A stretch of DNA of 64,000 bases from Pseudomonadota bacterium (GTDB lineage: Bacteria > Desulfobacterota > Desulfovibrionia > Desulfovibrionales > Desulfomicrobiaceae). Shown in pieces: positions 1 to 64,000 of this stretch (position 1 is the first letter of the stretch; each line of letters begins with the position of its first letter). The position numbers and the translations under genes are program-made. Under the pieces are notes generated by a model, which saw nothing but the letters and a program-made list of their open reading frames with translations, did not search any database and had not been told where the DNA came from. Location of the stretch: contig JAHIQM010000002.1 in the NCBI GenBank assembly GCA_018902545.1, forward strand, positions 124,001 to 188,000, read 5' to 3'.

Positions 1-1085
1 CCAGACTCTCGGGCAAGCCCTCCCTGGAGGGCCATCTCTTGTGGCAGCTCTGCCTGTCCAATATCACCGAGGAAGAGGAGATGATCGGCGAGGCCATCAT
101 CGGCAACCTCGATTCCCAGGGCTATCTGATGACCTCCGCCGAGGAGATCGCCTCCGAGACACTCTCTCCGCTGGCCCTGGTCGAGTCCGTCTTGAGCCGC
201 CTACAGCGCTTCGACCCCGTGGGCGTGGCCGCGCGTTCGCCCCGGGAGTGCCTGCTCATCCAACTCGAAATGCTCGGCCAGGATGACCCCATTCTCGTCT
301 CCCTGGTGGGCGAGCACCTCGAAGACATTGAAAAGCGCCGCTACAAGCCGCTGTTGCGCAAGTTCAAGATTCAGATGGAAGACCTCAAGGCCTATCTGGA
401 CATCATGCAGTCCCTGGACCCCATGCCGGGGGCCAGCTACGGTAGCGAGAGCACCATCTATGTCAGCCCGGATGTTTTCGTGTACCAATACGAGGGGGAT
501 TTTGTCATCGTCATGAACGACGACGGGCTGCCCAAGCTGCAGCTAAGCCCCTATTACATGGAAGACATGCATCTGGCCGTCAAAGGCCCGGACCGGGAAT
601 ACCTGCACGACAAAATGCGCTCGGCCATGTGGCTGATGAAGAGCTTGCACCAAAGGCAAAGAACATTGTATAAAGTGGTTGAAAGCATTGTCAGGTTTCA
701 GCGCGGCTTTTTCGAGCACGGGGTGACCAAGCTCAAACCGCTGATCCTCAAGGATGTGGCCGACGACATCGAGATGCACGAATCAACGGTCAGCCGGATC
801 ACCACGAGCAAGTACGTGGCCACCCCGCACGGGATCGTGGAGCTCAAATTTTTCTTCAATTCCGCGCTGGAAATGGATGACGGAACCCAGGTCGGCTCCG
901 AGTCGGTCAAGGCCATCATCAAGAAAATGGTCAGCGAGGAAGACGACAAGCACCCCTACAGCGATGAAAAAATCGCTGCGGTGCTCAAAGAGACTCTGGA
1001 TGTGAACATCGCCCGGCGGACAGTGGCCAAATACCGCGCGGTGCTGGGCATTGAATCATCATCCAAGCGCAAACAGGTATTCTAA
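1..1085 (+). CDS. rpoN: RNA polymerase sigma-54 factor RpoN, C-terminal part
   Basis: Sigma-54 directs core RNA polymerase to -24/-12 promoters and needs AAA+ activators. The open frame runs in from the window edge (first full codon at base 3), so the N-terminal activator-interacting region is missing and about 360 residues remain. Visible are the core-binding part (HLLWQL, then DPVGVAARSPRECLLIQ), the helix-turn-helix region around DDIEMHESTVSRITTSKY and the RpoN box ARRTVAKYR close to the C terminus, which contacts the -24 element. It is followed 68 bases later by hpf and then ptsN and rapZ, the usual rpoN neighbourhood in proteobacteria. Two sigma-54-like promoters lie elsewhere in this window. 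The internal TTG at 39 is not the start. Family assignment is secure. Confidence 0.97.
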   Translation, partial: RLSGKPSLEGHLLWQLCLSNITEEEEMIGEAIIGNLDSQGYLMTSAEEIASETLSPLALVESVLSRLQRFDPVGVAARSPRECLLIQLEMLGQDDPILVSLVGEHLEDIEKRRYKPLLRKFKIQMEDLKAYLDIMQSLDPMPGASYGSESTIYVSPDVFVYQYEGDFVIVMNDDGLPKLQLSPYYMEDMHLAVKGPDREYLHDKMRSAMWLMKSLHQRQRTLYKVVESIVRFQRGFFEHGVTKLKPLILKDVADDIEMHESTVSRITTSKYVATPHGIVELKFFFNSALEMDDGTQVGSESVKAIIKKMVSEEDDKHPYSDEKIAAVLKETLDVNIARRTVAKYRAVLGIESSSKRKQVF

Positions 1086-1153
1086 AAATCCTGCCCAGCT
1101 CCGCCCTTTTTCGGGCAGATCAGGGCTGACCCTCAACAATCGAGGAGGCTTCC

Positions 1154-1696
1154 ATGAGGATTACCTTCAATTTCAAAAACTTCGATCCTTCAGACCATCT
1201 GCGCAAATACGCCCGGGACCGCTTCGGCAAGCTTGCCAAATTCATGACCGGCACCCCTGACGCCGACCTGCAGGTCAATCTCGAAGTAGAGAAATTCAGG
1301 CATATCGCCGATATAGTACTGACGGGAAAGAACGTACATATCTCCGCCCGCGAGGGCAGCGAAGACATGTACTCCACCGTCGATCTGGTCTGGGACAAGC
1401 TTGAGGCCCAGATGCGCAAGGTCCGCGACAAGGACAAGAGTCACCGCAAGGGCGGTGCCGACAGCCAGCGCATGGACGCAGGGAATTATGAGGAGGACGC
1501 TGGCGTCCCGCGCAAACCCCTCATCCAGAAGACCGACGACTTCTCGCCCAAGCCCATGATCGTGGACGAGGCCGCCCTGCAGCTCGAAAGCACGGACAAC
1601 GAGTTCCTGGTTTTTCTCAACGCCGAAACCGAAAGGGTCAACGTGATCTTCCGCCGCAAAACCGGTGACTTCGGCCTGATCGACCCTGGGGTATAG
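1154..1696 (+). CDS. hpf: Ribosome hibernation promoting factor, long form
   Basis: A 180-residue protein of the S30AE/RaiA family that binds the decoding region of the 30S subunit in stationary phase; the long form drives 100S ribosome dimers. Residues about 1-95 form the N-terminal S30AE domain (starts MRITFNFKNFDPSDHLRKYA). After a polar linker the C-terminal dimerisation domain (about 125-180) ends TGDFGLIDPGV, typical of long HPF. A strong GAGGAGG Shine-Dalgarno lies just before the ATG. The gene follows rpoN and is 3 nt ahead of the ptsN-like gene, as in many rpoN operons. Confidence 0.95.
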   Translation: MRITFNFKNFDPSDHLRKYARDRFGKLAKFMTGTPDADLQVNLEVEKFRHIADIVLTGKNVHISAREGSEDMYSTVDLVWDKLEAQMRKVRDKDKSHRKGGADSQRMDAGNYEEDAGVPRKPLIQKTDDFSPKPMIVDEAALQLESTDNEFLVFLNAETERVNVIFRRKTGDFGLIDPGV

Positions 1697-1699
1697 GGA

Positions 1700-2149
1700 A
1701 TGAAGCTTGCTGAATACCTGGACAAGGATTTGATCATCTCCGACCTCTCGGCCAGGACCAAACTCGAGGTCCTGGCCGAACTCGTTTCGCCGCTGTCAGC
1801 CAAATTCCCGGACCTCGACCCCAAACGCGTGGCCCAGGTCCTCATGGACCGTGAAATGCTCGGGACCACGGGCATCGGGGACGGCATCGCCATACCCCAT
1901 GGCAAGCTCGACAGCATCGATCAGGTCCTGGTCATCGTCGGCCGCAGCCGCGAAGGGGTGGATTTCGCCAGTCTCGACCACAAGCCGGCCAGCATCTTCT
2001 TTACGGTGCTGGCCCCTTCAAGCGTGGTCGGGCTGCACTTAAAACTCCTGGCCACGGTCTCCCGCCTGCTCAAAGACAGCTCCTTCAGGCAGGCCTTCGC
2101 CAACTCCCCCGACCAGGAAGGTCTGTGGCAGCTGCTGCAGACCGTCTAG
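1700..2149 (+). CDS. ptsN: PtsN-like PTS EIIA domain protein (nitrogen-PTS type)
   Basis: A 149-residue EIIA of the fructose/nitrogen-regulatory family. It accepts phosphate from an HPr-type protein on a histidine and acts as a regulator rather than a sugar transporter. The phosphorylation motif GIAIPHGKL puts the active His at about residue 67, and the length matches PtsN. It sits between hpf and rapZ, the common ptsN position. Translation is probably coupled: the start is 3 nt after the hpf stop. No membrane segments are seen, so it should be cytosolic. Confidence 0.9.
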   Translation: MKLAEYLDKDLIISDLSARTKLEVLAELVSPLSAKFPDLDPKRVAQVLMDREMLGTTGIGDGIAIPHGKLDSIDQVLVIVGRSREGVDFASLDHKPASIFFTVLAPSSVVGLHLKLLATVSRLLKDSSFRQAFANSPDQEGLWQLLQTV

Positions 2150-2172
2150 ACCGGATACGCCGGAGAATCCCC

Positions 2173-3060
2173 ATGCAGCCTCTCAGCGAACAGAAAAACG
2201 TGGTCATTGTGTCCGGCATGTCCGGATCTGGCAAAAGCACGGCGCTCAAAGTCTTCGAGGACATGGGCTTTTTCTGCGTAGACGGGCTTCCGGCGCGCAT
2301 GGCTCCGGCCCTCATCGAACTGTTTTTCAATTCCTCCGCCAAGGACTACCCCGGCCTGGCCATGGGCATGGATCTGCGCCAGCCCGATTTCGTGGGCCAG
2401 TGGAAGGAAGTGCTCCTTGATATCCAGAAGTTTTCCGTGCGGCCGACAATCCTCTTCACGGACTCTTCAAACCAGATTCTGCTACGCAGGTACGCCACCA
2501 CCCGCCGCCCGCATCCGTTGGCCTCAGGCAACCTGGGCCTTGAGGGGGCGCTGGAGCGTGAACGCGAGATCCTCGAACCCATCCGCACCCAGGCGGATCT
2601 GGTCATCGACACGTCGCATTATTCGGTGCACGATCTACGCCGGGTCATCCAGGACAAGTGGGAGAGCCTGTCTTCCCGCAGCCAGGGCATGCGCGTGCAT
2701 CTGATCTCCTTTGGCTTCAAGTACGGGGCTCCGGCCGAGGCAGACATGGTCACGGACCTGCGCTTTCTGCCCAATCCCTATTTCGACGAGTCACTGCGAC
2801 CCATGTCGGGAAAGGACGATGCCATCGCCCGCTTTGTACTGGACAGCAATCCGGGCCGCGAATACCTGCGCAGGCTCTTGGAATTTCTTGACTTCACCCT
2901 GCCGCTGTACGCGGCGGAAGGACGCTACCGCCTGACCATGGCCTTCGGGTGCACGGGCGGCAGACACCGTTCCGTGGCCGTGACCGAGGCCGTTCTGGCC
3001 CATTTGCGCGCCCGGGACTACAACGTTTCTGTTGAACACCGGCATTTCAGTCTTGGATAA
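2173..3060 (+). CDS. rapZ: RNase adapter protein RapZ (YvcJ family P-loop NTPase)
   Basis: A 295-residue nucleotide-binding protein. In E. coli RapZ guides RNase E to the GlmZ sRNA and so controls glucosamine-6-phosphate synthase; in other phyla the exact role is less clear. The Walker A motif GMSGSGKS is at residues 15-22 and the conserved C-terminal motif GCTGGRHRSV is present. An upstream in-frame ATG at 2125 overlaps ptsN and would add 16 unrelated residues. The ATG at 2173, with GGAGA six bases before it, gives the family N terminus and is preferred. It lies in the rpoN-ptsN operon. Confidence 0.93.
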   Translation: MQPLSEQKNVVIVSGMSGSGKSTALKVFEDMGFFCVDGLPARMAPALIELFFNSSAKDYPGLAMGMDLRQPDFVGQWKEVLLDIQKFSVRPTILFTDSSNQILLRRYATTRRPHPLASGNLGLEGALEREREILEPIRTQADLVIDTSHYSVHDLRRVIQDKWESLSSRSQGMRVHLISFGFKYGAPAEADMVTDLRFLPNPYFDESLRPMSGKDDAIARFVLDSNPGREYLRRLLEFLDFTLPLYAAEGRYRLTMAFGCTGGRHRSVAVTEAVLAHLRARDYNVSVEHRHFSLG

Positions 3061-3072
3061 TCTGGAGGAGAA

Positions 3073-3483
3073 ATGGTTGGAGTGATCGTGGTGACCCATG
3101 GCCAGTTCGGCAAATATCTGCTCGAAGCGGCGCAGACGATTCTGGGCCCGCAGGAACAGTGCGCCCATATCGCCGTCGAGGGCTCCGTAGAGATGAGCGC
3201 TCTGCTCGCGGAACTCAAATACACCGTGAAACAGATGGAAACGGGCGACGGCGTGATCATCCTGACCGACATGTTCGGCGGCACCCCGTCCAACATCAGC
3301 CTTTCGCTCCTGCAACCTGGCAAGGTCGATGTGCTGACCGGTGCCAACCTGCCCATGTTGCTCAGGATTCTGGGCATGCGCAGCCAGGAACTGTCCCAAC
3401 TGGCTCAGGAAGCCAAAAACGCGGCCATTCAGGGCATCGTCGTCGCCGGCGAAGTGCTCAGCCGAAAAATCACCGAGACATAA
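3073..3483 (+). CDS. PTS system mannose-family EIIA component
   Basis: A 136-residue EIIA of the mannose/sorbose family, which relays phosphate from HPr to EIIB. The N terminus VIVVTHGQFG carries the phosphorylated His at residue 9, and DMFGGTPSN is the second family signature. A GGAGGA ribosome site precedes the ATG. EIIB begins 2 nt after the stop and a disrupted EIIC follows, but no EIID is present. This fits a regulatory PTS branch rather than a full sugar permease. The link to RpoN/RapZ is from gene order only. Confidence 0.92.
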   Translation: MVGVIVVTHGQFGKYLLEAAQTILGPQEQCAHIAVEGSVEMSALLAELKYTVKQMETGDGVIILTDMFGGTPSNISLSLLQPGKVDVLTGANLPMLLRILGMRSQELSQLAQEAKNAAIQGIVVAGEVLSRKITET

Positions 3484-3485
3484 GC

Positions 3486-3950
3486 GTGCACTGGTTCCGT
3501 ATCGACAACCGCCTCGTCCATGGCCAGATCATCGAGGCCTGGCTGCCGCACATCAGGGCCAAGACCCTGCTGGTCGCCAACGACGACCTGGCTACGGACG
3601 AACTGCGACAGGAGATCATGAGCCTGGCCGTGCCGAGCGACATCTCCTTTTTGTGCTGCACGGTGTCTCAGGCGGCGGCGATGCTGCAGAGCATACGCAA
3701 GGAAGACCCGGGCCAGCATGTGCTGATCCTTTTTTCCGACTGCGTCGACGCCAGGGCCGCGCACATGGCAGGACTTTCCTTTTCCTTGGTCAACATCGGC
3801 AATCTGCATTACGGACCGGGCAAGGAGCAGGTGTGCGAGCACATCGCCCTTGGCGCTGAAGACCGCTCCTGCCTCAAATACTTCCGCGAGCAGGGCGTGG
3901 AGGTCGATTACCGCTGCGTGCCCTCGGCAACGGCCAAGGTCAACCTGTGA
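3486..3950 (+). CDS. PTS system mannose/sorbose-family EIIB component
   Basis: A 154-residue EIIB of the mannose/sorbose family. The start is the GTG at 3486, two bases after the EIIA stop; this gives the family N terminus MHWFRIDNRLVHGQI, with the phosphorylated His at residue 12. The same frame stays open upstream to 3159, but that part only shadows EIIA. EIIB normally passes phosphate to a sugar bound in EIIC/EIID. Because EIIC is out of frame and EIID is absent, this protein may end the relay or serve a regulatory role. Confidence 0.9.
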   Translation: MHWFRIDNRLVHGQIIEAWLPHIRAKTLLVANDDLATDELRQEIMSLAVPSDISFLCCTVSQAAAMLQSIRKEDPGQHVLILFSDCVDARAAHMAGLSFSLVNIGNLHYGPGKEQVCEHIALGAEDRSCLKYFREQGVEVDYRCVPSATAKVNL

Positions 3951-3972
3951 AAACTTCTGAACCGATAGCGAC

Positions 3973-4652
3973 ATGCTGAGCGCTCACGACATCATCCTGC
4001 TGGCCGGAGGAAGTTTTTTTTTGCCCTCCTGTCCCTGACCCGCGTCGCCGTAGACCTGGGTTTTGTCCATCGCCCCATCTTTGCCGCCCTGCTCTGGGCG
4101 GGCCTGACCTTCAGCCTTCAGCCGGCCATGAGCGCCGGGATCTTCTTCGAACTGCTCTGGCTTGATCTGTTCCCGGCCGGCACCTACATCCCGCCGCACG
4201 CCCTTCTTTCCCTGACCGCCACCCTCACGCTCCTGTCCTGCCTGCCGGATGCCGACATGCGCGTCACGGCGCTTGTTGTCGTCGCCACCCTGCCCCTGGC
4301 CTATCTGGGAGCGTGGGTCGAGCAACTGCACCGCAAGCGTCAGAATGCTGGCTACAACCAGTTGCTGACCTGGAACCGCAGCGGCGGCATGAACGTCTTT
4401 GCGCCCGACCGGCTCACAGCCAGGGCCCTGGGCGAAATTTTCGCTATCAATTTCGCAGTCCTTTTCCTCTGTCTGATCCCTCTTCTCGCAGGCGTGCGTA
4501 TGTTGCAGCCGCTGCTTGCCGGAGGCATGCAGCCGACCTGGCCCATGCTCTGGATCGGTGCCTGCGCCGGGGCCATCCTTGCCCTGCGCGTACCCAGGGC
4601 CTACGCTCTGGCCGGGGCCGCGTTGGTACTTGGGACCCTCATCACCCTGTGA
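3973..4652 (+). CDS. PTS mannose/sorbose-family EIIC, frame interrupted at a T9 run
   Basis: Membrane component of a mannose-family PTS. The ATG at 3973 opens a frame (MLSAHDIILLAGGSFF) that hits TGA at 4036. A one-base backward shift inside the nine-T run at 4014-4022 joins it to the frame that continues FALLSLTRVAVDLG to the stop at 4652, giving about 226 residues of hydrophobic helices (DMRVTALVVVATLPLAYLGA and others). The second frame has no ATG, GTG or TTG before 4128, so without a shift only an N-truncated 174-residue product could be made. Possible causes are a mutation, a homopolymer read error, or real slippage (-1 ribosomal or transcriptional) at T TTT TTT. The family call is good; its state is uncertain. 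Confidence 0.75.
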
Positions 4653-4742
4653 TCTTCAATGTTCTCTCTTGGCAGCCGCGAATAATTGTGATATTTGGCA
4701 CAAAGTCTTAGTTCGCCAATAAACCCTTGTAGGAGGAATACT

Positions 4743-5663
4743 ATGTCCGTTTATGTTTTTGGTCACAAGAATCCCGATTCCGATACCGTTTGCAGCGCCA
4801 TTGCGCTGGCCGATCTGAAGAGCAAGCTCGGCGTAGCCTGCACCGCCACCGCGCAGGGCGAGCTGCCCCCCGAGACCAAGTTCATCCTTGAGAAGTTCGG
4901 TGTTGCCGCTCCCGCCGTGAAGACCGATTTCGCCGGTGAAAAAGTTTTCCTGGTCGATACCTCCGACCTGGCTCAGCTGCCCGAGGACATCAAGCAGGCT
5001 GAAGTGCTCGGCATCGTCGACCACCACAAGCTGGGCGACCTGACCACCTCCACCCCCCTGGAATGCTGGATCTGGCCCGTTGGCTGTACCTCTACGGTCA
5101 TCACCGCCATGTACAAGTTCCATGGCATTGAAATTCCCAAGAACATCGCCGGCATCATGCTGTGCGCCATCCTGAGCGACACCGTCATCTTCAAGTCCCC
5201 GACCTGCACCCCGGCCGACAAGGAAGCCGCTGCCGAACTGGGCAAGATCGTCGGCATCGCCGACCTGGCCGCTCTGGGCATGGAAATGTTCAAGGTCAAG
5301 TCCGCCGTTGAAGGCACCCCGGCCCGCGAGCTGGTTCTGCGCGACTACAAGGACTTCAACATGAACGGCACCAAGGTTGGCATCGGCCAGCTGGAAGTTG
5401 TCGATCTGTCCATCCTCGACGCCGTCAAGGGCGACCTGGCCGCCGACATCGTCGCGCTGAAGGCCGAGAAGGGCAATCACTCCGTGTTCCTGCTGCTGAC
5501 CGACATCATGAAGGAAGGCTCCGAGATCCTCATCGCCTCCGACGACGCCTCCGTTGTCGAGAAGGCCTTCGGCGTCAAGCCCGTAGACGGAAAGGCATGG
5601 CTGCCCAAGGTCATGTCCCGCAAAAAGGACGTTGTGCCCAAGTTCGAAAAGGCTTTCGCCTAA
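4743..5663 (+). CDS. ppaC: Manganese-dependent (family II) inorganic pyrophosphatase
   Basis: A 306-residue cytosolic DHH-family phosphatase that hydrolyses PPi to 2 Pi and so pulls biosynthetic reactions and sulfate activation forward. The metal ligands are visible: GHKNPDSDTVCSA near the N terminus, VDTSD, and the DHH motif VDHHK. The C-terminal DHHA2 domain ends with SRKKDVVPKFEKAF. The length equals the simple form without CBS/DRTGG inserts. The start is the ATG at 4743 behind AGGAGGA; the frame is open to 4695 but that would add unrelated residues. It has its own strong terminator. Family II PPases are usual in Desulfovibrionales. Confidence 0.96.
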   Translation: MSVYVFGHKNPDSDTVCSAIALADLKSKLGVACTATAQGELPPETKFILEKFGVAAPAVKTDFAGEKVFLVDTSDLAQLPEDIKQAEVLGIVDHHKLGDLTTSTPLECWIWPVGCTSTVITAMYKFHGIEIPKNIAGIMLCAILSDTVIFKSPTCTPADKEAAAELGKIVGIADLAALGMEMFKVKSAVEGTPARELVLRDYKDFNMNGTKVGIGQLEVVDLSILDAVKGDLAADIVALKAEKGNHSVFLLLTDIMKEGSEILIASDDASVVEKAFGVKPVDGKAWLPKVMSRKKDVVPKFEKAFA

Positions 5664-5685
5664 GTCTTGGCTCTTTGAATGTAAG

Positions 5686-5720
5686 AAGCCCGTCCAGGTT
5701 CGCCTGGGCGGGCTTTTTAT
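5686..5720 (+). terminator. Rho-independent terminator of ppaC
   Basis: A 13-bp GC-rich stem (AAGCCCGTCCAGG against CCTGGGCGGGCTT, one G-T pair) with a TTCG tetraloop, directly followed by a T-rich tail, 23 bases after the ppaC stop. Confidence 0.9.
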
Positions 5721-5766
5721 ATTCTCCGGAAATCTTCTCACCATAAAATATTGTGAAAATCACTGC

Positions 5767-5946
5767 GGGGTGGGGCGGTTGTCCCGGACAGGGGCCGCCG
5801 ACTGTCTGACTGAGTGTGGCATCGTTTGTTGAATCATCGCGTGCCGCCTGAAAAACCGGAGTATGGTCGGCAGGGGCGATGATTCAACTCTACGAGGCCT
5901 GCGAAGGAGTTTCGGCGGCCCCTGTCCGGGACAACCGCCACGCCCC
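5767..5946. repeat. Long hairpin element, copy 1 (inverted orientation)
   Basis: A 180-bp hyphenated inverted repeat in the gap between ppaC and the next gene. The outer arms are 28-bp perfect complements (5774-5801 and 5912-5939); the inner arms GTTGAATCATCGC (5828-5840) and GCGATGATTCAAC (5876-5888) also match perfectly. Between them lie two unpaired conserved strands. Read on the minus strand these are AACTCCTTCGC-N-GGCCTCGTA on one side and AACAAACGATGC followed by CTCAGTCAGACAG on the other. The same internal motifs occur at 8281-8460 and 45870-46042 with different outer stems. The function is unknown; it could be a mobile hairpin element or a structured RNA. Confidence 0.85.
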
Positions 5947-6062
5947 GCTTCCGCACCACCCATTGACGTCCCGCTTCCGCACCACGCTTCCGCAGCACGC
6001 CTTGGCCCCCCGCTTCCGCACCACGCCTTGGCGCCACGCTTCCGCAACCCCTCCAAAACCGC
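5946..6062. repeat. 26-bp minisatellite with 13-bp half-phase
   Basis: The core CGCTTCCGCACCAC (one A/G variant, last copy diverging) recurs at 5946, 5972, 5985, 6011 and 6037, spacings of 26, 13, 26 and 26 bases. It abuts hairpin copy 1 and ends just before the 3' end of the unknown gene at 6079. Together with the hairpin it accounts for the 415-bp gap 5664-6078. Confidence 0.75.
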
Positions 6063-6078
6063 TTCCGTTCCAGGCCTG

Positions 6079-6546
6079 CTACTGCAGCTTCGCGCCACCC
6101 ACGTCCGCCCGCAAGGCATCGACCTTGCCGCGCAGATACGCCGCGACCAGATCTCCCATGTCATCGCTTCCCGAATGTTCGCGCGCGTACCGGCGCAGAT
6201 CTTCCTCGGTCTGCTGTTCCATGCGCTCGGACTCCATGAACATGAGGAAAACCAGGCCAAGGGCGGCGTTGTTCTCGACGCTGCCGTCGCACAGGTGCTG
6301 CAATTGTTCGTCCGGCACTGTCTCGAAGAGCTTCTCGGAGAATTCGTCGATCCATTTGGAATACAGGTCAGGCATGAGGTCGGGAATGAGTTCAGCGAGC
6401 CGCTTGGCCGCGTCCTCGGGGACGTTGGGCATGGTGACCAGGAAATACTCGGTCAGGGCCTCCTGGCGGCGCTCACTGCTGCCAGAGAATTTATCCAGAA
6501 TGACAAGAAAGATATGGGCCCGCATCTGGGCCTGAGACAAAGACAT
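6079..6546 (-). CDS. Unknown soluble acidic protein, 155 aa
   Basis: I do not recognise a domain. The protein starts MSLSQAQMRAHIFLVILDKF, is largely helical in appearance and rich in Glu/Asp, Leu and Met, with no signal peptide or membrane helix. The stretch NNAALGLVFLMFMESERMEQ is its most hydrophobic part. AGGAGA lies six bases before the ATG at 6546, a convincing ribosome site. The codon pattern is normal for the surroundings. It is the last gene of the minus-strand hypE-exonuclease group (8 nt after the exonuclease gene). The minisatellite begins just beyond its stop codon. Confidence 0.75.
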   Translation of the reverse strand: MSLSQAQMRAHIFLVILDKFSGSSERRQEALTEYFLVTMPNVPEDAAKRLAELIPDLMPDLYSKWIDEFSEKLFETVPDEQLQHLCDGSVENNAALGLVFLMFMESERMEQQTEEDLRRYAREHSGSDDMGDLVAAYLRGKVDALRADVGGAKLQ

Positions 6547-6554
6547 ACGTTCTC

Positions 6555-7088
6555 CTATATTCCGAAAGGGGCCAGGCAGCGGGGGTTCTCCGCCACGGCG
6601 GCCATGACGATACGGGCGCAGGCCTCGGCATCGGACCCGGCATGGTGATGATTGAGGTCAAGGCCCAGATGTCGACACACATCCGGCAGTTTGGTCGGGC
6701 GCAGGCTCCACAGGTTGCGGGCCAGGTCCACGGTGCAGACAAAAGGCAGACTCGGCGCGGGCAGCCCGGCCATGGTGCAGCATGCGCCAAGCACCGAGCG
6801 GTCGAAGCTGGCGTTGTGCGCGGCCAGAAAATCAACTCCTTCCAGGAAGCCCGCGTTCTCAATCCAAAACTCCCGGAAAGGGGGCGCGTCCTTGACGTCG
6901 GACCAACGGATACCGTGCACGTTCACGCAGAACGGGGAAAAGCGCGAGCGCGGCGGGCGGATCAGGCCGTAGAGCCTGTCTACTATCTCACCACTGCGAA
7001 CCTTGGTCAGGCCCACGGCGCAGGCGCTGTCGCGGCGCGAATCCGCGGTTTCGAAATCGATGGCCACATAGGCCCGAGAGCAGTTCAT
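6555..7088 (-). CDS. DnaQ-like 3'-5' exonuclease (DEDDh family)
   Basis: A 177-residue exonuclease of the RNase T/DNA polymerase III epsilon superfamily. The DEDDh residues are visible: Exo I YVAIDFETA (D11, E13), Exo II in AAHNASFDRSVL, and Exo III with the His-Asp pair in HHAGSDAEA. It is short and has no polymerase-binding tail, so it is more likely a stand-alone repair or RNA exonuclease than the replicative epsilon subunit. The start at 7088 gives MNCSRAYVAIDFETA; the longer frame overlaps the end of hypE and was rejected. It begins 1 nt after the hypE stop, so translation is probably coupled. Confidence 0.88.
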   Translation of the reverse strand: MNCSRAYVAIDFETADSRRDSACAVGLTKVRSGEIVDRLYGLIRPPRSRFSPFCVNVHGIRWSDVKDAPPFREFWIENAGFLEGVDFLAAHNASFDRSVLGACCTMAGLPAPSLPFVCTVDLARNLWSLRPTKLPDVCRHLGLDLNHHHAGSDAEACARIVMAAVAENPRCLAPFGI

Positions 7089-7089
7089 A

Positions 7090-8091
7090 TCAGCAGATGC
7101 GCGGCAACTGTTCGCCTTCAAGCATGTCCATGAGTCGGGTGCCGCCCAGAGGCGTTTCGAGCACGACTTTGCCGGGGTGTTCGCCCCGCACCTCACCGAT
7201 CTGCACCGCGTCCGCGCCGAGCGGGTCGGAGCGCATGATGGCCAGGGCCGCCTCGGCGTGCTCCTGGGGCAGGATGCAGATGAACTTGCCCTCGTTGGCC
7301 AGGTACAGGGGATCGAGCCCCAGGAAGGAGCAGCCGCCGGTGACTTCGGGACGGACCGGGATTTTCGACTCGAAAATCCGGCATTCCACGCCCGACTGGC
7401 CGGCGATTTCGTTCAAAGTCGTGGCCAGACCGCCCCGGGTGGGATCGCGCAGCACATGCACGGACGGGATGGCTTCAAGCAGCCGCACGATGAGATGGTT
7501 GAGGGACGCGCAGTCCGAAAGCACGGGGGCCTCGAAGGTCAGGCCTTCGCGCTTGGAGAGGATGGCCAGGCCATGATCGCCCATGAAGCCGCTGATCAGG
7601 ATGGCGTCACCGGGGGCGGCCCGGCGTCCGCTGGGCGCCTCGTCCACAAAAATTTCGCCTATCCCGGTGGTGTTGATGAAGATTTTGTCCACCGCGCCCT
7701 TGGGCACGACCTTGGTGTCGCCGGTGACCACCAGCACTCCGGCCTCGCGGGCGGCATTGCCCATGGACTGAACGATGCGCTCCAGGTCGGCCATGGGCAG
7801 GCCTTCTTCGAGGATGAACCCGCAGGTCAGGTACCGGGGGCGCGCGCCGAGCATGGCCACGTCATTGACCGTGCCGTGCACAGCCAGGGACCCGATGTCG
7901 CCGCCGGGAAAAAAGATGGGGTCCACGGTGAACGTGTCGGTGCTCACGGAAATGGGGCCCTTGATCTCAAGGAAAGCTGCGTCATCAAGACGGTCGAGGA
8001 TTTCGTTGCCCAGATATTTGAGAAAAAGCTCGCCGATGAGCCGATGCGAAGCCTTGCCGCCGCTGCCGTAATCAAGAAGAACCCTTTCCAC
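7090..8091 (-). CDS. hypE: Hydrogenase maturation protein HypE (carbamoyl dehydratase)
   Basis: A 333-residue PurM-like enzyme. It converts the carbamoyl group placed on its C-terminal Cys by HypF into thiocyanate, the source of the CN ligands of NiFe hydrogenase. Family signatures are LLDYGSGGKAS at the N terminus, TVNDVAMLGARP, RDPTRGG and the C-terminal PRIC with the acceptor Cys. The start is the GTG at 8091 behind AAGGGGGA. The frame stays open about 100 codons further only by reading hairpin copy 2, which is not coding. hypC and hypD lie upstream on the same strand but are separated by 1 kb of repeats, so hypE may need its own promoter. Confidence 0.95.
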   Translation of the reverse strand: MERVLLDYGSGGKASHRLIGELFLKYLGNEILDRLDDAAFLEIKGPISVSTDTFTVDPIFFPGGDIGSLAVHGTVNDVAMLGARPRYLTCGFILEEGLPMADLERIVQSMGNAAREAGVLVVTGDTKVVPKGAVDKIFINTTGIGEIFVDEAPSGRRAAPGDAILISGFMGDHGLAILSKREGLTFEAPVLSDCASLNHLIVRLLEAIPSVHVLRDPTRGGLATTLNEIAGQSGVECRIFESKIPVRPEVTGGCSFLGLDPLYLANEGKFICILPQEHAEAALAIMRSDPLGADAVQIGEVRGEHPGKVVLETPLGGTRLMDMLEGEQLPRIC

Positions 8092-8280
8092 TCGCTTCCC
8101 CCTTGCGTGACACCTTTGTAACCAACTGATCCGAATAGAAAAACAACTAATTAATCGAGACTCAAAATATGCGGCACGCGGCTCGTTGTCGACAAGGTCC
8201 TCGGCCCCGTAGCAAAAGACCGAGTCATCCCGCGTTGACGGGGCATTCATCGTTTTTTGAAGTTTCGACATGTGCGGCAC

Positions 8281-8460
8281 GCGGCCCATTGTCGGCATGG
8301 CCCACGGCCCCGCCGGAACTCCTTCGCTGGCCTCGTAGAGTTGAATCGTTGCGTGACAGGCGGCAAACCCGCGCCGCACGCCAGGCAACGATTCAACAAA
8401 CGATGCTCTGGCTCAGTCAAACAGCCGACGAGGCCGTGGGCCATGCCGACAACGAGCCTT
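8281..8460. repeat. Long hairpin element, copy 2
   Basis: A 180-bp inverted repeat. Outer arms 8289-8316 and 8425-8452 are complementary with two transitions; inner arms GTTGAATCGTTG (8340-8351) and CAACGATTCAAC (8386-8397) are perfect. The internal loop carries AACTCCTTCGCTGGCCTCGT on the left and AACAAACGATGCTC then TGGCTCAGTCAAACAG on the right, as in copies 1 and 3. A diverged extra copy of the left arm precedes it at about 8168-8215 (GCGGCACGCGGC shared). The outer stem sequence is unrelated to those of copies 1 and 3. No protein gene is supported across it. Confidence 0.85.
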
Positions 8461-8498
8461 GAGGGACTGGCGGGTGTACTTTTCCGCTTCGCGCCAAG

Positions 8499-8575
8499 TC
8501 ATCCCCTTGAAGAAGGGGATCCATGCCTTTTAAGCACTTGAAAAAGCATAGATTCCCGCCTGCGCGGGAATGACA
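8499..8575. repeat. Pair of REP-like palindromes
   Basis: Two short hairpins 30 bp apart: ATCCCCTT-gaag-AAGGGGAT (8501-8520) and ATTCCCGC-ctgc-GCGGGAAT (8552-8571), the second in the context AGATTCCCGC...GCGGGAATGAC. This resembles common bacterial intergenic REP/BIME-type repeats. They lie between hairpin copy 2 and the 132-bp tandem repeats in the hypE-hypD gap. Confidence 0.75.
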
Positions 8576-8605
8576 CTCAGGTTCTTTCGCGACTTTTTTG
8601 CAGTG

Positions 8606-9091
8606 GCCGTTTTTGGAGGGCGACGTGTAGCCGACTACATGAGTCCTTCAAAATCGGCGAGCAACGCAGCCCAGAACTCCCTTAAAATTCGGCAAAATCC
8701 CCAGAGACCGTCGAAAATTGATTCTGGCAAGGCGCGAGCCGTTTTTGGAGGGCGATGTGTAGCCGACTACATGAGCCCTTCAAAATCGGCGAGCAACGCA
8801 GTCCAGAACTCCCTTAAAATTCGGCAAAATCCCCAGAGACCGTCGAAAATTGATTCTGGCAAGGCGCGAGCCGTTTTTGGAGGGCGATGTGTAGCCGACT
8901 ACATGAGTCCTCCAAAAACGGGGAGCAACGCAGTCCAGAACTCCCTTAAAATTCGGCAAAATCCCCAGAGACCGTCGAAAATTGATTCTGGCAAGGCGCG
9001 AGCCGTTTTTGGAGGGCGATGTGTAGCCGACTACATGAGTCCTTCAAAATCGGCGAGCAACGCAGTCCAGAATCAATTTGCGGCGGTCTCT
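8606..9091. repeat. 132-bp tandem repeat array, 3.5 copies, with inverted end
   Basis: Unit starts (GCCGTTTTTGGAGGGCGA) fall at 8606, 8738, 8870 and 9002, exactly 132 bp apart; the last copy stops at 9072. Copies differ by only a few bases. Each unit begins with a hairpin, clearest in unit 3: CCGTTTTTGGAGG pairing with CCTCCAAAAACGG around TGTAG-ccga-CTACA. The array ends with 9067-9091, an imperfect reverse complement of the unit segment 8967-8991 (AGAGACCGTCG...GATTCTGG). As 132 is divisible by 3, one frame reads 44-residue repeats, but nothing else supports coding. The array reaches to within 2 bp of the hypD stop codon. Confidence 0.9.
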
Positions 9092-9092
9092 C

Positions 9093-10175
9093 CTAGATTC
9101 TGTATTTGTAGTAGGCCGCACACGACCCTTCGGTGGAAACCATGCACGGTCCCACCGGGGAGGCGGGGGTGCAGGCTTTGCCGAACAGCGGGCACTTCTC
9201 CGGCGACATCTTGCCCTTGAGCACGTCGCCGCAGCGACAGCCCTTGATTTCCGGGACATCGCGCAGTTCCATGCCGAAAACGCGCATGGCATCATAGGCC
9301 GCATACTCGTCGCGGATGGTCAGGCCACTGCCGGGGATGAGGCCGATGCCTCGCCACAATGCGTCGCAGGGCGAAAAAACCTCGTTCATGACCGAGACGG
9401 CCTTGGGGTTGCCGCCGTCGGACACCACGCGGGTGTAGGCGTTGACGACCTCGATCTTGCCTTCGTTTCGCATGGTCACAAACATGTACAGGGCCTGCAG
9501 GATGTCCACGGGCTCGAACCCGGCCACCACTGCGGGCAGGCCGTACTTGGAAGCCAGGAAACGATAGGGCTCGACGCCGATGATGGCCGAAACATGGCCG
9601 GGCAGCAGAAAAGCCTGGACCTGCAGCTCCGGATCCGCCACCAGAGCGTCCAGGGCCGGGGGGACGAGCTTGTGGAAGCAGAGTACGGAAAAATTGGTTA
9701 TGCCCTGCTCGCGGGCCACCTTGACCGTGGCCGCGATGGCCGGGGCCGTGGTCTCAAAGCCCACGCCCAGAAACACGATCTTGTCGCCGGGGTTGTCCTG
9801 GGCGATCTTCAGGGCGTCGAAGGGGGAATAGACGACCTTGACGCGGGCCCCTTCGGCCTGAGCGCTCTTTAAAGTCTTCTTTTCCGGGCCGGGCACGCGC
9901 ATCAGGTCCCCGAAAGTGGCGATGATGGCATTCTTATCGGCCAGTTCGAGGAAAGCGGCCACTTCGCTGTCATGGGTCACGCAGACCGGGCAGCCGGGGC
10001 CGGAGAGGTGCACGACCTTGTCGGAGAGCAGGGAGCGCACCCCGCTGCGAAAAATGGAAACCGTATGCGTTCCGCACACTTCCATGAATCTGAGTTCCCC
10101 GTCCAGCTCGGCGTGGATGCGATCAAGCAAGGTCTTGCACAGCTGGGGGTCCTTGAAATTGTCAAACAAGTTCAA
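9093..10175 (-). CDS. hypD: Hydrogenase formation protein HypD
   Basis: A 360-residue iron-sulfur scaffold protein on which, with HypC, the Fe(CN)2CO group of NiFe hydrogenase is built. The conserved CGTHT motif is near residue 33, followed by GPGCPVCVT. The C-terminal [4Fe-4S] cysteines lie in KGCRCGDVLKG, SPEKCPLFGKACTP and the final GPCMVS/GSCAAYY region. The start MNLFDNFKDP overlaps the hypC end by 14 nt, so the two are probably translationally coupled, as expected of partners that form a complex. The array of 132-bp repeats begins right after its stop. Confidence 0.96.
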   Translation of the reverse strand: MNLFDNFKDPQLCKTLLDRIHAELDGELRFMEVCGTHTVSIFRSGVRSLLSDKVVHLSGPGCPVCVTHDSEVAAFLELADKNAIIATFGDLMRVPGPEKKTLKSAQAEGARVKVVYSPFDALKIAQDNPGDKIVFLGVGFETTAPAIAATVKVAREQGITNFSVLCFHKLVPPALDALVADPELQVQAFLLPGHVSAIIGVEPYRFLASKYGLPAVVAGFEPVDILQALYMFVTMRNEGKIEVVNAYTRVVSDGGNPKAVSVMNEVFSPCDALWRGIGLIPGSGLTIRDEYAAYDAMRVFGMELRDVPEIKGCRCGDVLKGKMSPEKCPLFGKACTPASPVGPCMVSTEGSCAAYYKYRI

Positions 10176-10389
10176 TGTTCAGCCCTTCCTCGAAAAGTTT
10201 CAGGGTAGCGATGGCTTCTTCCCGATCCAGGCGGGTCAGGGCGAAGCCAGCGTGGACGATGACATAGTCGCCCACTTCCGGAAATTCGGAAATCACGTCC
10301 AGGCGAATCACGTGTCGTGTCCCGCCAACCTGTACTTCAGCACTTTGTCCGTCGATCTTGAGCACTTCCATCGGAATCGCTAGGCACAT
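10162..10389 (-). CDS. hypC: Hydrogenase assembly chaperone HypC/HupF
   Basis: A 75-residue chaperone that carries the Fe(CN)2CO unit with HypD and delivers it to the hydrogenase large-subunit precursor through its N-terminal Cys2. It begins MCLAIPMEVLKID, the family signature. Of two in-frame ATGs, 10389 is chosen: AGGAG lies 9 nt before it but directly abuts the other ATG (10398), which would also displace the essential Cys2. It is first in the hypC-hypD unit, divergent from the HD-domain gene. Confidence 0.95.
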   Translation of the reverse strand: MCLAIPMEVLKIDGQSAEVQVGGTRHVIRLDVISEFPEVGDYVIVHAGFALTRLDREEAIATLKLFEEGLNIELV

Positions 10390-10425
10390 GGGGCACATCT
10401 CCTGCTTTGCTTTTTATCAACGCTG

Positions 10426-10454
10426 TTGCTAAATCCCTGGATGTTTCGTGTCAA
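10426..10454 (-). promoter_or_regulatory. Possible sigma-70 promoter for hypCD
   Basis: On the minus strand a perfect TTGACA (10454-10449) is separated by 17 bp from TAGCAA (10431-10426), a weak -10 box (3 of 6). It is 37 bp ahead of the hypC start in the 104-bp divergent region shared with the HD-domain gene. Confidence 0.45.
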
Positions 10455-10493
10455 TGAGCTCTTCCCGCACCAGCAAGCCTCAAAGGTCCGCAG

Positions 10494-11123
10494 ATGTACC
10501 ACCTTGAAGTCCCCCTGACCCCCATCCCCGCCGAGGCGCGGGGGCGCATTCCCACTGACGACGAATGCCGGGCATGGTGGAACACATACGGCATGCTGAG
10601 CCATATCAAGGACCACAGCGAACTGGTGGCCGGGGTGGCCACGACCCTGGCCGTGCTTGCGGCTGACAAAGGGCTGGGCAATGCGCACGGCCTGACGCGC
10701 GACGATTTCATCCAATCCGTACGTGCGGCGGGCCTGCTGCACGATCTGGGCAAGACCTATTCCATCGCGCACGGCGGCGACCACAGCCAGATCGGCGCGG
10801 CCTGGGTCATGGACCTGATCCGAAGCCCCCGCATCGCTCAAGGTGTCGTGCACCACGTGCACTGGCCCGGCCCGCTGGACCTGGACAGGCATTTCCTGCC
10901 CCTGGCCATCATCTACGCCGACAAGCGGGTCAAACACGACACCATCGTCGGCATAGAAGAACGCTTCGCGGACCTCTTCGAGCGTTACGGGCACTCCGAG
11001 CGCAGCCGGGAGTGGATCACCCGCTCCTTCAACCAGGGCCGCGAACTCGAACTCATATTCAGCACCTTTTTGGGAGATAATATACATGAATATCCTTTTG
11101 ATCGCCGGCGGCTGGTCCGGTGA
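10494..11123 (+). CDS. HD-domain metal-dependent phosphohydrolase
   Basis: A 209-residue HD-superfamily protein. Metal-binding residues are seen in SHIKDHSELV, LLHDLGKTY (the HD pair), HGGDHSQIG and the downstream Asp in IIYADKRV. No other domain, signal peptide or membrane helix is present. The substrate cannot be told from sequence; relatives act on nucleotides or phosphate esters. The gene overlaps ddl by 38 nt and leads a plus-strand series of cell-envelope genes (ddl, waaA, kdsB), suggesting co-expression with envelope synthesis. The ORF start MYHLEVPLTP at 10494 is accepted although no strong ribosome site is seen. Confidence 0.85.
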   Translation: MYHLEVPLTPIPAEARGRIPTDDECRAWWNTYGMLSHIKDHSELVAGVATTLAVLAADKGLGNAHGLTRDDFIQSVRAAGLLHDLGKTYSIAHGGDHSQIGAAWVMDLIRSPRIAQGVVHHVHWPGPLDLDRHFLPLAIIYADKRVKHDTIVGIEERFADLFERYGHSERSREWITRSFNQGRELELIFSTFLGDNIHEYPFDRRRLVR

Positions 11124-11994
11124 ACGCGAAGTATCCCTAAGCGGGGCCAGACAGATCGATAAGGGCCTGCTGGCGCTGGGGCACGATGTCACCCACTTCG
11201 ATCCGGCCCGGGACCTGCGCGAGCTTTACGAGGCAACTACGGACCAGGATTTCGCCTTCATCAACCTGCACGGTTCCCCCGGCGAAGACGGCCTGATCCA
11301 GTGCCTGCTGGAGCGCATCGGCATGCCCTATCAGGGCTCGGACTCTCGCGCCTCGCTCCTGGCCCTGAACAAGGCCGTGTCCAAGCAGCTCTTCGAGGCC
11401 GCAGGGCTCTGCACCCCGGACTGGGAATTCGTGCCCGCCTGCCATGTTGCGAAGTGGCGGCCGCTTTTGCCCTTTCCCCTGGTGGTCAAGCCCAACACCG
11501 GCGGTTCGAGCCTGGGCGTGGGCATTGTCACGACCGAAGCGGAACTTGAAGCCTACCTCCTGCAGTCCGAAATTGCCGGACAGGACCTCCTGGCCGAAAC
11601 GCTGATCCAGGGCCAGGAGCTGACCTGCGGGGTGCTCGAAGGAGAGACCCTGCCGCCCATTCTCATCCTCCCCAAAAGCGGGGTTTTTTTTGATTACGAA
11701 AGTAAATACGTGGCCGGGGCCACGGAAGAGATCTGCCCGGCTCCGATCCCCGTGGAGCTGACCGAAAAATTGCAGGCCATGGCCCGCGCCGCCCACGACG
11801 CGCTCGGCCTTTGCGACTACAGCCGGTCGGATTTCATGCTCGCAACGGACGGGACCGCGTATCTGCTGGAAGTCAACACCCTGCCCGGCATGACCGCCAC
11901 CAGCCTCCTGCCCCAGGAGGCTCAGGCCGTGGGCCTGTCCTTTGAGCAACTTCTGGCCCGGCTCGTGGAACTGGGCCTGCGTAAGAAACGCTGA
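11086..11994 (+). CDS. ddl: D-alanine--D-alanine ligase
   Basis: A 302-residue ATP-grasp enzyme that makes D-Ala-D-Ala for the peptidoglycan precursor in the cytosol. It shows the N-terminal GGWSGEREVSLSGA motif, the ATP-grasp lysine region VVKPNTGGSSLGVGIV and the C-terminal metal/substrate motif LLEVNTLPGMT. The length is normal. Its ATG lies inside the HD-domain gene, and its stop shares one base with the ATG of waaA, so the cluster is tightly packed and probably one transcript. Confidence 0.96.
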   Translation: MNILLIAGGWSGEREVSLSGARQIDKGLLALGHDVTHFDPARDLRELYEATTDQDFAFINLHGSPGEDGLIQCLLERIGMPYQGSDSRASLLALNKAVSKQLFEAAGLCTPDWEFVPACHVAKWRPLLPFPLVVKPNTGGSSLGVGIVTTEAELEAYLLQSEIAGQDLLAETLIQGQELTCGVLEGETLPPILILPKSGVFFDYESKYVAGATEEICPAPIPVELTEKLQAMARAAHDALGLCDYSRSDFMLATDGTAYLLEVNTLPGMTATSLLPQEAQAVGLSFEQLLARLVELGLRKKR

Positions 11995-13235
11995 TGCGCC
12001 GTCTCTCTGCGGACCGGCTCTTCGGCACCCTCTACACCCTGCTGTGGTGCCTGGCCGGGCCGCTGACCTTTCTCTCGCCCAGGATGCGCCAGGGTTGGAA
12101 AGAACGCCTCGGGCTCGGCAAGGCCCGCCCTTGCGATATCTGGATCCAGGGAGCCTCGGCCGGGGAATGCGGGCTCGCGGCGAGCCTGCTGGAACACCTG
12201 CGGGGAGTGCCGGTGCTGGCCACGTCCTGCACCAGCCAGGGGCTTGACGTGCTGGACAAGGTGGACTCGCCCGATCTGCAGACCCGCATGCTGCCCTTGG
12301 ACCTGCCGCTCATCATGGGCCGAATCCTCGATCAGGCCCGTCCCAGGGTGGTGGTACTCCTTGAAACCGAAATCTGGCCCGGCCTGCTCATGGCCTGCGC
12401 GTCACGGGACGTGCCCGTGGTGGTCGTCAATGGGCGCATGACCTCCGGGTCTTTGGCCGGGTACCTGTTCCTGCGCCCGCTGCTGCGCCGCTGGGCCCCG
12501 CAGGCCATCGGGGCCATGGCCCCAGACGATGCCGTGCGCTTCGGGCTGGTCTTCGGGGCCAAGAGAACCACGATCACCGGCAACATCAAGTTCGACCGCG
12601 CCTTAAGCACCCCGCTCATCCCGCGCCACGAAAATCCCCTGGCCGGACTCGTTGCCCAGGAAGGATTCGTGGTGCTCGGCTCCGTGCGCGAGCAGGAGGA
12701 GCCGCAGGTGCTGGAACTTATCCGGGAGCTGCGCCGGGGAGATCCCGAGTGCGTCATCGGCCTTTTTCCCCGGCACATGCACCGCATCAACGCCTGGCAG
12801 GAGATGCTGGCCCGCGACGGGATACCCTTTGTCCTGCGCAGCGCACTGCACAGCCTGGCGCAGCCCGGCAGCGTCGTGCTCTGGGACAGGTTCGGGGAAA
12901 TGCCTCCGGCCTATGCCCTGGCGCGGCGCGCCTTTGTAGGCGGAAGCCTGGCGCGGCTCGGCGGGCAGAACTTTCTTGAACCCCTGGCTCAGGGCGTGCA
13001 GGCCTGCGTGGGCCCGCACACCCGCAATTTCGACTGGGTGGGAGCGGAGATATTTGAGAGCCTTGTCCGCAAATGCAGCACGGTCCAGGACATCGCGGCC
13101 TTCCTCCTCTCCCCCGCCCTGCCGCGCGCGCAGGTGCGCGAAGAGGCTTTGGCCTTTGTTCGCGCCAGGCAGGGCGCCACGGCCGCATCCTGTGAACTCA
13201 TCCGTCCCTTTCTCAACCGGAGCCCCCATGCCTGA
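11994..13235 (+). CDS. waaA: Kdo transferase (3-deoxy-D-manno-octulosonic acid transferase)
   Basis: A 413-residue GT30 glycosyltransferase that adds Kdo from CMP-Kdo to lipid A precursors at the inner membrane. The membrane-associating N terminus ([19 protein letters not shown]) is followed by WIQGASAGE, the catalytic-Glu motif of the family, and ETEIWPGLL. The C-terminal GT-B half contains [12 protein letters not shown]. It overlaps ddl by one base and kdsB, which makes its donor CMP-Kdo, by 8 nt. This is clear evidence of a Kdo-containing, Gram-negative outer membrane. Confidence 0.95.
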
Positions 13236-13965
13236 GGTCATCGCCATCATCCCGGCCAGATACGAAAGCTCCCGCTTTCCGGGCAAGCCTCTGGCCATCA
13301 TCCATGGCAAGCCCATGTTCTGGCACGTCATGCACCGCGCGAGCCTGTGCCCGCTGATCAGCGCCGTGGCCCTGGCTACGGACGACGAGCGCATCTTCAG
13401 GGCAGCCCGCGAATTCGGACTCACCGCGCTCATGACCAGCCCAGACCACCCCAGCGGCACCGACCGGGTGCTGGAGGCAGCGCGTCTCCTTAAAGCGGCC
13501 CCGGACAGCGTCATCGTCAACGTGCAGGGCGACGAACCGGCGCTGAGCCCAAAAATGCTGACCGAGCTGGTCAGTCCCTTTGATAATCCGGCCGTACAGG
13601 TCACCACCCTGGGGCACATCATCAGCCCGGAAGAGGCCCAGTCCCCGGACCGGGTCAAGATCGTGCGCGCCGCGGATGGCCGGGCCCTTTATTTTTCACG
13701 CGCGACAGTCCCTTTTGGACGCGACAACATCCCGGAATATATAGGACATATTGGTCTTTACGGACTGCGCATGTGCGTCCTTGAAAAATTCAGCGCTTTG
13801 GGCGAAAGTCCCCTGGAGCGGCTGGAGAAACTGGAACAACTCCGGCTGCTCGAAGCCGGCATCCCCATCCACGTGGCCCTCACGCGGCACAGAAGCCACG
13901 GCGTGGACCGCCCCGAAGATCTGCAAACAGTCAGCGAACTCATGCGAGGAGAACACCATATATGA
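13228..13965 (+). CDS. kdsB: 3-deoxy-manno-octulosonate cytidylyltransferase
   Basis: A 245-residue enzyme that activates Kdo with CTP to CMP-Kdo, the donor for WaaA. The N terminus [20 protein letters not shown] is the nucleotide-binding signature, and NVQGDEPA carries the metal-binding Asp. The ATG at 13228 lies within the last codons of waaA. The frame is open much further upstream, but that part merely overlaps waaA. The stop overlaps the carA start (ATGA). Length and motifs are normal. Confidence 0.95.
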
Positions 13966-15098
13966 AAGCTATTCTGGCCCTTGAGGACGGCACCTGGTTT
14001 GCGGGTCAGTCCTTCACCGGCCCCGGCGAAGCCGGCGGCGAAGTCATCTTCAACACCGGCATGTCCGGATATCAGGAAATCCTGACCGATCCGTCCTATT
14101 ACGGACAGATGGTCTGCATGACCTACCCGCTCATCGGCAACTACGGCGTCAATCTGGAGGACGTGGAGTCCTCGCGCATCCATTGCCCGGCCATGATCGT
14201 CAAGGAGTGCTGCAAGGAACCGTCGAGCTGGCGCTCCAAGGAGAGCTTGCCGGACTACCTCGTGCGCCACGGCATCATGGGCCTCGAAGGCATCGACACC
14301 CGCGCCCTGACCCGTCACCTGCGCATTCATGGCGCCATGCGCGGGTTCATCTCCACGGACGACCTGACCCCGGAGGAGATCGCGGCCAAGGCCAAGGCCC
14401 TGCCGTCCATGGAAGGCGCCAACCTGGTCGAGTTTGTGGCCCCAAAGGAGCCTTATTACTGGGACGGGACAGGCCCGGTGCCCGCGAAGATGGACGGCGA
14501 CCTGCCGCTTTGGCCGAAAAATTCCGAGGGCAGCCTGCGCGTGGTCGTGTATGACTACGGCATCAAATGGAACATCCTGCGCCTGCTGGCCGGGGAAAAC
14601 CTGACCATCCTGGCCGTGCCGCCGGCCTTCCCGGTGGAGCTCGTCAAGAAATTGGCGCCAAACGGCATCTTCCTGTCCAACGGCCCCGGCGATCCGGCCA
14701 CCTTGAAAACAGAGATCGGCATCATACAAGAACTCTGCGAACTCTATCCTGTGGGCGGCATCTGCCTTGGGCACCAGCTCCTCGGCATTGCCCTCGGCGG
14801 GACCAGTTTCAAGCTCAAATTCGGACATCACGGCATCAATCATCCCGTGCGTGACGATATTACCCGAAAGATTGAAATTTCTTCACAAAACCACGGTTTT
14901 TGCGTAGACATCTCCAATCTTTCGTTCCTGGAGCAGACGCACCTCAACTTGAACGATCAGACCCTGGAAGGTTTCAGGCACAAAACCAGGCCCATCTTCA
15001 GCGTTCAGCATCACCCTGAAGCCGGCCCCGGACCGCACGACAGCCAGTACTTTTTCCCGCGGTTCAGACGCATGGTCGAAACCGGCCTGGTCCAATAA
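13962..15098 (+). CDS. carA: Carbamoyl-phosphate synthase small subunit
   Basis: A 378-residue glutaminase subunit that feeds ammonia to CarB for carbamoyl phosphate (pyrimidine and arginine synthesis). The N-terminal CPSase domain has [19 protein letters not shown]. The class I amidotransferase domain has FLSNGPGDP, the nucleophilic Cys in [11 protein letters not shown], and the His/Glu pair in [14 protein letters not shown]. The start overlaps kdsB by 4 nt. carB is not next to it, so the large subunit must be encoded elsewhere; the next gene is a TPR protein. Confidence 0.96.
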
Positions 15099-15133
15099 AC
15101 ATCTAGATCGCGCACGCCGCGCAAGGAGCGTCC

Positions 15134-15937
15134 ATGTCAGCAGAGATTCTCAAGGCCAAGAAACAGCTTGGAGAAGTCAATATGCTGCTCAAACAGGGCA
15201 AGCTCCTTGCCGCCGTGGCCAATCTGCACGAGGCCGTCGGGTTCATCCTCAAGGCGCAGCTCATGAAGCATGAGATGCAGTCCTTCACCGAGTCCCTGGA
15301 CAAGGCCGCCTACCACCTCGCCAACGACCGCGAACTCAAGAAAATCTACCCGCTCCAAATCAGCTACAAGCCTGGTGAAGAGCGGGAACTTCTTTCCAGC
15401 CTCTACTCTCTCTTGGCCTTTCTTCAGGAAAATCTTGCCGACGAGGCCAACTCGCACGTGGCCGCGATGGCGGAATACCGGCGCAAACAGCTGGAACTGG
15501 CCAAAAAACTGCTTGAGGGCGACGAAACCGCCAAGGCCCAGCAGGTCTGCGGACGGCTCATCGACGCGGCCAAGAGCGACACGGAACTCAAAGTCACCGT
15601 GGCCGACATCTTCCTGGAATTCGGCAAGTACGACGAGGCGCTGGAATACCTAAAGTCTGCCTACGCGGACAATCCGGACTCGGCGCACATCTTCAACAAG
15701 CTGGGCATGGCCCTGCGCAAGTCCGGCCGGTTTGAGGAAGCGGAAAAATTCTACATCCAGGCCCTTGAACGCCAGTCCCATGACGAGGTCATCTACTTCA
15801 ACCTGGGCCGGGTCTACCTGGACATGAAGCGCTGGAAAAACGCCATCGCCGCCGCCGACCGCGCCCTGGCCATCAACGCCGAATTCGCCGAAGCGCGGAA
15901 GATGAAGATGTACGCGACCAAGCAGATGGGGGGATGA
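15134..15937 (+). CDS. Tetratricopeptide-repeat protein
   Basis: A 267-residue soluble protein. The N-terminal half is helical with many Lys/Glu (AKKQLGEVNMLLKQGKLLAA). The C-terminal part holds at least three TPR-like units, for example FGKYDEALEYLKSAYADNPD, KSGRFEEAEKFYIQALE and MKRWKNAIAAADRALAINAE. TPRs mediate protein-protein contacts; the partner is unknown. GCAAGGAG lies shortly before the ATG. It follows carA by 35 bp and precedes the MNT/HEPN pair by 9 bp. Confidence 0.85.
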   Translation: MSAEILKAKKQLGEVNMLLKQGKLLAAVANLHEAVGFILKAQLMKHEMQSFTESLDKAAYHLANDRELKKIYPLQISYKPGEERELLSSLYSLLAFLQENLADEANSHVAAMAEYRRKQLELAKKLLEGDETAKAQQVCGRLIDAAKSDTELKVTVADIFLEFGKYDEALEYLKSAYADNPDSAHIFNKLGMALRKSGRFEEAEKFYIQALERQSHDEVIYFNLGRVYLDMKRWKNAIAAADRALAINAEFAEARKMKMYATKQMGG

Positions 15938-15946
15938 GGGGAAGGA

Positions 15947-16285
15947 ATGAAGGCCTCTCATCCATCCCATTCATATCAGGATAAATACCTGAACCAAATG
16001 CGAATGCTGGCGCTCAAAGTCACCAAGGACCTCGATTGCACCATTTTCTTGTTTGGTTCACGGGCAAGGAAGACTGAGCGGCGCAGTTCCGACATCGACA
16101 TTGGTTTCAGCGGGCTGGATGAGAAAACCTTTCTCAAAACCCGTGACCGCCTTCTGACTGAGCTGGAAGAAAGCATCATTCCCCACCGGGTGGATCTCGT
16201 GAACATGGACACCGCACCTCCAGAATTCAAGAACATCGCCATGCAAGAGGTTGTCGTATGGAAACAAAGCTCGCGCGCAAATTGA
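15947..16285 (+). CDS. MNT-type nucleotidyltransferase (MntA-like antitoxin)
   Basis: A 112-residue minimal nucleotidyltransferase. It has the GSX10DXD active site: FLFGSRAR, then ten residues in all to SSDIDIGFSG, with a third acidic residue likely in VDLVNMD. In the studied HepT/MntA system the MNT partner neutralises the HEPN toxin by adding AMP groups to its Tyr. The gene overlaps the HEPN gene by 28 nt, as usual for such pairs. A GGAAGGA site precedes the ATG. The pair stands just ahead of the glycan island, a typical place for accessory genes. Confidence 0.88.
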   Translation: MKASHPSHSYQDKYLNQMRMLALKVTKDLDCTIFLFGSRARKTERRSSDIDIGFSGLDEKTFLKTRDRLLTELEESIIPHRVDLVNMDTAPPEFKNIAMQEVVVWKQSSRAN

Positions 16286-16683
16286 ACAACCTAAATGATG
16301 CGCTCTCAAATTTCAGCGATGCACTGACTCTCGAACTAACATCATTTCAAGAACTAGTTGCCGACAATATCAAGTCGGGCCAAATACAAAAATTTGAGTT
16401 CACAATAGAACTACTGTGGAAAACAATCCAGGCGTTTCTTTACGAAGTGGATGGCGTTGATGCTGTAACTCCAAAATCTGTCGCAAAGGAATTCGTGGAA
16501 GCTGGTTACTGTGATTATCCGATGTACGAACTTTTCATACAGGCAATCAATGACAGAAATCAGCTCAGCCATATCTACCGCCAGGAAATGGCAGATTCTA
16601 TATGGAAGAGGCTTCCTGAATATGAAAATCTCGCCAAAAATTTCGCAGCGATCATGCGTGAAAAGTATTTCGGGAAAAAGTAA
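16258..16683 (+). CDS. HEPN-domain protein, HI0074/HepT-like
   Basis: A 141-residue helical protein of the nucleotidyltransferase-substrate-binding (HI0074) branch of the HEPN superfamily, with the family stretch QKFEFTIELLWKTIQAFLYE. The RX4HXY motif of ribonuclease HEPN toxins is intact as RNQLSHIY (residues about 99-106), so it may be an active RNase whose Tyr is the target of the partner nucleotidyltransferase. It overlaps the MNT gene. It is more AT-rich than the genes before it. Toxin activity is inferred, not shown. Confidence 0.85.
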   Translation: METKLARKLNNLNDALSNFSDALTLELTSFQELVADNIKSGQIQKFEFTIELLWKTIQAFLYEVDGVDAVTPKSVAKEFVEAGYCDYPMYELFIQAINDRNQLSHIYRQEMADSIWKRLPEYENLAKNFAAIMREKYFGKK

Positions 16684-16756
16684 AAATCCTCAGCTTCGCC
16701 TCAGTCCACCGCAGATTCTCCAGCAAGTCTAAACTTTTCTTTTGTGCCGTCACCCC

Positions 16757-16773
16757 TTGGCACGACAAGTGCT
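16757..16773 (+). promoter_or_regulatory. Sigma-54 (-24/-12) promoter before the glycan island
   Basis: TTGGCACGACAAGTGCT matches the consensus YTGGCACGRNNNTTGCW at all but one defined position (G for T at position 13), with the invariant GG and GC at the correct distance. The predicted transcript start is near 16784, 56 bp ahead of the UDP-xylose synthase ATG. A small hairpin (CAGCC-tttg-GGCTG) follows in the leader. The sequence from 16684 to 16839 holds no gene. Confidence 0.7.
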
Positions 16774-16839
16774 AAATGTTTACAGGCAGCCTTTGGGCTG
16801 AAAGGATTTTGACACCTCTGCCAGGATGGCGGGAAACAT

Positions 16840-17787
16840 ATGCACTTACGAAAAAGAGTTCTTGTCACGGGCGGTTCCGGTTTTTTGGGATCACACCTCT
16901 GCGAACGTCTGCTGGATGAAGGCTGCGAAGTCATCTGCGTGGACAACTTCTTCACCAGCTCGCGCCAGAACATTGAACATCTGCTGCCCAACCAGCGCTT
17001 CGAACTCATCCGCCACGACGTGACCTTCCCGCTCTACGTCGAGGTCGACGAAATCTACAACCTGGCCTGCCCGGCCTCGCCCATCCACTACCAGCACGAC
17101 CCGGTGCAGACCATCAAGACCTGCGTGCACGGGGCCATCAACATGCTGGGCCTGGCCAAGCGCCTGCGCATCCCGATCTTCCAGGCCTCGACGTCAGAGG
17201 TCTACGGCGACCCGGACGTACATCCGCAGCCGGAATCCTACTGGGGCAACGTCAACCCCATAGGCCACCGCTCCTGCTACGACGAAGGCAAGCGCTGCGC
17301 TGAATCCCTCTTCTTCGCCTACCACCGCCAGCACGGCCTGCCCATAAAAGTGGGAAGATTATTCAACACTTACGGCCCGCGAATGCATCCGAATGATGGA
17401 AGGGTCGTCTCAAATTTCATCATGCAGGCTCTGCAAGGCAAGCCCATCACCATCTATGGGGATGGCTCGCAGACACGGTCATTTTGCTATGTAGATGATC
17501 TGATAGAGTTGATGTTGCGGTTCATGCGGAATGATCATGAGTTTTGCGGGCCGCTGAATATGGGGAATCCCGGGGAATTCACGATTCTGGAACTGGCGGA
17601 GCAGATTGTTGAAATGACGGGGAGTTCGTCAGAGATTTCCCTTGAGCCGCTGCCCACTGACGACCCGAAGCAAAGAAAGCCCGACATAACTTTGGCTAGG
17701 GAACGTTATGGATGGGAACCGCAGATTCGCTTAGAAACAGGATTAGCTCGAACGATTAACTATTTCAGGCGCCAGATCATAAATTAA
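16840..17787 (+). CDS. UDP-glucuronate decarboxylase (UDP-xylose synthase)
   Basis: A 315-residue short-chain dehydrogenase-type NDP-sugar enzyme. It should oxidise and decarboxylate UDP-glucuronate to UDP-xylose using bound NAD+. It has the Rossmann motif [11 protein letters not shown] (residues about 10-20), STSEVYGDP with the catalytic Ser/Thr region, and the catalytic Tyr-Lys pair in [12 protein letters not shown], a signature of the UXS subgroup rather than of dTDP-glucose dehydratases. The C-terminal [12 protein letters not shown] motif is also typical. It is the first gene of the glycan region, behind a sigma-54-type promoter, and would supply a pentose donor to the glycosyltransferases downstream. 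Composition drops toward AT-rich near its 3' end. Confidence 0.9.
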
Positions 17788-17865
17788 ATATTAAAAATAA
17801 TAATATGTAGAAAACCAACGAGAAAAATTTTACAAATAAATCTCTAGAATACACAAGTAGAGCAC

Positions 17866-19215
17866 ATGAAAAAAATCAAAGCTTGTTTTTGCCAAGTTGT
17901 CGACAAATATGACTATGAACCTGGATTCATGCCTTTAGCTTTTCCTTATTTAAAATCATCAATTGACAAATATAATATTGAAATTGAATTTACATACACA
18001 AAAAGTGAAATTCCCGATGAAGTTAAAGATATAGTACTTATTTCTTCCCTTTCACAAGACTGGGATCAAGCCATTGATCTCATTAAAATAGCAAGAAAAA
18101 AAATGCCTAATGCAATTATTATTGTAGGAGGACAGCACATATCCCAATTACCAGAGCAATTACCTACAGAAGCTAATTTTGCGATAAGAGGAGAAGGAGA
18201 AGTAGTATTACCTGAATTATTAATATACCTAAACCAACAAAATGACACAACTGATAATTATAAAAAAATGTGCGGACTAGTATGGCACGATCAACAAAAA
18301 GGGAAAATACTTTTTAATCCTCCAAATAAAGTAAATACTGAAAGTATACCGCTTCCAGACAGAATGGCAAATGATGGAAAAAAACATACTCCATACCTTT
18401 TAACATCAAGAGGTTGTCCGTACAAATGCACGTTTTGTTCATCAAGCGCATTCTGGAAAAATGTAAGAATGTTTTCACCCATTCAAATATGCAATGAATT
18501 AAATGATATTTTAAATATATACCCAGATTTACGTCAAATTTCTATTTGGGATGACTTGTTCATTGCAGACAAAAAAAGACTTTATAAGCTTTTAGACGAA
18601 ATGAATAAGAGACAACTTTTGGGAAAATTGGCATTTTCATGTAACGTCAGAGCAGATATTCTTGACGATGAAATGTGCAAAATAATGCAAGCAATTGGCG
18701 TCGGTGCTTGTGGATTTGGTTTTGAATCAGGAAGCGATAGAATATTAAAGAAATTAAAACCACAAGGCTCTATCTCTGTTTCAAAAAACATTGAAGCAGT
18801 TCATTTATTGGCAAAATATGAATTTAAAATCGGACTCTCTATGATAATTGGCGTTCCAGAAGAAAAAGAGATTGATGTACTTAAAACATATGATATTACA
18901 CTAGCCCTGATGAAGTCAGGGGCAGTCTCAGCAACAGCATACAATATTTTAACCCCATTTCCAGGAACATATTTCTGGAAAGAAGCAGTAAATGCGAAAT
19001 TGATCAATCCAAATGAATTTAATTGGACAAGGCTAAAATATTATGCCGACTATATCAACTCTTCCTTTCAAGACTTTAATGAATGGAAAGAAGCAAGAAT
19101 AAAAAATAATTCAATTTATATAAACGAAAATTATATACCTGAACAAATATTATTTAAAATCATGGAAGATAAAGACAATATAAGAAGCAAGATAATTAAA
19201 AAAAATTGTGTATAA
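17866..19215 (+). CDS. B12-binding-domain radical SAM protein
   Basis: A 449-residue enzyme. Residues about 1-150 look like a cobalamin-binding domain (IIIVGGQHISQLPEQL). The radical-SAM [4Fe-4S] motif CX3CX2C is in TSRGCPYKCTFCSS, followed by a TIM-barrel-like part with GFGFESGSDRILKKLKP. Relatives perform methylations or rearrangements of unreactive carbons; the substrate here is unknown, though the glycan-island setting suggests a sugar or lipid. The gene is strongly AT-rich, unlike the flanking chromosome, a sign of recent transfer. The ribosome site is weak (TAGAG). Confidence 0.85.
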   Translation: MKKIKACFCQVVDKYDYEPGFMPLAFPYLKSSIDKYNIEIEFTYTKSEIPDEVKDIVLISSLSQDWDQAIDLIKIARKKMPNAIIIVGGQHISQLPEQLPTEANFAIRGEGEVVLPELLIYLNQQNDTTDNYKKMCGLVWHDQQKGKILFNPPNKVNTESIPLPDRMANDGKKHTPYLLTSRGCPYKCTFCSSSAFWKNVRMFSPIQICNELNDILNIYPDLRQISIWDDLFIADKKRLYKLLDEMNKRQLLGKLAFSCNVRADILDDEMCKIMQAIGVGACGFGFESGSDRILKKLKPQGSISVSKNIEAVHLLAKYEFKIGLSMIIGVPEEKEIDVLKTYDITLALMKSGAVSATAYNILTPFPGTYFWKEAVNAKLINPNEFNWTRLKYYADYINSSFQDFNEWKEARIKNNSIYINENYIPEQILFKIMEDKDNIRSKIIKKNCV

Positions 19216-19415
19216 TTTTTTTTTAAAAATCAGTATTTAATCTAAAGTAATAAAATTTATGAAATTGCGAACAAAATTATCAACTAATCTGTTTATCAAT
19301 AATTTTAACAAAACTATTAAAACATTTAATAACTCTGTCTTTCCGCAATGGCTGACTGGACAGAGAAGAACTGCGTAAAATTAGAGTTCTTTCAGCTAGG
19401 TAAGCCAACATAGAA

Positions 19416-19623
19416 TTCGTACATTGGGCACTTCAACAGGACCCCTAGGAATAAATACTGGATTTTTACTGTTCAAATCCCTGACCGAAGTAAAGAAATT
19501 ACGGAGAATTGGCTTAGGCAGTACAACGAGGAACGGTCCCATGAGTCGCTTGACGATTTGACCCCGGCAGAGTTCCTCATGAAAAATTCACCCAAGGAGA
19601 CCACAACTTTTGGAGGGAACTAA
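19416..19623 (+). mobile_element. IS3-family transposase remnant (OrfB C-terminal end)
   Basis: A decayed transposase fragment in the 541-bp gap 19216-19756. In one frame it reads HFNRT near 19431; SLTEVK follows in another, then a frameshift leads to ENWLRQYNEERSHESLDDLT and PAEFLMK, ending in TAA at 19621-19623. This matches the conserved end of IS3-family OrfB (EVRE...W...YN..RPH.SL...TP.EF). It is shifted, lacks the DDE residues and has no start. No inverted terminal repeats were recognised. The rest of the gap is AT-rich sequence without visible features. Confidence 0.8.
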
Positions 19624-19756
19624 CTTGGGAGGGTTACAGAACCATGTACGCGAACGAGTCTGGTGTTATCTAGATACTACACGAAAAATAGTTTATTTAT
19701 GACTAATAAGAACCAAAAATTTAACCATTAAATTAGTAATTATACTAACAAAAATC

Positions 19757-21532
19757 ATGCTGCATATGAAAAATACAAACATAAACTACAATAAATTAAA
19801 AACGTATCATGGTCATATAGATTTCACTGTTGCAAACAACTCTCACACACAAGCTTTTATGTTCTTAAAAGAACATTGCGAAAATAATAAAATTTTATCA
19901 CCCCGCGTTTTAGAAATTGGATGCAGTAGTGGATATTTCAGTGCGGCTATGAAAGAAAATGGAATACATGTTTATGGCATAGAGCCATTTAGCACAGAAG
20001 CAAAAGATAATGGATATGTAGATGAATTTTATCATGGAACTGTAGAAGACTTTACCAATATTGCAGAATCATTTTTAAGCAACAGCTTCGATGCAGTGAT
20101 TTTAGGAGATATTCTTGAACATTTGATTAACCCAGAAAAAATTCTTAAAAAATTAAGTTATTTTTTGAAAAATGACGGCGTATTTATTGCATCAATACCA
20201 AACATTACACACATTGCCATTCGACAAATGCTATCAGATAGGCAATGGATATACCAAAAATACGGACTGTTAGACTCAACACATCTCCGATTTTTCTCTT
20301 GGAATAGCATACGAGAACTATTCATCAAAATTGGTTTTGGAATCGAGCGAAAATACAACATACTTATTTCAGAGTTTCAAGTATATCCGTCTGCGATATC
20401 AGCAATTACATTTTCAAATAACACACCACTTAATAGTGAAGATCACACATTTCAATTTGTTCTACGCGCATCAAAACAAGCTTTTTTTGAGCAAGCATAC
20501 TCTAACACATATCCAAAACATGTTTTGGTAATTTCCCCAGACCCGAAGAGTTCTTTGACAAAACTAAGACTGACGAATCCACTCTGCTCTCTCCTCCACG
20601 AGGTCGGAGGTGATCTTGTAGTGCTTTCTCATATACAATGTAAAATCGAACACATTAAATGGGCAGAAGTAATAATATTGCACAGAGAAATATCAATTTT
20701 TGCTGTTGAACTTATTAGAGAAGCGCGTAAATATGGAATTCCTATAATTTATGATTTAGACGATTTAATTACACAGATACCAAAATGGAGCTTAGCTAAA
20801 ATTAACAGAATAGATAAAATACTCATTGAAAATACAATTGCTACAGCTAATCGAGTCACTTGCACATGTAAACCATTAAAAAAAGAATTAGAAAAATTAT
20901 CAGACAATGTTATCATTGTCCCTAACACAATGATAACTCCAAAAAAAATTACAAACCCTACATGTAAACAAAACAATACAGAATGTACAATCGTTATTTC
21001 ATCTTCAGATACAGTATTAGTTGAGTTTATTATAAATCCTGTAAAATTACTATGCGACACGATACCAAACCTAAAAGTAGTCACCATCGGGCCCATCTCT
21101 TCCGCTTTTAACAACATTACTGCGCAAATCGAGCATTACGCCCAGTGCTCACCTGACGAATTTTCACATATCTTAAACAAAATCGACAATGGTATTGGAC
21201 TCATCCCACTTGACAACTCGCTTTTTTCATCATGCAAATCAGATATCAAGTATTATCATTACACATCATGCGGAATTGTCACAATCGCTTCTGCAGTTCA
21301 ACCATATACTGAATGCATAGAGCATGAAAAAAATGGCCTACTCGTTGAAAACACTTTAGAAAACTGGTTTAACTCTACTTCTTATTTAATAAAAAACTAC
21401 AAAGTTAGACAGTTACTTTTAACTAAAGCAATTCGTACATGGCAAAAAAATGGATCTAACAATACGGCTATCACCGCCTGGAAGAATGCATTCACTGGAT
21501 TACCTAAAGCTAAAATCAATATTGACAATTAA
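19757..21532 (+). CDS. Methyltransferase-glycosyltransferase fusion
   Basis: A 591-residue two-domain protein. Residues about 45-225 form a class I SAM methyltransferase (motif I VLEIGCSSGYFSAAM; GDILEHLINPEKIL). Residues about 255-590 form a GT-B type glycosyltransferase module with YGIPIIYDLDDLITQIPKW and a donor-domain part IGLIPLDNSLFSSCKSDIKY. The second module resembles those in the next gene. It would transfer sugars and methyl groups during glycan assembly in the cytosol. It is very AT-rich. The ATG at 19757 has no clear ribosome site; ATG 19766 is an alternative. Confidence 0.8.
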   Translation: MLHMKNTNINYNKLKTYHGHIDFTVANNSHTQAFMFLKEHCENNKILSPRVLEIGCSSGYFSAAMKENGIHVYGIEPFSTEAKDNGYVDEFYHGTVEDFTNIAESFLSNSFDAVILGDILEHLINPEKILKKLSYFLKNDGVFIASIPNITHIAIRQMLSDRQWIYQKYGLLDSTHLRFFSWNSIRELFIKIGFGIERKYNILISEFQVYPSAISAITFSNNTPLNSEDHTFQFVLRASKQAFFEQAYSNTYPKHVLVISPDPKSSLTKLRLTNPLCSLLHEVGGDLVVLSHIQCKIEHIKWAEVIILHREISIFAVELIREARKYGIPIIYDLDDLITQIPKWSLAKINRIDKILIENTIATANRVTCTCKPLKKELEKLSDNVIIVPNTMITPKKITNPTCKQNNTECTIVISSSDTVLVEFIINPVKLLCDTIPNLKVVTIGPISSAFNNITAQIEHYAQCSPDEFSHILNKIDNGIGLIPLDNSLFSSCKSDIKYYHYTSCGIVTIASAVQPYTECIEHEKNGLLVENTLENWFNSTSYLIKNYKVRQLLLTKAIRTWQKNGSNNTAITAWKNAFTGLPKAKINIDN

Positions 21533-21788
21533 ATCTTTAATACTAATTACTTTAATTATATTATGTATTCTATTATTTAATTTAAAATAATTTATTTATT
21601 GCTAATTTTTTCATACAAACGCTTTTTATTATATTTAAATTAACTACCGCAAAAAATTTATACACAACATTATACACTAAATATAACTCTTCTATTTTGT
21701 TTAAATAATACAAAAAAATGAAGTAATACTATATCGACATCAATCAAAACTTGGCAATACATTTTTGAACTGGAATAATTGCACAAAA

Positions 21789-24700
21789 ATGAAAAAATTG
21801 ACAGTATCAGTATACCCGATCGACAAAATATTTGATGCTTGCGCGCACTACAGAATCACTTCTCCCCTTGGACACATAAGTAGGCAGATAGAAATTATCT
21901 GGAATGAGGATTTCTCTCCAAAAAATATCGCTACATTTAAGATAAATGCACAAAAAGCAGATATTATTTTGTTACAAAGGTTTTTTCCAAGTCGCACTAC
22001 TGCTAATTTTATCGACTACCTATTTTCACTCAACAAGCCAGTGATCTATGAAATTGATGATTTGCTGACTGAAATTCCTGCCGACAATCCAAACCACAGA
22101 TGGAGCTTAGACAGAAGAAACTTCATCTACGACACCATCAAAAGGGCCTCCGCTGTCACTGTTTCGACAAAGTGCCTTAAAGATCATTTCGCTAAATATA
22201 ACAAAAATATATTTATTTTACCAAATTACATAGACACAAATATTTGGAACACCGAAAGCTCCGCAAAGCGTATCTCAAAAAAATTACGTATCGGATATGC
22301 AGGGAGTGGCACACACTACAAAGACTTGCAACTTATTGAAGCGGCACTTTTTTCTATTTCAGCCGAATTCTCTAACAGAGTTTCGTTTATATTTTTTGGT
22401 TGCCACACTGAAATTCTCAAAAAACTCCCAGATGCAATATTTATCGATCATGACAAAAGCTACTACAATTATTCAAAAATATTAAAAAAGTTACACATTG
22501 ATATCATGCTCGTTCCTTTAATTGATAATATATTTAATAATTCAAAGAGCATTGTGAAATGGCTTGAATATTCTGCGCTAGGCATACCTGGAATATACTC
22601 AGACACCAAGCCATATACAGATGTCATTAATAATAATTCACTTGGACTTCTTGCAGACAACACGACTGATAGCTGGATTACGTGCATCTCTAAAATGATT
22701 GAAGACCCACAATTGAGAGATGCTATATCTATTTCTGCGCACAATGCGGTAACGTCAATCCATGAAATTTCCAGACATGCACATAAATGGAGTGCAGTAT
22801 ACAGTAAAATATTCGAAACGTACGGAAGTAAGAATAATACTATCTTACATTGCTCTAACCCAGTTCCTGAAACCAGCATATTGCCGTTAATTTCATTCAA
22901 TATCTCAGGAAAACGTTTTGCCTCACAATATCTGCGCCAGGTTGCACCCCTTCTTGAACTTGAAAAAAAGAGATACATAAAAATTATCGACGGTCATACT
23001 ATACTTCGGCGTTCTGGTTCTTCGTATTCGTTGGACATTTCATCGCTTCCAAACAAGCCGGTCATTCTCCTTCAGCGTGATTTCTCTCCATATGAATTTC
23101 TGTTCGAGTTGGACCATACCTTAATTTACGATCTCGACGACAACCTGCTTGATCTGCCTAACAACCATCCTGACGCCCAGCATTACCAGAAACTATCAAG
23201 CCTGCTTAAGAAGTACATGCACCGTTTTGCCGCCGTCATAGTGCCCACGGAAAATCTGCGGAGGGCATGCGCGGCCTTCAACACGAACACACAAGTCATT
23301 CCGAATTTCATCCCGTTTGCTCCGGAGCAGATCGCGCGACCCGAGCAAAAAACACGGATTCTCGTTTCCGGCACACGCAGTCACCTCAAAGACGCTGAGT
23401 TCCTCGTGCCCGTCATCGAAAGCATCTGCGCGGAATTTCCGAATACCGTCGAATTCATCTTCTGGGGGTATTGCCCGGACAAACTCAAACAGCATCGGAA
23501 TGTTCACTTCAAGGATACGTTTGTCGACGACTATCCAACCTATTTGTCCGAACTAGCTTCTGTACAGGCAGACATTGGGCTTATTCCCCTTGCCTTCACA
23601 TGGTTCAATTCCTTCAAGAGTGACATCAAATGGAAAGAATACGCTATCTGCAACATGGTTTCCATAGCGTCCAACACGGACCCGTATCAGACGATCCGGC
23701 ATGGCGAGGACGGATTCCTGGCGGACAATTCTCCGCTGGCCTGGAAAGAGCTGCTCATTCGCCTCATCAACGATCCGCAGATGCGCGCCAGAATGGCCCG
23801 CGCTGGCGCAGACCGAGTGCGTGCCGAATTTTTGCTTAACGACAATCTCCACTTCTTCGAAGACGTACTGGGCAGCCCACAGATCCGCGCCACCCAGATT
23901 AAACCCGAAATTTCGATCATCATTCCCGTCTTCAACAAGAAGGAGCTAACCTACAATTGTCTGCAAGCGCTGTTTGGGTTGCCATCCAAACACCAGTACG
24001 AAGTCATTGTCGTCGACAATGCCTCCACAGATGGTACACGAGAGTTACTGTGCGACCACTTTCCCGCCTGCAGAATCGTCTCCAACACGGAAAATCTGGG
24101 CTTTGCCGCAGCCTGTAACCAAGGGGCTGACGCCGCGAAAGGACATTATCTCGTTTTCCTAAACAACGATACGATCCCGCTTCTTGGCTGGCTTGACAAC
24201 CTTGTCGATACCCTGCGTCGGCATCCGGATGCCGGCATCGTCGGTTGCAAGCTTCTGTATCCGGATGAAACAATTCAGCATTGCGGAGCGTCCATGAATC
24301 ATGACGGAACTTTTTTCCGTCATCAATACAAGTTTCTGCATGCGACCCATCCACTGGTCAATTTCGAACGCGAACTTGATGCCGTTACAGCGGCCTGCTT
24401 CATAACGCCTCACAAGACGTTTGTGGATCTGGGCATGTTCGACACCCAATACAGTAATGGCTGTGAGGATATGGACTATTGTTCCAAGGCTAGACAAGCT
24501 AAATACAAAATCTATTATACCCCATCTTCGGTTCTTTTCCATCTTGAGAGTCAAACACCGCGTCTTCATAACAAAGACAAAGAAAATTTTGCCCTTTACA
24601 TTTCAAAATGGGGCGCAGGATTCATGAAGAATGAGATAGATATATACACTGAAGATGGATTTTGGATAAAGAATGGTGACCAGTATTCTCCGTCTTCAAA

Positions 24701-24824
24701 CGTCATTACAATTCTTAAAGATCTAGGTCTAAATTTTAATCCGTCTTGTTCAACCCCTGCGGAGACATTTCAAAAAATTGTAAATCGAATTTTCCCACGG
24801 AAAATCTGGAAAAAAATTAACTAA
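21789..24824 (+). CDS. Triple-domain glycosyltransferase (GT-B, GT-B, GT2)
   Basis: About 1011 residues. Two tandem GT-B modules (about 1-360 and 365-700) share the motifs VIYEIDDLLTEIP / LIYDLDDNLLDLP and LVPLIDNIFNNSKSIVKWLE / LIPLAFTWFNSFKSDIKWKE. A GT2 (GT-A fold) domain follows (about 710-960) with ISIIIPVFNKKELTYNCLQA, VVDNASTDGTREL, and the metal-binding FLNNDTIPLLGW. The frame starts at TTG 21765, but ATG 21789 (MKKLTVSVYP) is more likely. The first ~370 codons are AT-rich and the rest is near the genome average, as if two genes of different origin were joined. The 256 bp before it are AT-rich and featureless. Confidence 0.85.
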   Translation: MKKLTVSVYPIDKIFDACAHYRITSPLGHISRQIEIIWNEDFSPKNIATFKINAQKADIILLQRFFPSRTTANFIDYLFSLNKPVIYEIDDLLTEIPADNPNHRWSLDRRNFIYDTIKRASAVTVSTKCLKDHFAKYNKNIFILPNYIDTNIWNTESSAKRISKKLRIGYAGSGTHYKDLQLIEAALFSISAEFSNRVSFIFFGCHTEILKKLPDAIFIDHDKSYYNYSKILKKLHIDIMLVPLIDNIFNNSKSIVKWLEYSALGIPGIYSDTKPYTDVINNNSLGLLADNTTDSWITCISKMIEDPQLRDAISISAHNAVTSIHEISRHAHKWSAVYSKIFETYGSKNNTILHCSNPVPETSILPLISFNISGKRFASQYLRQVAPLLELEKKRYIKIIDGHTILRRSGSSYSLDISSLPNKPVILLQRDFSPYEFLFELDHTLIYDLDDNLLDLPNNHPDAQHYQKLSSLLKKYMHRFAAVIVPTENLRRACAAFNTNTQVIPNFIPFAPEQIARPEQKTRILVSGTRSHLKDAEFLVPVIESICAEFPNTVEFIFWGYCPDKLKQHRNVHFKDTFVDDYPTYLSELASVQADIGLIPLAFTWFNSFKSDIKWKEYAICNMVSIASNTDPYQTIRHGEDGFLADNSPLAWKELLIRLINDPQMRARMARAGADRVRAEFLLNDNLHFFEDVLGSPQIRATQIKPEISIIIPVFNKKELTYNCLQALFGLPSKHQYEVIVVDNASTDGTRELLCDHFPACRIVSNTENLGFAAACNQGADAAKGHYLVFLNNDTIPLLGWLDNLVDTLRRHPDAGIVGCKLLYPDETIQHCGASMNHDGTFFRHQYKFLHATHPLVNFERELDAVTAACFITPHKTFVDLGMFDTQYSNGCEDMDYCSKARQAKYKIYYTPSSVLFHLESQTPRLHNKDKENFALYISKWGAGFMKNEIDIYTEDGFWIKNGDQYSPSSNVITILKDLGLNFNPSCSTPAETFQKIVNRIFPRKIWKKIN

Positions 24825-24959
24825 GATCACAAATGACATATCATCATCTTCAATTATTTTATACGAGTATCAGTAAAATAAATTCTCACGTTTAATATCC
24901 CTCTTTACATACCAATAAAAACACCGACGTATTTTAAAAGCTACTAGGAGCATTCCCCA

Positions 24960-27900
24960 ATGCCTTCAATCGATGAAAATCTCGCCAAATGGTCTAAATA
25001 TAACTGGAAGAATCAAGGGGATGAATGGTCGGCATGCTGGGGTGGCACCGATGCACTTTGGCATGGAACCATCCTGCCCCGAATCCATTATATGCTTCCT
25101 TCCGCCCATATACTGGAGCTAGCTCCAGGTTTTGGCCGCTGCACCCAGTACTTAGCAGCTCAGTGCAACCACTTAAGCATCGTTGACCTCGCAGAAACAT
25201 GCATAGGACACTGCAAAAAACGGTTTGCTGAACTCAATCACATCAGTTTCTACACCAATGACGGTTTCTCTCTCGATATGATTGCTGATAATTCTATCGA
25301 TTTTGTCTTCAGTTGGGATTCTTTTGTCCATGTGGAAAGCGACGTCATCCAAGCTTACCTCTCTCAGCTTTCGCATAAACTGAAACCTGGTGGTTGTGGA
25401 TTTATTCATCATTCTAACATGGGAGCTTTTTTAGATCCAAAAACTGGCACTCTGTCCATTGAAAAAAAACACTGGCGAGCGACCAGCATGTCAGGTCTAC
25501 TCTTTCAGAAGTACTGCACAGAAGTCGGACTCACCTGTCTCTCCCAAGAACTCATCGGTTGGGGCGGAAGCAATCTCATTGACTGTTTCTCCTTTTTCCA
25601 ACTCGAAAAAACGCCATCCCTCCACGAAACCGTTGTCATCCGCAATGCAGAATTCATGACTGAAGCCAGCCGTGGACAACAACTTTCAGCCTTGTACGCA
25701 TCGGCGAAACAAAATAATCCGACAACCGCACCAATCGCTGTTCATGAAGAAACCCCAGTTGTTACGTCTGAAACTGAAGAATCACCCAAAATTCTCTTTG
25801 TCTGCCACGACTTTCCACCCTACCGATTCGCTGGCGCACAAATGTATGCTCTGAATCTGGCCCAAGCGATCAATCAATCAGGCAAAGGACACGTTGAAAT
25901 ATTTTATCCCGTATTCCGCGACTTAAATAAAACTAATTACTCCATCGAATCAAAAGATTACAACAGTGTCACCGTTCACGAACTCTCCAAGCCCAAAGTC
26001 GGAGAGATGGAAAAGGTCTACGATGAAAAGGCCGCGCGATCTTTCGAACTCTTCCTTGACCAACATCATTACGACATTGTCCACTTCCATGGACTTGGCC
26101 AACTTTCCTTTGCACTTCCGCTTGTAGCACACAGTAAAAATATCTCGACAGCCCTCACCCTTCATGACTACTGGTTCATCTGCGATCGTTGGCACATGAT
26201 CCGCCGTGATCAAAGCATTTGTTCCGGGCCGCAATCTTTGAATAAATGCACCCAATGCCATATTGTCGACAACGATCTCCCTGCCTCCAAAGACATGGAA
26301 GAACTTGTATTACGCTACCATCGCACTCGCAAAAATATTGCTCTTAAAACATTTCAGACTTTTGATCTAATCCAGGCCCCCAGCAATTACCTTCAAAAAA
26401 CATTTGAGCAATTTGGCTTTCCCGGCGTTCACGTTTTCCCGCTTGGCTTGGCTACCCAACCTTCAATCTCTTTGGACAATCGGCAAACAAAGCTTCTGAC
26501 CTTCGGCTATATGGGCCAATTAATCCTCCGCAAAGGTATTAACTTTTTGCTAGATGCTTTCAAAGAGACTCCCGGCGACATTCGTCTTCTCATTTGGGGC
26601 GACCACGATACACCCCAACCTTATCAAATGCGTATCCGAGAATTGGCAAAACGAGACCCACGCGTGCGCCTGATGGGCAAATATGAACCGACGCAGTTGC
26701 CATCAATCTTCAACCAAATCGACGTCGCCGTGATCCCGTCCCTCATGGAAAACTACCCCATCACGGCACTGGAAGCGCTGCATTACAAAACTCCGGTCAT
26801 TGCCAGTCGAACCGGAGGTATTCCAGAGATAGTGATCCACCGCGAAAACGGGCTTTTATTTGAGGCCGGATCTGTTTCGGAACTAAAAACGGCGCTTTCC
26901 GAAATCATCAACAATCCTGCACTGATCACAACGTTGCGTGAACAAATCAAGCCAGTCAGAACAATTGAAGATGACGCAAGCGAAACCATAAACGCCTACC
27001 GCGCCTTGAATCTAAATCAATCAAATCCCTCTAACGATGCATACTCACGCAAGCGCCCACTCACAGTCCAATTCTATGTCTACAAAAACGTCCATTGGCC
27101 TATGTTCGAAAGCCTGTTTGAGTATCTTCGCGGCCAAAATGATGTCCGAGAGATCGTGATCTGCCTGCCCAGTCTGACCAACCTCACTAACAGCGGGACA
27201 AACCATCATCTTGTTGAGAAACTCCTGACTTTGGGAGCTCGGATCGTCACCGATCCGCGCAAGGCGAATGCCGACGTGACCTTCATCGCCGACACCATCG
27301 CCGGCAAGGTTCATGGTTGCGGTCGCATCGTCAATGTTGGCCACGGCACCATCTCAAAGGGATATTACTTCACCGACAACGTCTGGACCGAGCGAGAAAA
27401 CTGGGTGGACCTGCTTTGCGTCCCCGGCGAATATGCTCGCGAACGCATGTCCGCTATCTTGAAAACAAAAGTCGTCGCCACGGGCATGCCCAAGCTGGAC
27501 CCTGTATTTTCCGGGCATCACACCAAGAGTGCGCTCTGTTCTGTTTTGGGCCTCAATCCGAGCAAAAAAATCGTCCTCTATGCGCCGACCTTCAACCTGA
27601 ACCTGAGCAGTGTCTTCGCTTTCGCGGACAGCTTTCACCAGCTTGACTCGCCAGACAGATACGTGCTCATCAAACTGCACGGATCCACGCTGCCCCACCT
27701 GATTGAGCAATACCGCCGAATCGCCAAAGATTCCCAGCAGATCATCTTTATCGAAGACAACAATATCGCCCCATACATTGGCGGAGCGGATATTATGGTC
27801 TCGGATGTCTCTTCGGCGTTCATGGAATTCATGGCCCTTAACAAACCGGTCATACTCTACGACAATCCGGGGTGGGACATGTATCACGGCTACGATCCGG

Positions 27901-30158
27901 AAAATATCGAGTACGCGTGGCGCGACCTAGGCACGCGGATCAGCTCTTTCGAGGAACTGCCAACTGTGCTGGATCGACTCATGAGCCACAGCGACGGGAA
28001 AGAGCCCATTCGACAAAAATATGCCGCGCAACTCTTTGCCGACAGGTCTGGACAGGCCTGTGAAAATGTCTGGAAGGAAACCTTGCACTTGGCGCAAGCA
28101 CCTGTCGCTAATCCTCTGCCTGTCTTTTCGGTAGTCATCCACGTGGAACAGGATGCACACATCCTGCTTCGTTCACTCACCCATGACCTTCAGTTTAATT
28201 CGGTCATGCCCGTGGAACTGATTCTCGTAGCCACGGAAGGAGCTTTGCCGGAAGGCTTTATAAATCCGCTGGTGCAATTCAATGAATTCGTCCACGTCAA
28301 GCTGATTGATGCGCCTCAAAATATGACTGTGGAGAAAGCGGTAGCTTTGGGCGTAAACGCCAGCACAGGTGATTTCATCTGCGTCCTCAGGGAAGATGTC
28401 GCGCTCTTCAAGAACTTTGACTACATGCTCTACAAAACTTTTGCAGCGCATCCAGAAATAGCCTTGCTGACGGGTCTGACCAATCTTCCCTTGCCAGGAA
28501 TCAATTCAAACCAGTACCTAGCCAATGAGCGCTCCGAAGCGCCGGATGGCCTCGCATACAGATTCATTAACCAATTCAGAGGCATTGAGATAGCGCCTCT
28601 CTACGATCAACCATCCATTCCGCCTCTGGTCGTTTACAGAAAAAAGTCCATCGATCTGTCTGCAGGCGACCTTTTCCCAACCCTGAGGTCACTCATCGCC
28701 CAAGGCAAAGCCGCAATCTGCCTTTCCCTCTTTTACCACAGCCTCGATTCCGCATTCCGTGCATCCTTGTTGAAAATTTGGCGCATGCGATCTTCACTTA
28801 AAGCTCAAGACCGGCTCAAGATCATGAGCGATGTGGTGAGTCATCTTTCCTGCTCGGATATGTCGGAGGTCATGGTGCGGGACGCCATGAAGCTGGCCTT
28901 GCCCAAAAGCCAATATCGTCAGGGCATAGCCAACAGCCTGCACACTCGATACTATGACACGCAACACAAGGCATGGCTCTCTTCGATTCTTGATACAAAC
29001 GACCCCTGGGCCAAGTCACTGCAATCGGATTGCAGGATCATCGATGCCTTAAAGGCTGCCATAAAGAGTCCTGGCCTTATCGAGCAAGAACAGAACAATA
29101 ACCGTGTCATGTTCTATTTCTTCAAAAACGTACATATCCCTATTCTCCTTCCCCTTTATCATGCTCTCAAGTCGCAAGCAGACGTGGAAATTGGCTTCTC
29201 CTTTCTTCCCCCTTCGCCACAGATCCGTGCGGGCCTTTTGCCTAATGAAGTGCGCATCATCGAGCAAGCAGGGGTGCCAATCCATGCCACCCCTCAGGAA
29301 TTCCGCCCCGACCTGACCTTCATCGCCGACTCCGTCTATCCATGGGTGGAAGGCTGCGGCAAGTTGGTGCATGTGGGGCACGGCGTGCTTTCCAAGGGGC
29401 AATACTACACGGACACGCCCACTGCCCGGCGCGAAGATCTCGCAGATTTGGTGTGCGTACCCGGCAAACATCACCAAGCCATCATGCGCCGCATCATATC
29501 CAAGCCTGTGGTGGCCACCGGCATGTGCAAGCTTGACGATCTCTTCTCCGGCAGGGTTAACAGAGCTTCCGTGCTCAAGCAGTATGGTCTCCCCGCCGAC
29601 TACCGTTACGTCCTTTTTGCACCGACCTTCAACGACGAACTCTCCGCCATTCCCTTTGTGCAGGACCGCATCGGTGAGATCTTGCCCGACGACAAAACAC
29701 TCTTGATCATAAAGCTGCACCCCAGCTCAAAACCCGAATACAAAGAGATGTACCGCGCACTCCCGAACAAGGACAAACGGGTAATCTTTGCCGATGAACT
29801 GGACATCACCCCCTTCCTGGCCCTGTGCGACGTGATGATCTCCGATGTCTCCTCGGCCATGATGGAGTTCGCCGCACTGGACAAGCCGGTCATTCTTTTC
29901 AACAATCCAAACTGGACCAGCTATCAAAACTTCAATCCTGCCGACATCGAGTTTGAGTGGCGCGATATCGGAATCCAGGTTGCAGACCTTGATGAAATGA
30001 GGGCCGCCGTTTCGCTCTGTCTGCAAGATCCTGGTCTGCATGCGGACAAGCGCAAAAAATACACTGATCTGCTCTTTGCCAACAAACGAGGCGGCAATGC
30101 TGCGGAGCGGATAGTCAAACTTGCGCTTTCACTCCTGGAAGCAGAACAGGACCGCTGA
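24960..30158 (+). CDS. Giant five-module glycan enzyme: methyltransferase, GT4, two polyol-phosphate transferases, GT2-like
   Basis: A 1732-residue cytosolic protein. Domains in order: SAM methyltransferase (about 45-220; ILELAPGFGRCTQYLA); GT4 glycosyltransferase (about 275-685; FAGAQMYALNLAQAIN, then PSLMENYPITALEALHYKTP); CDP-glycerol glycerophosphotransferase-like module 1 (about 695-1055; NVGHGTISKGYYFT, YAPTFN, VLIKLHGS, MVSDVSSAFMEF); a degenerate GT2-like domain (about 1080-1300; ending near LREDVALFKNFDYM); and a second glycerophosphotransferase-like module (about 1375-1732; HVGHGVLSKGQYYTD, LLIIKLHPSSK, MISDVSSAMMEF). An AGGAG site precedes the ATG. It could build alternating sugar and polyol-phosphate units; the exact substrates are unknown. 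Confidence 0.85.
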   Translation: MPSIDENLAKWSKYNWKNQGDEWSACWGGTDALWHGTILPRIHYMLPSAHILELAPGFGRCTQYLAAQCNHLSIVDLAETCIGHCKKRFAELNHISFYTNDGFSLDMIADNSIDFVFSWDSFVHVESDVIQAYLSQLSHKLKPGGCGFIHHSNMGAFLDPKTGTLSIEKKHWRATSMSGLLFQKYCTEVGLTCLSQELIGWGGSNLIDCFSFFQLEKTPSLHETVVIRNAEFMTEASRGQQLSALYASAKQNNPTTAPIAVHEETPVVTSETEESPKILFVCHDFPPYRFAGAQMYALNLAQAINQSGKGHVEIFYPVFRDLNKTNYSIESKDYNSVTVHELSKPKVGEMEKVYDEKAARSFELFLDQHHYDIVHFHGLGQLSFALPLVAHSKNISTALTLHDYWFICDRWHMIRRDQSICSGPQSLNKCTQCHIVDNDLPASKDMEELVLRYHRTRKNIALKTFQTFDLIQAPSNYLQKTFEQFGFPGVHVFPLGLATQPSISLDNRQTKLLTFGYMGQLILRKGINFLLDAFKETPGDIRLLIWGDHDTPQPYQMRIRELAKRDPRVRLMGKYEPTQLPSIFNQIDVAVIPSLMENYPITALEALHYKTPVIASRTGGIPEIVIHRENGLLFEAGSVSELKTALSEIINNPALITTLREQIKPVRTIEDDASETINAYRALNLNQSNPSNDAYSRKRPLTVQFYVYKNVHWPMFESLFEYLRGQNDVREIVICLPSLTNLTNSGTNHHLVEKLLTLGARIVTDPRKANADVTFIADTIAGKVHGCGRIVNVGHGTISKGYYFTDNVWTERENWVDLLCVPGEYARERMSAILKTKVVATGMPKLDPVFSGHHTKSALCSVLGLNPSKKIVLYAPTFNLNLSSVFAFADSFHQLDSPDRYVLIKLHGSTLPHLIEQYRRIAKDSQQIIFIEDNNIAPYIGGADIMVSDVSSAFMEFMALNKPVILYDNPGWDMYHGYDPENIEYAWRDLGTRISSFEELPTVLDRLMSHSDGKEPIRQKYAAQLFADRSGQACENVWKETLHLAQAPVANPLPVFSVVIHVEQDAHILLRSLTHDLQFNSVMPVELILVATEGALPEGFINPLVQFNEFVHVKLIDAPQNMTVEKAVALGVNASTGDFICVLREDVALFKNFDYMLYKTFAAHPEIALLTGLTNLPLPGINSNQYLANERSEAPDGLAYRFINQFRGIEIAPLYDQPSIPPLVVYRKKSIDLSAGDLFPTLRSLIAQGKAAICLSLFYHSLDSAFRASLLKIWRMRSSLKAQDRLKIMSDVVSHLSCSDMSEVMVRDAMKLALPKSQYRQGIANSLHTRYYDTQHKAWLSSILDTNDPWAKSLQSDCRIIDALKAAIKSPGLIEQEQNNNRVMFYFFKNVHIPILLPLYHALKSQADVEIGFSFLPPSPQIRAGLLPNEVRIIEQAGVPIHATPQEFRPDLTFIADSVYPWVEGCGKLVHVGHGVLSKGQYYTDTPTARREDLADLVCVPGKHHQAIMRRIISKPVVATGMCKLDDLFSGRVNRASVLKQYGLPADYRYVLFAPTFNDELSAIPFVQDRIGEILPDDKTLLIIKLHPSSKPEYKEMYRALPNKDKRVIFADELDITPFLALCDVMISDVSSAMMEFAALDKPVILFNNPNWTSYQNFNPADIEFEWRDIGIQVADLDEMRAAVSLCLQDPGLHADKRKKYTDLLFANKRGGNAAERIVKLALSLLEAEQDR

Positions 30159-30176
30159 CAGCCAGATTCAGAACAC

Positions 30177-30233
30177 ACTCCTTGGGCACTGTTATTGCTT
30201 GGCACAGCTGACAGCAATTCTTTCCCAAGGAGT
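30177..30233 (+). promoter_or_regulatory. Leader hairpin that buries the Shine-Dalgarno
   Basis: A perfect 10-bp inverted repeat, ACTCCTTGGG (30177-30186) and CCCAAGGAGT (30224-30233), encloses an inner 6-bp stem ATTGCT (30194-30199) / AGCAAT (30213-30218). The 3' arm contains the AAGGAG ribosome site of the nucleotidyltransferase gene at 30240. It occupies most of the 81-bp gap after the giant enzyme gene. It could couple translation to the upstream gene or act as a switch. Confidence 0.6.
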
Positions 30234-30239
30234 CCCCTC

Positions 30240-30911
30240 ATGAAAGCAGTCATCCTTGCCGCAGGCGTCGGCAGCCGGCTCGGCAGGCCGTTTCCCAAGT
30301 GCCTGTCCATGCTCCCTACGGGAGAGCGCATTCTCGGGCGACAGATCAGGATCTTCCGCCAGTTCGGGATCAACGAGATCTTCGTGGTCGTGGGGTTCAA
30401 GAAGAACCTGATCATGGAGGAGTTCCCGGACGTCTATTACCGCTACAACCCCATCTACTACATCACCAACACCTCCAAGAGCCTGTGCTGCGCGCTGGAG
30501 TTTCTGGATGACGACGTACTCTGGTGCAATGGGGACGTAGTGTTTGATGAGGGCGTGATCCGACAAGTGGCGGCGCATGAGGGCAATGCCGTGGCCGTGG
30601 ACCGCAAGAAATGCGGCGAGGAGGAGGTCAAGTACCGGGCAAACCAGGACGGGCTGATCCTTGAAATTTCAAAAAAGGTTGCCGCGCCCGAGGGCGAAGC
30701 CGTGGGTGTGAACCGCATTCAAAAAAATGACATCCCTGCCTTTCTCCAGGCCCTGGCCGCATGCAAGGAGCAGGACTATTTCGAGATGGGCGTGGAGATG
30801 ATGATTAAGCAGGGCGTCGATTTCTCCGCCGTAGACATCTCCGCCTACCGCTGCATCGAGGTCGATTTCGAGGAAGACCTGAAGCAGGCCCTGGCCATGT
30901 TCGCACACTAA
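30240..30911 (+). CDS. Sugar/polyol-phosphate nucleotidyltransferase (LicC-like)
   Basis: A 223-residue NTP-transferase with the N-terminal motif MKAVILAAGVGSRLGRPFPK and a metal-binding Asp in VLWCNGDVVFDE. The small size, the lone catalytic domain and YITNTSKSLCCALEFL resemble choline-phosphate cytidylyltransferases such as LicC. Beside three polyol-phosphate transferase modules, a role making a CDP-activated donor (CDP-choline or a CDP-polyol) is attractive but inferred; a hexose-1-phosphate substrate cannot be excluded. The start at 30240 follows AAGGAG; the upstream frame to 30195 is leader. Confidence 0.8.
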   Translation: MKAVILAAGVGSRLGRPFPKCLSMLPTGERILGRQIRIFRQFGINEIFVVVGFKKNLIMEEFPDVYYRYNPIYYITNTSKSLCCALEFLDDDVLWCNGDVVFDEGVIRQVAAHEGNAVAVDRKKCGEEEVKYRANQDGLILEISKKVAAPEGEAVGVNRIQKNDIPAFLQALAACKEQDYFEMGVEMMIKQGVDFSAVDISAYRCIEVDFEEDLKQALAMFAH

Positions 30912-30990
30912 ATCAAACCGCGGGAAGCAGCATTGATTCGTGCGGCAGGCGCAATCCCGCCGTGTCCACCAACCCAAACCGAAAAGACGC

Positions 30991-32208
30991 ATGAATTATC
31001 TTTCTGTCTGCTGCATCGCCAAGGATGAGCATCCCTTCATCAGGGAATGGATCAACCATCACCTGCTCGTTGGTGCCGAAAAAATCATCATATTCGACAA
31101 CGGGAGCTCTCCTGGCTTGAGAGATTCAGTACGCGAATATGTCGAGCACGGGTTTGTCGATCTGTTTGAAATCCAGGGCAAAGAGCAGCAGATAATTGCC
31201 TATGACTGCTGTCTGCGAGAGTACGAAGGAAAAACGAAATGGATCGCGTTCATCGACGTTGATGAATTTCTCATCCCCAAGAAATACACCGATGTGCGGA
31301 TGATCCTGACCGACTACGAAGACTTCGGCGGACTCGGCGTGCACTGGGTCGAGTTCGGCTCCTCCGGACACCTGACCCGCCCAGAAGGTATGCAGCTCAA
31401 GAGCTACGTCCACCGCTTCCCTCTGGACCACCCCAAAAACATGCACATCAAGTCCATTGTCCAGCCCGGCAGGGTCAAGAGCGCCTGTGACCCGCACCAG
31501 TTCATCTACAATGAACCATGGTTCTGCGTTGACGAAAACAACTTTCCTCTGGCCGAATCCCAGGGCCCGTTCACGGCCCGGGACATTCAACTCAATCATT
31601 ACTACTACAGATCCCAGGAAGACTACTGCAGAAAACTTGACCGCGGCAGGGCCGACAGAGCCGATGAGGACGGCAAGCGGCGACACGAGGCCTTCTTTCC
31701 GCAACTGACCAGGGCGACAATCCTCGACACCTGCGCAGACAAGTTCGCCCGTGAAGGCGAAGCAATTCTGAGTAATTTTGAACTGTTGAAATCGACCATC
31801 ACAAGCCGCAGCAGTGACAAAAAATCTCTTCAAATCTATTACGACAAAATTTTTAAAAACCTCTCATTGGGTAAAACAGAGATAGCCAGATATTGGCTCA
31901 AAAAAGTCGCCATCCATGAAAAAAAGAGCGACATAGTCGACTACGTAAACTTCAAGATTTGCAAAAAAGAAAATGATCTCAATAATTCTATAAAATGCCT
32001 GCACAAAATTTTACAACGGCATACAGATTATGACTCGTGTATCGAATACACAAAAATTCAAGTTCATAAAAAAAAGCTAGACGAAGCAAAGAGTATGCTC
32101 AGCTATATCAAGTGGCGCTTCAGAGACATTTTAAAGTCGGATACAAATATGTCACAACAAATTTCCAGGCTCGATCAGGAAATTAATGATCGTATAAACA
32201 CAAAATAA
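30991..32208 (+). CDS. Glycosyltransferase, GT92/GT2-like (DUF23 type)
   Basis: About 405 residues. The N-terminal part has the family pattern VCCIAKDEHPFIREWINHH, KIIIFDNGSSPG and the DxD-type motif AFIDVDEFLIP, followed by the conserved NHYYYRSQEDYCRKL. The C-terminal 120 residues are Lys-rich and helical, perhaps TPR-like (YWLKKVAIHEKKSD), and more AT-rich. The ATG at 30991 gives the family N terminus; the GTG at 30940 would add a basic unrelated stretch. The stop overlaps the ATG of the next gene (TAATG), so the two are coupled. Confidence 0.85.
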   Translation: MNYLSVCCIAKDEHPFIREWINHHLLVGAEKIIIFDNGSSPGLRDSVREYVEHGFVDLFEIQGKEQQIIAYDCCLREYEGKTKWIAFIDVDEFLIPKKYTDVRMILTDYEDFGGLGVHWVEFGSSGHLTRPEGMQLKSYVHRFPLDHPKNMHIKSIVQPGRVKSACDPHQFIYNEPWFCVDENNFPLAESQGPFTARDIQLNHYYYRSQEDYCRKLDRGRADRADEDGKRRHEAFFPQLTRATILDTCADKFAREGEAILSNFELLKSTITSRSSDKKSLQIYYDKIFKNLSLGKTEIARYWLKKVAIHEKKSDIVDYVNFKICKKENDLNNSIKCLHKILQRHTDYDSCIEYTKIQVHKKKLDEAKSMLSYIKWRFRDILKSDTNMSQQISRLDQEINDRINTK

Positions 32209-33446
32209 TGCAATCATCTCCAATTCAGACATCCGTCATCATCCCGGTTTTCAACCAATGGGACTTCACCGCAAAATGTCTGCGCTCACTTAAGGCGCAC
32301 ACGCCTGAAAATATCCAGGTCATCGTTGTCGACAACGCATCAACAGACCAGACCCACGCAGAACTCGACGCCTTGGGCGAATCCCTTTGGGGCAGTTCGT
32401 TTCATGCCATTCACTGCGACCTCAATCATGGCTTTGCCCGTGCCTGCAACCTCGGCGCGAAAGCGGCCGCATCCCAAACGCTCTTCTTCCTGAACAACGA
32501 CACGGAGTTGACTCCGAACTGGCTTCCGCCGCTGCTTAAGGCCCTGGACGAAGACACAAGCCTGGGCGGCGTCGGCCCGTTGCTCCTTTATCCGGGAAGC
32601 AACCTGGTCCAGCATCTGGGCATCGCCTTTCTTCCGGGTGCGCAGGCGGAACACCTTTACGAATATTTTCCCGCCGCACACCCGCTGATCTTTGGCCGAA
32701 GATATCCCAAAGCCATCACTGCGGCGGCCCTGTGCATGCCCAAAAAAATCTTCATGGACGCAGGCGGCTTCTTCGAAGGCTACAAAAATGGCTGTGAGGA
32801 TATTGACCTGTGCCTGACCCTTGGCGCCAAGGGTTACCGGTTCCGCTGCGTCCCCGAAAGCACCGTCTATCACCACACCAGCCAGACCGTGGGACGTTTC
32901 GACAACGATCAGCCCAATTCCGCGCTGCTGCTGTCAAGGCAAGGCCAGAATCTGACCCCCGACATCCACCAGCATGCGCTTGGCGACGGCTACGATATCC
33001 GGCTCAACGAATGGCTGCTCGCCTCCGTTTGCCTGTCTCCTGAGCGTGTTGCAGCGCTTGACGCCGGGGCAAATGGCGACAATCCTCGCCTGTGGCTGGA
33101 CATGCTTGACCGGGAACCCCTGTGGGAGAAAGGTTATGATCTTCTGGCTGGATGGCTCGATGCACAACGGTCTTTTCAGGAAGCCCTGCACATTCGGACC
33201 CTGGCGGCGCATTTCCACCCGAGCAAAGTGCGCTACATACAGTTGCTCAAGGCGGCCCAGAAAGCAGGCAAGCCTGAACTGGCGCAGCATGCGCTGGAAA
33301 AGCTTGAAAAGATCGCAACGGAATCCAAGGACCTGCACCGCAAGGCTATTCGTCGCGTGCAATGGGCAAAATCTTCCGGCGAACCGTTTTGGGAAAAACT
33401 CTACATGGGCTGGCTCTCACAGCACGGGACTGCCGCAGGGCGCTGA
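32208..33446 (+). CDS. GT2 glycosyltransferase with helical C-terminal extension
   Basis: A 412-residue protein. The GT-A domain (about 1-255) has TSVIIPVFNQWDFTAKCLRS, VVDNASTDQTHAEL, the metal-binding FLNNDTELTPNW and NGCEDIDLCLTLGAKGYRF. It is rhamnosyltransferase-like, close in type to the GT2 domain of the 21789 gene. The last 150 residues are helical and probably repeat-like (ALHIRTLAAHFHPSKVRY). It begins on the stop codon of the preceding glycosyltransferase. Donor and acceptor are unknown. Confidence 0.88.
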   Translation: MQSSPIQTSVIIPVFNQWDFTAKCLRSLKAHTPENIQVIVVDNASTDQTHAELDALGESLWGSSFHAIHCDLNHGFARACNLGAKAAASQTLFFLNNDTELTPNWLPPLLKALDEDTSLGGVGPLLLYPGSNLVQHLGIAFLPGAQAEHLYEYFPAAHPLIFGRRYPKAITAAALCMPKKIFMDAGGFFEGYKNGCEDIDLCLTLGAKGYRFRCVPESTVYHHTSQTVGRFDNDQPNSALLLSRQGQNLTPDIHQHALGDGYDIRLNEWLLASVCLSPERVAALDAGANGDNPRLWLDMLDREPLWEKGYDLLAGWLDAQRSFQEALHIRTLAAHFHPSKVRYIQLLKAAQKAGKPELAQHALEKLEKIATESKDLHRKAIRRVQWAKSSGEPFWEKLYMGWLSQHGTAAGR

Positions 33447-33469
33447 AAATTTGCGAACAGCAGGGAATC

Positions 33470-35254
33470 ATGAGCGATTTGAAAAAAATACTCTTTTATG
33501 TCGAACGCAGCCTGCACTTGCCATTCCTTGAGCCCATCGAGGAGTATCTGAGTCTAAGCGGTCTGGCGGCAACAGCCTTTTCCGCGCCCGAGTTCTTCCC
33601 GGGGACCGCCGAAATCCCCCAGTGGGGCCTGCCCGACTCGCAAATCCAAAGACTCGAACACAAGGCTCCCTTCTTCGCCAAACCCGAAGATTTCGACCCG
33701 GATGTAACCATCGTGGCCGATGCCTGCCATTTTCGCATCCCCCAGCTCAGAAACGTCATCAACGTCGGGCATGGCATGATCTGCAAAGGCGCCTTTTACA
33801 CGGATTCCGAGATAACGCGCCGCGAAAATCTCTCGCAACTGCTGCTCGTGCCCGGTCCGCTGCACCGGCGCAGGCTCCTGGACAATGTCTTTATCCCCAT
33901 CCGTTTAACGGGCTTCATCAGATCCGATCAGCTTTTCGGCCCCAAAGCGCAGACCAAGGAGCAATTTTGCGCGCGCCAAGGCATCGATCCCGCCAAGCGG
34001 ATCGTCCTCTTCGCGCCGACCTATAACCCCGAACTCTCCGCCATGCACTGCCTGCAGGAGGGAATCCGCAAGGTTGCGGACAAGGATACGGTGCTGCTCA
34101 TCAAGCTGCACAACATGACAGAGGACAGATTCAAGGAACTTTACTCAAACATCGCCGCAGCGAGCCCGGGCATCTTCTACCTCGAAGACGCCGACTACTC
34201 CGGCATGATGCATGCGGCGGATCTCATGATCAGCGACGTGTCCTCGATCTTCATCGAATTTTTGCTGCTGGACAAGCCGATCATCCTCTTCAACAACCCG
34301 CGGCTCAAAGAGTTTCCGCTCTACCGGGCCGAGGACATCGAGTACATGACCAGAGACGCAGCCGTGCTGGTCAACTCCCAGGAAGATCTGCTCCAGGCAG
34401 TAAAAGCGGAACTGGCACAGCCGCAGCGGCGCTCCGCGATCCGCAAACGTTATGCCATGGCCCTGGACCACGGCCGCGACGGCCAGAGCGTGCGGCGAGC
34501 CGCCGAGGCCATCCTGGACTGGGTCCATGGCCGCAATCTTCCGGAAAAAAAGGACATGGACGTCATCCTGCTGGAAGATGATGACGCAAAACCCGAGACC
34601 ATCAGTCAAGACATTGAGCGTCTGCGGACCAATGCGCCCGGTCATCGATTGCGCATCAGCATTTTCGGGGGACAAGAAAGCCCGGGAGTCCTGGATGCAT
34701 CACACCAGCCGGGGCATTTCAATTGCAACGAACTTTATGCCTGCCTGCGCGCTAGCCAATCTCCCCGGACGGTGATCCTGCGCGGAGGACTCATGGTGCC
34801 GGGCGATTGGCCCAAATGGCTGGAAAATCATTTTCGCTGGAATCCCAAGGCGGGAATCGTAAAGGCCATGACCGAGCCCGTTCTGGCGGCGCAATGCATG
34901 CAGCAGCTCAGCAACTCTCCAAGGCCGATCACAAGCCCCGACGTTCTGCTCTTCGGACTTCTGGTCACCGGCATCGGCCAATCCATCGCAGGCCAGCGTC
35001 TGCCTTCGGATTGCGCCATGATTCATTCCGCCCTGTACCCGCACATCCCGGACAGGCTTCCCGTGACCAGCCCGACCGAATTCATCACAGCCCTGGGCTT
35101 TCTGGCCCAAAGCCATGACCTGCAGACGCGCCTGGCCATCGACTGCTACATGTATCAGGCCGACCCCAAAGCCCGGATACTCGAACAGATCAAAACGCTG
35201 CGACAACTGGGTCAGACCCGGGAAGCCTCGATTTTGGCCCGTACACTGGAATGA
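33470..35254 (+). CDS. Polyol-phosphate transferase (TagF-like) with C-terminal GT2-like remnant
   Basis: A 594-residue protein. Residues about 1-370 are a CDP-glycerol glycerophosphotransferase-like module: NVGHGMICKGAFYTD, FAPTYNPELSA, LLIKLHNMTED, MISDVSSIFIEFLLLDKP and IILFNNPRL. This is the third such module in the island. Residues about 390-560 look like a degenerate GT2 fold (TVILRGGLMVPGDWPKW) without a clear DxD. The start at 33470 is chosen because upstream residues only overlap the preceding gene. It ends 15 bp from the converging minus-strand glycosyltransferases. Confidence 0.82.
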   Translation: MSDLKKILFYVERSLHLPFLEPIEEYLSLSGLAATAFSAPEFFPGTAEIPQWGLPDSQIQRLEHKAPFFAKPEDFDPDVTIVADACHFRIPQLRNVINVGHGMICKGAFYTDSEITRRENLSQLLLVPGPLHRRRLLDNVFIPIRLTGFIRSDQLFGPKAQTKEQFCARQGIDPAKRIVLFAPTYNPELSAMHCLQEGIRKVADKDTVLLIKLHNMTEDRFKELYSNIAAASPGIFYLEDADYSGMMHAADLMISDVSSIFIEFLLLDKPIILFNNPRLKEFPLYRAEDIEYMTRDAAVLVNSQEDLLQAVKAELAQPQRRSAIRKRYAMALDHGRDGQSVRRAAEAILDWVHGRNLPEKKDMDVILLEDDDAKPETISQDIERLRTNAPGHRLRISIFGGQESPGVLDASHQPGHFNCNELYACLRASQSPRTVILRGGLMVPGDWPKWLENHFRWNPKAGIVKAMTEPVLAAQCMQQLSNSPRPITSPDVLLFGLLVTGIGQSIAGQRLPSDCAMIHSALYPHIPDRLPVTSPTEFITALGFLAQSHDLQTRLAIDCYMYQADPKARILEQIKTLRQLGQTREASILARTLE

Positions 35255-35269
35255 ACAGGCGCGCAGGGC

Positions 35270-35995
35270 TCAACCAAAATCCGTCCCTTGCGTTGCCATT
35301 TGCGCCAGGACGTCCCTGAATTTCTCGCCGAAGCGTTCCGCAAGATACCCCGCCTCTGCCTCCGCCGCCCGCGCCATGAACCCCTCCACCTCGCGGGCGG
35401 TCGAGTGATATTTATGCCGGATGACGACCTGATGATCGACCACACAGACAAACCCCGCCTCCTGAGCCCGGCTTGAAAACCAGACATCCACGCCGTAACC
35501 GTACGGGTTGCCCGCAAAATCAACGCCCCCTGCCCGCTTCCAGAATTCGACGCTGACCAGCGGCGCAATCCCGTCCACGTAACGCACCTGCCTGAACTGT
35601 CCGCCGGGCCGTTCGACCATCTGCGGGTGGTACGGGTTGGCCGTCACGGCCGGGGAATATACCCCAACCGGCCCGACCAGGCGCTCGGCCCGGGCCAGAC
35701 GCAGGGACGCTCGCTCGATGAGCGGAGGTTTGGAGACAAAGGTCGCATCGTTGTTCAAGAACCAGACATGGGAAGCGCCTTTGCCTGCCAGAATTCCCAT
35801 GACCCGCTCGAGCGCCCCGGCCCAGTAGAGGTTTTCCTCGGCCCTCAGCCAAGCGTTTTCATAGGGGTGGGGGCTCGCGTTGTCGAAAACCAGAATCTTC
35901 TCCCCCTGCGCAGGATCGCTCTCCAGCAGTTGCTCTTGCAGGCGTTTGGTGAGTTGCTCGCGCCCATAGTGCAGGATCACGGTATAAAGATTCAT
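35270..35995 (-). CDS. GT2 family glycosyltransferase
   Basis: A 241-residue glycosyltransferase of GT-A type: VILHYGREQLTKRLQEQLL, the nucleotide-binding ILVFDNASPHPYEN, metal-binding WFLNNDATFVSKPP and the downstream GYGVDVWFSSRAQEAGF. It lacks membrane helices. It is the last gene of a three-gene minus-strand glycosyltransferase unit (overlap of 4 nt with the CgeB-like gene) that converges on the plus-strand island genes. Confidence 0.87.
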   Translation of the reverse strand: MNLYTVILHYGREQLTKRLQEQLLESDPAQGEKILVFDNASPHPYENAWLRAEENLYWAGALERVMGILAGKGASHVWFLNNDATFVSKPPLIERASLRLARAERLVGPVGVYSPAVTANPYHPQMVERPGGQFRQVRYVDGIAPLVSVEFWKRAGGVDFAGNPYGYGVDVWFSSRAQEAGFVCVVDHQVVIRHKYHSTAREVEGFMARAAEAEAGYLAERFGEKFRDVLAQMATQGTDFG

Positions 35996-37176
35996 GCCGG
36001 AGTCCCGAACATCCGCTTCATGTTCTCGCAGATCGTTGCCATGCGATGGGCATAGGAGTGCTCTTTCTCGATACGCGCCCTCGCCCGCCTGGCAATTTCC
36101 AGACGCTTGGAGGGATTGGCCAGATAATGGCGTACAAGATCGCCAATCTCTTCCACAGCGTGATAGCAGACAACTTCCCGTCCCATATCAAAAGCGGCGG
36201 GAAGCTGCGCGCGGTAATCCGTCAGCAGAAAACCGCCGCTGGCGGGCACATCGAAGACACGCTGATTGAGGGCGCCTTTCATCTGCATGCTGGTGGTGTT
36301 GAAATTGACTTTGGTCGAGCGGTAGAAATCAGGCAGATCGGAATAATAATGCAACGGACCCGCATGGATCCACGAGGCATCCCCGAGCAGCGGCCGCCAG
36401 TGCTGGTCACCGGCCACCACCGGTTCAAACGGCAGGAGCGCCTGCATGCATTTCAACCTGTGCAGCTGCGTCGCCCGCCAGTACACGAAGCTGTCCAGAG
36501 CGGCTCTTGGCGACGGCTCGCAGCTTTCGCGCAACCTCTTGCCTTCAGGATTATCCCGGCCAACAAATTCGGGCAGATCACGCACATCGCTGGCCGCGAA
36601 TTCTCCTGCCACATCCTCCCAAAACCCGCGCAATTTGTCCGGCTGTGCTGAAAGCGCCCAACATTTTTCCGTCGCGGAGTGCATGGAGTTGCCCACAAAC
36701 GCCGCGTCGCGCAGGGGCAAAGCGTCCGGAACAAAATGGATGCGGCTCAGATCGGCGGCCAGAGGAAGATGAAAGGCCGCACCATACCCCGCATCCGTAA
36801 GGGGCTTTACGGCGTCGGCGTCCCACACGGCGTAGGCGAGGCACGGATTGTCCAGATTGCTGTACTGCGGAAGAAAAAGATCCGGCCGATCCACGAACCA
36901 ACTGAGCAGCGGCAACTCGCGCTGACGGCAGAACTCGCTGACCAGCCCTTCGCGGTCCAGACCAAGGTGGTTCATGGTCAACAGAAAATCGGGCGCAAAA
37001 CGGTTCACCTCGGCGCGCAATTTCTCTTCAAGCTCTGCTGCCGACGAAATCCCGCCCAGGAACAGGTAGGCATGCTCCAGACCCAAGGCCTGACAACCGG
37101 CGATCAATTCCGCCATGAGGTAGTGCTTTGCCGAAATGAGCAGAATTTTTGGATGCTTGCGCGTTGCGTAAGTCAT
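35992..37176 (-). CDS. CgeB-like glycosyltransferase
   Basis: A 394-residue GT-B type protein with the N-terminal pattern PKILLISAKHYLMAELIAG and DFLLTMNHLGLDREG and a C-terminal domain typical of the CgeB/spore-maturation-like glycosyltransferase family: STKVNFNTTSMQMKGALNQR, VFDVPASGGFLLTDYRAQL and ending HSYAHRMATICENMKRMFG. Such enzymes occur in flagellin and surface glycan clusters. It overlaps both neighbours by 4 nt (ATGA-type junctions), so the three genes form one translation-coupled unit. Confidence 0.85.
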   Translation of the reverse strand: MTYATRKHPKILLISAKHYLMAELIAGCQALGLEHAYLFLGGISSAAELEEKLRAEVNRFAPDFLLTMNHLGLDREGLVSEFCRQRELPLLSWFVDRPDLFLPQYSNLDNPCLAYAVWDADAVKPLTDAGYGAAFHLPLAADLSRIHFVPDALPLRDAAFVGNSMHSATEKCWALSAQPDKLRGFWEDVAGEFAASDVRDLPEFVGRDNPEGKRLRESCEPSPRAALDSFVYWRATQLHRLKCMQALLPFEPVVAGDQHWRPLLGDASWIHAGPLHYYSDLPDFYRSTKVNFNTTSMQMKGALNQRVFDVPASGGFLLTDYRAQLPAAFDMGREVVCYHAVEEIGDLVRHYLANPSKRLEIARRARARIEKEHSYAHRMATICENMKRMFGTPA

Positions 37177-38150
37177 CGAACCGTACCGGGCTCCGTCAAG
37201 GCTGCCACGATTTCGCGCCGCTGGTCGTCACTGCCATACGCAGCGACCGTCTGAGCCGTTGCGAGAAGAGTCGAACCCTGAGGCAATGCCCGCGCTGCCC
37301 GCTCAAGCCCAAGCACCGCGCCCAGCGCATCCCCGTCCGCCGACCACCAGCCATTGCCGTCCCAGGACACATCGCGCAATGGATACCCATGCGGCGCATA
37401 TCCATCCGTCTCAATCTGGCGCATGTAATCCCACCCGCCAAAACCGGTGAAGCCCACGCACAGGCAGCCGCTGGCCATGGCTTCAAGGGGCGGGAGCGGG
37501 CAGCCTTCGGGGAAGCCAGTGATCAGAAAAACATGGCAGGACCGCAGCACCTCGGCCACGCCGGGCCGGTCCAGGCCGTGGATGGGCACCCACTGCACAT
37601 GAGCCTTGGGATTGCGTTCCTCGAAGATGCGCCGGATCTGCTCGGCCAGGGCCTTGTTCTTGCGCGGCATGAAGCCGATGCGCAGCGCTCCGCCCGGCTT
37701 GGACGCGGGGGGATGAAAAAGCTCCAGGTCCAGGGCCGGACGGATGACCTGCGGCCTCTTGCCCAGCACCTGCTCCATGTGCCAGACCACGGGATCTGAC
37801 ACGGCCAGGAATTCCACGGGCAGATCCCGCCAATGCACTCCCTGCTCCAGGCCATGAAAAAGATAGGACCAGTTCTGGCAGTAGACGAGGGTGCGGCATC
37901 CGCGTTTAAGTCCCAGCACCAGAGCATTAGGCCACCCCTCGGGGACTATATATGTGTCACCGGCCGCCATGGCCGCCGCGCTGGCCCGCACCCAGGGCAA
38001 CCCCGCGCACTCGGCCCCGCCCGGCGGCTTGTCCCAATACAAAATCCCCCCAAGCCAGCCCAGGTCCTGCAACTGCCGGGCGATCTGCAGTAGGACCATG
38101 CACCCGCCGGACATGGATTTGAGGGGGGGATAGAAAATCCACGTTTTCAT
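37173..38150 (-). CDS. GT4-like glycosyltransferase
   Basis: A 325-residue protein with a GT-B fold pattern: N-terminal FYPPLKSMSGGCMVLLQIAR, YCQNWSYLFHGLEQG, then RIGFMPRKNKALAEQIRRIF and the donor-site part LITGFPEGCPLPPLEAMASG. It opens the minus-strand glycosyltransferase trio. The gap before it (38151-38329) holds the acs terminator and a GC palindrome, so the trio must have its own promoter there, which I could not identify. Confidence 0.85.
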   Translation of the reverse strand: MKTWIFYPPLKSMSGGCMVLLQIARQLQDLGWLGGILYWDKPPGGAECAGLPWVRASAAAMAAGDTYIVPEGWPNALVLGLKRGCRTLVYCQNWSYLFHGLEQGVHWRDLPVEFLAVSDPVVWHMEQVLGKRPQVIRPALDLELFHPPASKPGGALRIGFMPRKNKALAEQIRRIFEERNPKAHVQWVPIHGLDRPGVAEVLRSCHVFLITGFPEGCPLPPLEAMASGCLCVGFTGFGGWDYMRQIETDGYAPHGYPLRDVSWDGNGWWSADGDALGAVLGLERAARALPQGSTLLATAQTVAAYGSDDQRREIVAALTEPGTVR

Positions 38151-38223
38151 GAGCCAAACCCAGATTCAGCCCCTGTCCGGGTCATGCCGCAAAGAAATAA
38201 TGACATCATGCCTGCAGGTCAGC

Positions 38224-38255
38224 AAAAAAAAGGCCACGCAATACGCATGGCCTCA
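38224..38255 (-). terminator. Rho-independent terminator of the acyl-CoA synthetase operon
   Basis: On the minus strand an AGGCCA...TGGCCT stem is directly followed by an eight-base T run (A run 38224-38231 on the plus strand), about 75 bp past the acyl-CoA synthetase stop. Confidence 0.75.
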
Positions 38256-38262
38256 AAATCAA

Positions 38263-38332
38263 TCCCCCCTACCCGGGTCAAGGGGCGCGCCCCTTGCGGG
38301 GCACGGGGCAGCGCCCCGCTCTTCTCCCCCTA
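38263..38332. repeat. GC-palindrome repeat, copy 1, containing the acs stop codon
   Basis: It contains the palindrome AAGGGGCGCGCCCCTT (38280-38295), a second stem GCGGGGC...GCCCCGC (38296-38319) and then CTCTTCTCCCCCTA, whose CTA is the TAG stop of the acyl-CoA synthetase on the minus strand. The same order (CCCCCC-A-C, palindrome, TCTTCTC(TC)CCCCTA) recurs at 46119-46185 on the ftsK stop. Confidence 0.75.
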
Positions 38333-39970
38333 CTTCTCGTCCTTGGCCCGAATCTCAGCGCGTTTGATCTTGCCGCTGATGGTTTTGGGCAGTTCTTTCA
38401 CGTAGTCGATGATGCGCGGGTATTTGTAGGGCGCAGTCACTTTCTTGACGTGGTCCTGCAGTTCTTTGGTCAGTTCCGGCGTGGGCTCAAAGCCTGCGGC
38501 GAGGGTGACGGTGGCTTTGACGGCCTGGCCGCGGTCGGGGTCGGGCACGCCGGTTACGGCGGCTTCGACTACGGCGGGGTGGGTGATGAGTGCGCTTTCG
38601 ACCTCGAAGGGTCCGATGCGGTAGCCGGAGCTTTTGATCAGGTCATCGATGCGTCCCAGGAACCAGAAGTAGCCGTCCTCGTCTATCCAGGCCTTGTCGC
38701 CGGTACGATAGCAGCCGCCCTGCATGACGCTTGCGGTCTTGGCCTCGTCCTGCAGGTAGCAGGAGAAGAGGCCCACGGGCCGATTGGGGTCTATGCCGAT
38801 GCAGATCTCCCCTTCGACGCCGGGGGGGCAGGGCTCGTCGTTTTCGTCCAGCAGGCGGATATCCCATCCCGGACAGGGTTTGCCGATGGAGCCGGCCTTG
38901 GGCTTCATGAACGGGAAGGTGGCGATCTGCAGGGTAGTCTCGGTCTGGCCGTAACCTTCGTAAATGGGCATGCCGAGCTTCTCGACCCAGGCCGTAAACA
39001 CGCTGTCGTTCAGGAGTTCGCCGGCGGTGGTGCAGTGACGCAGGGCGGAGAGGTCGAAGGCGGCAAGGTCTTCGCGGATCAGGAAGCGGTAGATGGTAGG
39101 CGGCGCACAGAAATTGGTGACCTTGTGCTCGGCGATGACCTTTAGGAGCCTCACCGGTTCGAACTTGCCGCGAAAATCCCAGACAAAGACCACGCCCCCG
39201 GCCAGCCACTGCCCGTAGAACTTGCCCCAGGTGGACTTGGCCCAGCCGGTGTCGGCCACGGTCAGGTGCAGGTTTCCGGGCTCGATGTCATGCCAGTAGG
39301 AGCCGGTCATGATGTGCCCGAAGGGATAGTTGAAGTTGTGCAGCACCATCTTGGGGTGCCCGGTGGTGCCGGAGGAGAAGAAGATGGTCGCCGGGTCCTC
39401 GCCGCAGGCCGCGTCGGCCGGGCGGAGATGGAACGGAGAGGCGTCTGCCACGATGCGGGAGAAGCTGTGCCAGTCGCCTTCACCCTGCTCAAGGCCCGCC
39501 AGCACCATGACGCCGAGACTCGGGCAGTCGGGCTTGGCGGCCTCCACTGTGGCGCGCACGGAACTGTCGACGATGGCGCCCTTGATGGAGGCGAAATTGA
39601 CCCGGTAGGTGATGTCCTTGGCCGTCAAGAGCGCAGGCGACGGAACGCCCAGGGCCCCGAGCTTGTGCAGGGCGAGCATGACGGTCCAGAACTCGACGCG
39701 GCGGTGCAGGATGATCATGACCTTGTCGCCGCGCCCGATGCCGAGGCCCTGGAGGGCATTGGCCAGCCGGGCGGACTGCTCGGAAAAATAGCCGAAAGTG
39801 TATTCGCGGCGCGCATCTGCGTCATCGACGTGGACCATGGCCAGACGCTCTGGGTCCTGGGCAGCGGTGGCGTCGACCATGTCGAAGGCGAAATTGTAGC
39901 GTTCCGGAATATTCAGGGAGAATGTAGCCTGGAATTCTTCATAGGACGAAGGACGCAGTTTCGTATGCAT
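38330..39970 (-). CDS. AMP-forming acyl-CoA synthetase
   Basis: A 546-residue ANL-superfamily ligase that activates a carboxylic acid with ATP and CoA. It shows the P-loop-like FFSSGTTGHPKMVLHN, the A5 motif YEGYGQTETTLQ, the hinge region YRTGDKAWIDEDGYFWFLGR and C-terminal catalytic KTISGKIKRAEIR with the acylation-controlled Lys. Overall it resembles the medium-chain acyl-CoA/acetyl-CoA synthetase (ACSM) type; substrate chain length is not certain. It lies 71 bp downstream of an XRE-cupin regulator that probably controls it. The stop codon lies in a GC-palindrome repeat. Confidence 0.9.
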   Translation of the reverse strand: MHTKLRPSSYEEFQATFSLNIPERYNFAFDMVDATAAQDPERLAMVHVDDADARREYTFGYFSEQSARLANALQGLGIGRGDKVMIILHRRVEFWTVMLALHKLGALGVPSPALLTAKDITYRVNFASIKGAIVDSSVRATVEAAKPDCPSLGVMVLAGLEQGEGDWHSFSRIVADASPFHLRPADAACGEDPATIFFSSGTTGHPKMVLHNFNYPFGHIMTGSYWHDIEPGNLHLTVADTGWAKSTWGKFYGQWLAGGVVFVWDFRGKFEPVRLLKVIAEHKVTNFCAPPTIYRFLIREDLAAFDLSALRHCTTAGELLNDSVFTAWVEKLGMPIYEGYGQTETTLQIATFPFMKPKAGSIGKPCPGWDIRLLDENDEPCPPGVEGEICIGIDPNRPVGLFSCYLQDEAKTASVMQGGCYRTGDKAWIDEDGYFWFLGRIDDLIKSSGYRIGPFEVESALITHPAVVEAAVTGVPDPDRGQAVKATVTLAAGFEPTPELTKELQDHVKKVTAPYKYPRIIDYVKELPKTISGKIKRAEIRAKDEK

Positions 39971-40041
39971 GGGTACTCCGATGGTGAGGATGAATTTTCG
40001 GGAATGATGCGCGTTCGGGACCGGACCGGCAGGCCCGGCCC

Positions 40042-40602
40042 CTAGATAATCACATCCAGAAATTCGGCTGGCTGGCCGTCCAGACCACGCAGGGCGTGGG
40101 GAGTACGCGAGGTGAAATACAGGCTGTCGCCAGGTTCCATGACATGGACCGTGGAACCGAGGGTGATTTCGAGCTTGCCGGAGAGGACGTAGATGAATTC
40201 CTGGCCGGGGTGCTCGTTGAAGGTCAGGGCGTGTTTGTCCTTGGCGGGAACGGTGACGACGAAGGGCTCCATCTTGCGGCCGACGAAGCGGTAGGCCAGG
40301 CTCTTGTAGTCATAATCCTTGCGCCGCTCCACGCTCATGCCCTTGCCCTTCTTGACCAGGGAGGCGGTGTGCAGGTGCGCTTCCTTGCCGGACATGAGCA
40401 CGGTCAGGTCGACTTGGAAAACCTGAGCCATGTTGAACAGATAACTGACCGGGATTTCGTGATCGCCGGACTCGTACTTCAGGACATCGCCGGGAGTCAC
40501 GCCCAGCTGCGCGGCCATGTCTTCTGCGCTAATATCCATGGCATCTCGCAGCCCCCGCAAACGGGGCGCAATATCCTTGTAGGCGGGTTGTTGCGCATCC
40601 AT
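40042..40602 (-). CDS. XRE-family regulator with cupin sensor domain
   Basis: A 186-residue transcription factor. Residues about 10-70 are an XRE helix-turn-helix (LRDAMDISAEDMAAQLGVT, then YESGDHEIPVSYLFNMAQ). Residues about 110-185 are a cupin-2 barrel (HPGQEFIYVLSGKLEITLG, MEPGDSLYFTSRTPHAL) that likely binds a small ligand. The start at 40602 has AAGGAG before it; the longer frame to 40671 has none. It directly precedes the acyl-CoA synthetase on the same strand, an arrangement I recall from related bacteria, so it likely senses an acid or acyl-CoA. Confidence 0.9.
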   Translation of the reverse strand: MDAQQPAYKDIAPRLRGLRDAMDISAEDMAAQLGVTPGDVLKYESGDHEIPVSYLFNMAQVFQVDLTVLMSGKEAHLHTASLVKKGKGMSVERRKDYDYKSLAYRFVGRKMEPFVVTVPAKDKHALTFNEHPGQEFIYVLSGKLEITLGSTVHVMEPGDSLYFTSRTPHALRGLDGQPAEFLDVII

Positions 40603-40707
40603 AATCTGCTCCTTGTGCTGAGAATGTATAAAACAGGGGCAGAAATTACGGACTTTGGTTTCAAAAAGCAATGCGCAAGCGATAATCGAGAAAGGATCAG
40701 CCGTCAG

Positions 40708-41016
40708 TTAGACCTCAACAACGGAGTTTTCGCAGTTTCCATACTCACTGTAGCAGTAGTTGTCCGCGCTCCAGTCGTTTTCCCAGCGGTCATCGTCGAG
40801 CAGGTAGCGGAACTGGAAGGTATTCCCGCTCGGCAGATCGATGGTCAGCTTGAAGGAGCCATCTTTAAGTTTCTTCATGGGCAGGGAATGCATGGCCCAA
40901 TCGTTGAATTCTCCCACCAGGAACGCTGTCTGTGCACCGCCCGCGCCGCCAGTCGGCAGGTGAAAGGTGACCTTGCAAATGTTCTTCGACTTCAAATATT
41001 TCTTTTCTATACTCAT
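40708..41016 (-). CDS. Stand-alone CBM48 (glycogen-binding) protein
   Basis: A 102-residue protein that is almost entirely one isoamylase-N/AMPK-beta-type carbohydrate-binding module: [56 protein letters not shown] and [13 protein letters not shown]. No catalytic domain is attached. The start at 41016 is chosen because GGAGGA lies seven bases before it, and its ATG overlaps the glgA stop (ATGA). Coupled to glycogen synthase, it may bring an enzyme to glycogen or sense glycogen stores. Confidence 0.85.
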
Positions 41017-42494
41017 ATCTTCCTCCATGTGTCTGACAGATCTCCGTGCAGGGATGTATATACTTCCATATACTTTCGTGCGGAATTTTCCCAGGAAAAC
41101 CGTGTTTCCATAGCGCTGACCTGAATCCGCTTCCAGGCGGCCCTATCCTCCCAGACCTGCACGGCTTTGAGCACCGTGGCCAGGAGCGCCTCGGGGGTAG
41201 GGTCGGCAAAGATGAAACCATTGGCCCCTGACTCGGGATAGGGGGTGATGGTGTCCCGCAGGCCTCCCACCGCCGTGGCTACGGGCGGGGTGCCGTAGCT
41301 TAAGCTGTACATTTGGGTCAGGCCGCAGGGCTCGTAGCGTGAAGGCATGAGAAAAATGTCCGCCCCGGCCTGGATGAGGTGCGACATTTCCTCCGTGTAT
41401 CCGATGATACCGACGACCCGGCCGGGATAATCCTCCATGATGCTCATGAGACGTGCTTCGAACTCGGCCTTTCCCTCGCCCAGGACCACGAGGCCCACAT
41501 TGAGCTTCATGAGCTCTGGGATGATGTCGAGCACGATGTCGATGCCCTTCTGCCCGCGCAGGCGGCCAATGAAACCCAGAAGCGGGCGCTCGACCAGTTC
41601 GGGAGACAGGCCCAGCATGCCCATGAGGTGCTTCTTGCAGTCCTCCTTTCCTTCGGGTTTGTCCGCCGAGTAGGGGGATTCGAGCACCTGGTCGTTCTCC
41701 GGGCTCCAGATGGAGTAGTCGGCGCCGTTCAGGATACCGAGCAGATCGACCTTGCGCCGGGTCAGAATTCCCTCCAGCCCGCACCCGAACTCCGGGGTCA
41801 TGATTTCCGAAGCGTAACTGGGGCTGACCGTGGTGATTTTGTCGGCATAGGCGATCCCGGCCTTGAGCAGGTTGAAGCTGTTGTAGAACTCCACGCCTTC
41901 CATGTTCCAGGCCTCCAGGGGCAGGCCGGACTGCTCGAAGAGGCGATACGAGAAGCGGCCCTGATAGGCCAGGTTGTGGATGGACATGACCGTGCGGATG
42001 CCCGCCCAGAAAGGATCGGTGCGCCGCCAGAAGGCCAGGTAGGCCATGGCCAGGGCCGCATGCCAGTCCTGGGCGTGCACGATGCGCGTCCCCATGTTCA
42101 GATCCCGGATGGCGGCCAGGGCTGCGCGGCAGAAAAAAATGAATCGCTCGCAGTTGTCGAAATAGTCGCCCTTGTGCGTGCAGTAGTATTGACGGCGGTC
42201 GAAATATTCGCCGCGTTCAATGAAATAGACAGGCAGGCCGTGATAGTCGGCCATATAGATGTCGGCGGTAGTGTCGGACCATGGATACCCTACGTGGCAA
42301 TTCTCGTGGACCAGATGCACGGGAAACTGCCCGGTGGACAGACGTCCGTAGAAGGGAGTGATTACGGCGACACGAACGCCCATGCGTGACAGGGTCAGGG
42401 GCAAGATGCCCATGACGTCAGCCAGGCCTCCGGATTTGGAGAAGGGGTAAACTTCCGATGTCAGGAATACTATGTCGTGAGGCGGTGTGATCAT
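41013..42494 (-). CDS. glgA: Glycogen synthase (ADP-glucose, GT5)
   Basis: A 493-residue GT5 enzyme that extends alpha-1,4-glucan from ADP-glucose. It has the N-terminal [10 protein letters not shown] donor-binding motif, [28 protein letters not shown] and the C-terminal [20 protein letters not shown] loop. The length is normal. It overlaps the NUDIX gene before it and the CBM48 gene after it by 4 nt each, so these three are translationally coupled. No branching enzyme or ADP-glucose pyrophosphorylase gene is in the window. Confidence 0.95.
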
Positions 42495-42955
42495 GCGCTC
42501 CTGCTCATGGTCTTGGCAAAATCAGCAACGATTTTGCGGTGATCAAAGGCCATGTCGTCCGGCAAAGCGTCGAGGGGGAAAAAGCGGGCGTTTTTCGCGT
42601 CGTCTCCGGCGCAGGGCATGTCATCCCCATCGCATTCCGCCGTGTAGGCCACACTCAGCGTATGAAAGCGGGGATCACGATCCGGATCGGAGTAGACGCC
42701 CAAGAGACCGGTCAACCGCACGGCAAGGCCCGTCTCCTCCTTCGCCTCTCGAACAGCCGCCTGCTCCGCGCTTTCGCCGCAGTCGATGAACCCGCCGGGC
42801 AGCGCCCATCCATGCGGGGGATTGCGCCGCTCGATGAGCAATATCCCCTGCCCCTCACGGTGGAGTACGATATCCACCGTGGGAAACGGATTTCTCTGCG
42901 CCACCGCCGACCCGCACTGCGCGCAAGCGACCGTGAAAGACCGGATTTTGTGCAT
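42491..42955 (-). CDS. NUDIX hydrolase
   Basis: A 154-residue pyrophosphohydrolase with a complete NUDIX box ([20 protein letters not shown], then TGL). The N terminus has a lone CAQCGSAV pair, reminiscent of a zinc-ribbon half. In front of glgA it might hydrolyse ADP-sugars, as some NUDIX enzymes do, but the substrate is inferred. The stop overlaps the glgA start by 4 nt. Confidence 0.9.
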
Positions 42956-43234
42956 GGCATCCTCGTTTCTTGTTTATGCCGATTCTTTTGATATTTGCCT
43001 AGCACCATTTTTCGGGGACTTGAAGCGGTAACGTCGCGGACGCAGAATCGTCACAATACGCCGCAATAATTCACGAATACTATGTCAGGCGCAAAAACCG
43101 GGCGAAACGGGCAGACAAGGCCCGAGGCGTTTATTCCCTGCTCACGAAAGAGGCGGGAACGACAAAAATAAAGGTGAATGTTCGGCGCGAAACTTGGGGA
43201 TTATGCAGGGCCACGCACTTTTCGGGGCTTAAAC

Positions 43235-43275
43235 AAAATCGGCCCCCGCACCTGACGATGCGGAGGCCGATTTTG
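43235..43275 (-). terminator. Terminator-like hairpin downstream of the tsaC-like gene
   Basis: Arms AAAATCGGCCCCCGCA and TGCGGAGGCCGATTTT (one mismatch) around CCTGACGA, followed on the minus strand by TTTTGTTT. It lies 190 bp past the tsaC-like stop, in the 512-bp gap 42956-43467. The rest of that gap shows no supported gene; a small RNA ending at this hairpin is possible but has no clear promoter. Confidence 0.65.
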
Positions 43276-43467
43276 GCAAAAAGAGGAAGTTGTTCTCTAC
43301 TTAGCAAGCATCGGGCCAAACCGAAAAAAGCTTCGTCTTTAAGATAAATTAATCCCAAATAGATCATATAAAAGACTTATTTTTATACCGCGCATTGCCC
43401 GGTCAGGCTCCAATAATACAAATTTTTAAACCAATGTCTGCTAAGCCCCCGATACATCACGACCCGC

Positions 43468-44097
43468 TCAAAAAATTTTGTACTCAGAAACGACCTCGAA
43501 ACCTGCGGCGGAGATATCCTCGGCTGAGACGGCCCCGACACGCACCATGCGCACGGCATTTCGGGCCACGACCCGCACCATGGTCGAAGGCTGTCCTCCT
43601 GCGGGCCACGGCTGGGCATCGACGACCAGCGCTCCTGACTGACGCACCAGCTCGGGGTCGAGATCACCAGGCACGCAGACTGGCGGTTGGCCGCTGCGGT
43701 TGGCGCTGGAGGACACAAGCGGCGCACCTGCCGCTCGGCACAATTCGGCGGCGATGACGTGCGGGGTCATGCGCACGGCTGAACGGCCATCCAGGTCACG
43801 CGCAAGCGTGCTCACGCGCGGGTCGACATCGACCACGATGGAGAGCGAACCCGGCCAAAATTTCCGGGCGAGTTCCTCTTCCTCGGGCCGCATGCGCAAG
43901 AACCGTTCGCACATCCCCCAATCTGCGACGATGAGCGGCAGTGGTTTGTCTGTGGGCCGCCCCTTGACCGCAAAAATCCTCTCGACGGCTGGATGAATCG
44001 TGGCCAGGCACCCCAGGGCATAGAAGGTCTCCGTGGGATAGATGACCAGCCCTCCGCTGGTGAATTCAAGGATTCCGGCCCGATTCAAATCGTCCAC
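43468..44097 (-). CDS. L-threonylcarbamoyladenylate synthase (Sua5/YrdC/TsaC family)
   Basis: A 209-residue YrdC-fold enzyme that makes threonylcarbamoyl-AMP from Thr, bicarbonate and ATP for t6A modification of ANN-decoding tRNAs. It shows GLVIYPTETFYALGC, the KGRPTDKPLPLIV motif (KRP..KPL type), PGSLSIVVDV and SSANRSGQP. It has only the catalytic domain, without the C-terminal Sua5 domain. It is a monocistronic minus-strand gene with a terminator-like hairpin downstream. Confidence 0.92.
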   Translation of the reverse strand: MDDLNRAGILEFTSGGLVIYPTETFYALGCLATIHPAVERIFAVKGRPTDKPLPLIVADWGMCERFLRMRPEEEELARKFWPGSLSIVVDVDPRVSTLARDLDGRSAVRMTPHVIAAELCRAAGAPLVSSSANRSGQPPVCVPGDLDPELVRQSGALVVDAQPWPAGGQPSTMVRVVARNAVRMVRVGAVSAEDISAAGFEVVSEYKIF

Positions 44098-44243
44098 GGA
44101 TTGCCTCCTCCCTGGCGCATTGACCGGGGTCCGGAGAGGCTGGTACGGTCAAAGCATGCGGTCGTGTGGGGCAGCCCGGCAAACCTTTCCGCCCCTTGCT
44201 TATAAAATCTAAGTATTTTCATATCTTGCAATCAAAGCTCGTC

Positions 44244-44260
44244 TTGGCAGGGACTTTGCT
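44244..44260 (+). promoter_or_regulatory. Sigma-54 (-24/-12) promoter
   Basis: TTGGCAGGGACTTTGCT matches YTGGCACGRNNNTTGCW with one mismatch (G for C at position 7); the GG and GC pairs are correctly spaced. The predicted start is near 44271, leaving a leader of about 19 bases with the AAGGAAGGAG ribosome site of the gene at 44290. Confidence 0.72.
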
Positions 44261-44289
44261 TGATCTGGTAAAAAAGGAAGGAGATGGCC

Positions 44290-44748
44290 ATGAAAATCAC
44301 CTCGGATCAATTGGCTGCCCTGCAGCTCCAACAAAAAAACGCGGCCCGGAACACTCCAGGCGAAGGATTCGCGCAGGCACTGGCCCAGGAGTTGGGCTCG
44401 GAATCCTCTGCCGCGACCCCTGCGGCGACCCCAGCGGCCGGCCCGGTGGTTCGACTTGATCAGGCCTTGCAGGCTGCCATGCTGCAAAAACCAACAGAGC
44501 AGACGGTCATGGACAAGATGAATGCACTGCTTTCCAAGTGGGAAGATTATTCCCAAATCATCGGTTCGGAAAACGGCAACCTGCGCGAAGGCTACAGCCT
44601 GCTCGCAGACATTCGCCAGAACATCCAGGACGTCAAGGGCGACCTAGGCCAATCCCCGGTTCAGGGGCTCGCGGCCATGGTCGAAGAACTGGACATCCTG
44701 ACCACCACGGAAGAGTTCAAGTTCAACCGCGGCGACTATCTGAACTGA
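44290..44748 (+). CDS. Unknown 152-aa protein under a sigma-54-type promoter
   Basis: I do not recognise the family. The N terminus MKITSDQLAALQLQQKNAAR and an Ala/Pro/Thr-rich linker (SSAATPAATPAAGP) precede a helical C-terminal half (MNALLSKWEDYSQIIG, SLLADIRQNIQDVKGDLG). The layout is reminiscent of flagellar or secretion-associated helical proteins, which is only a guess. AAGGAAGGAG sits six bases before ATG 44290 but abuts the alternative ATG 44284, so 44290 is preferred. It is monocistronic, with its own promoter and terminator. Confidence 0.8.
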   Translation: MKITSDQLAALQLQQKNAARNTPGEGFAQALAQELGSESSAATPAATPAAGPVVRLDQALQAAMLQKPTEQTVMDKMNALLSKWEDYSQIIGSENGNLREGYSLLADIRQNIQDVKGDLGQSPVQGLAAMVEELDILTTTEEFKFNRGDYLN

Positions 44749-44782
44749 CGCCCGGTTCCGGTGCCACTTCTCCCGTTTTTTT

Positions 44783-44810
44783 CGGCGCTTCACCTGAAGC
44801 GCCGTTTTTT
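44783..44810 (+). terminator. Rho-independent terminator of the 44290 gene
   Basis: CGGCGCTTCA-CC-TGAAGCGCCG followed by six T, 34 bases after the stop and just before the converging pncC gene ends. Confidence 0.92.
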
Positions 44811-44814
44811 ATGC

Positions 44815-45285
44815 TCAGAGCAGACCCAGAATTGCCTCGCGCACGCTGGCGGCCTTGATCTCCTGCCGCGATCCCGGAAAATGAAATTCACGGCTCCAGA
44901 CCCGCCGATAAATTCGCCAGGCCATCCAGACCAGACCCACTGGCTTTTCAGCAGTTCCTCCGTTTGGCCCGGCAATACCCGAGATGGCAAGACCGACGGG
45001 AACATCCATAAGCTCGCAGACCCCGTTGACCATGCTCTCCACACAAGCCTGGCTGACCGCGCCGTGGCGGATCAAAATTGCTTCCGGCACGCCGAGCAGA
45101 TTCATCTTGACGCGGTTGTCATAGGCCACCACCCCGCCCTCGAACCAGCGCGAACTTCCGGACACGTCGGTGAGGGTGCTGGCCACCAGACCGCCGGTGC
45201 AGGATTCGGCAGAGGCCATGCGCGCTCCTCGAAGAAGCAGGGATTCTCCCAGCCGGGCGACCATGGTTTCCACTTCCAGTTCCAT
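44815..45285 (-). CDS. pncC: Nicotinamide-nucleotide amidase (CinA C-terminal domain protein)
   Basis: A 156-residue PncC/CinA-C protein that deamidates NMN to nicotinate mononucleotide in pyridine-nucleotide salvage. Motifs: ARMASAESCTGGLVASTLTD with the catalytic Ser, GGVVAYDNRVKMNLLGV and LAISGIAGPNGGTAEKPVG. The N-terminal COG1058 domain of full CinA is absent, the usual stand-alone form. The start at 45285 follows GGAGGG; the longer frame upstream is unrelated. It converges with the terminator of the 44290 gene. Confidence 0.92.
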   Translation of the reverse strand: MELEVETMVARLGESLLLRGARMASAESCTGGLVASTLTDVSGSSRWFEGGVVAYDNRVKMNLLGVPEAILIRHGAVSQACVESMVNGVCELMDVPVGLAISGIAGPNGGTAEKPVGLVWMAWRIYRRVWSREFHFPGSRQEIKAASVREAILGLL

Positions 45286-45521
45286 CGACCCTCCGAAACG
45301 CAGCCGAAGCGCAAGGCCTCGCGTCCCCAAACATAAAAAATCAGGCCCAGGCGCCGGAACATTTCGTCGGCACCGAGCCCTGACAACCATCACCCTGAAA
45401 TTCAAGGAGTATTCTACGCACAGACCAGGACTCAAGGCAAGCCTTGAATTCGCCGCCCCCCGATGACACAAAGGTCCCGGGCAAGACAACGTCCTACTCC
45501 AACTTAAACCACGAGATATAA

Positions 45522-45764
45522 ATGTCCGTTTTCAGCGACAACAAAAATGCGGCCCTGCGGCCCGGGCGCTACCGTCATTTCAAGGGCGGGGAATACGAGG
45601 TGCTGGGCGTCGCCAGGCACAGCGAGGGCCTTGAAGACATGGTGGTGTACCGCCCCCTGTACAACGACACGGGCCTGTGGGTCCGCCCGCTGTCCATGTT
45701 CACGGAGCAGGTCGAGTGCAACGGAAAAACAGAACCCCGTTTCACCTTCCTGGACGAAGCCTGA
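45522..45764 (+). CDS. DUF1653 domain protein
   Basis: An 80-residue protein matching the DUF1653 pattern: LRPGRYRHFKGGEYEVLGVA, EDMVVYRPLYNDTGLWVRPL and FTEQVECNGKTEPRF. The function of the family is not established. Its size and the RYRHFKGGEY start are typical. It stands alone, divergent from pncC across a 236-bp gap with nothing notable, and is followed by hairpin element copy 3. Confidence 0.9.
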   Translation: MSVFSDNKNAALRPGRYRHFKGGEYEVLGVARHSEGLEDMVVYRPLYNDTGLWVRPLSMFTEQVECNGKTEPRFTFLDEA

Positions 45765-45869
45765 CGGGCACAATACTTTCGTGCCGCAGGCGGAAGGCGC
45801 CTGTCGGCCCGGCTCGGGCAAGGCCTGCCGGGACACATCTTTTTCGTGCCGGTGCCCGATGCGAAGGAC

Positions 45870-46042
45870 GCGTATCGGCGCGACTCGGAAAGGGCCTGCC
45901 GGAACTCCTTCGCCGGCCTCGTAATGTTTCCCGGCCTTGAGGATCGTGCCATGGGCGCCCTGTGCGGAAGACGGCCGGGAAACAAACGATTCCTGGCTCA
46001 GTCAGACAACCGACAGGCCCTTTCCGAGTCGCGCCGACACGC
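45870..46042. repeat. Long hairpin element, copy 3
   Basis: A 173-bp inverted repeat in the 418-bp gap 45765-46182. Outer arms of 33 bp (45870-45902 and 46010-46042) pair with two mismatches; inner arms GTTTCCCGGCC (45926-45936) and GGCCGGGAAAC (45973-45983) pair perfectly. The internal loop has AACTCCTTCGCCGGCCTCGT and AACAAACGATTC...GGCTCAGTCAGACAA, as in copies 1 and 2. A diverged left-arm duplicate lies at about 45785-45835. The stems differ in sequence from the other two copies. Confidence 0.85.
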
Positions 46043-46118
46043 TTGAGCCCATGCGGGAATGTTGTTGAAGATGCCTTGCCAACTCCCGCATGCGAACTTG
46101 GGGAGACAACGCTATCAA

Positions 46119-46185
46119 TTACCCCCCATACGCGGGGTGCAGGGGACGCGTCCCCTGCCCGCCGGAGGCATCTTCTCTCCCCCTA
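46119..46185. repeat. GC-palindrome repeat, copy 2, containing the ftsK stop codon
   Basis: It holds a perfect 20-bp palindrome GCAGGGGACGCGTCCCCTGC (46139-46158), preceded by CCCCCCATACGCGGGG and followed by TCTTCTCTCCCCCTA, whose CTA is the ftsK TAG on the minus strand. The layout matches 38263-38332. It may act in transcription termination or messenger stability. Confidence 0.75.
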
Positions 46186-48384
46186 ATCCTTCTTACCGCG
46201 CACCAGGCGGGGCTTGCTGCCGTCCTGGGGGCCGATGATCCCGTCCATTTCCATTTGCTCGATGAAGCGGGCGGCGCGGTTGAAGCCGATGCGCAGGCGG
46301 CGCTGGATCATGGAGATGGAGGCGCGGCCTTGGTCGGTGACGAAATCGATGGCCTCGGCGTATTTGGGATCGTCGAGGACGTCGCTGGCCCCGCCTCCCC
46401 CTTCGCCGCCGTTCTCGCCCGCGGTGTTCCACTCCGCAAAATCGAGTTCAAAGCGCTGCGGGCGCTGTTTTTCCCAGTATTCGACCACGCGGGCGATCTC
46501 GTCGTCGCCGACAAAGGCGCCGTGCACGCGCTGTATGTTGCCACCGCTGAGCTTGAAGAGCATGTCGCCGTGGCCAAGGAGGTATTCTGCGCCGATGCCG
46601 TCGAGGATGGTCCGCGAGTCGTGCTTGGAGCTGACCTGAAAGGCGATGCGCGAGGGAAAGTTGGCCTTGATGATGCCCGTGACCACGTCAACGGACGGCC
46701 GCTGCGTGGCCAGGATGAGATGGATGCCCGAGGCGCGGGCCAGCTGGGCCAGACGCACGATGCTGCCTTCCACTTCCTTGGCCGCGGTCATCATCATGTC
46801 GGCCAGTTCGTCGACCACGATGATGAGATAGGGGAAGGGTTTCAGGTCGCGCATGTCCTCGGGCCGGTCATCGCCCATTTCGGCCAGCTTCTGGTTGTAG
46901 GTGGTGATGTGGCGCACGCCGGTGCGGGCCATGGCCTCGTAGCGCTGTTCCATCTCGTAGACGGCCCATTCCAGGGCGTTCTTGGCCAGATGCATGTCCG
47001 TGACCACGGGGTGGACCAGATGCGGGAGCGAGCCGTAGACAGCCAGCTCGATGCGCTTGGGGTCCACCAGCAGGAGCTTCACCTGCTCGGGGCCATGCTT
47101 GTAGATGATGCTCAGGAGCAGGCAGTTGAGGCACACGGACTTGCCGGCGCCGGTAGCTCCGGCCACGAGCATGTGCGGCATCCTGGCCAGGTCCGCGATC
47201 TTGGGAACGCCCTGGATGTCCATACCCAGGGCCAGGGGCAGCTGGGCCTTGGTGTCGGCGAAGGCCGGGGCGTCGAGAATTTCGCGCAGGTAGACGATCT
47301 GACGCTGGTCATTGGGAATCTCGATGCCCACGGTGTCGCGCCCGGGCAAGGGCGCCACGATGCGCACGGCCCGGGCTTTGAGGGCCAGGGCCAGGTCGTC
47401 GCTCATATTGGCGATGCGGCTGACCTTGACGCCGGGGGCGGGCTTGAATTCGAACATGGTGATGACCGGTCCGGGCTGCACACCCTGCACCTCGCCCTGG
47501 ATGCCGAAATCCGAGAAGCAGGACGTGAGCGCCTGGGACTGCTTGTCGAGCACGGTCTTGGAGATCGAAATACGCGAAGCCGGCACCGGGGCCAGAAGCT
47601 CGATGGGCGGCAGGCTGTTGCCGGATCCCGCGGGCCGGACGGGAGGCGCGGTTTTGACAGTTTTTGGCTGCGCGGCCTTGGGCACCGCCCTGGGCTCTTC
47701 CCGGCGTGTGTCCTCGGCCGGGGGGCGCGGCCGGGCGAGAGTCCGTGGCGGTTGGCCGGACGCGGAGGGCGCGGTCTTTTCGGGCCTGTTCTGCCGCCAG
47801 GCGACAAGGCGCTGAAGCATCTCACGCAACGGCGCGAGCCACAGCGTGCATTTTTCCATCAGGGCGCGGTACGAGATGCCAAACAGAAGGCGGCCGCCAA
47901 TGAGGGTCAGGCAAACGGCCACGAGCACGAATCCGTAATTGCCGAAAATCCGCTGCAGCAGGGCGTACAGGCTCCGCCCGATAAACCCTCCGCTGGCCAT
48001 GCCGGTTCCGGGCAACCCCAGGTGCAGGGCCCCGAAATGGACCCAGATCGGGAGCAGGACCGCGAGCAGGATGCCACCGACCCAGCGCAGCCAGGACGGC
48101 CTGAACGCAGGGAAAAAAAGCATCGTTGCGGCCAGGGCGAAGAAAACGGGCCAAAGCCAGGCCGCAGCTCCGCACAGGTCGACCAACCCCCCGGCTACGT
48201 AGGCACCCAGGGTACCAACGAGATTCTGGGTCTTGTGTCCGGCCACGGCCTGGTGGTTGAACCCGGGATCTGCGGGGGAGAAGGAGAACAGGGCCAGGGT
48301 CACCAGCGCCAGGGAGCAGGCAAAGACCAGCGCGCAAATTTCCCGAACGAGTTTGTTGCCGTCTTTAGTCATGCGTTTTTCCAT
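46183..48384 (-). CDS. ftsK: DNA translocase FtsK
   Basis: A 733-residue septal DNA pump that segregates and helps resolve chromosome termini. Four N-terminal membrane helices (for example ICALVFACSLALVTLALF, AWLWPVFFALAATMLFF) occupy about residues 15-165. A Pro/Ala-rich linker follows, then the motor with Walker A GATGAGKSVCLN, LLLVDPKRIELAVY and Walker B LIIVVDELADMMM. The C-terminal gamma winged helix (MIQRRLRIGFNRAARFIEQM) reads oriented KOPS sites. The linker is short. No ribosome site is clear; ATG 48372 is an alternative start. The gene ends inside a GC-palindrome repeat. Confidence 0.96.
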   Translation of the reverse strand: MEKRMTKDGNKLVREICALVFACSLALVTLALFSFSPADPGFNHQAVAGHKTQNLVGTLGAYVAGGLVDLCGAAAWLWPVFFALAATMLFFPAFRPSWLRWVGGILLAVLLPIWVHFGALHLGLPGTGMASGGFIGRSLYALLQRIFGNYGFVLVAVCLTLIGGRLLFGISYRALMEKCTLWLAPLREMLQRLVAWRQNRPEKTAPSASGQPPRTLARPRPPAEDTRREEPRAVPKAAQPKTVKTAPPVRPAGSGNSLPPIELLAPVPASRISISKTVLDKQSQALTSCFSDFGIQGEVQGVQPGPVITMFEFKPAPGVKVSRIANMSDDLALALKARAVRIVAPLPGRDTVGIEIPNDQRQIVYLREILDAPAFADTKAQLPLALGMDIQGVPKIADLARMPHMLVAGATGAGKSVCLNCLLLSIIYKHGPEQVKLLLVDPKRIELAVYGSLPHLVHPVVTDMHLAKNALEWAVYEMEQRYEAMARTGVRHITTYNQKLAEMGDDRPEDMRDLKPFPYLIIVVDELADMMMTAAKEVEGSIVRLAQLARASGIHLILATQRPSVDVVTGIIKANFPSRIAFQVSSKHDSRTILDGIGAEYLLGHGDMLFKLSGGNIQRVHGAFVGDDEIARVVEYWEKQRPQRFELDFAEWNTAGENGGEGGGGASDVLDDPKYAEAIDFVTDQGRASISMIQRRLRIGFNRAARFIEQMEMDGIIGPQDGSKPRLVRGKKD

Positions 48385-48403
48385 GCGGGGTCAGGTGCAA
48401 AAA

Positions 48404-48437
48404 CAAAAGGCCACAGAGCGCTCTCCATGGCCTTTTG
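48404..48437 (-). terminator. Rho-independent terminator of efp
   Basis: Minus-strand stem AAAAGGCCA...TGGCCTTTT followed by TTTTGTTTTT, 20 bp past the efp stop and 20 bp before the ftsK start, so ftsK probably depends on read-through or a promoter inside this short gap. Confidence 0.8.
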
Positions 48438-48457
48438 GATACTGTCGACGAGCCAAA

Positions 48458-49015
48458 CTATTCGCGGCCGAGATATTCGCCCGTTTCCGTATTGACCTTG
48501 ATCTTGGTCCCGATCTCGACGAAGAGCGGGACGTTGACCACGATTCCGGTCTCAAGGGTGGCGGGCTTGGAAGCGCCGGTCACCGTGTCGCCCTTCATGC
48601 CGGGATCGGTCAGGGTCACTTCCAGGACCACGGAACCTGACATTTCCAGATCCAGGGGACGACCCTGGTACAGCATGACCTTGTAGGCCTGGGCTTCCTT
48701 CAGATAGCCGCCCTTGTCGCCGATGACTTCGTGGGCCACGGAAATCTGCTCAAAAGTGGTCATGTCCATGAAGGCATAGCTTTCGCCTTCATTGTATAGG
48801 TACTGCATTTCCCGGACTTCAAGGTCCGGCCGGGGGAACTTGATCCCGGAACGAAAATTCTGCTCGACCACGGATCCGGTGAGCAGGTTACGATATTTGG
48901 TGCGCATGAACGCGCCGCCCTTGCCCGGCTTATAGTGGCTGCACTCCAGAATTTCACAGGGAGCGCCGTCAATTTCTATCTTCTTGCCTTTCTTGAAATC
49001 ACTCGTAGCTAACAT
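48458..49015 (-). CDS. efp: Translation elongation factor P
   Basis: A 185-residue EF-P that relieves ribosome stalling at poly-proline. The N-terminal KOW-like domain carries the modifiable Lys in HYKPGKGGAFMRTKY (Lys32), and the C-terminal OB domain ends TKIKVNTETGEYLGRE. No modification enzyme gene is nearby. The start at 49015 gives MLATSDFKKGKK and has GGAAGCAAGG upstream; the frame beyond is leader. It follows aroQ on the same strand, a frequent arrangement. Confidence 0.96.
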   Translation of the reverse strand: MLATSDFKKGKKIEIDGAPCEILECSHYKPGKGGAFMRTKYRNLLTGSVVEQNFRSGIKFPRPDLEVREMQYLYNEGESYAFMDMTTFEQISVAHEVIGDKGGYLKEAQAYKVMLYQGRPLDLEMSGSVVLEVTLTDPGMKGDTVTGASKPATLETGIVVNVPLFVEIGTKIKVNTETGEYLGRE

Positions 49016-49067
49016 GCTTACCTTGCTTCCTCCATAGATTTGTCCCGGCCGACTCCCGTAAGGGGCC

Positions 49068-49517
49068 TCAGGGCTGGTCCAGACGCTGCCATAGCGCCTG
49101 GACTGCGAGCGCATAGCTCATTATGCCGAAACCGGCAATAGCCCCGATGCAGTGCCGCGCGATGAGACTTGTGTGACGCATGGAGGACTGACGGGCGTGC
49201 ACGTTGCTCAAATGCACCTCGACGCAAGGAATTTTGATCCAGGCAAGGCAGTCGGCCAAGGCAAGACTGGTGTGGGTGTAAGCCCCGGCGTTGAAGACGA
49301 TCCCGTCCATCCCGGCCTTCCAGGCATCCTCCAGGCGATCGATGAGCCCGCCTTCGGAATTGGACTGAAACAGGGTCAACCGGATTTGCCGGGCGTGTTC
49401 GCCAAGCATCTTCTCGACCAGCGCGGGCAGGGCATCCATGCCCGCGGAGCCATACACTTCCGGCTGACGCTGCCCGAGAAACCCTAGGTTGGGACCATTT
49501 AAAACCAGTATCTCCAT
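49068..49517 (-). CDS. aroQ: 3-dehydroquinate dehydratase, type II
   Basis: A 149-residue type II dehydroquinase of the shikimate pathway. Motifs: VLNGPNLGFLGQRQPEVYG with the catalytic Arg/Tyr pair (LGFLG replaces the more common LNLLG), FQSNSEGGLIDRLEDAW, FNAGAYTHTSLALADCL and VEVHLSNVHARQ. The length is normal. It begins 3 nt after the stop of a lipoprotein gene and precedes efp by 52 bp. Confidence 0.95.
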   Translation of the reverse strand: MEILVLNGPNLGFLGQRQPEVYGSAGMDALPALVEKMLGEHARQIRLTLFQSNSEGGLIDRLEDAWKAGMDGIVFNAGAYTHTSLALADCLAWIKIPCVEVHLSNVHARQSSMRHTSLIARHCIGAIAGFGIMSYALAVQALWQRLDQP

Positions 49518-49520
49518 GCG

Positions 49521-50333
49521 CTATTTCTGTTCCGAAGGCTCACGCACGGTGTCCGAATGCGGAGGCAGGACCACCACGGTTTCGGGTTCGTCCTGGGCGA
49601 TGACGGCATCGGGGTCCAGCGCGGCTACGTCCACATTCATGAGAAAAATGCGGTCCCCGGCCTCGACCTCGCGGTCGCTGACCACGATCTCGAGGTTGCA
49701 CAGGGTCCCTGTCGCACCGCCCTGCTCCTGGGGCAAAGCCACGGTGTCCTGCATGAGCTGCTTGATCTCGGCCATGCCGATGAGGCGGTAAAAGCTGGAA
49801 CCAAGTTCGCCGACGGGCTCGGCAATGGCTACATAGGACGGCAGGGATTCTGGCACGGTCTGATACAGCATGGCGTAAAGCACGTCATGCATGCCGCCGA
49901 TGAAGCGGTCTTCCTCCAGTGCGATGATCTGCCCGCCCAGGCTCAGGTCCCCGACAAAGCTGGCCGAAACAAGGAAGCTCTGCACCAGATCACCGGTTTC
50001 GAGGTCCCCCTGCGTGTTGAGCAAACCACTCTGGGTGAACTCGCCTTCCATGCTCCCCAGCGGTGTCATTCCCGCCACGGGAACGATGACGATGTCCTTG
50101 TTCACGATCTTGTTGAAGACCTTTATGAGCCCCGCGTTCCTGGCTTCGGTCCAAATTCCCGTGTCGGCATCCACGTATTTGGCCAGATCCATTTCACTCA
50201 GGCGCATTTCGACAGTGGCTTGTTCTTCAACCCGAATGGGTTCCTGGGCAGTATTGGCGGAAACCAACTTCACTTCCTTGGAACACCCGCCCAAGATAAA
50301 GACAGCGCTCAAGAGCACGAGCAACGCACGCAT
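49521..50333 (-). CDS. Predicted lipoprotein of unknown function, 270 aa
   Basis: The start at 50333 (behind TTGGAGG) gives MRALLVLLSAVFILGGCSKE, a clear lipoprotein signal with lipobox LGGC, so it is exported and acylated. The mature part is acidic and contains NKDIVIVPVAGMTPLGSMEG, LSLGGQIIALEEDRFIGGMH and GSSFYRLIGMAEIKQLMQDT; LysM-like or SH3-like features are not obvious and I do not recognise the family. It ends in a Glu/Pro-rich tail. It leads the unit lipoprotein-aroQ-efp, divergent from engB. Confidence 0.82.
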   Translation of the reverse strand: MRALLVLLSAVFILGGCSKEVKLVSANTAQEPIRVEEQATVEMRLSEMDLAKYVDADTGIWTEARNAGLIKVFNKIVNKDIVIVPVAGMTPLGSMEGEFTQSGLLNTQGDLETGDLVQSFLVSASFVGDLSLGGQIIALEEDRFIGGMHDVLYAMLYQTVPESLPSYVAIAEPVGELGSSFYRLIGMAEIKQLMQDTVALPQEQGGATGTLCNLEIVVSDREVEAGDRIFLMNVDVAALDPDAVIAQDEPETVVVLPPHSDTVREPSEQK

Positions 50334-50437
50334 AGTATGCCTCCAATTAATTATTGATAACCAAGACAATTCTTTCTATCAGTGCCTGATCCAAACGCAT
50401 TTCGTCAAGAACCCAAGCCCCAGGAAATGGTAGTTTC

Positions 50438-51034
50438 ATGCCCAGCACCGTAATTTTAGAAAAGACAATCTACACCATTGACCAGCTGGAAGAAATGCCG
50501 CTTCCTCAACTCGCCCTCGCGGGAAGGTCCAATGTCGGCAAATCATCCCTGCTGAACAAACTCACCGGCAGGAAAAATCTGGCCAAGATCAGCTCCACCC
50601 CGGGAAAAACCCGCAGCCTGAACTTCTACAAGGTCAGCCCGGAAGAATTCTATCTGGTAGATCTGCCGGGGTACGGATACGCCCGCTGCTCCAAAACCGA
50701 ACGCGACAAGTGGGCCGCGCTGATCAACAAATACCTGCGTAACAACGCCCGCCTCTTCGGCGTGGTCGCCCTGCTTGATTCACGGCTTCCGCCGCAGGCT
50801 CTCGACATCGATCTGATCGCATTCATCAGGGCGCAAGGCATAGATGTCTTTCCCGTGATGACCAAGGCGGACAAATGCAAGCAGCCAGTACGGAGCGCTA
50901 ATCAAGCCGCCTGGCAGAGACTTTTGGGCTCGCAAAAGCCTCCGCTGCTCACCTCCAGCCATTCCGGCATGAATATCGACAAACTGTGGCAGTTCTTTCT
51001 CGATAAATTTGCAGCAACGAAGCCCCACGAATAA
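50438..51034 (+). CDS. engB: Ribosome-biogenesis GTPase EngB (YsxC/YihA)
   Basis: A 198-residue TRAFAC GTPase needed for large-subunit assembly. G motifs: G1 GRSNVGKSSLLNKL, G2/switch I SSTPGKTRSLNFY, G3 LVDLPGYGYARC and G4 MTKADKCK. The length and compact domain are typical. The start at 50438 follows CAGGAAATGG. It is monocistronic; the mrp operon begins 246 bp later with its own promoter. Confidence 0.95.
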   Translation: MPSTVILEKTIYTIDQLEEMPLPQLALAGRSNVGKSSLLNKLTGRKNLAKISSTPGKTRSLNFYKVSPEEFYLVDLPGYGYARCSKTERDKWAALINKYLRNNARLFGVVALLDSRLPPQALDIDLIAFIRAQGIDVFPVMTKADKCKQPVRSANQAAWQRLLGSQKPPLLTSSHSGMNIDKLWQFFLDKFAATKPHE

Positions 51035-51182
51035 GAATTCATGCGCAAAATACTACGAAATTATTTTGGTATTGAACAGTTTTTTATCCTGTCTGACGCA
51101 AAAAACATGTCCTTGACCTCTGAACGCATGCCGCGTTGAGCAGTTGGCCGTAAATGACCTGCTTTCTTTTTACCGTTCCAGG

Positions 51183-51212
51183 TTGACGCACTCCATTTTC
51201 AGCATCTACAAT
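51183..51212 (+). promoter_or_regulatory. Sigma-70-type promoter of the mrp operon
   Basis: TTGACG (51183-51188), an 18-bp spacer and TACAAT (51207-51212), each one base from consensus; it lies 68 bp ahead of the mrpA ATG in the 246-bp gap after engB. Confidence 0.65.
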
Positions 51213-51280
51213 CGACGCGATATGATGTCCCTGCAAAAAGTCGCCAACCCTGTTTTTTTGGCACGCCCGGTGAATTCGAG

Positions 51281-54076
51281 ATGAACGTTTTCATTCTTGT
51301 CCTGCTCCCGCTTTTGGGGTCCGTGCTGCCCCCGCTGGCCATGCGCTGGGGGCGCAACGCCTGCGCCTGGGCGACCGTAGCCGTGACCGCAGGCACCCTC
51401 ATGCTGGCCATGCCCCCGCTCATGCAGGCCTTTCGCGGAACGCCCGCATCGGCGCACCTGCCATGGCTGGAAGGGGCCGGCTTTGACCTGACCTTGCGCA
51501 TGGACGGTTTGGCCGCCCTTTTCGTACTCCTGATCCTTTGCATCGGTCTGTTGGTCGTCATCTACGCCCGCTACTACCTCTCCGCAAAAGATCCCATGGG
51601 CCGCCTCTACGGACTGCTGCTCGTGTTCATGAGCGCCATGCTCGGGGTGGTCCTGTCCGACAACCTGATCCTGATGATTGTTTTCTGGGAGATGACGTCG
51701 CTGTCCTCGTTTCTGCTCATCGGTTACTGGCAGCACCGCGCGGACGCCAGACAGGGGGCGCGCATGGCCCTCATCGTCACCGGCCTGGGCGGCCTGGCCC
51801 TGCTGGCCGGATTCCTGATCCTCGGCCAGATTGCCGGAACGCACCAGATCTCCCAGATCCTGCAGCAGGGCGACCTGATCCGCGCCCACCCCCTTTATGT
51901 CCCGGCCCTGGTCCTGATTCTGGTCGGCGCGTTCACCAAGTCGGCGCAGTTCCCCTTCCATTTCTGGTTGCCAAAGGCCATGGCCGCGCCCACGCCCATC
52001 AGCGCCTACCTGCACTCGGCCACCATGGTCAAAGCGGGCGTCTTTCTCCTGGCCAGGCTCTATCCGGCCCTGTCCGGAACGGACATCTGGTTCTTTACCG
52101 TGAGCGGCGTCGGCCTGACCACCCTGCTCATGGGCGCTTATGTCGCCATCTTTCAGCACGACTTGAAGGGTCTGCTGGCCTACTCGACCATCAGCCATCT
52201 TGGCCTCATCGTGCTCCTCTTCGGGCTGGACACGCCCCTGGCCGCCGTGGCCGGGGTGTTCCACATCATTAATCACGCCACCTTCAAGGCCTCGCTGTTC
52301 ATGGCCGCAGGCATCATCGATCACGAGACCGGAACCCGGGACATGCGCAGCCTGAACGGCTTGTGGAAATACATGCCCCACACCGCCGCCCTGGCCATGA
52401 TCGCTTCGGCGGCCATGGCCGGAGTGCCGCTTTTGAACGGTTTTCTATCTAAAGAGATGTTTTTCGCCGAAACCCTGCACGTCGAACTGCTTGGCCCCGC
52501 GTGGTGGATTCTGCCGACGGCCGCGACTCTGGCCGGAATTTTTGCCGTGGCCTACTCGGCCCGTTTCATCCACGACGTCTTCTTCAACGGCGAGCCGCAG
52601 GGCCTGCCCAAATATCCGCCCCACGAACCGTCGCGCTTCATGAAGGTGCCGGTGGAAATCCTGGCCGGGCTGTGTCTGCTGGTGGGCATCCTGCCGGGGC
52701 TGACCGTGGGACCGCTGCTGCATCTGGCCGCCTCCAGCGTGACCGGAGAGCCCTTGCCCTCCTACAGTCTGGCCATCTGGCACGGATTCAACGCGCCGCT
52801 CTTCATGAGCTTCGTGGCCCTTGCCGGCGGATTCGCCGTCTACGGAATGCGGCGCAGGCTGTTTGCCCTGCATGAGCGCCTGCCCTTCGCCCCGGATGCG
52901 GCCGCCCTCTACCATTCCCTCGAAGACGCCCTCATCCGGGCCGCGCGGGCCCTCTCGCAGGGCATGGATAACGGCTCCCTGCAGCGCTCGGCGACCCTGC
53001 TCCTGGGCGCGGCGACCCTGGCCATGCTCCTGCCCCTGACGGGCGGGGGCATAAGAGGCGCTCTGCCTGCCAGCCCCCTCGACGGACTGACTCTTCTGGG
53101 CGCGCTGCTGCTCATGGGCGCCAGCCTGCTCACCGTGCTGTGGCACGAGCGCCGCTTGTCCGCCGTCATTGCCTTGAGCGTAGTCGGACTGCTGGTGGCC
53201 CTGGTCTTCGTGCGTTTCTCCGCCCCTGATCTGGCCTTGACGCAGCTCAGCGTCGAGGTGGTGACCATCATGCTCCTGCTGCTGGCCCTCTTTTTTCTTC
53301 CGCAACGTCACGACAGACTGACCAAGATCTCCGGACGCATCGGCGACATCCTGCTGGCCGCAGGCGCGGGAGGAGGGTGCGGACTGCTGGCCTGGGGCAT
53401 GCTGACCCGTCCCGTGGACCCCATCTCGTCCTTTTTCATGGAGCAAAGCCTGCCCGGCGGTGGCGGGGCCAACGTGGTCAACGTCATTCTGGTCGATTTT
53501 CGAGGGTTCGACACCCTGGGCGAGGTCACGGTCCTGGCCGTGGCCGCCATCGGCATTTACGCCCTGCTCGACAATCTGCGCCTGCCCGTACCTTTGCGCG
53601 ACCGGGACGGCCGCCTCTGGGCCACCGAGCGGCATCCGCTGATCCTGTCCCAAGTCACCCGCTTTCTGCTGCCACTGGCCCTGATGGTTGCGGTCTACCT
53701 GTTTTTGCGCGGCCACAATGCGCCGGGAGGAGGCTTCATCGCCGGTCTGGTCGCAGCCGTGGCGCTCATACTGCAATACATGGCCAGCGGCATCGCCTGG
53801 AGCCAGCGGCAATGGAGGCTGCCCTTCCATCCCCTCATCGCCTTCGGCGTGCTCATCGCGACCGCCACCGGAGCGGGCAGTCTGCTCTTGAACCACCCCT
53901 TCCTGACGTCCACGTTCGGGCACGTCACCCTGCCGGTGGTCGGCGAATTCGAACTGGCCAGCGCCATGCTCTTCGACCTGGGCGTTTTTCTGACCGTCGT
54001 GGGCGTGATCATGCTCATCCTGGCCAACCTGGGCAAATTGACCCGGCGTGGGACGCGCCTCAAGGAGAACCGCTGA
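51281..54076 (+). CDS. mrpA: Mrp Na+/H+ antiporter subunit A fused to subunit B
   Basis: A 931-residue inner-membrane protein, homologous to complex I subunit NuoL. The antiporter core (about 1-500) has [17 protein letters not shown] with the key Glu and [20 protein letters not shown] followed by the conserved Lys of [10 protein letters not shown]. Next come MbhD/MbhE-like helices (about 610-770; [36 protein letters not shown]). The last ~150 residues are a full MnhB/MrpB domain ([20 protein letters not shown]). This gives the fused AB form seen in group 2 (Pha-type) systems. It leads a tightly overlapped operon. Ion-driven pH and Na+ homeostasis is the expected role. Confidence 0.93.
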
Positions 54077-54402
54077 TGGAATCCCTCGCTGCCTGCGTCA
54101 TCGCCGTTCTCGTGGCCTGCGGGGTCTATCTGGTGCTACGCGCCCGCACCTTCACCGTGGTGCTGGGGCTTTCGCTCTTGTCCTACGCGGTCAACCTCTT
54201 TCTCTTCTTCAGCGGCCGCCTGATGACCGGCGCTCCGCCCCTGGCCACAAGTCCCGGGCCCACGGCCGACCCCCTGCCCCAGGCGCTGGTCCTGACCGCC
54301 ATCGTCATCGGGTTTGGCATGACGGCTTTTGTGGTCATCCTTGCCTTGCGCGCCCGGGGAGAACTGGGCAACGACCATGTTGACGGAAGGGAGGACAAAT
54401 GA
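54076..54402 (+). CDS. mrpC: Mrp antiporter subunit C (NuoK-like)
   Basis: A 108-residue protein with three membrane helices, related to NuoK: LAACVIAVLVACGVYLVLRA, TVVLGLSLLSYAVNLFLFF and QALVLTAIVIGFGMTAFVVI. The start is in the TGATG overlap with mrpA; the same frame is open far upstream but only shadows mrpA. It overlaps mrpD by 4 nt. It is part of the membrane complex. Confidence 0.92.
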   Translation: MESLAACVIAVLVACGVYLVLRARTFTVVLGLSLLSYAVNLFLFFSGRLMTGAPPLATSPGPTADPLPQALVLTAIVIGFGMTAFVVILALRARGELGNDHVDGREDK

Positions 54403-55895
54403 ACCACTGGATCATCTTCCCGCTGCTCCTGCCTCTGGTCGCGGGCATGCTCAACCTGCTGCTGGTGCGCTCGGGGGTGGGCGCGCAGCGTGTCGTGTCC
54501 CTGCTCACGACCTTCGCCCTGCTCGTCTTCGCCCTGCTCCTCCTGGCCCGAGCCGCGTCCGGACACATCGACGTTTACGAGCTTGGCAACTGGCCCGCGC
54601 CGTTTGGCATCGTCCTGGTGCTGGACCGGCTTTCCGCCCTCATGCTGGTGCTGACGGCGCTGCTGGCCCTGCCCGTCCTTGCCCACGCCTGTTTTGGCGA
54701 CGACAGGCGGGGCCGGGATTTTCATGTCCTCTTTCCCCTGCAGCTGCTCGGTCTGAACGGGGCTTTTTTGACTGGCGACCTGTTCAACCTCTTCGTCTTT
54801 TTCGAGATCCTGCTCATCGCCTCCTATTGCCTGGCCATGCACGGCCAAGGCCCCGAGCGCACGCGAAACGCCCTGCGCTACGTGGTCCTGAACCTGATCG
54901 GTTCCAGCCTCTTTCTCATCGCCCTTGCCGTTATCTACGGAGTATGCGGATCGCTGAACATGGCCGACCTGGCGGTCAAGGTCGCGGGCAGCGCTCCGGA
55001 TCAGGCCCCCCTGCTGCACGCCGCCGCCCTGCTGCTGCTGACCGTGTTCGGACTCAAATCCGCGATCCTGCCCCTCTTTCTGTGGCTTCCGGGACTTTAC
55101 GCCGCGGTGCTGCCGTCCGTGGCCGCACTCTTCGCCATCATGACCAAGGTTGGCGTGTACGCCATCCTGCGCACCCAATCCCTGATCTTCACGGCTGACG
55201 GCCCCGTGGCGCAAAGTTCCGCCCTGCTCCTGCCCCTGGCGCTGGTCACCCTGGCGGTGGGCTCCCTGTGCGTGCTGGGCAGCAAACGTCTGCGCGAACT
55301 CCTGGCCTGGCTGGTCATTGTCTCCGTAGGCACCCTGCTGGCGGGCATCGGCCTGTGGAATGCGGCGGGAATCAGCGCGAGCCTCTACTACCTGCCGCAC
55401 ACCACTCTGGTCACGGCCGGGCTTTTTCTGCTGGAGGGCCTCATGGCGCGCCAGCGGGGCTCGGCAGCGGACCGGCTCGAACCGGGAGCCCCCATGGCAC
55501 AGCCCGACCTCTACGGCACGCTTTTCCTCGTTGGCGCCATGGCCTCGGCGGGCCTGCCGCCCCTGTCCGGGTTCGTGGGCAAGGTGCTGCTCCTGCACGC
55601 CGCCGCGCCGGGGCACGCGATCTGGTTATGGTCAGTCGTCCTTGGCGGCAGCCTCCTTGGCCTTGTCGCCCTTGTCCGCTGCGGGAGCATGCTCTTCTGG
55701 AAAACCGAGGGGGTCCCTGTTTCCGGCACCGTCGTATCGTGGGCGCGTCTTGCCCCCGCCGCCGCGCTGATCCTCGCGGCAGTGGTCCTGGCGGCCATGG
55801 CCGGGCCCGTCACCGCCTACACACAGGCCACCGCGACGCAGATCCTGACTCCCCAAATCTACATCGAAGCCGTTCTCGGAGGAGCGAACCCATGA
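54399..55895 (+). CDS. mrpD: Mrp antiporter subunit D
   Basis: A 498-residue NuoN/NuoM-like subunit with about 14 membrane helices: GDLFNLFVFFEILLIASYCL with the conserved Glu, AILPLFLWLPGLYAAVLPSV and TLFLVGAMASAGLPPLSGFV. MrpD with MrpA forms the proton/sodium path. It starts in an ATGA overlap with mrpC and ends in an ATGA overlap with mrpE. Confidence 0.94.
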   Translation: MNHWIIFPLLLPLVAGMLNLLLVRSGVGAQRVVSLLTTFALLVFALLLLARAASGHIDVYELGNWPAPFGIVLVLDRLSALMLVLTALLALPVLAHACFGDDRRGRDFHVLFPLQLLGLNGAFLTGDLFNLFVFFEILLIASYCLAMHGQGPERTRNALRYVVLNLIGSSLFLIALAVIYGVCGSLNMADLAVKVAGSAPDQAPLLHAAALLLLTVFGLKSAILPLFLWLPGLYAAVLPSVAALFAIMTKVGVYAILRTQSLIFTADGPVAQSSALLLPLALVTLAVGSLCVLGSKRLRELLAWLVIVSVGTLLAGIGLWNAAGISASLYYLPHTTLVTAGLFLLEGLMARQRGSAADRLEPGAPMAQPDLYGTLFLVGAMASAGLPPLSGFVGKVLLLHAAAPGHAIWLWSVVLGGSLLGLVALVRCGSMLFWKTEGVPVSGTVVSWARLAPAAALILAAVVLAAMAGPVTAYTQATATQILTPQIYIEAVLGGANP

Positions 55896-56380
55896 ACCGC
55901 TGGCTACCGCAACCCATGTTCAGCCTGTTTCTGTGGCTGGTCTGGCTTCTGCTCGCAAACTCCCTGGAGCCTGGACACATCGTCCTTGGAGCGTTTCTGG
56001 CCCTGGCCCTGCCCCTTTTCACTGTCAGGTTCTGGCCCGACCAGCCGTGCATGGGCCGACCCCGAACCCTCATGGCCTATCTGGCCGTGTTCCTGTGGGA
56101 CATCGTCATCGCCAACCTGACCGTGGCGCGCCTCATCCTCGGACCCGTCCGGCGACTGCGTCCGGCGTTCATCACGCTCCCCCTGGATTTGAAGAACGAC
56201 TTCGCCATCACCGTGCTGGCCCATTCCCTGTCCCTGACCCCCGGCACAGTGTCTTCGAAAGTGTCGGAGGACCGGCGCACCCTGCTCATTCACGTTCTGG
56301 ACCTGGATGACGAGGACCAGCTCATACAACGCATCAAAAAGCGCTACGAAACGCCCTTAAAGGAGATTTTCCCATGCTGA
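55892..56380 (+). CDS. mrpE: Mrp antiporter subunit E
   Basis: A 162-residue MnhE protein: FSLFLWLVWLLLANSLEPGH and LMAYLAVFLWDIVIANLTVA membrane helices, then the cytosolic part with ITVLAHSLSLTPGTVS and LLIHVLDLDDEDQL. The start at 55892 overlaps the mrpD stop; the upstream open frame is a shadow of mrpD. It overlaps mrpF by 7 nt. Confidence 0.93.
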   Translation: MNRWLPQPMFSLFLWLVWLLLANSLEPGHIVLGAFLALALPLFTVRFWPDQPCMGRPRTLMAYLAVFLWDIVIANLTVARLILGPVRRLRPAFITLPLDLKNDFAITVLAHSLSLTPGTVSSKVSEDRRTLLIHVLDLDDEDQLIQRIKKRYETPLKEIFPC

Positions 56381-56643
56381 GCTCAGCCATCCTTGTGGCC
56401 TTTGTCTGCATCGCCACCGCCCTGGTGCTCAATTTCTGGCGACTCTTCGCCGGCCCGACCCTGCCGGACCGTATCCTGGCCCTCGACACCATGGCCATCA
56501 ACACCATCGCTCTGTTGGTGCTGCTCGGTATTCACCAGAATCTGACGGAGTTTTTCGAGGCGGCCCTGCTCATCGCGATGATGGGCTTCATTGGCACCGT
56601 GGCCCTGTGCAAGTACCTGCTGCGCGGCGACATCATCGAATAG
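56374..56643 (+). CDS. mrpF: Mrp antiporter subunit F
   Basis: An 89-residue three-helix membrane subunit with the family motif FAGPTLPDRILALDTMAINT and MGFIGTVALCKYLLRGDIIE at the end. It starts within the last codons of mrpE and is followed by mrpG after 9 bp. Confidence 0.93.
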   Translation: MLSSAILVAFVCIATALVLNFWRLFAGPTLPDRILALDTMAINTIALLVLLGIHQNLTEFFEAALLIAMMGFIGTVALCKYLLRGDIIE

Positions 56644-56652
56644 GAGCATGCC

Positions 56653-56997
56653 ATGCCTGACGCACTGATCGAAATCTTCATCTCCATTTTCCTGCTCATC
56701 GGCGGGGCTTTTGCCCTCATCGGCTCCATCGGACTGGCGCGCCTGCCGGACCTGTTCACCCGTCTGCACGGCCCGACCAAGGCCACCACGCTGGGCGTAG
56801 GGGGCATCCTCATCGCCTCGGTCCTGCACTTCAGCAGTCGCGCAGAGGGCCTGAGCCTGCACGAACTCCTCGTCACTCTCTTTCTTTTCGCCACCGCGCC
56901 GGTCAGCGCGTATCTCATTGCCTGCGCGGCCCTGCACCTGCGCACGCCTGCCCCGGAAGACCACCGCCGCCTTGACCGGACCGGAGGGGAGGAATAG
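56653..56997 (+). CDS. mrpG: Mrp antiporter subunit G
   Basis: A 114-residue MnhG/PhaG protein: [39 protein letters not shown] and [15 protein letters not shown]. It closes the six-gene operon (AB-C-D-E-F-G). upp follows 65 bp later on the same strand. Confidence 0.93.
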
Positions 56998-57062
56998 AAA
57001 GGTGCACGCATTTTGGCATCAAGGCGCAGCAATCCCATCGACCATGGCAAGGAGAGACACAC

Positions 57063-57689
57063 ATGGCAGTATTCGTGGCGGACCACCCCCTTATCAAGCA
57101 CAAGCTCGGACTCATGCGCAAGCATGACATCAGCACCAAGAATTTCCGGGAACTCGCATCCGAAGTCGCCAGGCTACTGACCTACGAGGCCACTAAGGAC
57201 CTTGAGACGGAAAAAAAGACCGTGCAAGGCTGGGCCGGACCCGTTGTCGTGGACGTCATCAAGGGCAAGAAGATCACGGTCGTACCCATCCTGCGCGCGG
57301 GCCTGGGCATGCAGGACGGCGTGCTTGATCTGGTTCCCGGCGCCAAGGTCAGCGTGGTCGGCTTCTATCGCGATGAAGAGACTCTGCAGCCCGTCGAATA
57401 CTACGTGAAACTGGCCAAAAACATTAACAAGCGCATGGCCATCATCCTCGACCCCATGCTGGCCACGGGCGGAACCCTGGACGCGACCATCCGCTGCCTG
57501 AAGAACGCCGGCTGCACCAGCATTCGCGGACTCTTTCTGGTCGCGGCGCCCGAGGGTTTAAAGCGTATCACCGAAGCGCATCCCGATGTGGACATCTACG
57601 TCGCGGCGGTGGATGAGCGCTTGAACGAGAACGGCTACATCCTGCCCGGATTGGGCGATGCCGGGGACAAGATTTTCGGCACCAAATAG
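57063..57689 (+). CDS. upp: Uracil phosphoribosyltransferase
   Basis: A 208-residue salvage enzyme converting uracil and PRPP to UMP. Motifs: [35 protein letters not shown], the PRPP loop [17 protein letters not shown] and [16 protein letters not shown] near the C terminus. AAGGAGAG precedes the ATG. It may be transcribed with mrp or from its own promoter, and ends at a bidirectional terminator. Confidence 0.96.
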
Positions 57690-57706
57690 TCCGTTTTTCC
57701 TACTCC

Positions 57707-57749
57707 AAAAAAAAAGAACGCCCGATCATCCGACCGGGCGTTCTTTTTT
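57707..57749. terminator. Bidirectional terminator between upp and hisA
   Basis: The hairpin AGAACGCCCG...CGGGCGTTCT is flanked by an A run on the left and a T run on the right, so it can end the converging upp (+) and hisA (-) transcripts. Confidence 0.92.
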
Positions 57750-57766
57750 GTGGAACCCTAAAAAAG

Positions 57767-58498
57767 CTAGTTCTGCGCCGCCAGCCAGTCCAGGGCGGCC
57801 TTGAGGTCCAGGCTCCCGGCGTAGATGGCCTTGCCGGTGATGACTCCGGCCAGGCCGCGCTTGCGCAGGGGGTGCACGGCCTGCACGTCATCGAGGGTGG
57901 AGATGCCGCCGGCGATGAGCACGGGCAGGTCCGTCATGGCCAGCAAAGATTCAAGGGCCGGGATGTTGACCCCGGACTGCATCCCGTCGCGGCTGATATC
58001 AGTGTAGATGAAAAACGCCGCCCCGGCGGCTTCAAGCTCCGGCACCACGTCGGCCACGGTCTTGCCCGCGTCCTCCACCCAGCCCTTGGTCTTCAGGTGC
58101 CCGTCGCGAGCGTCCAGGGACACGCCGATGCGACCCGGATAGGTCTGGCAGAGTTCGCGGAACAGGGCCGGATCTTCGAGAGCCACGGTGCCGATAATAA
58201 GGCGGGTCACCCCGGCTTCCAGATACTTTCCGGCGACATCGAGGCTCCTGATTCCGCCGCCGAGCTGCACAGGGATGGACACCGCCGAGCACAACTCGCG
58301 AATGAGCGCCATGTTGCGCGGCGTGCCGCTAAAAGCCCCGTCAAGATCGATGACGTGCAGCCATTTGGTCCCGGCCTCTACCCATTGCCGGGCCATGGCC
58401 ACCGGATCGTCGGAAAAAACCGTGACCTGATCCTCAACGCCCTGGCGCAGGCGTACGCACTTGCCGTCCTTTATGTCCACCGCCGGAAATATATTCAT
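57767..58498 (-). CDS. hisA: Phosphoribosylformimino-AICAR ribotide isomerase
   Basis: A 243-residue TIM-barrel enzyme of histidine synthesis. The N-terminal catalytic Asp is in [17 protein letters not shown], with [35 protein letters not shown] and the second catalytic Asp in [15 protein letters not shown]. It is the last gene of the minus-strand series and overlaps the lipoprotein gene by 4 nt. Confidence 0.96.
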
Positions 58499-59118
58499 AA
58501 ACCCAAAACCCTTGTTCCTTCTTCCAGCGCTTCGGCCGCGATTTCAAGGGGCGTGAGCCAGCGGCCCCCGCGCTTGAAGAAACGGCCGCCCTTGAGCAGG
58601 TTTTCGGCCAACCCCTGCTGCTCTTCCTCGAAATGATAGCGGCGCACTTCGCCGGTGGTTGTCTTGATCAGATACAGATCCAGAGTCACCCCGGCCGGAC
58701 GGGTCACGCCCCATTCGCCGCCATCGCGTTCCTGCCACCGGGAAACATAGGGCACGAGCAGGTAATCGGCCTCGATGCAGGTGCCAACGCTCTTCCAATA
58801 CTCCAGAGTTTCAAAACTCGGACGTTCTTTTTCAGCCTGCACGATTTCCTCGCAGCGCTGCACCGTGGCGGCGTGCAGAACCGTGCCGAGGTCGCTTTTT
58901 TCCAGCAAGGCGGCCAACTGCCCGTCCAGGGCGTCCAGAGATTCCTGAGTGACCACCGAAGCTTCCTCGGGCAGCACTCCGGCCATGAGTTCCCAGTCGT
59001 GCTGGGGGTGGACGAAATGCGCCACGGCCAGCACGGAACGAGATTCCACTGCTGGCCAGGGCGTGGTGCCAGCGCAGGCCGCACAAAAAATGAGTAGGGA
59101 CAGAGCGATGTATCTCAT
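58495..59118 (-). CDS. Predicted lipoprotein of unknown function, 207 aa
   Basis: The N terminus [20 protein letters not shown] is a short lipoprotein signal with lipobox CAAC. The mature part includes [40 protein letters not shown] and [20 protein letters not shown], somewhat like envelope lipoproteins of the GNA1162/TolB-related type, but I cannot name the family. It is sandwiched between hisB and hisA with 4-nt overlaps on both sides, an odd place for an exported protein. Confidence 0.82.
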
Positions 59119-59705
59119 GCGTCGAGACCTCCCTTGGTGCTGAGCACCTCTTCACGTTCCACGCGCACGGCCTGCCGCAGGGCCAGGCCAAGTCCTTTGA
59201 AGACAGATTCGAGCAGATGATGCCCGTTTTGTCCGTAGAGCATGCGCACGTGCAGGTTCATGCCCGACTTGGCGGCCAGCGATTTCATGAATTCACGCCA
59301 CAGATCCTTCTCTTGTCCGGCGATGATAGCCGGAAGCACGTTTTCTTCGTACACCAGATAAGCCCGTCCGGAAAGATCGAGGCAGACTTCGGTCAGGGCC
59401 TCGTCCATGGGCACCTTGGCGCACCCGACCCGGGCGATGCCCTTGCGCTCGCCAAGGGCCATGCTGATGGCGCTGCCCAGGCACAGGCCAATGTCCTCCA
59501 GGGAATGGTGGGCATCGATATGCATGTCGCCCGCGCAGGAGATCTCCAGGTCAAAACCCGCCCAGTGCCCCATCAGATCAAGCATGTGGTCGGCGAATCC
59601 GAATCCGGTCCGCACGTTGCAAACGCCCTTGCCGTCAAGGTCCAGGACCACGGAAATCCGGGTCTCGCGGGTCTGCCGGTCAATCCGGCCAGTTCGAGCA
59701 TGCAT
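59115..59705 (-). CDS. hisB: Imidazoleglycerol-phosphate dehydratase
   Basis: A 196-residue monofunctional dehydratase of histidine synthesis. Metal-binding repeats are [19 protein letters not shown] with [17 protein letters not shown], and further on [20 protein letters not shown]. No N-terminal phosphatase domain is present, as usual outside enterobacteria. It follows tatC by 54 bp and overlaps the lipoprotein gene. Confidence 0.96.
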
Positions 59706-59759
59706 GACATCTCCTTCGCTAAAGAGGCCGGACCTTAACCTTAAGGACTGGCCTGGTGA

Positions 59760-60971
59760 TCACGCCTTGGCCTGCGACGCTTCGGCCTCTTCCTCGGGCG
59801 GTTCTTCCTTGGGCTTTTTCCCGAACATGTAGGACACCCAGATCCCGACTTCATACAAAAGGCACATGGGACCGGCCATCAGCGTCTGCGAAACCACGTC
59901 CGGTGGGGTCAGGATCGCCGCCACCACGAAATTCCCGAGTATGGCAAATTTGCGGTACTTGCGCAGAGTCTTGTAATTCACAATGCCCAGGACCGAAAGG
60001 AAAAGCATAAACAGCGGCAATTCGAAGATCAGACCAAAGGCAAAGAGCATGCTGGTCGAGAAGCTGAAATACTCCTTGACCGATGGCATGGGCTGGATGG
60101 CCTCCGAGGCATAGCCCAGAAAAAACTGGAACCCGTAGGGAAAAACAACAAAATACCCGAAAAGCGCACCCGTAACGAAGCAGAGCGCCGAGCACAGGGC
60201 GATGGGGATCATGTATTTGCGCTCCCCCTCGTACAGGCCGGGAGCAATGAACATCCAGATCTGGTAGAAAACGTACGGGCTGGCCACAAACAGGCCAGCC
60301 AGGGCCGCGACCTTGAGGTGGGTGAAAAAGGCTTCGGGCAGGCCGGTGTAGATGAGCGAGCCGCCCGAGGGTTCAAGCAGAGTGATGAGCGGCTCCATGA
60401 GCAGCATGAAAAGCTGCTCGGCGAACCCGTAGCAGGCCAGAAAACCGATGAATACGGCGATAAGGCAGCGCACCAGCCGCACCCGCAGCTCGTTCAGGTG
60501 CTCGGTGAAGGTCATCTCGCGCGGAGGTTCTTCTTCGGCCGCCTCTTCCTTGGCCGGCGCCTTCGCCTCCTCCGTGCCGGACTCGCCGCGAACCTGGACT
60601 CCGCCAGCCTCATCTTGAGCCGCCGGGACGGAAGATTCCTCCGGCGCACCGGATTCGTTTGGCGCGGATTCTTCAAGCGCACCGGTTTCGTTCGGCGCGG
60701 ATTCTTCCTGCGCAGAATTTCCGGTCAGTGCGGGATCATCGGCATCCACGCCGTCATCCGCCACAGCTCCGGAAGAGGAAGAGTCATCCTGTCCGGCAGA
60801 GCCGGAAACGGAATCATCACCCGGTGCCACATCCGCAGCGCCATCGGACTCGGGCTGATCCGCAGGAGCAGGCTCCCTGCCATCGGCACTGATTTCGGAG
60901 GAAGCTTCTTCCGAAGCGGCGAGGCTCTCGTCTTCAAGCTTCTCCCGATCCGCCTCCTGCTCCTTGCTCAT
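59760..60971 (-). CDS. tatC: Twin-arginine translocase subunit TatC with long acidic N-terminal extension
   Basis: A 403-residue inner-membrane receptor for Tat signal peptides. The TatC core starts at about residue 153 (MTFTEHLNELRVRLVRCLIA) and has six membrane helices, for example ALAGLFVASPYVFYQIWMFI and LGNFVVAAILTPPDVVSQTL. The first ~150 residues are not part of the family: very rich in Glu, Ser, Asp, Ala and Pro, with repeats such as EESAPNETGALEESAPNESG. As TatC has a cytosolic N terminus, the extension should face the cytosol. It overlaps the tatB-like gene by 4 nt (ATGA), which supports the long start. A shorter internal start cannot be excluded. Confidence 0.92.
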   Translation of the reverse strand: MSKEQEADREKLEDESLAASEEASSEISADGREPAPADQPESDGAADVAPGDDSVSGSAGQDDSSSSGAVADDGVDADDPALTGNSAQEESAPNETGALEESAPNESGAPEESSVPAAQDEAGGVQVRGESGTEEAKAPAKEEAAEEEPPREMTFTEHLNELRVRLVRCLIAVFIGFLACYGFAEQLFMLLMEPLITLLEPSGGSLIYTGLPEAFFTHLKVAALAGLFVASPYVFYQIWMFIAPGLYEGERKYMIPIALCSALCFVTGALFGYFVVFPYGFQFFLGYASEAIQPMPSVKEYFSFSTSMLFAFGLIFELPLFMLFLSVLGIVNYKTLRKYRKFAILGNFVVAAILTPPDVVSQTLMAGPMCLLYEVGIWVSYMFGKKPKEEPPEEEAEASQAKA

Positions 60972-61285
60972 GCCTTGTCCTTCCCGGTATCCGCAGGCTG
61001 CGCGGCAGGTTCACCGGAGGCAGCGTCTGGCTTGGGTTCGGCAGGCTGCGGCTCGGCCTTGGTCTCGTCAGGAAAGAGCTCCTTCTTGGCCTGTGCGGTC
61101 TTCTCCTTCTGCTCGGACTGCTCCGCTTCCATCTCGATGGTCCGCTTCACATCGGTGCTGACCCTGCGAAATTCCCCCAGGGCCTTGCCCAGCGACTTGG
61201 CCATCTCCGGCAGCTTTGCCGGTCCGATGACGATCAGCGCGACAATCAGAATTATTATAAGTTCCGTGGATCCAATTCCAAACAT
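60968..61285 (-). CDS. tatB: Sec-independent translocase protein TatB/TatA
   Basis: A 105-residue protein: a single N-terminal membrane helix (TELIIILIVALIVIGPAKLP), the amphipathic helix EMAKSLGKALGEFRRVSTDV and a charged Glu/Lys/Pro-rich tail. The length and placement just before tatC suggest TatB, though the TatA/TatB distinction is weak in this group; hydrogenases and other periplasmic redox enzymes are expected cargo. GGAGA precedes the ATG. It is followed directly by tatC. Confidence 0.88.
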   Translation of the reverse strand: MFGIGSTELIIILIVALIVIGPAKLPEMAKSLGKALGEFRRVSTDVKRTIEMEAEQSEQKEKTAQAKKELFPDETKAEPQPAEPKPDAASGEPAAQPADTGKDKA

Positions 61286-61317
61286 AGGCTCATCTCCTTA
61301 AGAGGTCTGTTGGACGG

Positions 61318-62865
61318 CTATTCCCACTCGATGGTGCTCGGCGGCTTGGACGAAATATCGTACACGACGCGGTTCACACCTTTAACCTCATTGATGATCC
61401 TGCTTGAAATCCGCGCGAGGATCTCCGTCGGGATTCTGGACCAGTCGGCGGTCATGGCGTCGATGGAGTCCACGATGCGCAGGGCGATGACATGCTCATA
61501 GGTGCGCTCGTCGCCCATGACGCCCACGGTCTTGAGCGGCAGGAGCACGGCAAATCCCTGCCAGACCTTGTAATACCAGTTGGAGGCCATGAGCTCGTGT
61601 TGCACGATCTTGTCGGCCTGACGCAAAATTTCTAGACGCGAATCCGTGATCTCGCCGATGACGCGGATGGCCAGACCAGGGCCGGGGAAGGGGTGCCGCC
61701 AAACGATGAAATCGGGCAGGCCGAGTTCCTGGGCGACTTTTCGTACCTCGTCCTTGAACAGTTCGCGCAGGGGTTCGACCAGGGCGAGATCCATCTTTTC
61801 AGGCAAGCCGCCGACATTATGGTGGCTCTTGATCACCGCCGAGGGGCCCTTGAAGCTGATGGATTCAATGACATCCGGATAGAGGGTGCCCTGGGCCAGA
61901 TACTTCACGCCCTGGATCTTCTTGGCCTCTTCCTCGAAAACCTCGATGAAGGTGTAGCCGATGATCTTGCGCTTCTGCTCCGGGTCTTCGAGTCCCTCAA
62001 GACGCGACAGGAATTTGTCCTGCGCCTTGATGTAATGCAGATTCAGGTCGAAATGCTGGCGCAGGTAGGCGATGACCTCGTCGCCTTCGCCCGCCCGCAG
62101 GAGGCCGTTGTCGACGAAGATGCAGTGCAGGTTCTTGCCGATGGCCTTGTTCAGCAGGACGGCCACCACGGTGGAGTCGATGCCTCCGGACAGGCCGCAG
62201 ACGACCTTGTCATCGCCGATCTGCACCGGCAGGGTTTGCAGCATTGAATCGACAAAGGAAGACATGGTCCAAGAAGACTTGAGGCCCGCGATGTGAAACA
62301 GGAAGTTGCGCAGGATCTCGTCGCCCTGTTCGGTGTGGGCCACTTCGGGATGGAACTGCAGGGCGTACATCTTGCGGCTGACATCGGCCATGGCCGCGAT
62401 TTCGATGTTCTGGGTCTTCGCCAGGACCGTAAAGCCCGGAGGCACGGCCAGGACATGGTCGCCATGGGACATCCAGACCGTCAGCTTGCCCGAATCCGAA
62501 ACCGCTTCCCACAGCGGGCACTGCGCTTCGAAATACAGATCGCTGCGGCCGTACTCGCGGTCCAGGGACGGGGCAACCTTGCCGCCGAGCAGGTGGGCCA
62601 TGAGCTGCATGCCGTAGCAGATGCCCAGGATCGGCAGGCCCCAGCCGAAAATGGCGGGGTCGATGCCGGGGGAATCGACGCTGGTCACCGAGGCGGGACC
62701 GCCGGACAGGATGATGGCGCTGGGCTGCAGGGCTTTGAGCTCATTGATGGTGATGGTGCAGGGGTGAATCTCGGAGTAGACGCCGGATTCACGGGTGCGT
62801 CGGGCAATGAGCTGCGTGTATTGGGAGCCGAAATCCAGAATGATGACTTTTTCTTGTATATCCAT
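61318..62865 (-). CDS. guaA: GMP synthase (glutamine-hydrolysing)
   Basis: A 515-residue enzyme converting XMP to GMP. Domains: glutamine amidotransferase (about 1-195) with the nucleophile in [16 protein letters not shown] and [14 protein letters not shown] pyrophosphatase (about 200-390) with the P-loop [17 protein letters not shown]-terminal dimerisation domain ending [18 protein letters not shown]. The start at 62865 is preferred because the alternative ATG at 62877 overlaps its GGAGGG ribosome site. It follows guaB by 45 bp. Confidence 0.97.
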
Positions 62866-62910
62866 TGTACCCTCCATCCGCTTTCGCGGATGGTTATTAT
62901 CTCGAAAGTT

Positions 62911-64000
<1,090 letters not shown>

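Follow-up and report, generated by a model that had tools for sequence, protein, structure and literature searches.

The gene for a mannose-type PTS EIIC, the membrane channel of a sugar-uptake system, in a Desulfomicrobium-type genome is divided between two reading frames at a run of nine T (T9), and the comparison of this site over sulfate-reducing bacteria of the order Desulfovibrionales indicates that the division is probably a conserved programmed recoding, most likely by transcriptional slippage that adds one U to the mRNA. Judging from the sequences compared, the break itself is real, being neither an error nor a pseudogene private to this genome, and it looks deliberately maintained, not like the mark of a broken gene. 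Programmed slippage is already a known kind of event; new are this case and its unusual breadth. If this reading is true, recoding is indispensable to the sole EIIC found here and to the corresponding gene of most members of the order, an annotation as a pseudogene or with an internal start codon would be wrong, and the gene would present an unusually widely conserved recoding in a non-mobile bacterial gene.

The divided gene and the identity of its downstream frame

All coordinates refer to the window, the whole stretch of 64,000 nucleotides that was analysed. The initial annotation had described a frame from ATG 3973 that stops at TGA 4036, with the remainder of EIIC in the -1 frame and the two joined at the T run, and the same arrangement was obtained when the DNA was re-read:

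3973..4038, + strand: 0-frame leader ORF, ATG 3973, 21 codons, across T9, TGA 4036-4038
4014..4022, + strand: T9, slippery run at which recoding is proposed; exactly nine T in the same phase, 204/220 loci read
4014..4652, + strand: mannose-type PTS EIIC in the -1 frame, reached only via the proposed recoding

The run at 4014-4022 comprises exactly nine T with G on both sides, and an A/T run of about nine bases, a feature of programmed transcriptional slippage genes, is thus present at the ORF junction. Codons 1-14 of the leader ORF would be the source of the EIIC N-terminus. The EIIC frame (TTT TTT TTT GCC ...) is free of stops from 4014 to TGA 4650-4652, and its earliest ATG, GTG or TTG in the window lies at 4128, the position given originally for the first possible start.

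In Pfam, the window protein remained below the gathering score and gave no EII-Sor match, while matches were obtained for relatives (L019, E 1.2e-6; L024, 1.5e-5; L016, 1.2e-5; L027, 2.2e-5; L014, 0.007); among the six proteins, the bit score was 28.5 against a cut-off of 26.3 for L019, 24.5-25.3 for three and 16.2 for one. A profile of 30 relatives searched against the PDB had five mannose EIIC (ManY) chains as best matches, at E-values of only 0.04-0.15, with profile position 18 corresponding to chain residue 29, or position 15 to residue 25-26. From this register about eleven residues are expected ahead of FFF, and the 0-frame leader supplies fourteen. An AlphaFold model for which the -1 frame was combined with 39 named relatives reached a pLDDT of 87.5, and in a Foldseek search of this model against the PDB, ranks 1-11 were all man-PTS structures (probability 0.99-1.00, TM 0.46-0.59, E 3.6e-3 to 7.4e-2), so that the model has the ManY fold expected of a mannose-family EIIC. 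The window EIIC shares with ManY the fold, the register and the adjoining EIIA and EIIB, and differs from it in being shorter, under the Pfam cut-off and split by a frame break.

Conservation of the break across the order

In a protein search the EIIC frame was present in 39 of 41 genomes, so that its loss in close relatives, which would have spoken against recoding, was not observed; a profile search of 348 genomes from the order detected it in 252. Site DNA was read for 220 loci from 219 genomes (219 of the 252 gene-bearing genomes) in six families, one locus (L141) being unplaced. In 204 of the 220, an exact T9 stands in the same phase; these 204 phase-matched loci include L219, whose upstream sequence puts it in frame, and L197, in which the contig end cuts the upstream part. 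Among the 219 loci with readable upstream sequence, 203 have T9 and the -1 break, 14 are in frame, one (L320) has T8 and one (L157) T10 in frame. The initial annotation had asked whether related species keep a T run with the same frame break, and these 203 loci answer in the affirmative; they also support its proposal that the frames could be joined at T9 by a -1 shift or by slippage during transcription. By family, the break occurs in 20/21 (f1), 15/15 (f2), 7/8 readable (f3), 8/8 (f4), 152/166 (f5) and 1/1 (f6) loci, and within the window's genus T9 was found in 14 of 15 readable genomes. In a set of 80 named loci, whose species overlap with those of the 220 loci, one runs off its contig; among the 79 others, T9 stands in phase in 63, including Nitratidesulfovibrio, Pseudodesulfovibrio, Halodesulfovibrio, Desulfonatronum, Desulfonatronospira and Humidesulfovibrio.

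Outside the order, all 19 phylum relatives examined (56 further matching genomes were left out) have a start in their own frame and no T9, and the run is absent from the eight loci of Smithella, Syntrophaceae and similar bacteria (L102-L104, L106-L110). The base preceding the run in the 204 loci is C in 111, G in 92, A in one and never T, and the base following it is G in 200 and A in four.

Nine of anything repeated so often is hard to ascribe to homopolymer error, prone as such runs are to it: 203 of the 219 readable loci, taken from separate assemblies that include drafts as well as single-contig genomes, give an identical count, and nearly all loci are without an upstream start in the EIIC frame. 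We therefore regard a sequencing or assembly artefact as practically negligible. A T9 that represents the OFF state of a mutable tract, switched by replication slippage to T10, would be in keeping with a homopolymer near the 5' end of a membrane-protein gene and with the three T10 loci (L234 and L318, which are in frame, and L157, in frame at the site). Such phase variation should however make the length differ among species, and the tract was not found to vary in this way among close relatives: 203 of 219 loci have exactly nine T, and T11 or longer was found in none. This explanation is very improbable.

Of the 14 in-frame genes, 13 are without T9. A tree of 100 sequences, in which the outgroup stands apart, contains 15 rows labelled in-frame, namely L157, L320 and 13 in-frame genes (all except L219, which was counted otherwise). 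These rows are scattered and need 12 changes; the long branches make single placements unsure, and the program cannot tell gain from loss. Because the genes outside the order are in frame, the simplest reading is that the break arose early in the order and was repaired several times since. Fourteen relatives thus manage without it, which we count against the preferred explanation; the same fourteen are natural controls for the question why a break that one base could mend stays in place. That a one-base change of length could end the break, and that it persists nevertheless, argues for selection in its favour.

Four loci depart from the common pattern. L219 (G066) is in frame yet has kept T9, and by eye is the locus with A before the run. 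L163 has a run of nine T with a break of like kind, set in a different codon phase. L320 (G113), with T8, has its break in a different phase and may be a pseudogene, an error or the product of a different slip. L157 (G314) has T10 in frame at the site and an EIIC that is broken further downstream.

Selection on the run and the mechanism of recoding

The 0-frame upstream of the run is coding by several sequence measures. At -75..-24, it has a start in 202 of the 204 T9 loci (ATG in 194), whereas the EIIC frame has ATG in one of 204 and any start in 11. Within 13 codons upstream of the run, a stop occurs in 1/202 loci in the 0-frame, in 72/202 in the EIIC frame and in 94/202 in the third frame, and the hydrophobic share is 0.69 in the 0-frame versus 0.46 and 0.50 in the others.

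Downstream, conservation over 202 loci reaches 99-100% at EIIC residues 1-3, 10, 20 and 21, and dN/dS values of 0.10-0.29 in 12 pairs show EIIC under purifying selection, the constraint not being extreme. A frame broken at the DNA level would by itself suit a recent pseudogene or decaying gene; the open EIIC frame, the residues invariant across families, these dN/dS values and an identical lesion throughout the order speak against it so strongly that we give it next to no credence. Both this and the artefact reading are contradicted by the loci compared. A start inside the downstream frame, with the leader as an unrelated upstream ORF, could draw on 37 of 202 loci in which the EIIC frame has an ATG, GTG or TTG no more than 45 nt from the run start. 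The median first ATG is however 243 nt downstream, past all of the conserved residues just named, and the ManY register puts about 11 residues before FFF, which renders an internal start highly unlikely.

Within the run, Phe is encoded by TTT in 612 of 612 cases (204 phase-matched loci with three codons each), against 1495 of 2833 (53%) for Phe codons elsewhere in the same ORFs; in the 51 loci of high GC3 (> 0.8), 180 of 639 of these other Phe codons are TTT. Treating loci and codons as independent gives a chance of about 10^-203 for all-TTT runs; as the loci are related, this value is an indication only. T9 runs are not rare in the window's genome, which has 68 exact ones on both strands, and among the 30 of these 68 that were viewed, five of them in detail, no second T9-split gene was found. 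T9 also stands in frame within other open frames of the same genome (e.g. L332, L349, L353, L347), so that T9 alone proves nothing; what goes beyond chance in this comparison is the conservation of the run length and of the frame change at the same place. One of these runs (L347, G000:C5:139677-139687) lies in frame in the apparent signal peptide of another gene, from which we conclude that T9 runs are tolerated in coding sequence of this genome.

The main alternative to slippage of the polymerase is programmed -1 frameshifting by the ribosome at U UUU UUU and/or U UUU UUG on accurately transcribed mRNA. In the 204 phase-matched loci, the window's included, the 0-frame reads NNT TTT TTT TT(G/A), so that both heptamers (T TTT TTT and T TTT TTG) of the X XXY YYZ type are in phase. 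On A runs in E. coli, frameshifting grows with length, from 10% at 7 to 40% at 9 and 63% at 11 (PMC3711429). Use of the first heptamer alone, however, would leave the third Phe codon free to be TTC, and use of the second alone would leave the first codon free; as a TTC sparing either single heptamer was never seen in the 204 loci, the entire run appears to matter. Nor did 68 of the 204 T9 loci show a signal of stimulatory RNA structure in the flanks of the run, which were covered to 50 nt on the upstream side (windows of 35 and 50 nt) and to 72 nt on the downstream side (windows 12-72 and 15-65 nt): mean z ranged from -0.02 to 0.47, and the downstream means of 0.04 and -0.02 compare with -0.24 to 0.05 in control windows. 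Some known ribosomal -1 frameshift sites do without a stimulatory downstream structure. As a candidate Shine-Dalgarno stimulator, the window's GGAGG ahead of the run was considered and rejected, since by eye it is not conserved in other families.

Lack of TTC, lack of flanking T, the other phase of L163 and lack of structure together suggest that run length is decisive, which points to RNA polymerase. Ribosomal frameshifting on its own is on this evidence unlikely, though a good deal less so than the alternatives above, and both kinds of slippage may be at work. The loci form a rich test set for distinguishing, on sequence grounds alone, slippage of the polymerase from that of the ribosome. 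In E. coli, RNA polymerase slippage begins with runs of seven T, T being favoured over A (PMC6260861), and in bacteria runs of nine A or T are known sites of slippage, which adds up to six bases (PMC5009743).

By the preferred slippage reading, translation would start at ATG 3973, and RNA polymerase would slip on T9 so that one U is added in a fraction of the mRNAs. Ribosomes in the 0-frame on the slipped mRNAs would enter the EIIC frame and yield full-length mannose-type EIIC, and unslipped mRNAs would yield a short dead-end peptide. Present early in the order, the break would have been kept by selection, probably because membrane EIIC is kept low in this way and in constant proportion to EIIA and EIIB. 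As EIIA, EIIB and EIIC stand together in 79 of the 80 named loci, with EIIA and EIIB adjoining EIIC, incomplete joining would yield the membrane subunit in smaller amount than the soluble ones; that the break serves such control of stoichiometry is our guess. We consider it rather improbable that the slipped-mRNA fraction tracks the UTP level or polymerase speed, with the sole EIIC following the nucleotide or growth state; if it did, an order of bacteria would gate a PTS permease by polymerase slippage.

PTS partners, precedents and neighbouring repeats

The genes around the divided EIIC are as follows:

1700..2149, + strand: EIIA type 2, PtsN-like (PF00359, E 9e-30)
2170..3060, + strand: RapZ (PF03668, E 1.6e-46; PF22740, E 1.1e-42)
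3073..3483, + strand: EIIA-man, intact (PF03610, E 2.2e-21)
3486..3950, + strand: EIIB of mannose/sorbose type, intact (PF03830, E 2.6e-43)
4743..5663, + strand: DHH/DHHA2 protein, flanking gene (PF01368, PF02833)

The Pfam matches bear out the earlier description of EIIA and EIIB as intact. We take the gene at 1700..2149 to be ptsN, the genes ahead of it, by their look, to be rpoN and hpf, and the DHH/DHHA2 protein to be probably a manganese-dependent inorganic pyrophosphatase. An intact EIID, which completes the EIIA, EIIB and EIID partners of EIIC, is encoded elsewhere in the genome (L325, G000:C14) in front of genes presumed to encode HPr and EI; with these far from EIIA, EIIB and EIIC, the PTS is divided over two loci. 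The split gene is the sole EIIC found in the genome: the A1 profile search detected one EIIC only, the split one, and no second copy was detected either with this profile or with PF03609, the latter a weak test because it misses the window's own EIIC too. In D. vulgaris Hildenborough, mutant phenotypes of PtsI and the putative EIIA DVU1632 are highly correlated (PMC10102598), which suggests that the PTS matters in this bacterial group; DVU1632 would be the EIIA of this locus.

Several known systems resemble the present one in part. The run of Shigella mxiE is likewise T9. In Shigella mxiE and spa13, a run joins two overlapping ORFs and slippage is needed for the long product (PMC1088944, PMC5009743); these are plasmid virulence genes, whereas here a chromosomal transporter subunit with a leader of ~14 codons is concerned, throughout an order. 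Thermus thermophilus dnaX has a nine-base run (A9) in a chromosomal housekeeping gene (PMC1088944), where slippage truncates and the full product needs none, while here the full product would require it. The magnesium chelatase genes share a conserved, chromosomal, run-based -1 join, theirs having been tested in E. coli (PMC3711429), but have A runs of 7, 9 and 11, two long ORFs and a distribution over scattered genera, in contrast to a T run of fixed length, a short first ORF and a single order. The same study (section 24) put such run-based joins in E. coli down to frameshifting by the ribosome.

A survey of A9 and T9 in 108 genomes reported conservation in seven cases, of which six belong to IS elements (PMC1088944), and Antonov et al. 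described 146 clusters (PMC3711429), in the main text of which a term search gave no Desulfo- or PTS case, the cluster tables being in the supplement; a 14-codon leader may have been too short for their method. Within the literature within reach, which comprised few of the subscription papers, no report of frameshifting in a Desulfovibrionales PTS gene was found, and PMC5723342, PMC11219805 and PMC11678503 concern other subjects in their accessible parts.

Repeats were noted further along the window. In the gap after the DHH gene, a 37-nt inverted repeat (5765-5801 / 5912-5948, 95% complementary, 110 nt apart) encloses a 13-nt inverted repeat and may be a small mobile or palindromic element. 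Adjoining it, short tandem repeats of 13, 26 and 39 bp of the CGCTTCCGCACCA type occupy 5946-6046. At 8606-9072 lies a tandem array of 3.5 copies of a 132-bp unit with 97% matches, through which one long frame reads.

Follow-up and report, generated by a model that had tools for sequence, protein, structure and literature searches.

Dispersed, covarying hairpins with a conserved tandem G.A core in Desulfomicrobiaceae and related genomes: candidate structured-RNA elements

Three hairpins with similar internal sequences and dissimilar outer stems lie in intergenic gaps of a 64-kb stretch of a Desulfomicrobiaceae genome (the window, below), and they raise the question of whether such elements are maintained as structured RNA or as mobile DNA. 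We located all three, within a few bases of the coordinates given in the earlier note that described them, and refer to them as elements A, B, and C (Table 1). Within the window we count exactly three copies of the loop box AACTCCTTCGCNGGCCTCGTA, and 100 dinucleotide shuffles gave none. The fold of window positions 8270 to 8470, which contain element B, the subject of this report, has an energy of −131.9 kcal/mol (z = −9.65), and none of 200 shuffles folded equally well. Element B has as neighbors hypD (9093-10175, minus strand) and a hypE-like gene (within the ORF at 7090-8388, minus strand), assigned by Pfam HypD and AIRS matches; element A is located 3′ of a DHH/DHHA2 gene (4695-5663, plus strand) and that gene's terminator, with the next gene convergent; and element C is downstream of ftsK (46183-48384, minus strand).

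Table 1. Positions of the three elements and their parts in the 64-kb window
Feature	Position	Strand	Remarks
Element B, whole	8283..8458	-	RNA on minus strand; coordinates, covariance-model match, fold
Element B, 5′ outer arm of RNA	8425..8458	-	34 nt
Element B, conserved strand 1	8400..8424	-	CUGUUUGACUGAGCCAGAGCAUCGU: two GA steps, GCC, UCGU
Element B, inner covarying stem and variable terminal loop	8337..8399	-	
Element B, conserved strand 2	8317..8336	-	ACGAGGCCAGCGAAGGAGUU
Element B, 3′ outer arm	8283..8316	-	34 nt
Element A, whole	5768..5945	+	RNA on plus strand
Element A, conserved strand 1	5802..5825	+	
Element A, conserved strand 2	5892..5911	+	
Element C, whole	45869..46043	-	RNA on minus strand
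Element C, conserved strand 1	45986..46009	-	
Element C, conserved strand 2	45903..45922	-	

Other repeats share these gaps. The hypD-hypE spacing is several hundred bases in the window (8121-9093), filled by element B and other repeats; it is short in genomes G122 and G188. Intergenic repeats of the GTCATCCCCGCGAAGGCGGGGATCCA type occupy the same gaps as the element in many copies (window ∼8510-8620; loci L017 and L064), and a second repeat, GGGGTGCAGGGGACGCGTCCCCTGCCCGCC, recurs close to copies (window ∼46120-46142; L009 and L016). A RAYT-like Y1 gene (G000:C18:8822-9145) is found beside two copies and a GGGGTGCAGGGGACGCGTCCCCTGCCCGCC repeat.

The hairpin, ∼175 to 200 bases in size and intergenic, is present ∼50 times in the 3.7-Mb genome (G000): we found 48 box matches at ≤3 mismatches (0 for a reversed-pattern control) and 50 matches to a covariance model built from 43 copies, whose sequences count among the 50. 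A search of related Desulfovibrionales, as the earlier note had proposed, yielded further copies: 42 and 53 in the complete genomes G169 (43 matches, one being an antisense overlap) and G137, 75 in G045, 78 in G207, and 1 to 17 in others, with Desulfonatronum-like genomes reaching 78. Genomes with copies include Desulfomicrobium, Desulfonatronum, and one Solidesulfovibrio metagenome-assembled genome. Under strict filters, 23 of 297 genomes and 7 of 53 genera in a class-level sample had matches; four sampled genomes from the same genus as G000 had none, so the element looks dispensable. Among 395 genomes of a phylum-level sample, only G000 matched, and plasmid, phage, and IMG/VR collections gave no match. 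The hairpin had not been recognized as a named family, and no Rfam family matched: Rfam 15 at gathering threshold gave no matches in the window, and a relaxed search of six loci gave one tRNA and otherwise only subthreshold matches. Our literature search found no description of this hairpin family, its core, or its double orientation bias; multicopy covarying stems of unknown role are already known as a broad kind.

Read on the RNA strand, the element consists of an outer stem of 30 to 36 bp, conserved strand 1 (consensus CUGUCUGACUGAGCCAGGCAUCGU), an inner stem of 13 to 15 bp with a variable loop, and conserved strand 2 (consensus ACGAGGCCNGCGAAGGAGUU). The conserved strands were originally thought to be unpaired; instead, they form an ordered core with short conserved helices (TCGT/ACGA and GGC/GCC) and two tandem G.A motifs. 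Core positions 19.115, 20.114, 23.111, and 24.110 are G.A or A.G in 43, 42, 43, and 43 of 43 sequences, respectively, and one of the two pairs between the motifs covaries, U-A (n = 31) versus C-G (n = 8). The core is a double tandem G.A arrangement, in which the G.A pairs are probably sheared. We considered a kink-turn, which the G.A arrangement fits in part, but make no such assignment, because the standard three-nucleotide bulge and C-stem could not be written.

Pairing in the element covaries beyond both shuffled and slid controls, the check that the earlier note had called for. Both sides changed in 25 of 36 pairs, 95.1% of cells were paired (76.2% when shuffled), and the covariation score was 0.560, versus 0.192 for shuffled and 0.09 to 0.16 (maximum, 0.159) for slid versions; in an RNAalifold structure predicted separately on the same alignment, 23 of 32 pairs were double changed. 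The description of the outer stems as complementary within each copy but unrelated between copies holds for its first part only: several subfamilies share arms, which are thus not simply copy specific. The outer arms carry little sequence information, and at the base of the stem none is left. We also observed direct tandem pairs of elements ∼177 to 350 bp apart, with arms common to each pair (L011, L021, L030, L058, L006, and others).

Which strand is constrained can be read from the imperfect pairs. For 60 copies whose outer stem is ≥25 bp, we examined the outer 30 pairs; in the orientation first described, non-Watson-Crick cells comprised 114 A.C and 10 G.T, and on the complement these 114 are G.U. 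Counted per element, 47 lean this way and 2 the opposite way, and copies from a second genus, the Desulfonatronum-like genomes, repeat the G.U asymmetry (28 versus 6). Thus, constraint falls on the reverse complement of the strand described in the earlier note, and the orientation originally assigned to the RNA was wrong. Strand-specific replication mutation bias (C to T, G-rich leading strand) would be expected to give the opposite sign; part of the asymmetry could come from sense-strand deamination coupled to transcription.

Copies are placed in the sense orientation with respect to genes, which were called by codon-usage score and left uncurated. The upstream gene, in RNA orientation, is codirectional in 39 of 46 copies; in codirectional gaps of the 20-kb data set, 15 copies are sense and 1 is antisense (P = 5e-4), or 13 and 1 with tandem pairs collapsed (P = 0.002). 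Gaps with copies are convergent in 24 cases and divergent in 5, versus 40 and 62 among background gaps (P = 4e-5). We rejected a riboswitch or leader RNA, which calls for a consistent 5′ position ahead of codirectional genes with related functions, because 24 of 45 copies with called neighbors lie between convergent genes. We also rejected an intrinsic terminator: the 3′ flank profile has no T-run, and there is no terminator conservation around copies. Several copies, including element A, have an intrinsic terminator between the upstream gene and the element, so their transcription would need read-through.

Elements A, B, and C, and one element on contig C7, occupy the same site in four to six species, with nearly unchanged loops. 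Orthologous arms differ yet stay complementary; that is, arms change in place. Among the compared genomes we found no clean empty site, the copies being old and shared, the sites rearranged, or a deletion scar present, nor did we see target duplications at the compared sites. Decayed copies with weak or broken structure exist beside intact ones (the L066 upstream flank; G000:C19:72273-72403; and, beside the C7 element, in G197, G208, and G160), so not every copy is constrained.

To the explanation that best accommodates these observations we assign about an even chance: a family of dispersed structured-RNA elements in 3′ or intercistronic transcripts, an old repeat selected as RNA. The earlier suggestion of a structured RNA is supported by the covariation, the one-strand G.U, the near-invariant G.A core, the lack of an Rfam match, and the copies in relatives, though its strand was the wrong one, and its alternative, a mobile hairpin with homogenized arms, remains as a rival. 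The upstream gene's transcript would include the copy, either toward its 3′ end or between cistrons, and the copy folds into a ∼200-nt rod composed of the 30- to 36-bp outer stem, the G.A core with its two short conserved helices, and the inner stem with its variable loop. Selection would act on the transcribed RNA; the core may be a protein-binding or tertiary-contact module, and the stem may block 3′ exonucleases or mark the transcript boundary between neighboring, often convergent, genes. A mobile origin is likely, given copy number and patchiness, although we found no conserved ends, target duplications, or consistent partner enzyme, and the copies may stem from past, now slow, duplication or transposition.

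The element is also oriented with respect to replication. Its RNA strand is the lagging strand in 81 to 88% of copies in three genomes that are not independent, sharing many orthologous copies: 40 of 47 in G000, by local 20-kb skew (32 of 39 with tandem pairs collapsed, P = 7e-5), 37 of 42 in G169, and 43 of 53 in G137. In G169, GC skew flips sign near 1.65 and 3.5 Mb, with the 16S gene on the plus strand in a region of positive skew. The strand distribution of genes does not account for this bias, since the lagging strand carries just 55% of them. Of the three window copies, two (B and C) have the minority orientation. In 39 of 46 copies, the RNA-sense strand is more stable as a DNA hairpin than its complement, with a mean difference of 4.7 kcal/mol, and G169 has lost one minority-orientation copy through a deletion joined at a GTGGC direct repeat, of which one unit falls within the arm and its partner outside the element, as is typical of palindrome slippage. 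On the structured-RNA reading, copies with the stabler strand on the lagging-strand template may have been preferentially lost via hairpin slippage, giving rise to the bias; the evidence for this survival account is one deletion scar and a modest stability difference.

The family might instead be a nonautonomous DNA element (MITE- or REP-like) whose single-stranded hairpin is moved by a Y1/HUH transposase on the lagging-strand template, in the style of IS200/IS605 or RAYT, an explanation that we consider unlikely. High and patchy copy number would fit, as would the strength of the bias, which is consistent with the targeting of the lagging-strand template by IS608 and ISDra2 stated in PMC6006769; moreover, G000 has Y1 genes, one of them ∼600 bp from two copies. 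However, the internal loops are conserved and the ends are not: the conserved terminal inverted repeats of a MITE are absent, the arms being subfamily specific. We also saw neither a target duplication nor a clean empty site in the compared genomes, and the strand that tolerates G.T is the complement of the lagging-strand template, not the template itself. Finally, Y1_Tnp was unmatched in the element-rich drafts G188 and G207, and it was matched in G126, where the element was not.

Quite unlikely, in our judgment, is that arm complementarity comes mainly from templated repair, i.e., replication template switching between the arms, rather than from RNA selection. Pairwise cells at orthologous sites include 106 Watson-Crick swaps (61 transversional and 45 transitional), 103 changes with G.U, and 98 with a mismatch. 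That the swaps are transversional at least as often as transitional favors repair, as does element C, whose arm in G169 and G137 differs from that in G000 by clustered double changes that leave almost every pair intact; yet intermediates with a mismatch or G.U are found as often as double changes. Orthologous arm change could come either from selection that maintains pairing while tolerating intermediates or from templated repair between the arms, but homogenization alone is insufficient, because it leaves the 114:10 G.U asymmetry and the conserved loops unexplained.

As a long shot, the elements could be a replication-oriented RNA/DNA system, in which sense hairpins behind genes transcribed against the fork would limit transcription-replication conflict, with a dedicated protein on the G.A core; they might, for example, block R-loops or read-through, or pause forks. 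We regard as very unlikely a retro-mobile (SINE-like) RNA copied to DNA by a reverse transcriptase recognizing the internal core. An enzyme that recognized the RNA internally would account for loops that are conserved while the ends are free to vary, and some RNA-templated insertions show orientation biases by gene and by replication; against this, orthologous copies are old and turnover is slow, and a search confined to RVT_1 (PF00078) among reverse transcriptase families found no match in G000, G122, G160, G169, or G188, all element rich, and so no sign there of a retron, group II intron, or other RVT_1-encoding element. Independent small-RNA genes with their own promoters, ∼50 paralogues per genome, would fit the strong fold and covariation but are extremely improbable, since sequences 5′ of the stem are not conserved among 46 copies, which leaves no promoter outside the stem for them to share.

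Among known systems, the MRSC-65-2 motif (a mobile/repeat sequence candidate; PMC11109978) resembles the element in its long covarying stem, its dozens of copies per genome, and a function and RNA or DNA level of action that are unresolved; it is described as one long stem that bears a conserved UYCCGG repeat and occurs in diverse phyla, whereas the element has a conserved internal tandem G.A core and both gene-sense and replication-strand bias, and was found only in genomes of the class Desulfovibrionia. The BOX, RUP, and SPRITE repeats of pneumococcus (PMC3049150) are likewise small and interspersed, with folded RNA, slow current mobility, and expected effects on cotranscribed genes, but BOX and RUP end in inverted repeats and are flanked by target duplications (PMC3049150), while the element's ends vary and its internal core alone is fixed. 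Like bacterial intrinsic terminators, the element is a strong hairpin 3′ of genes in the sense orientation; unlike them, it has no U-tract, its stem is 30 bp or longer, its internal core is conserved, and several copies follow a separate terminator. REPs are short palindromes of conserved sequence that are tied to a RAYT. The element shares with REP/BIME/REPIN sequences and their RAYTs (PMC3116915) the character of a many-copy intergenic palindrome in a genome with Y1 genes, but has no consistent Y1 association.

Dispersed bacterial repeats are commonly read as DNA parasites with conserved ends. This family has variable ends and a fixed internal core; each copy retains its own pairing at orthologous sites, and its orientation tracks both transcription and replication. 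It is therefore a clean natural data set for weighing RNA-level selection against template-switch repair of palindromes, and it raises the question of why fork direction should matter to a structured RNA, one that ∼50 copies per Desulfomicrobium genome make experimentally tractable.
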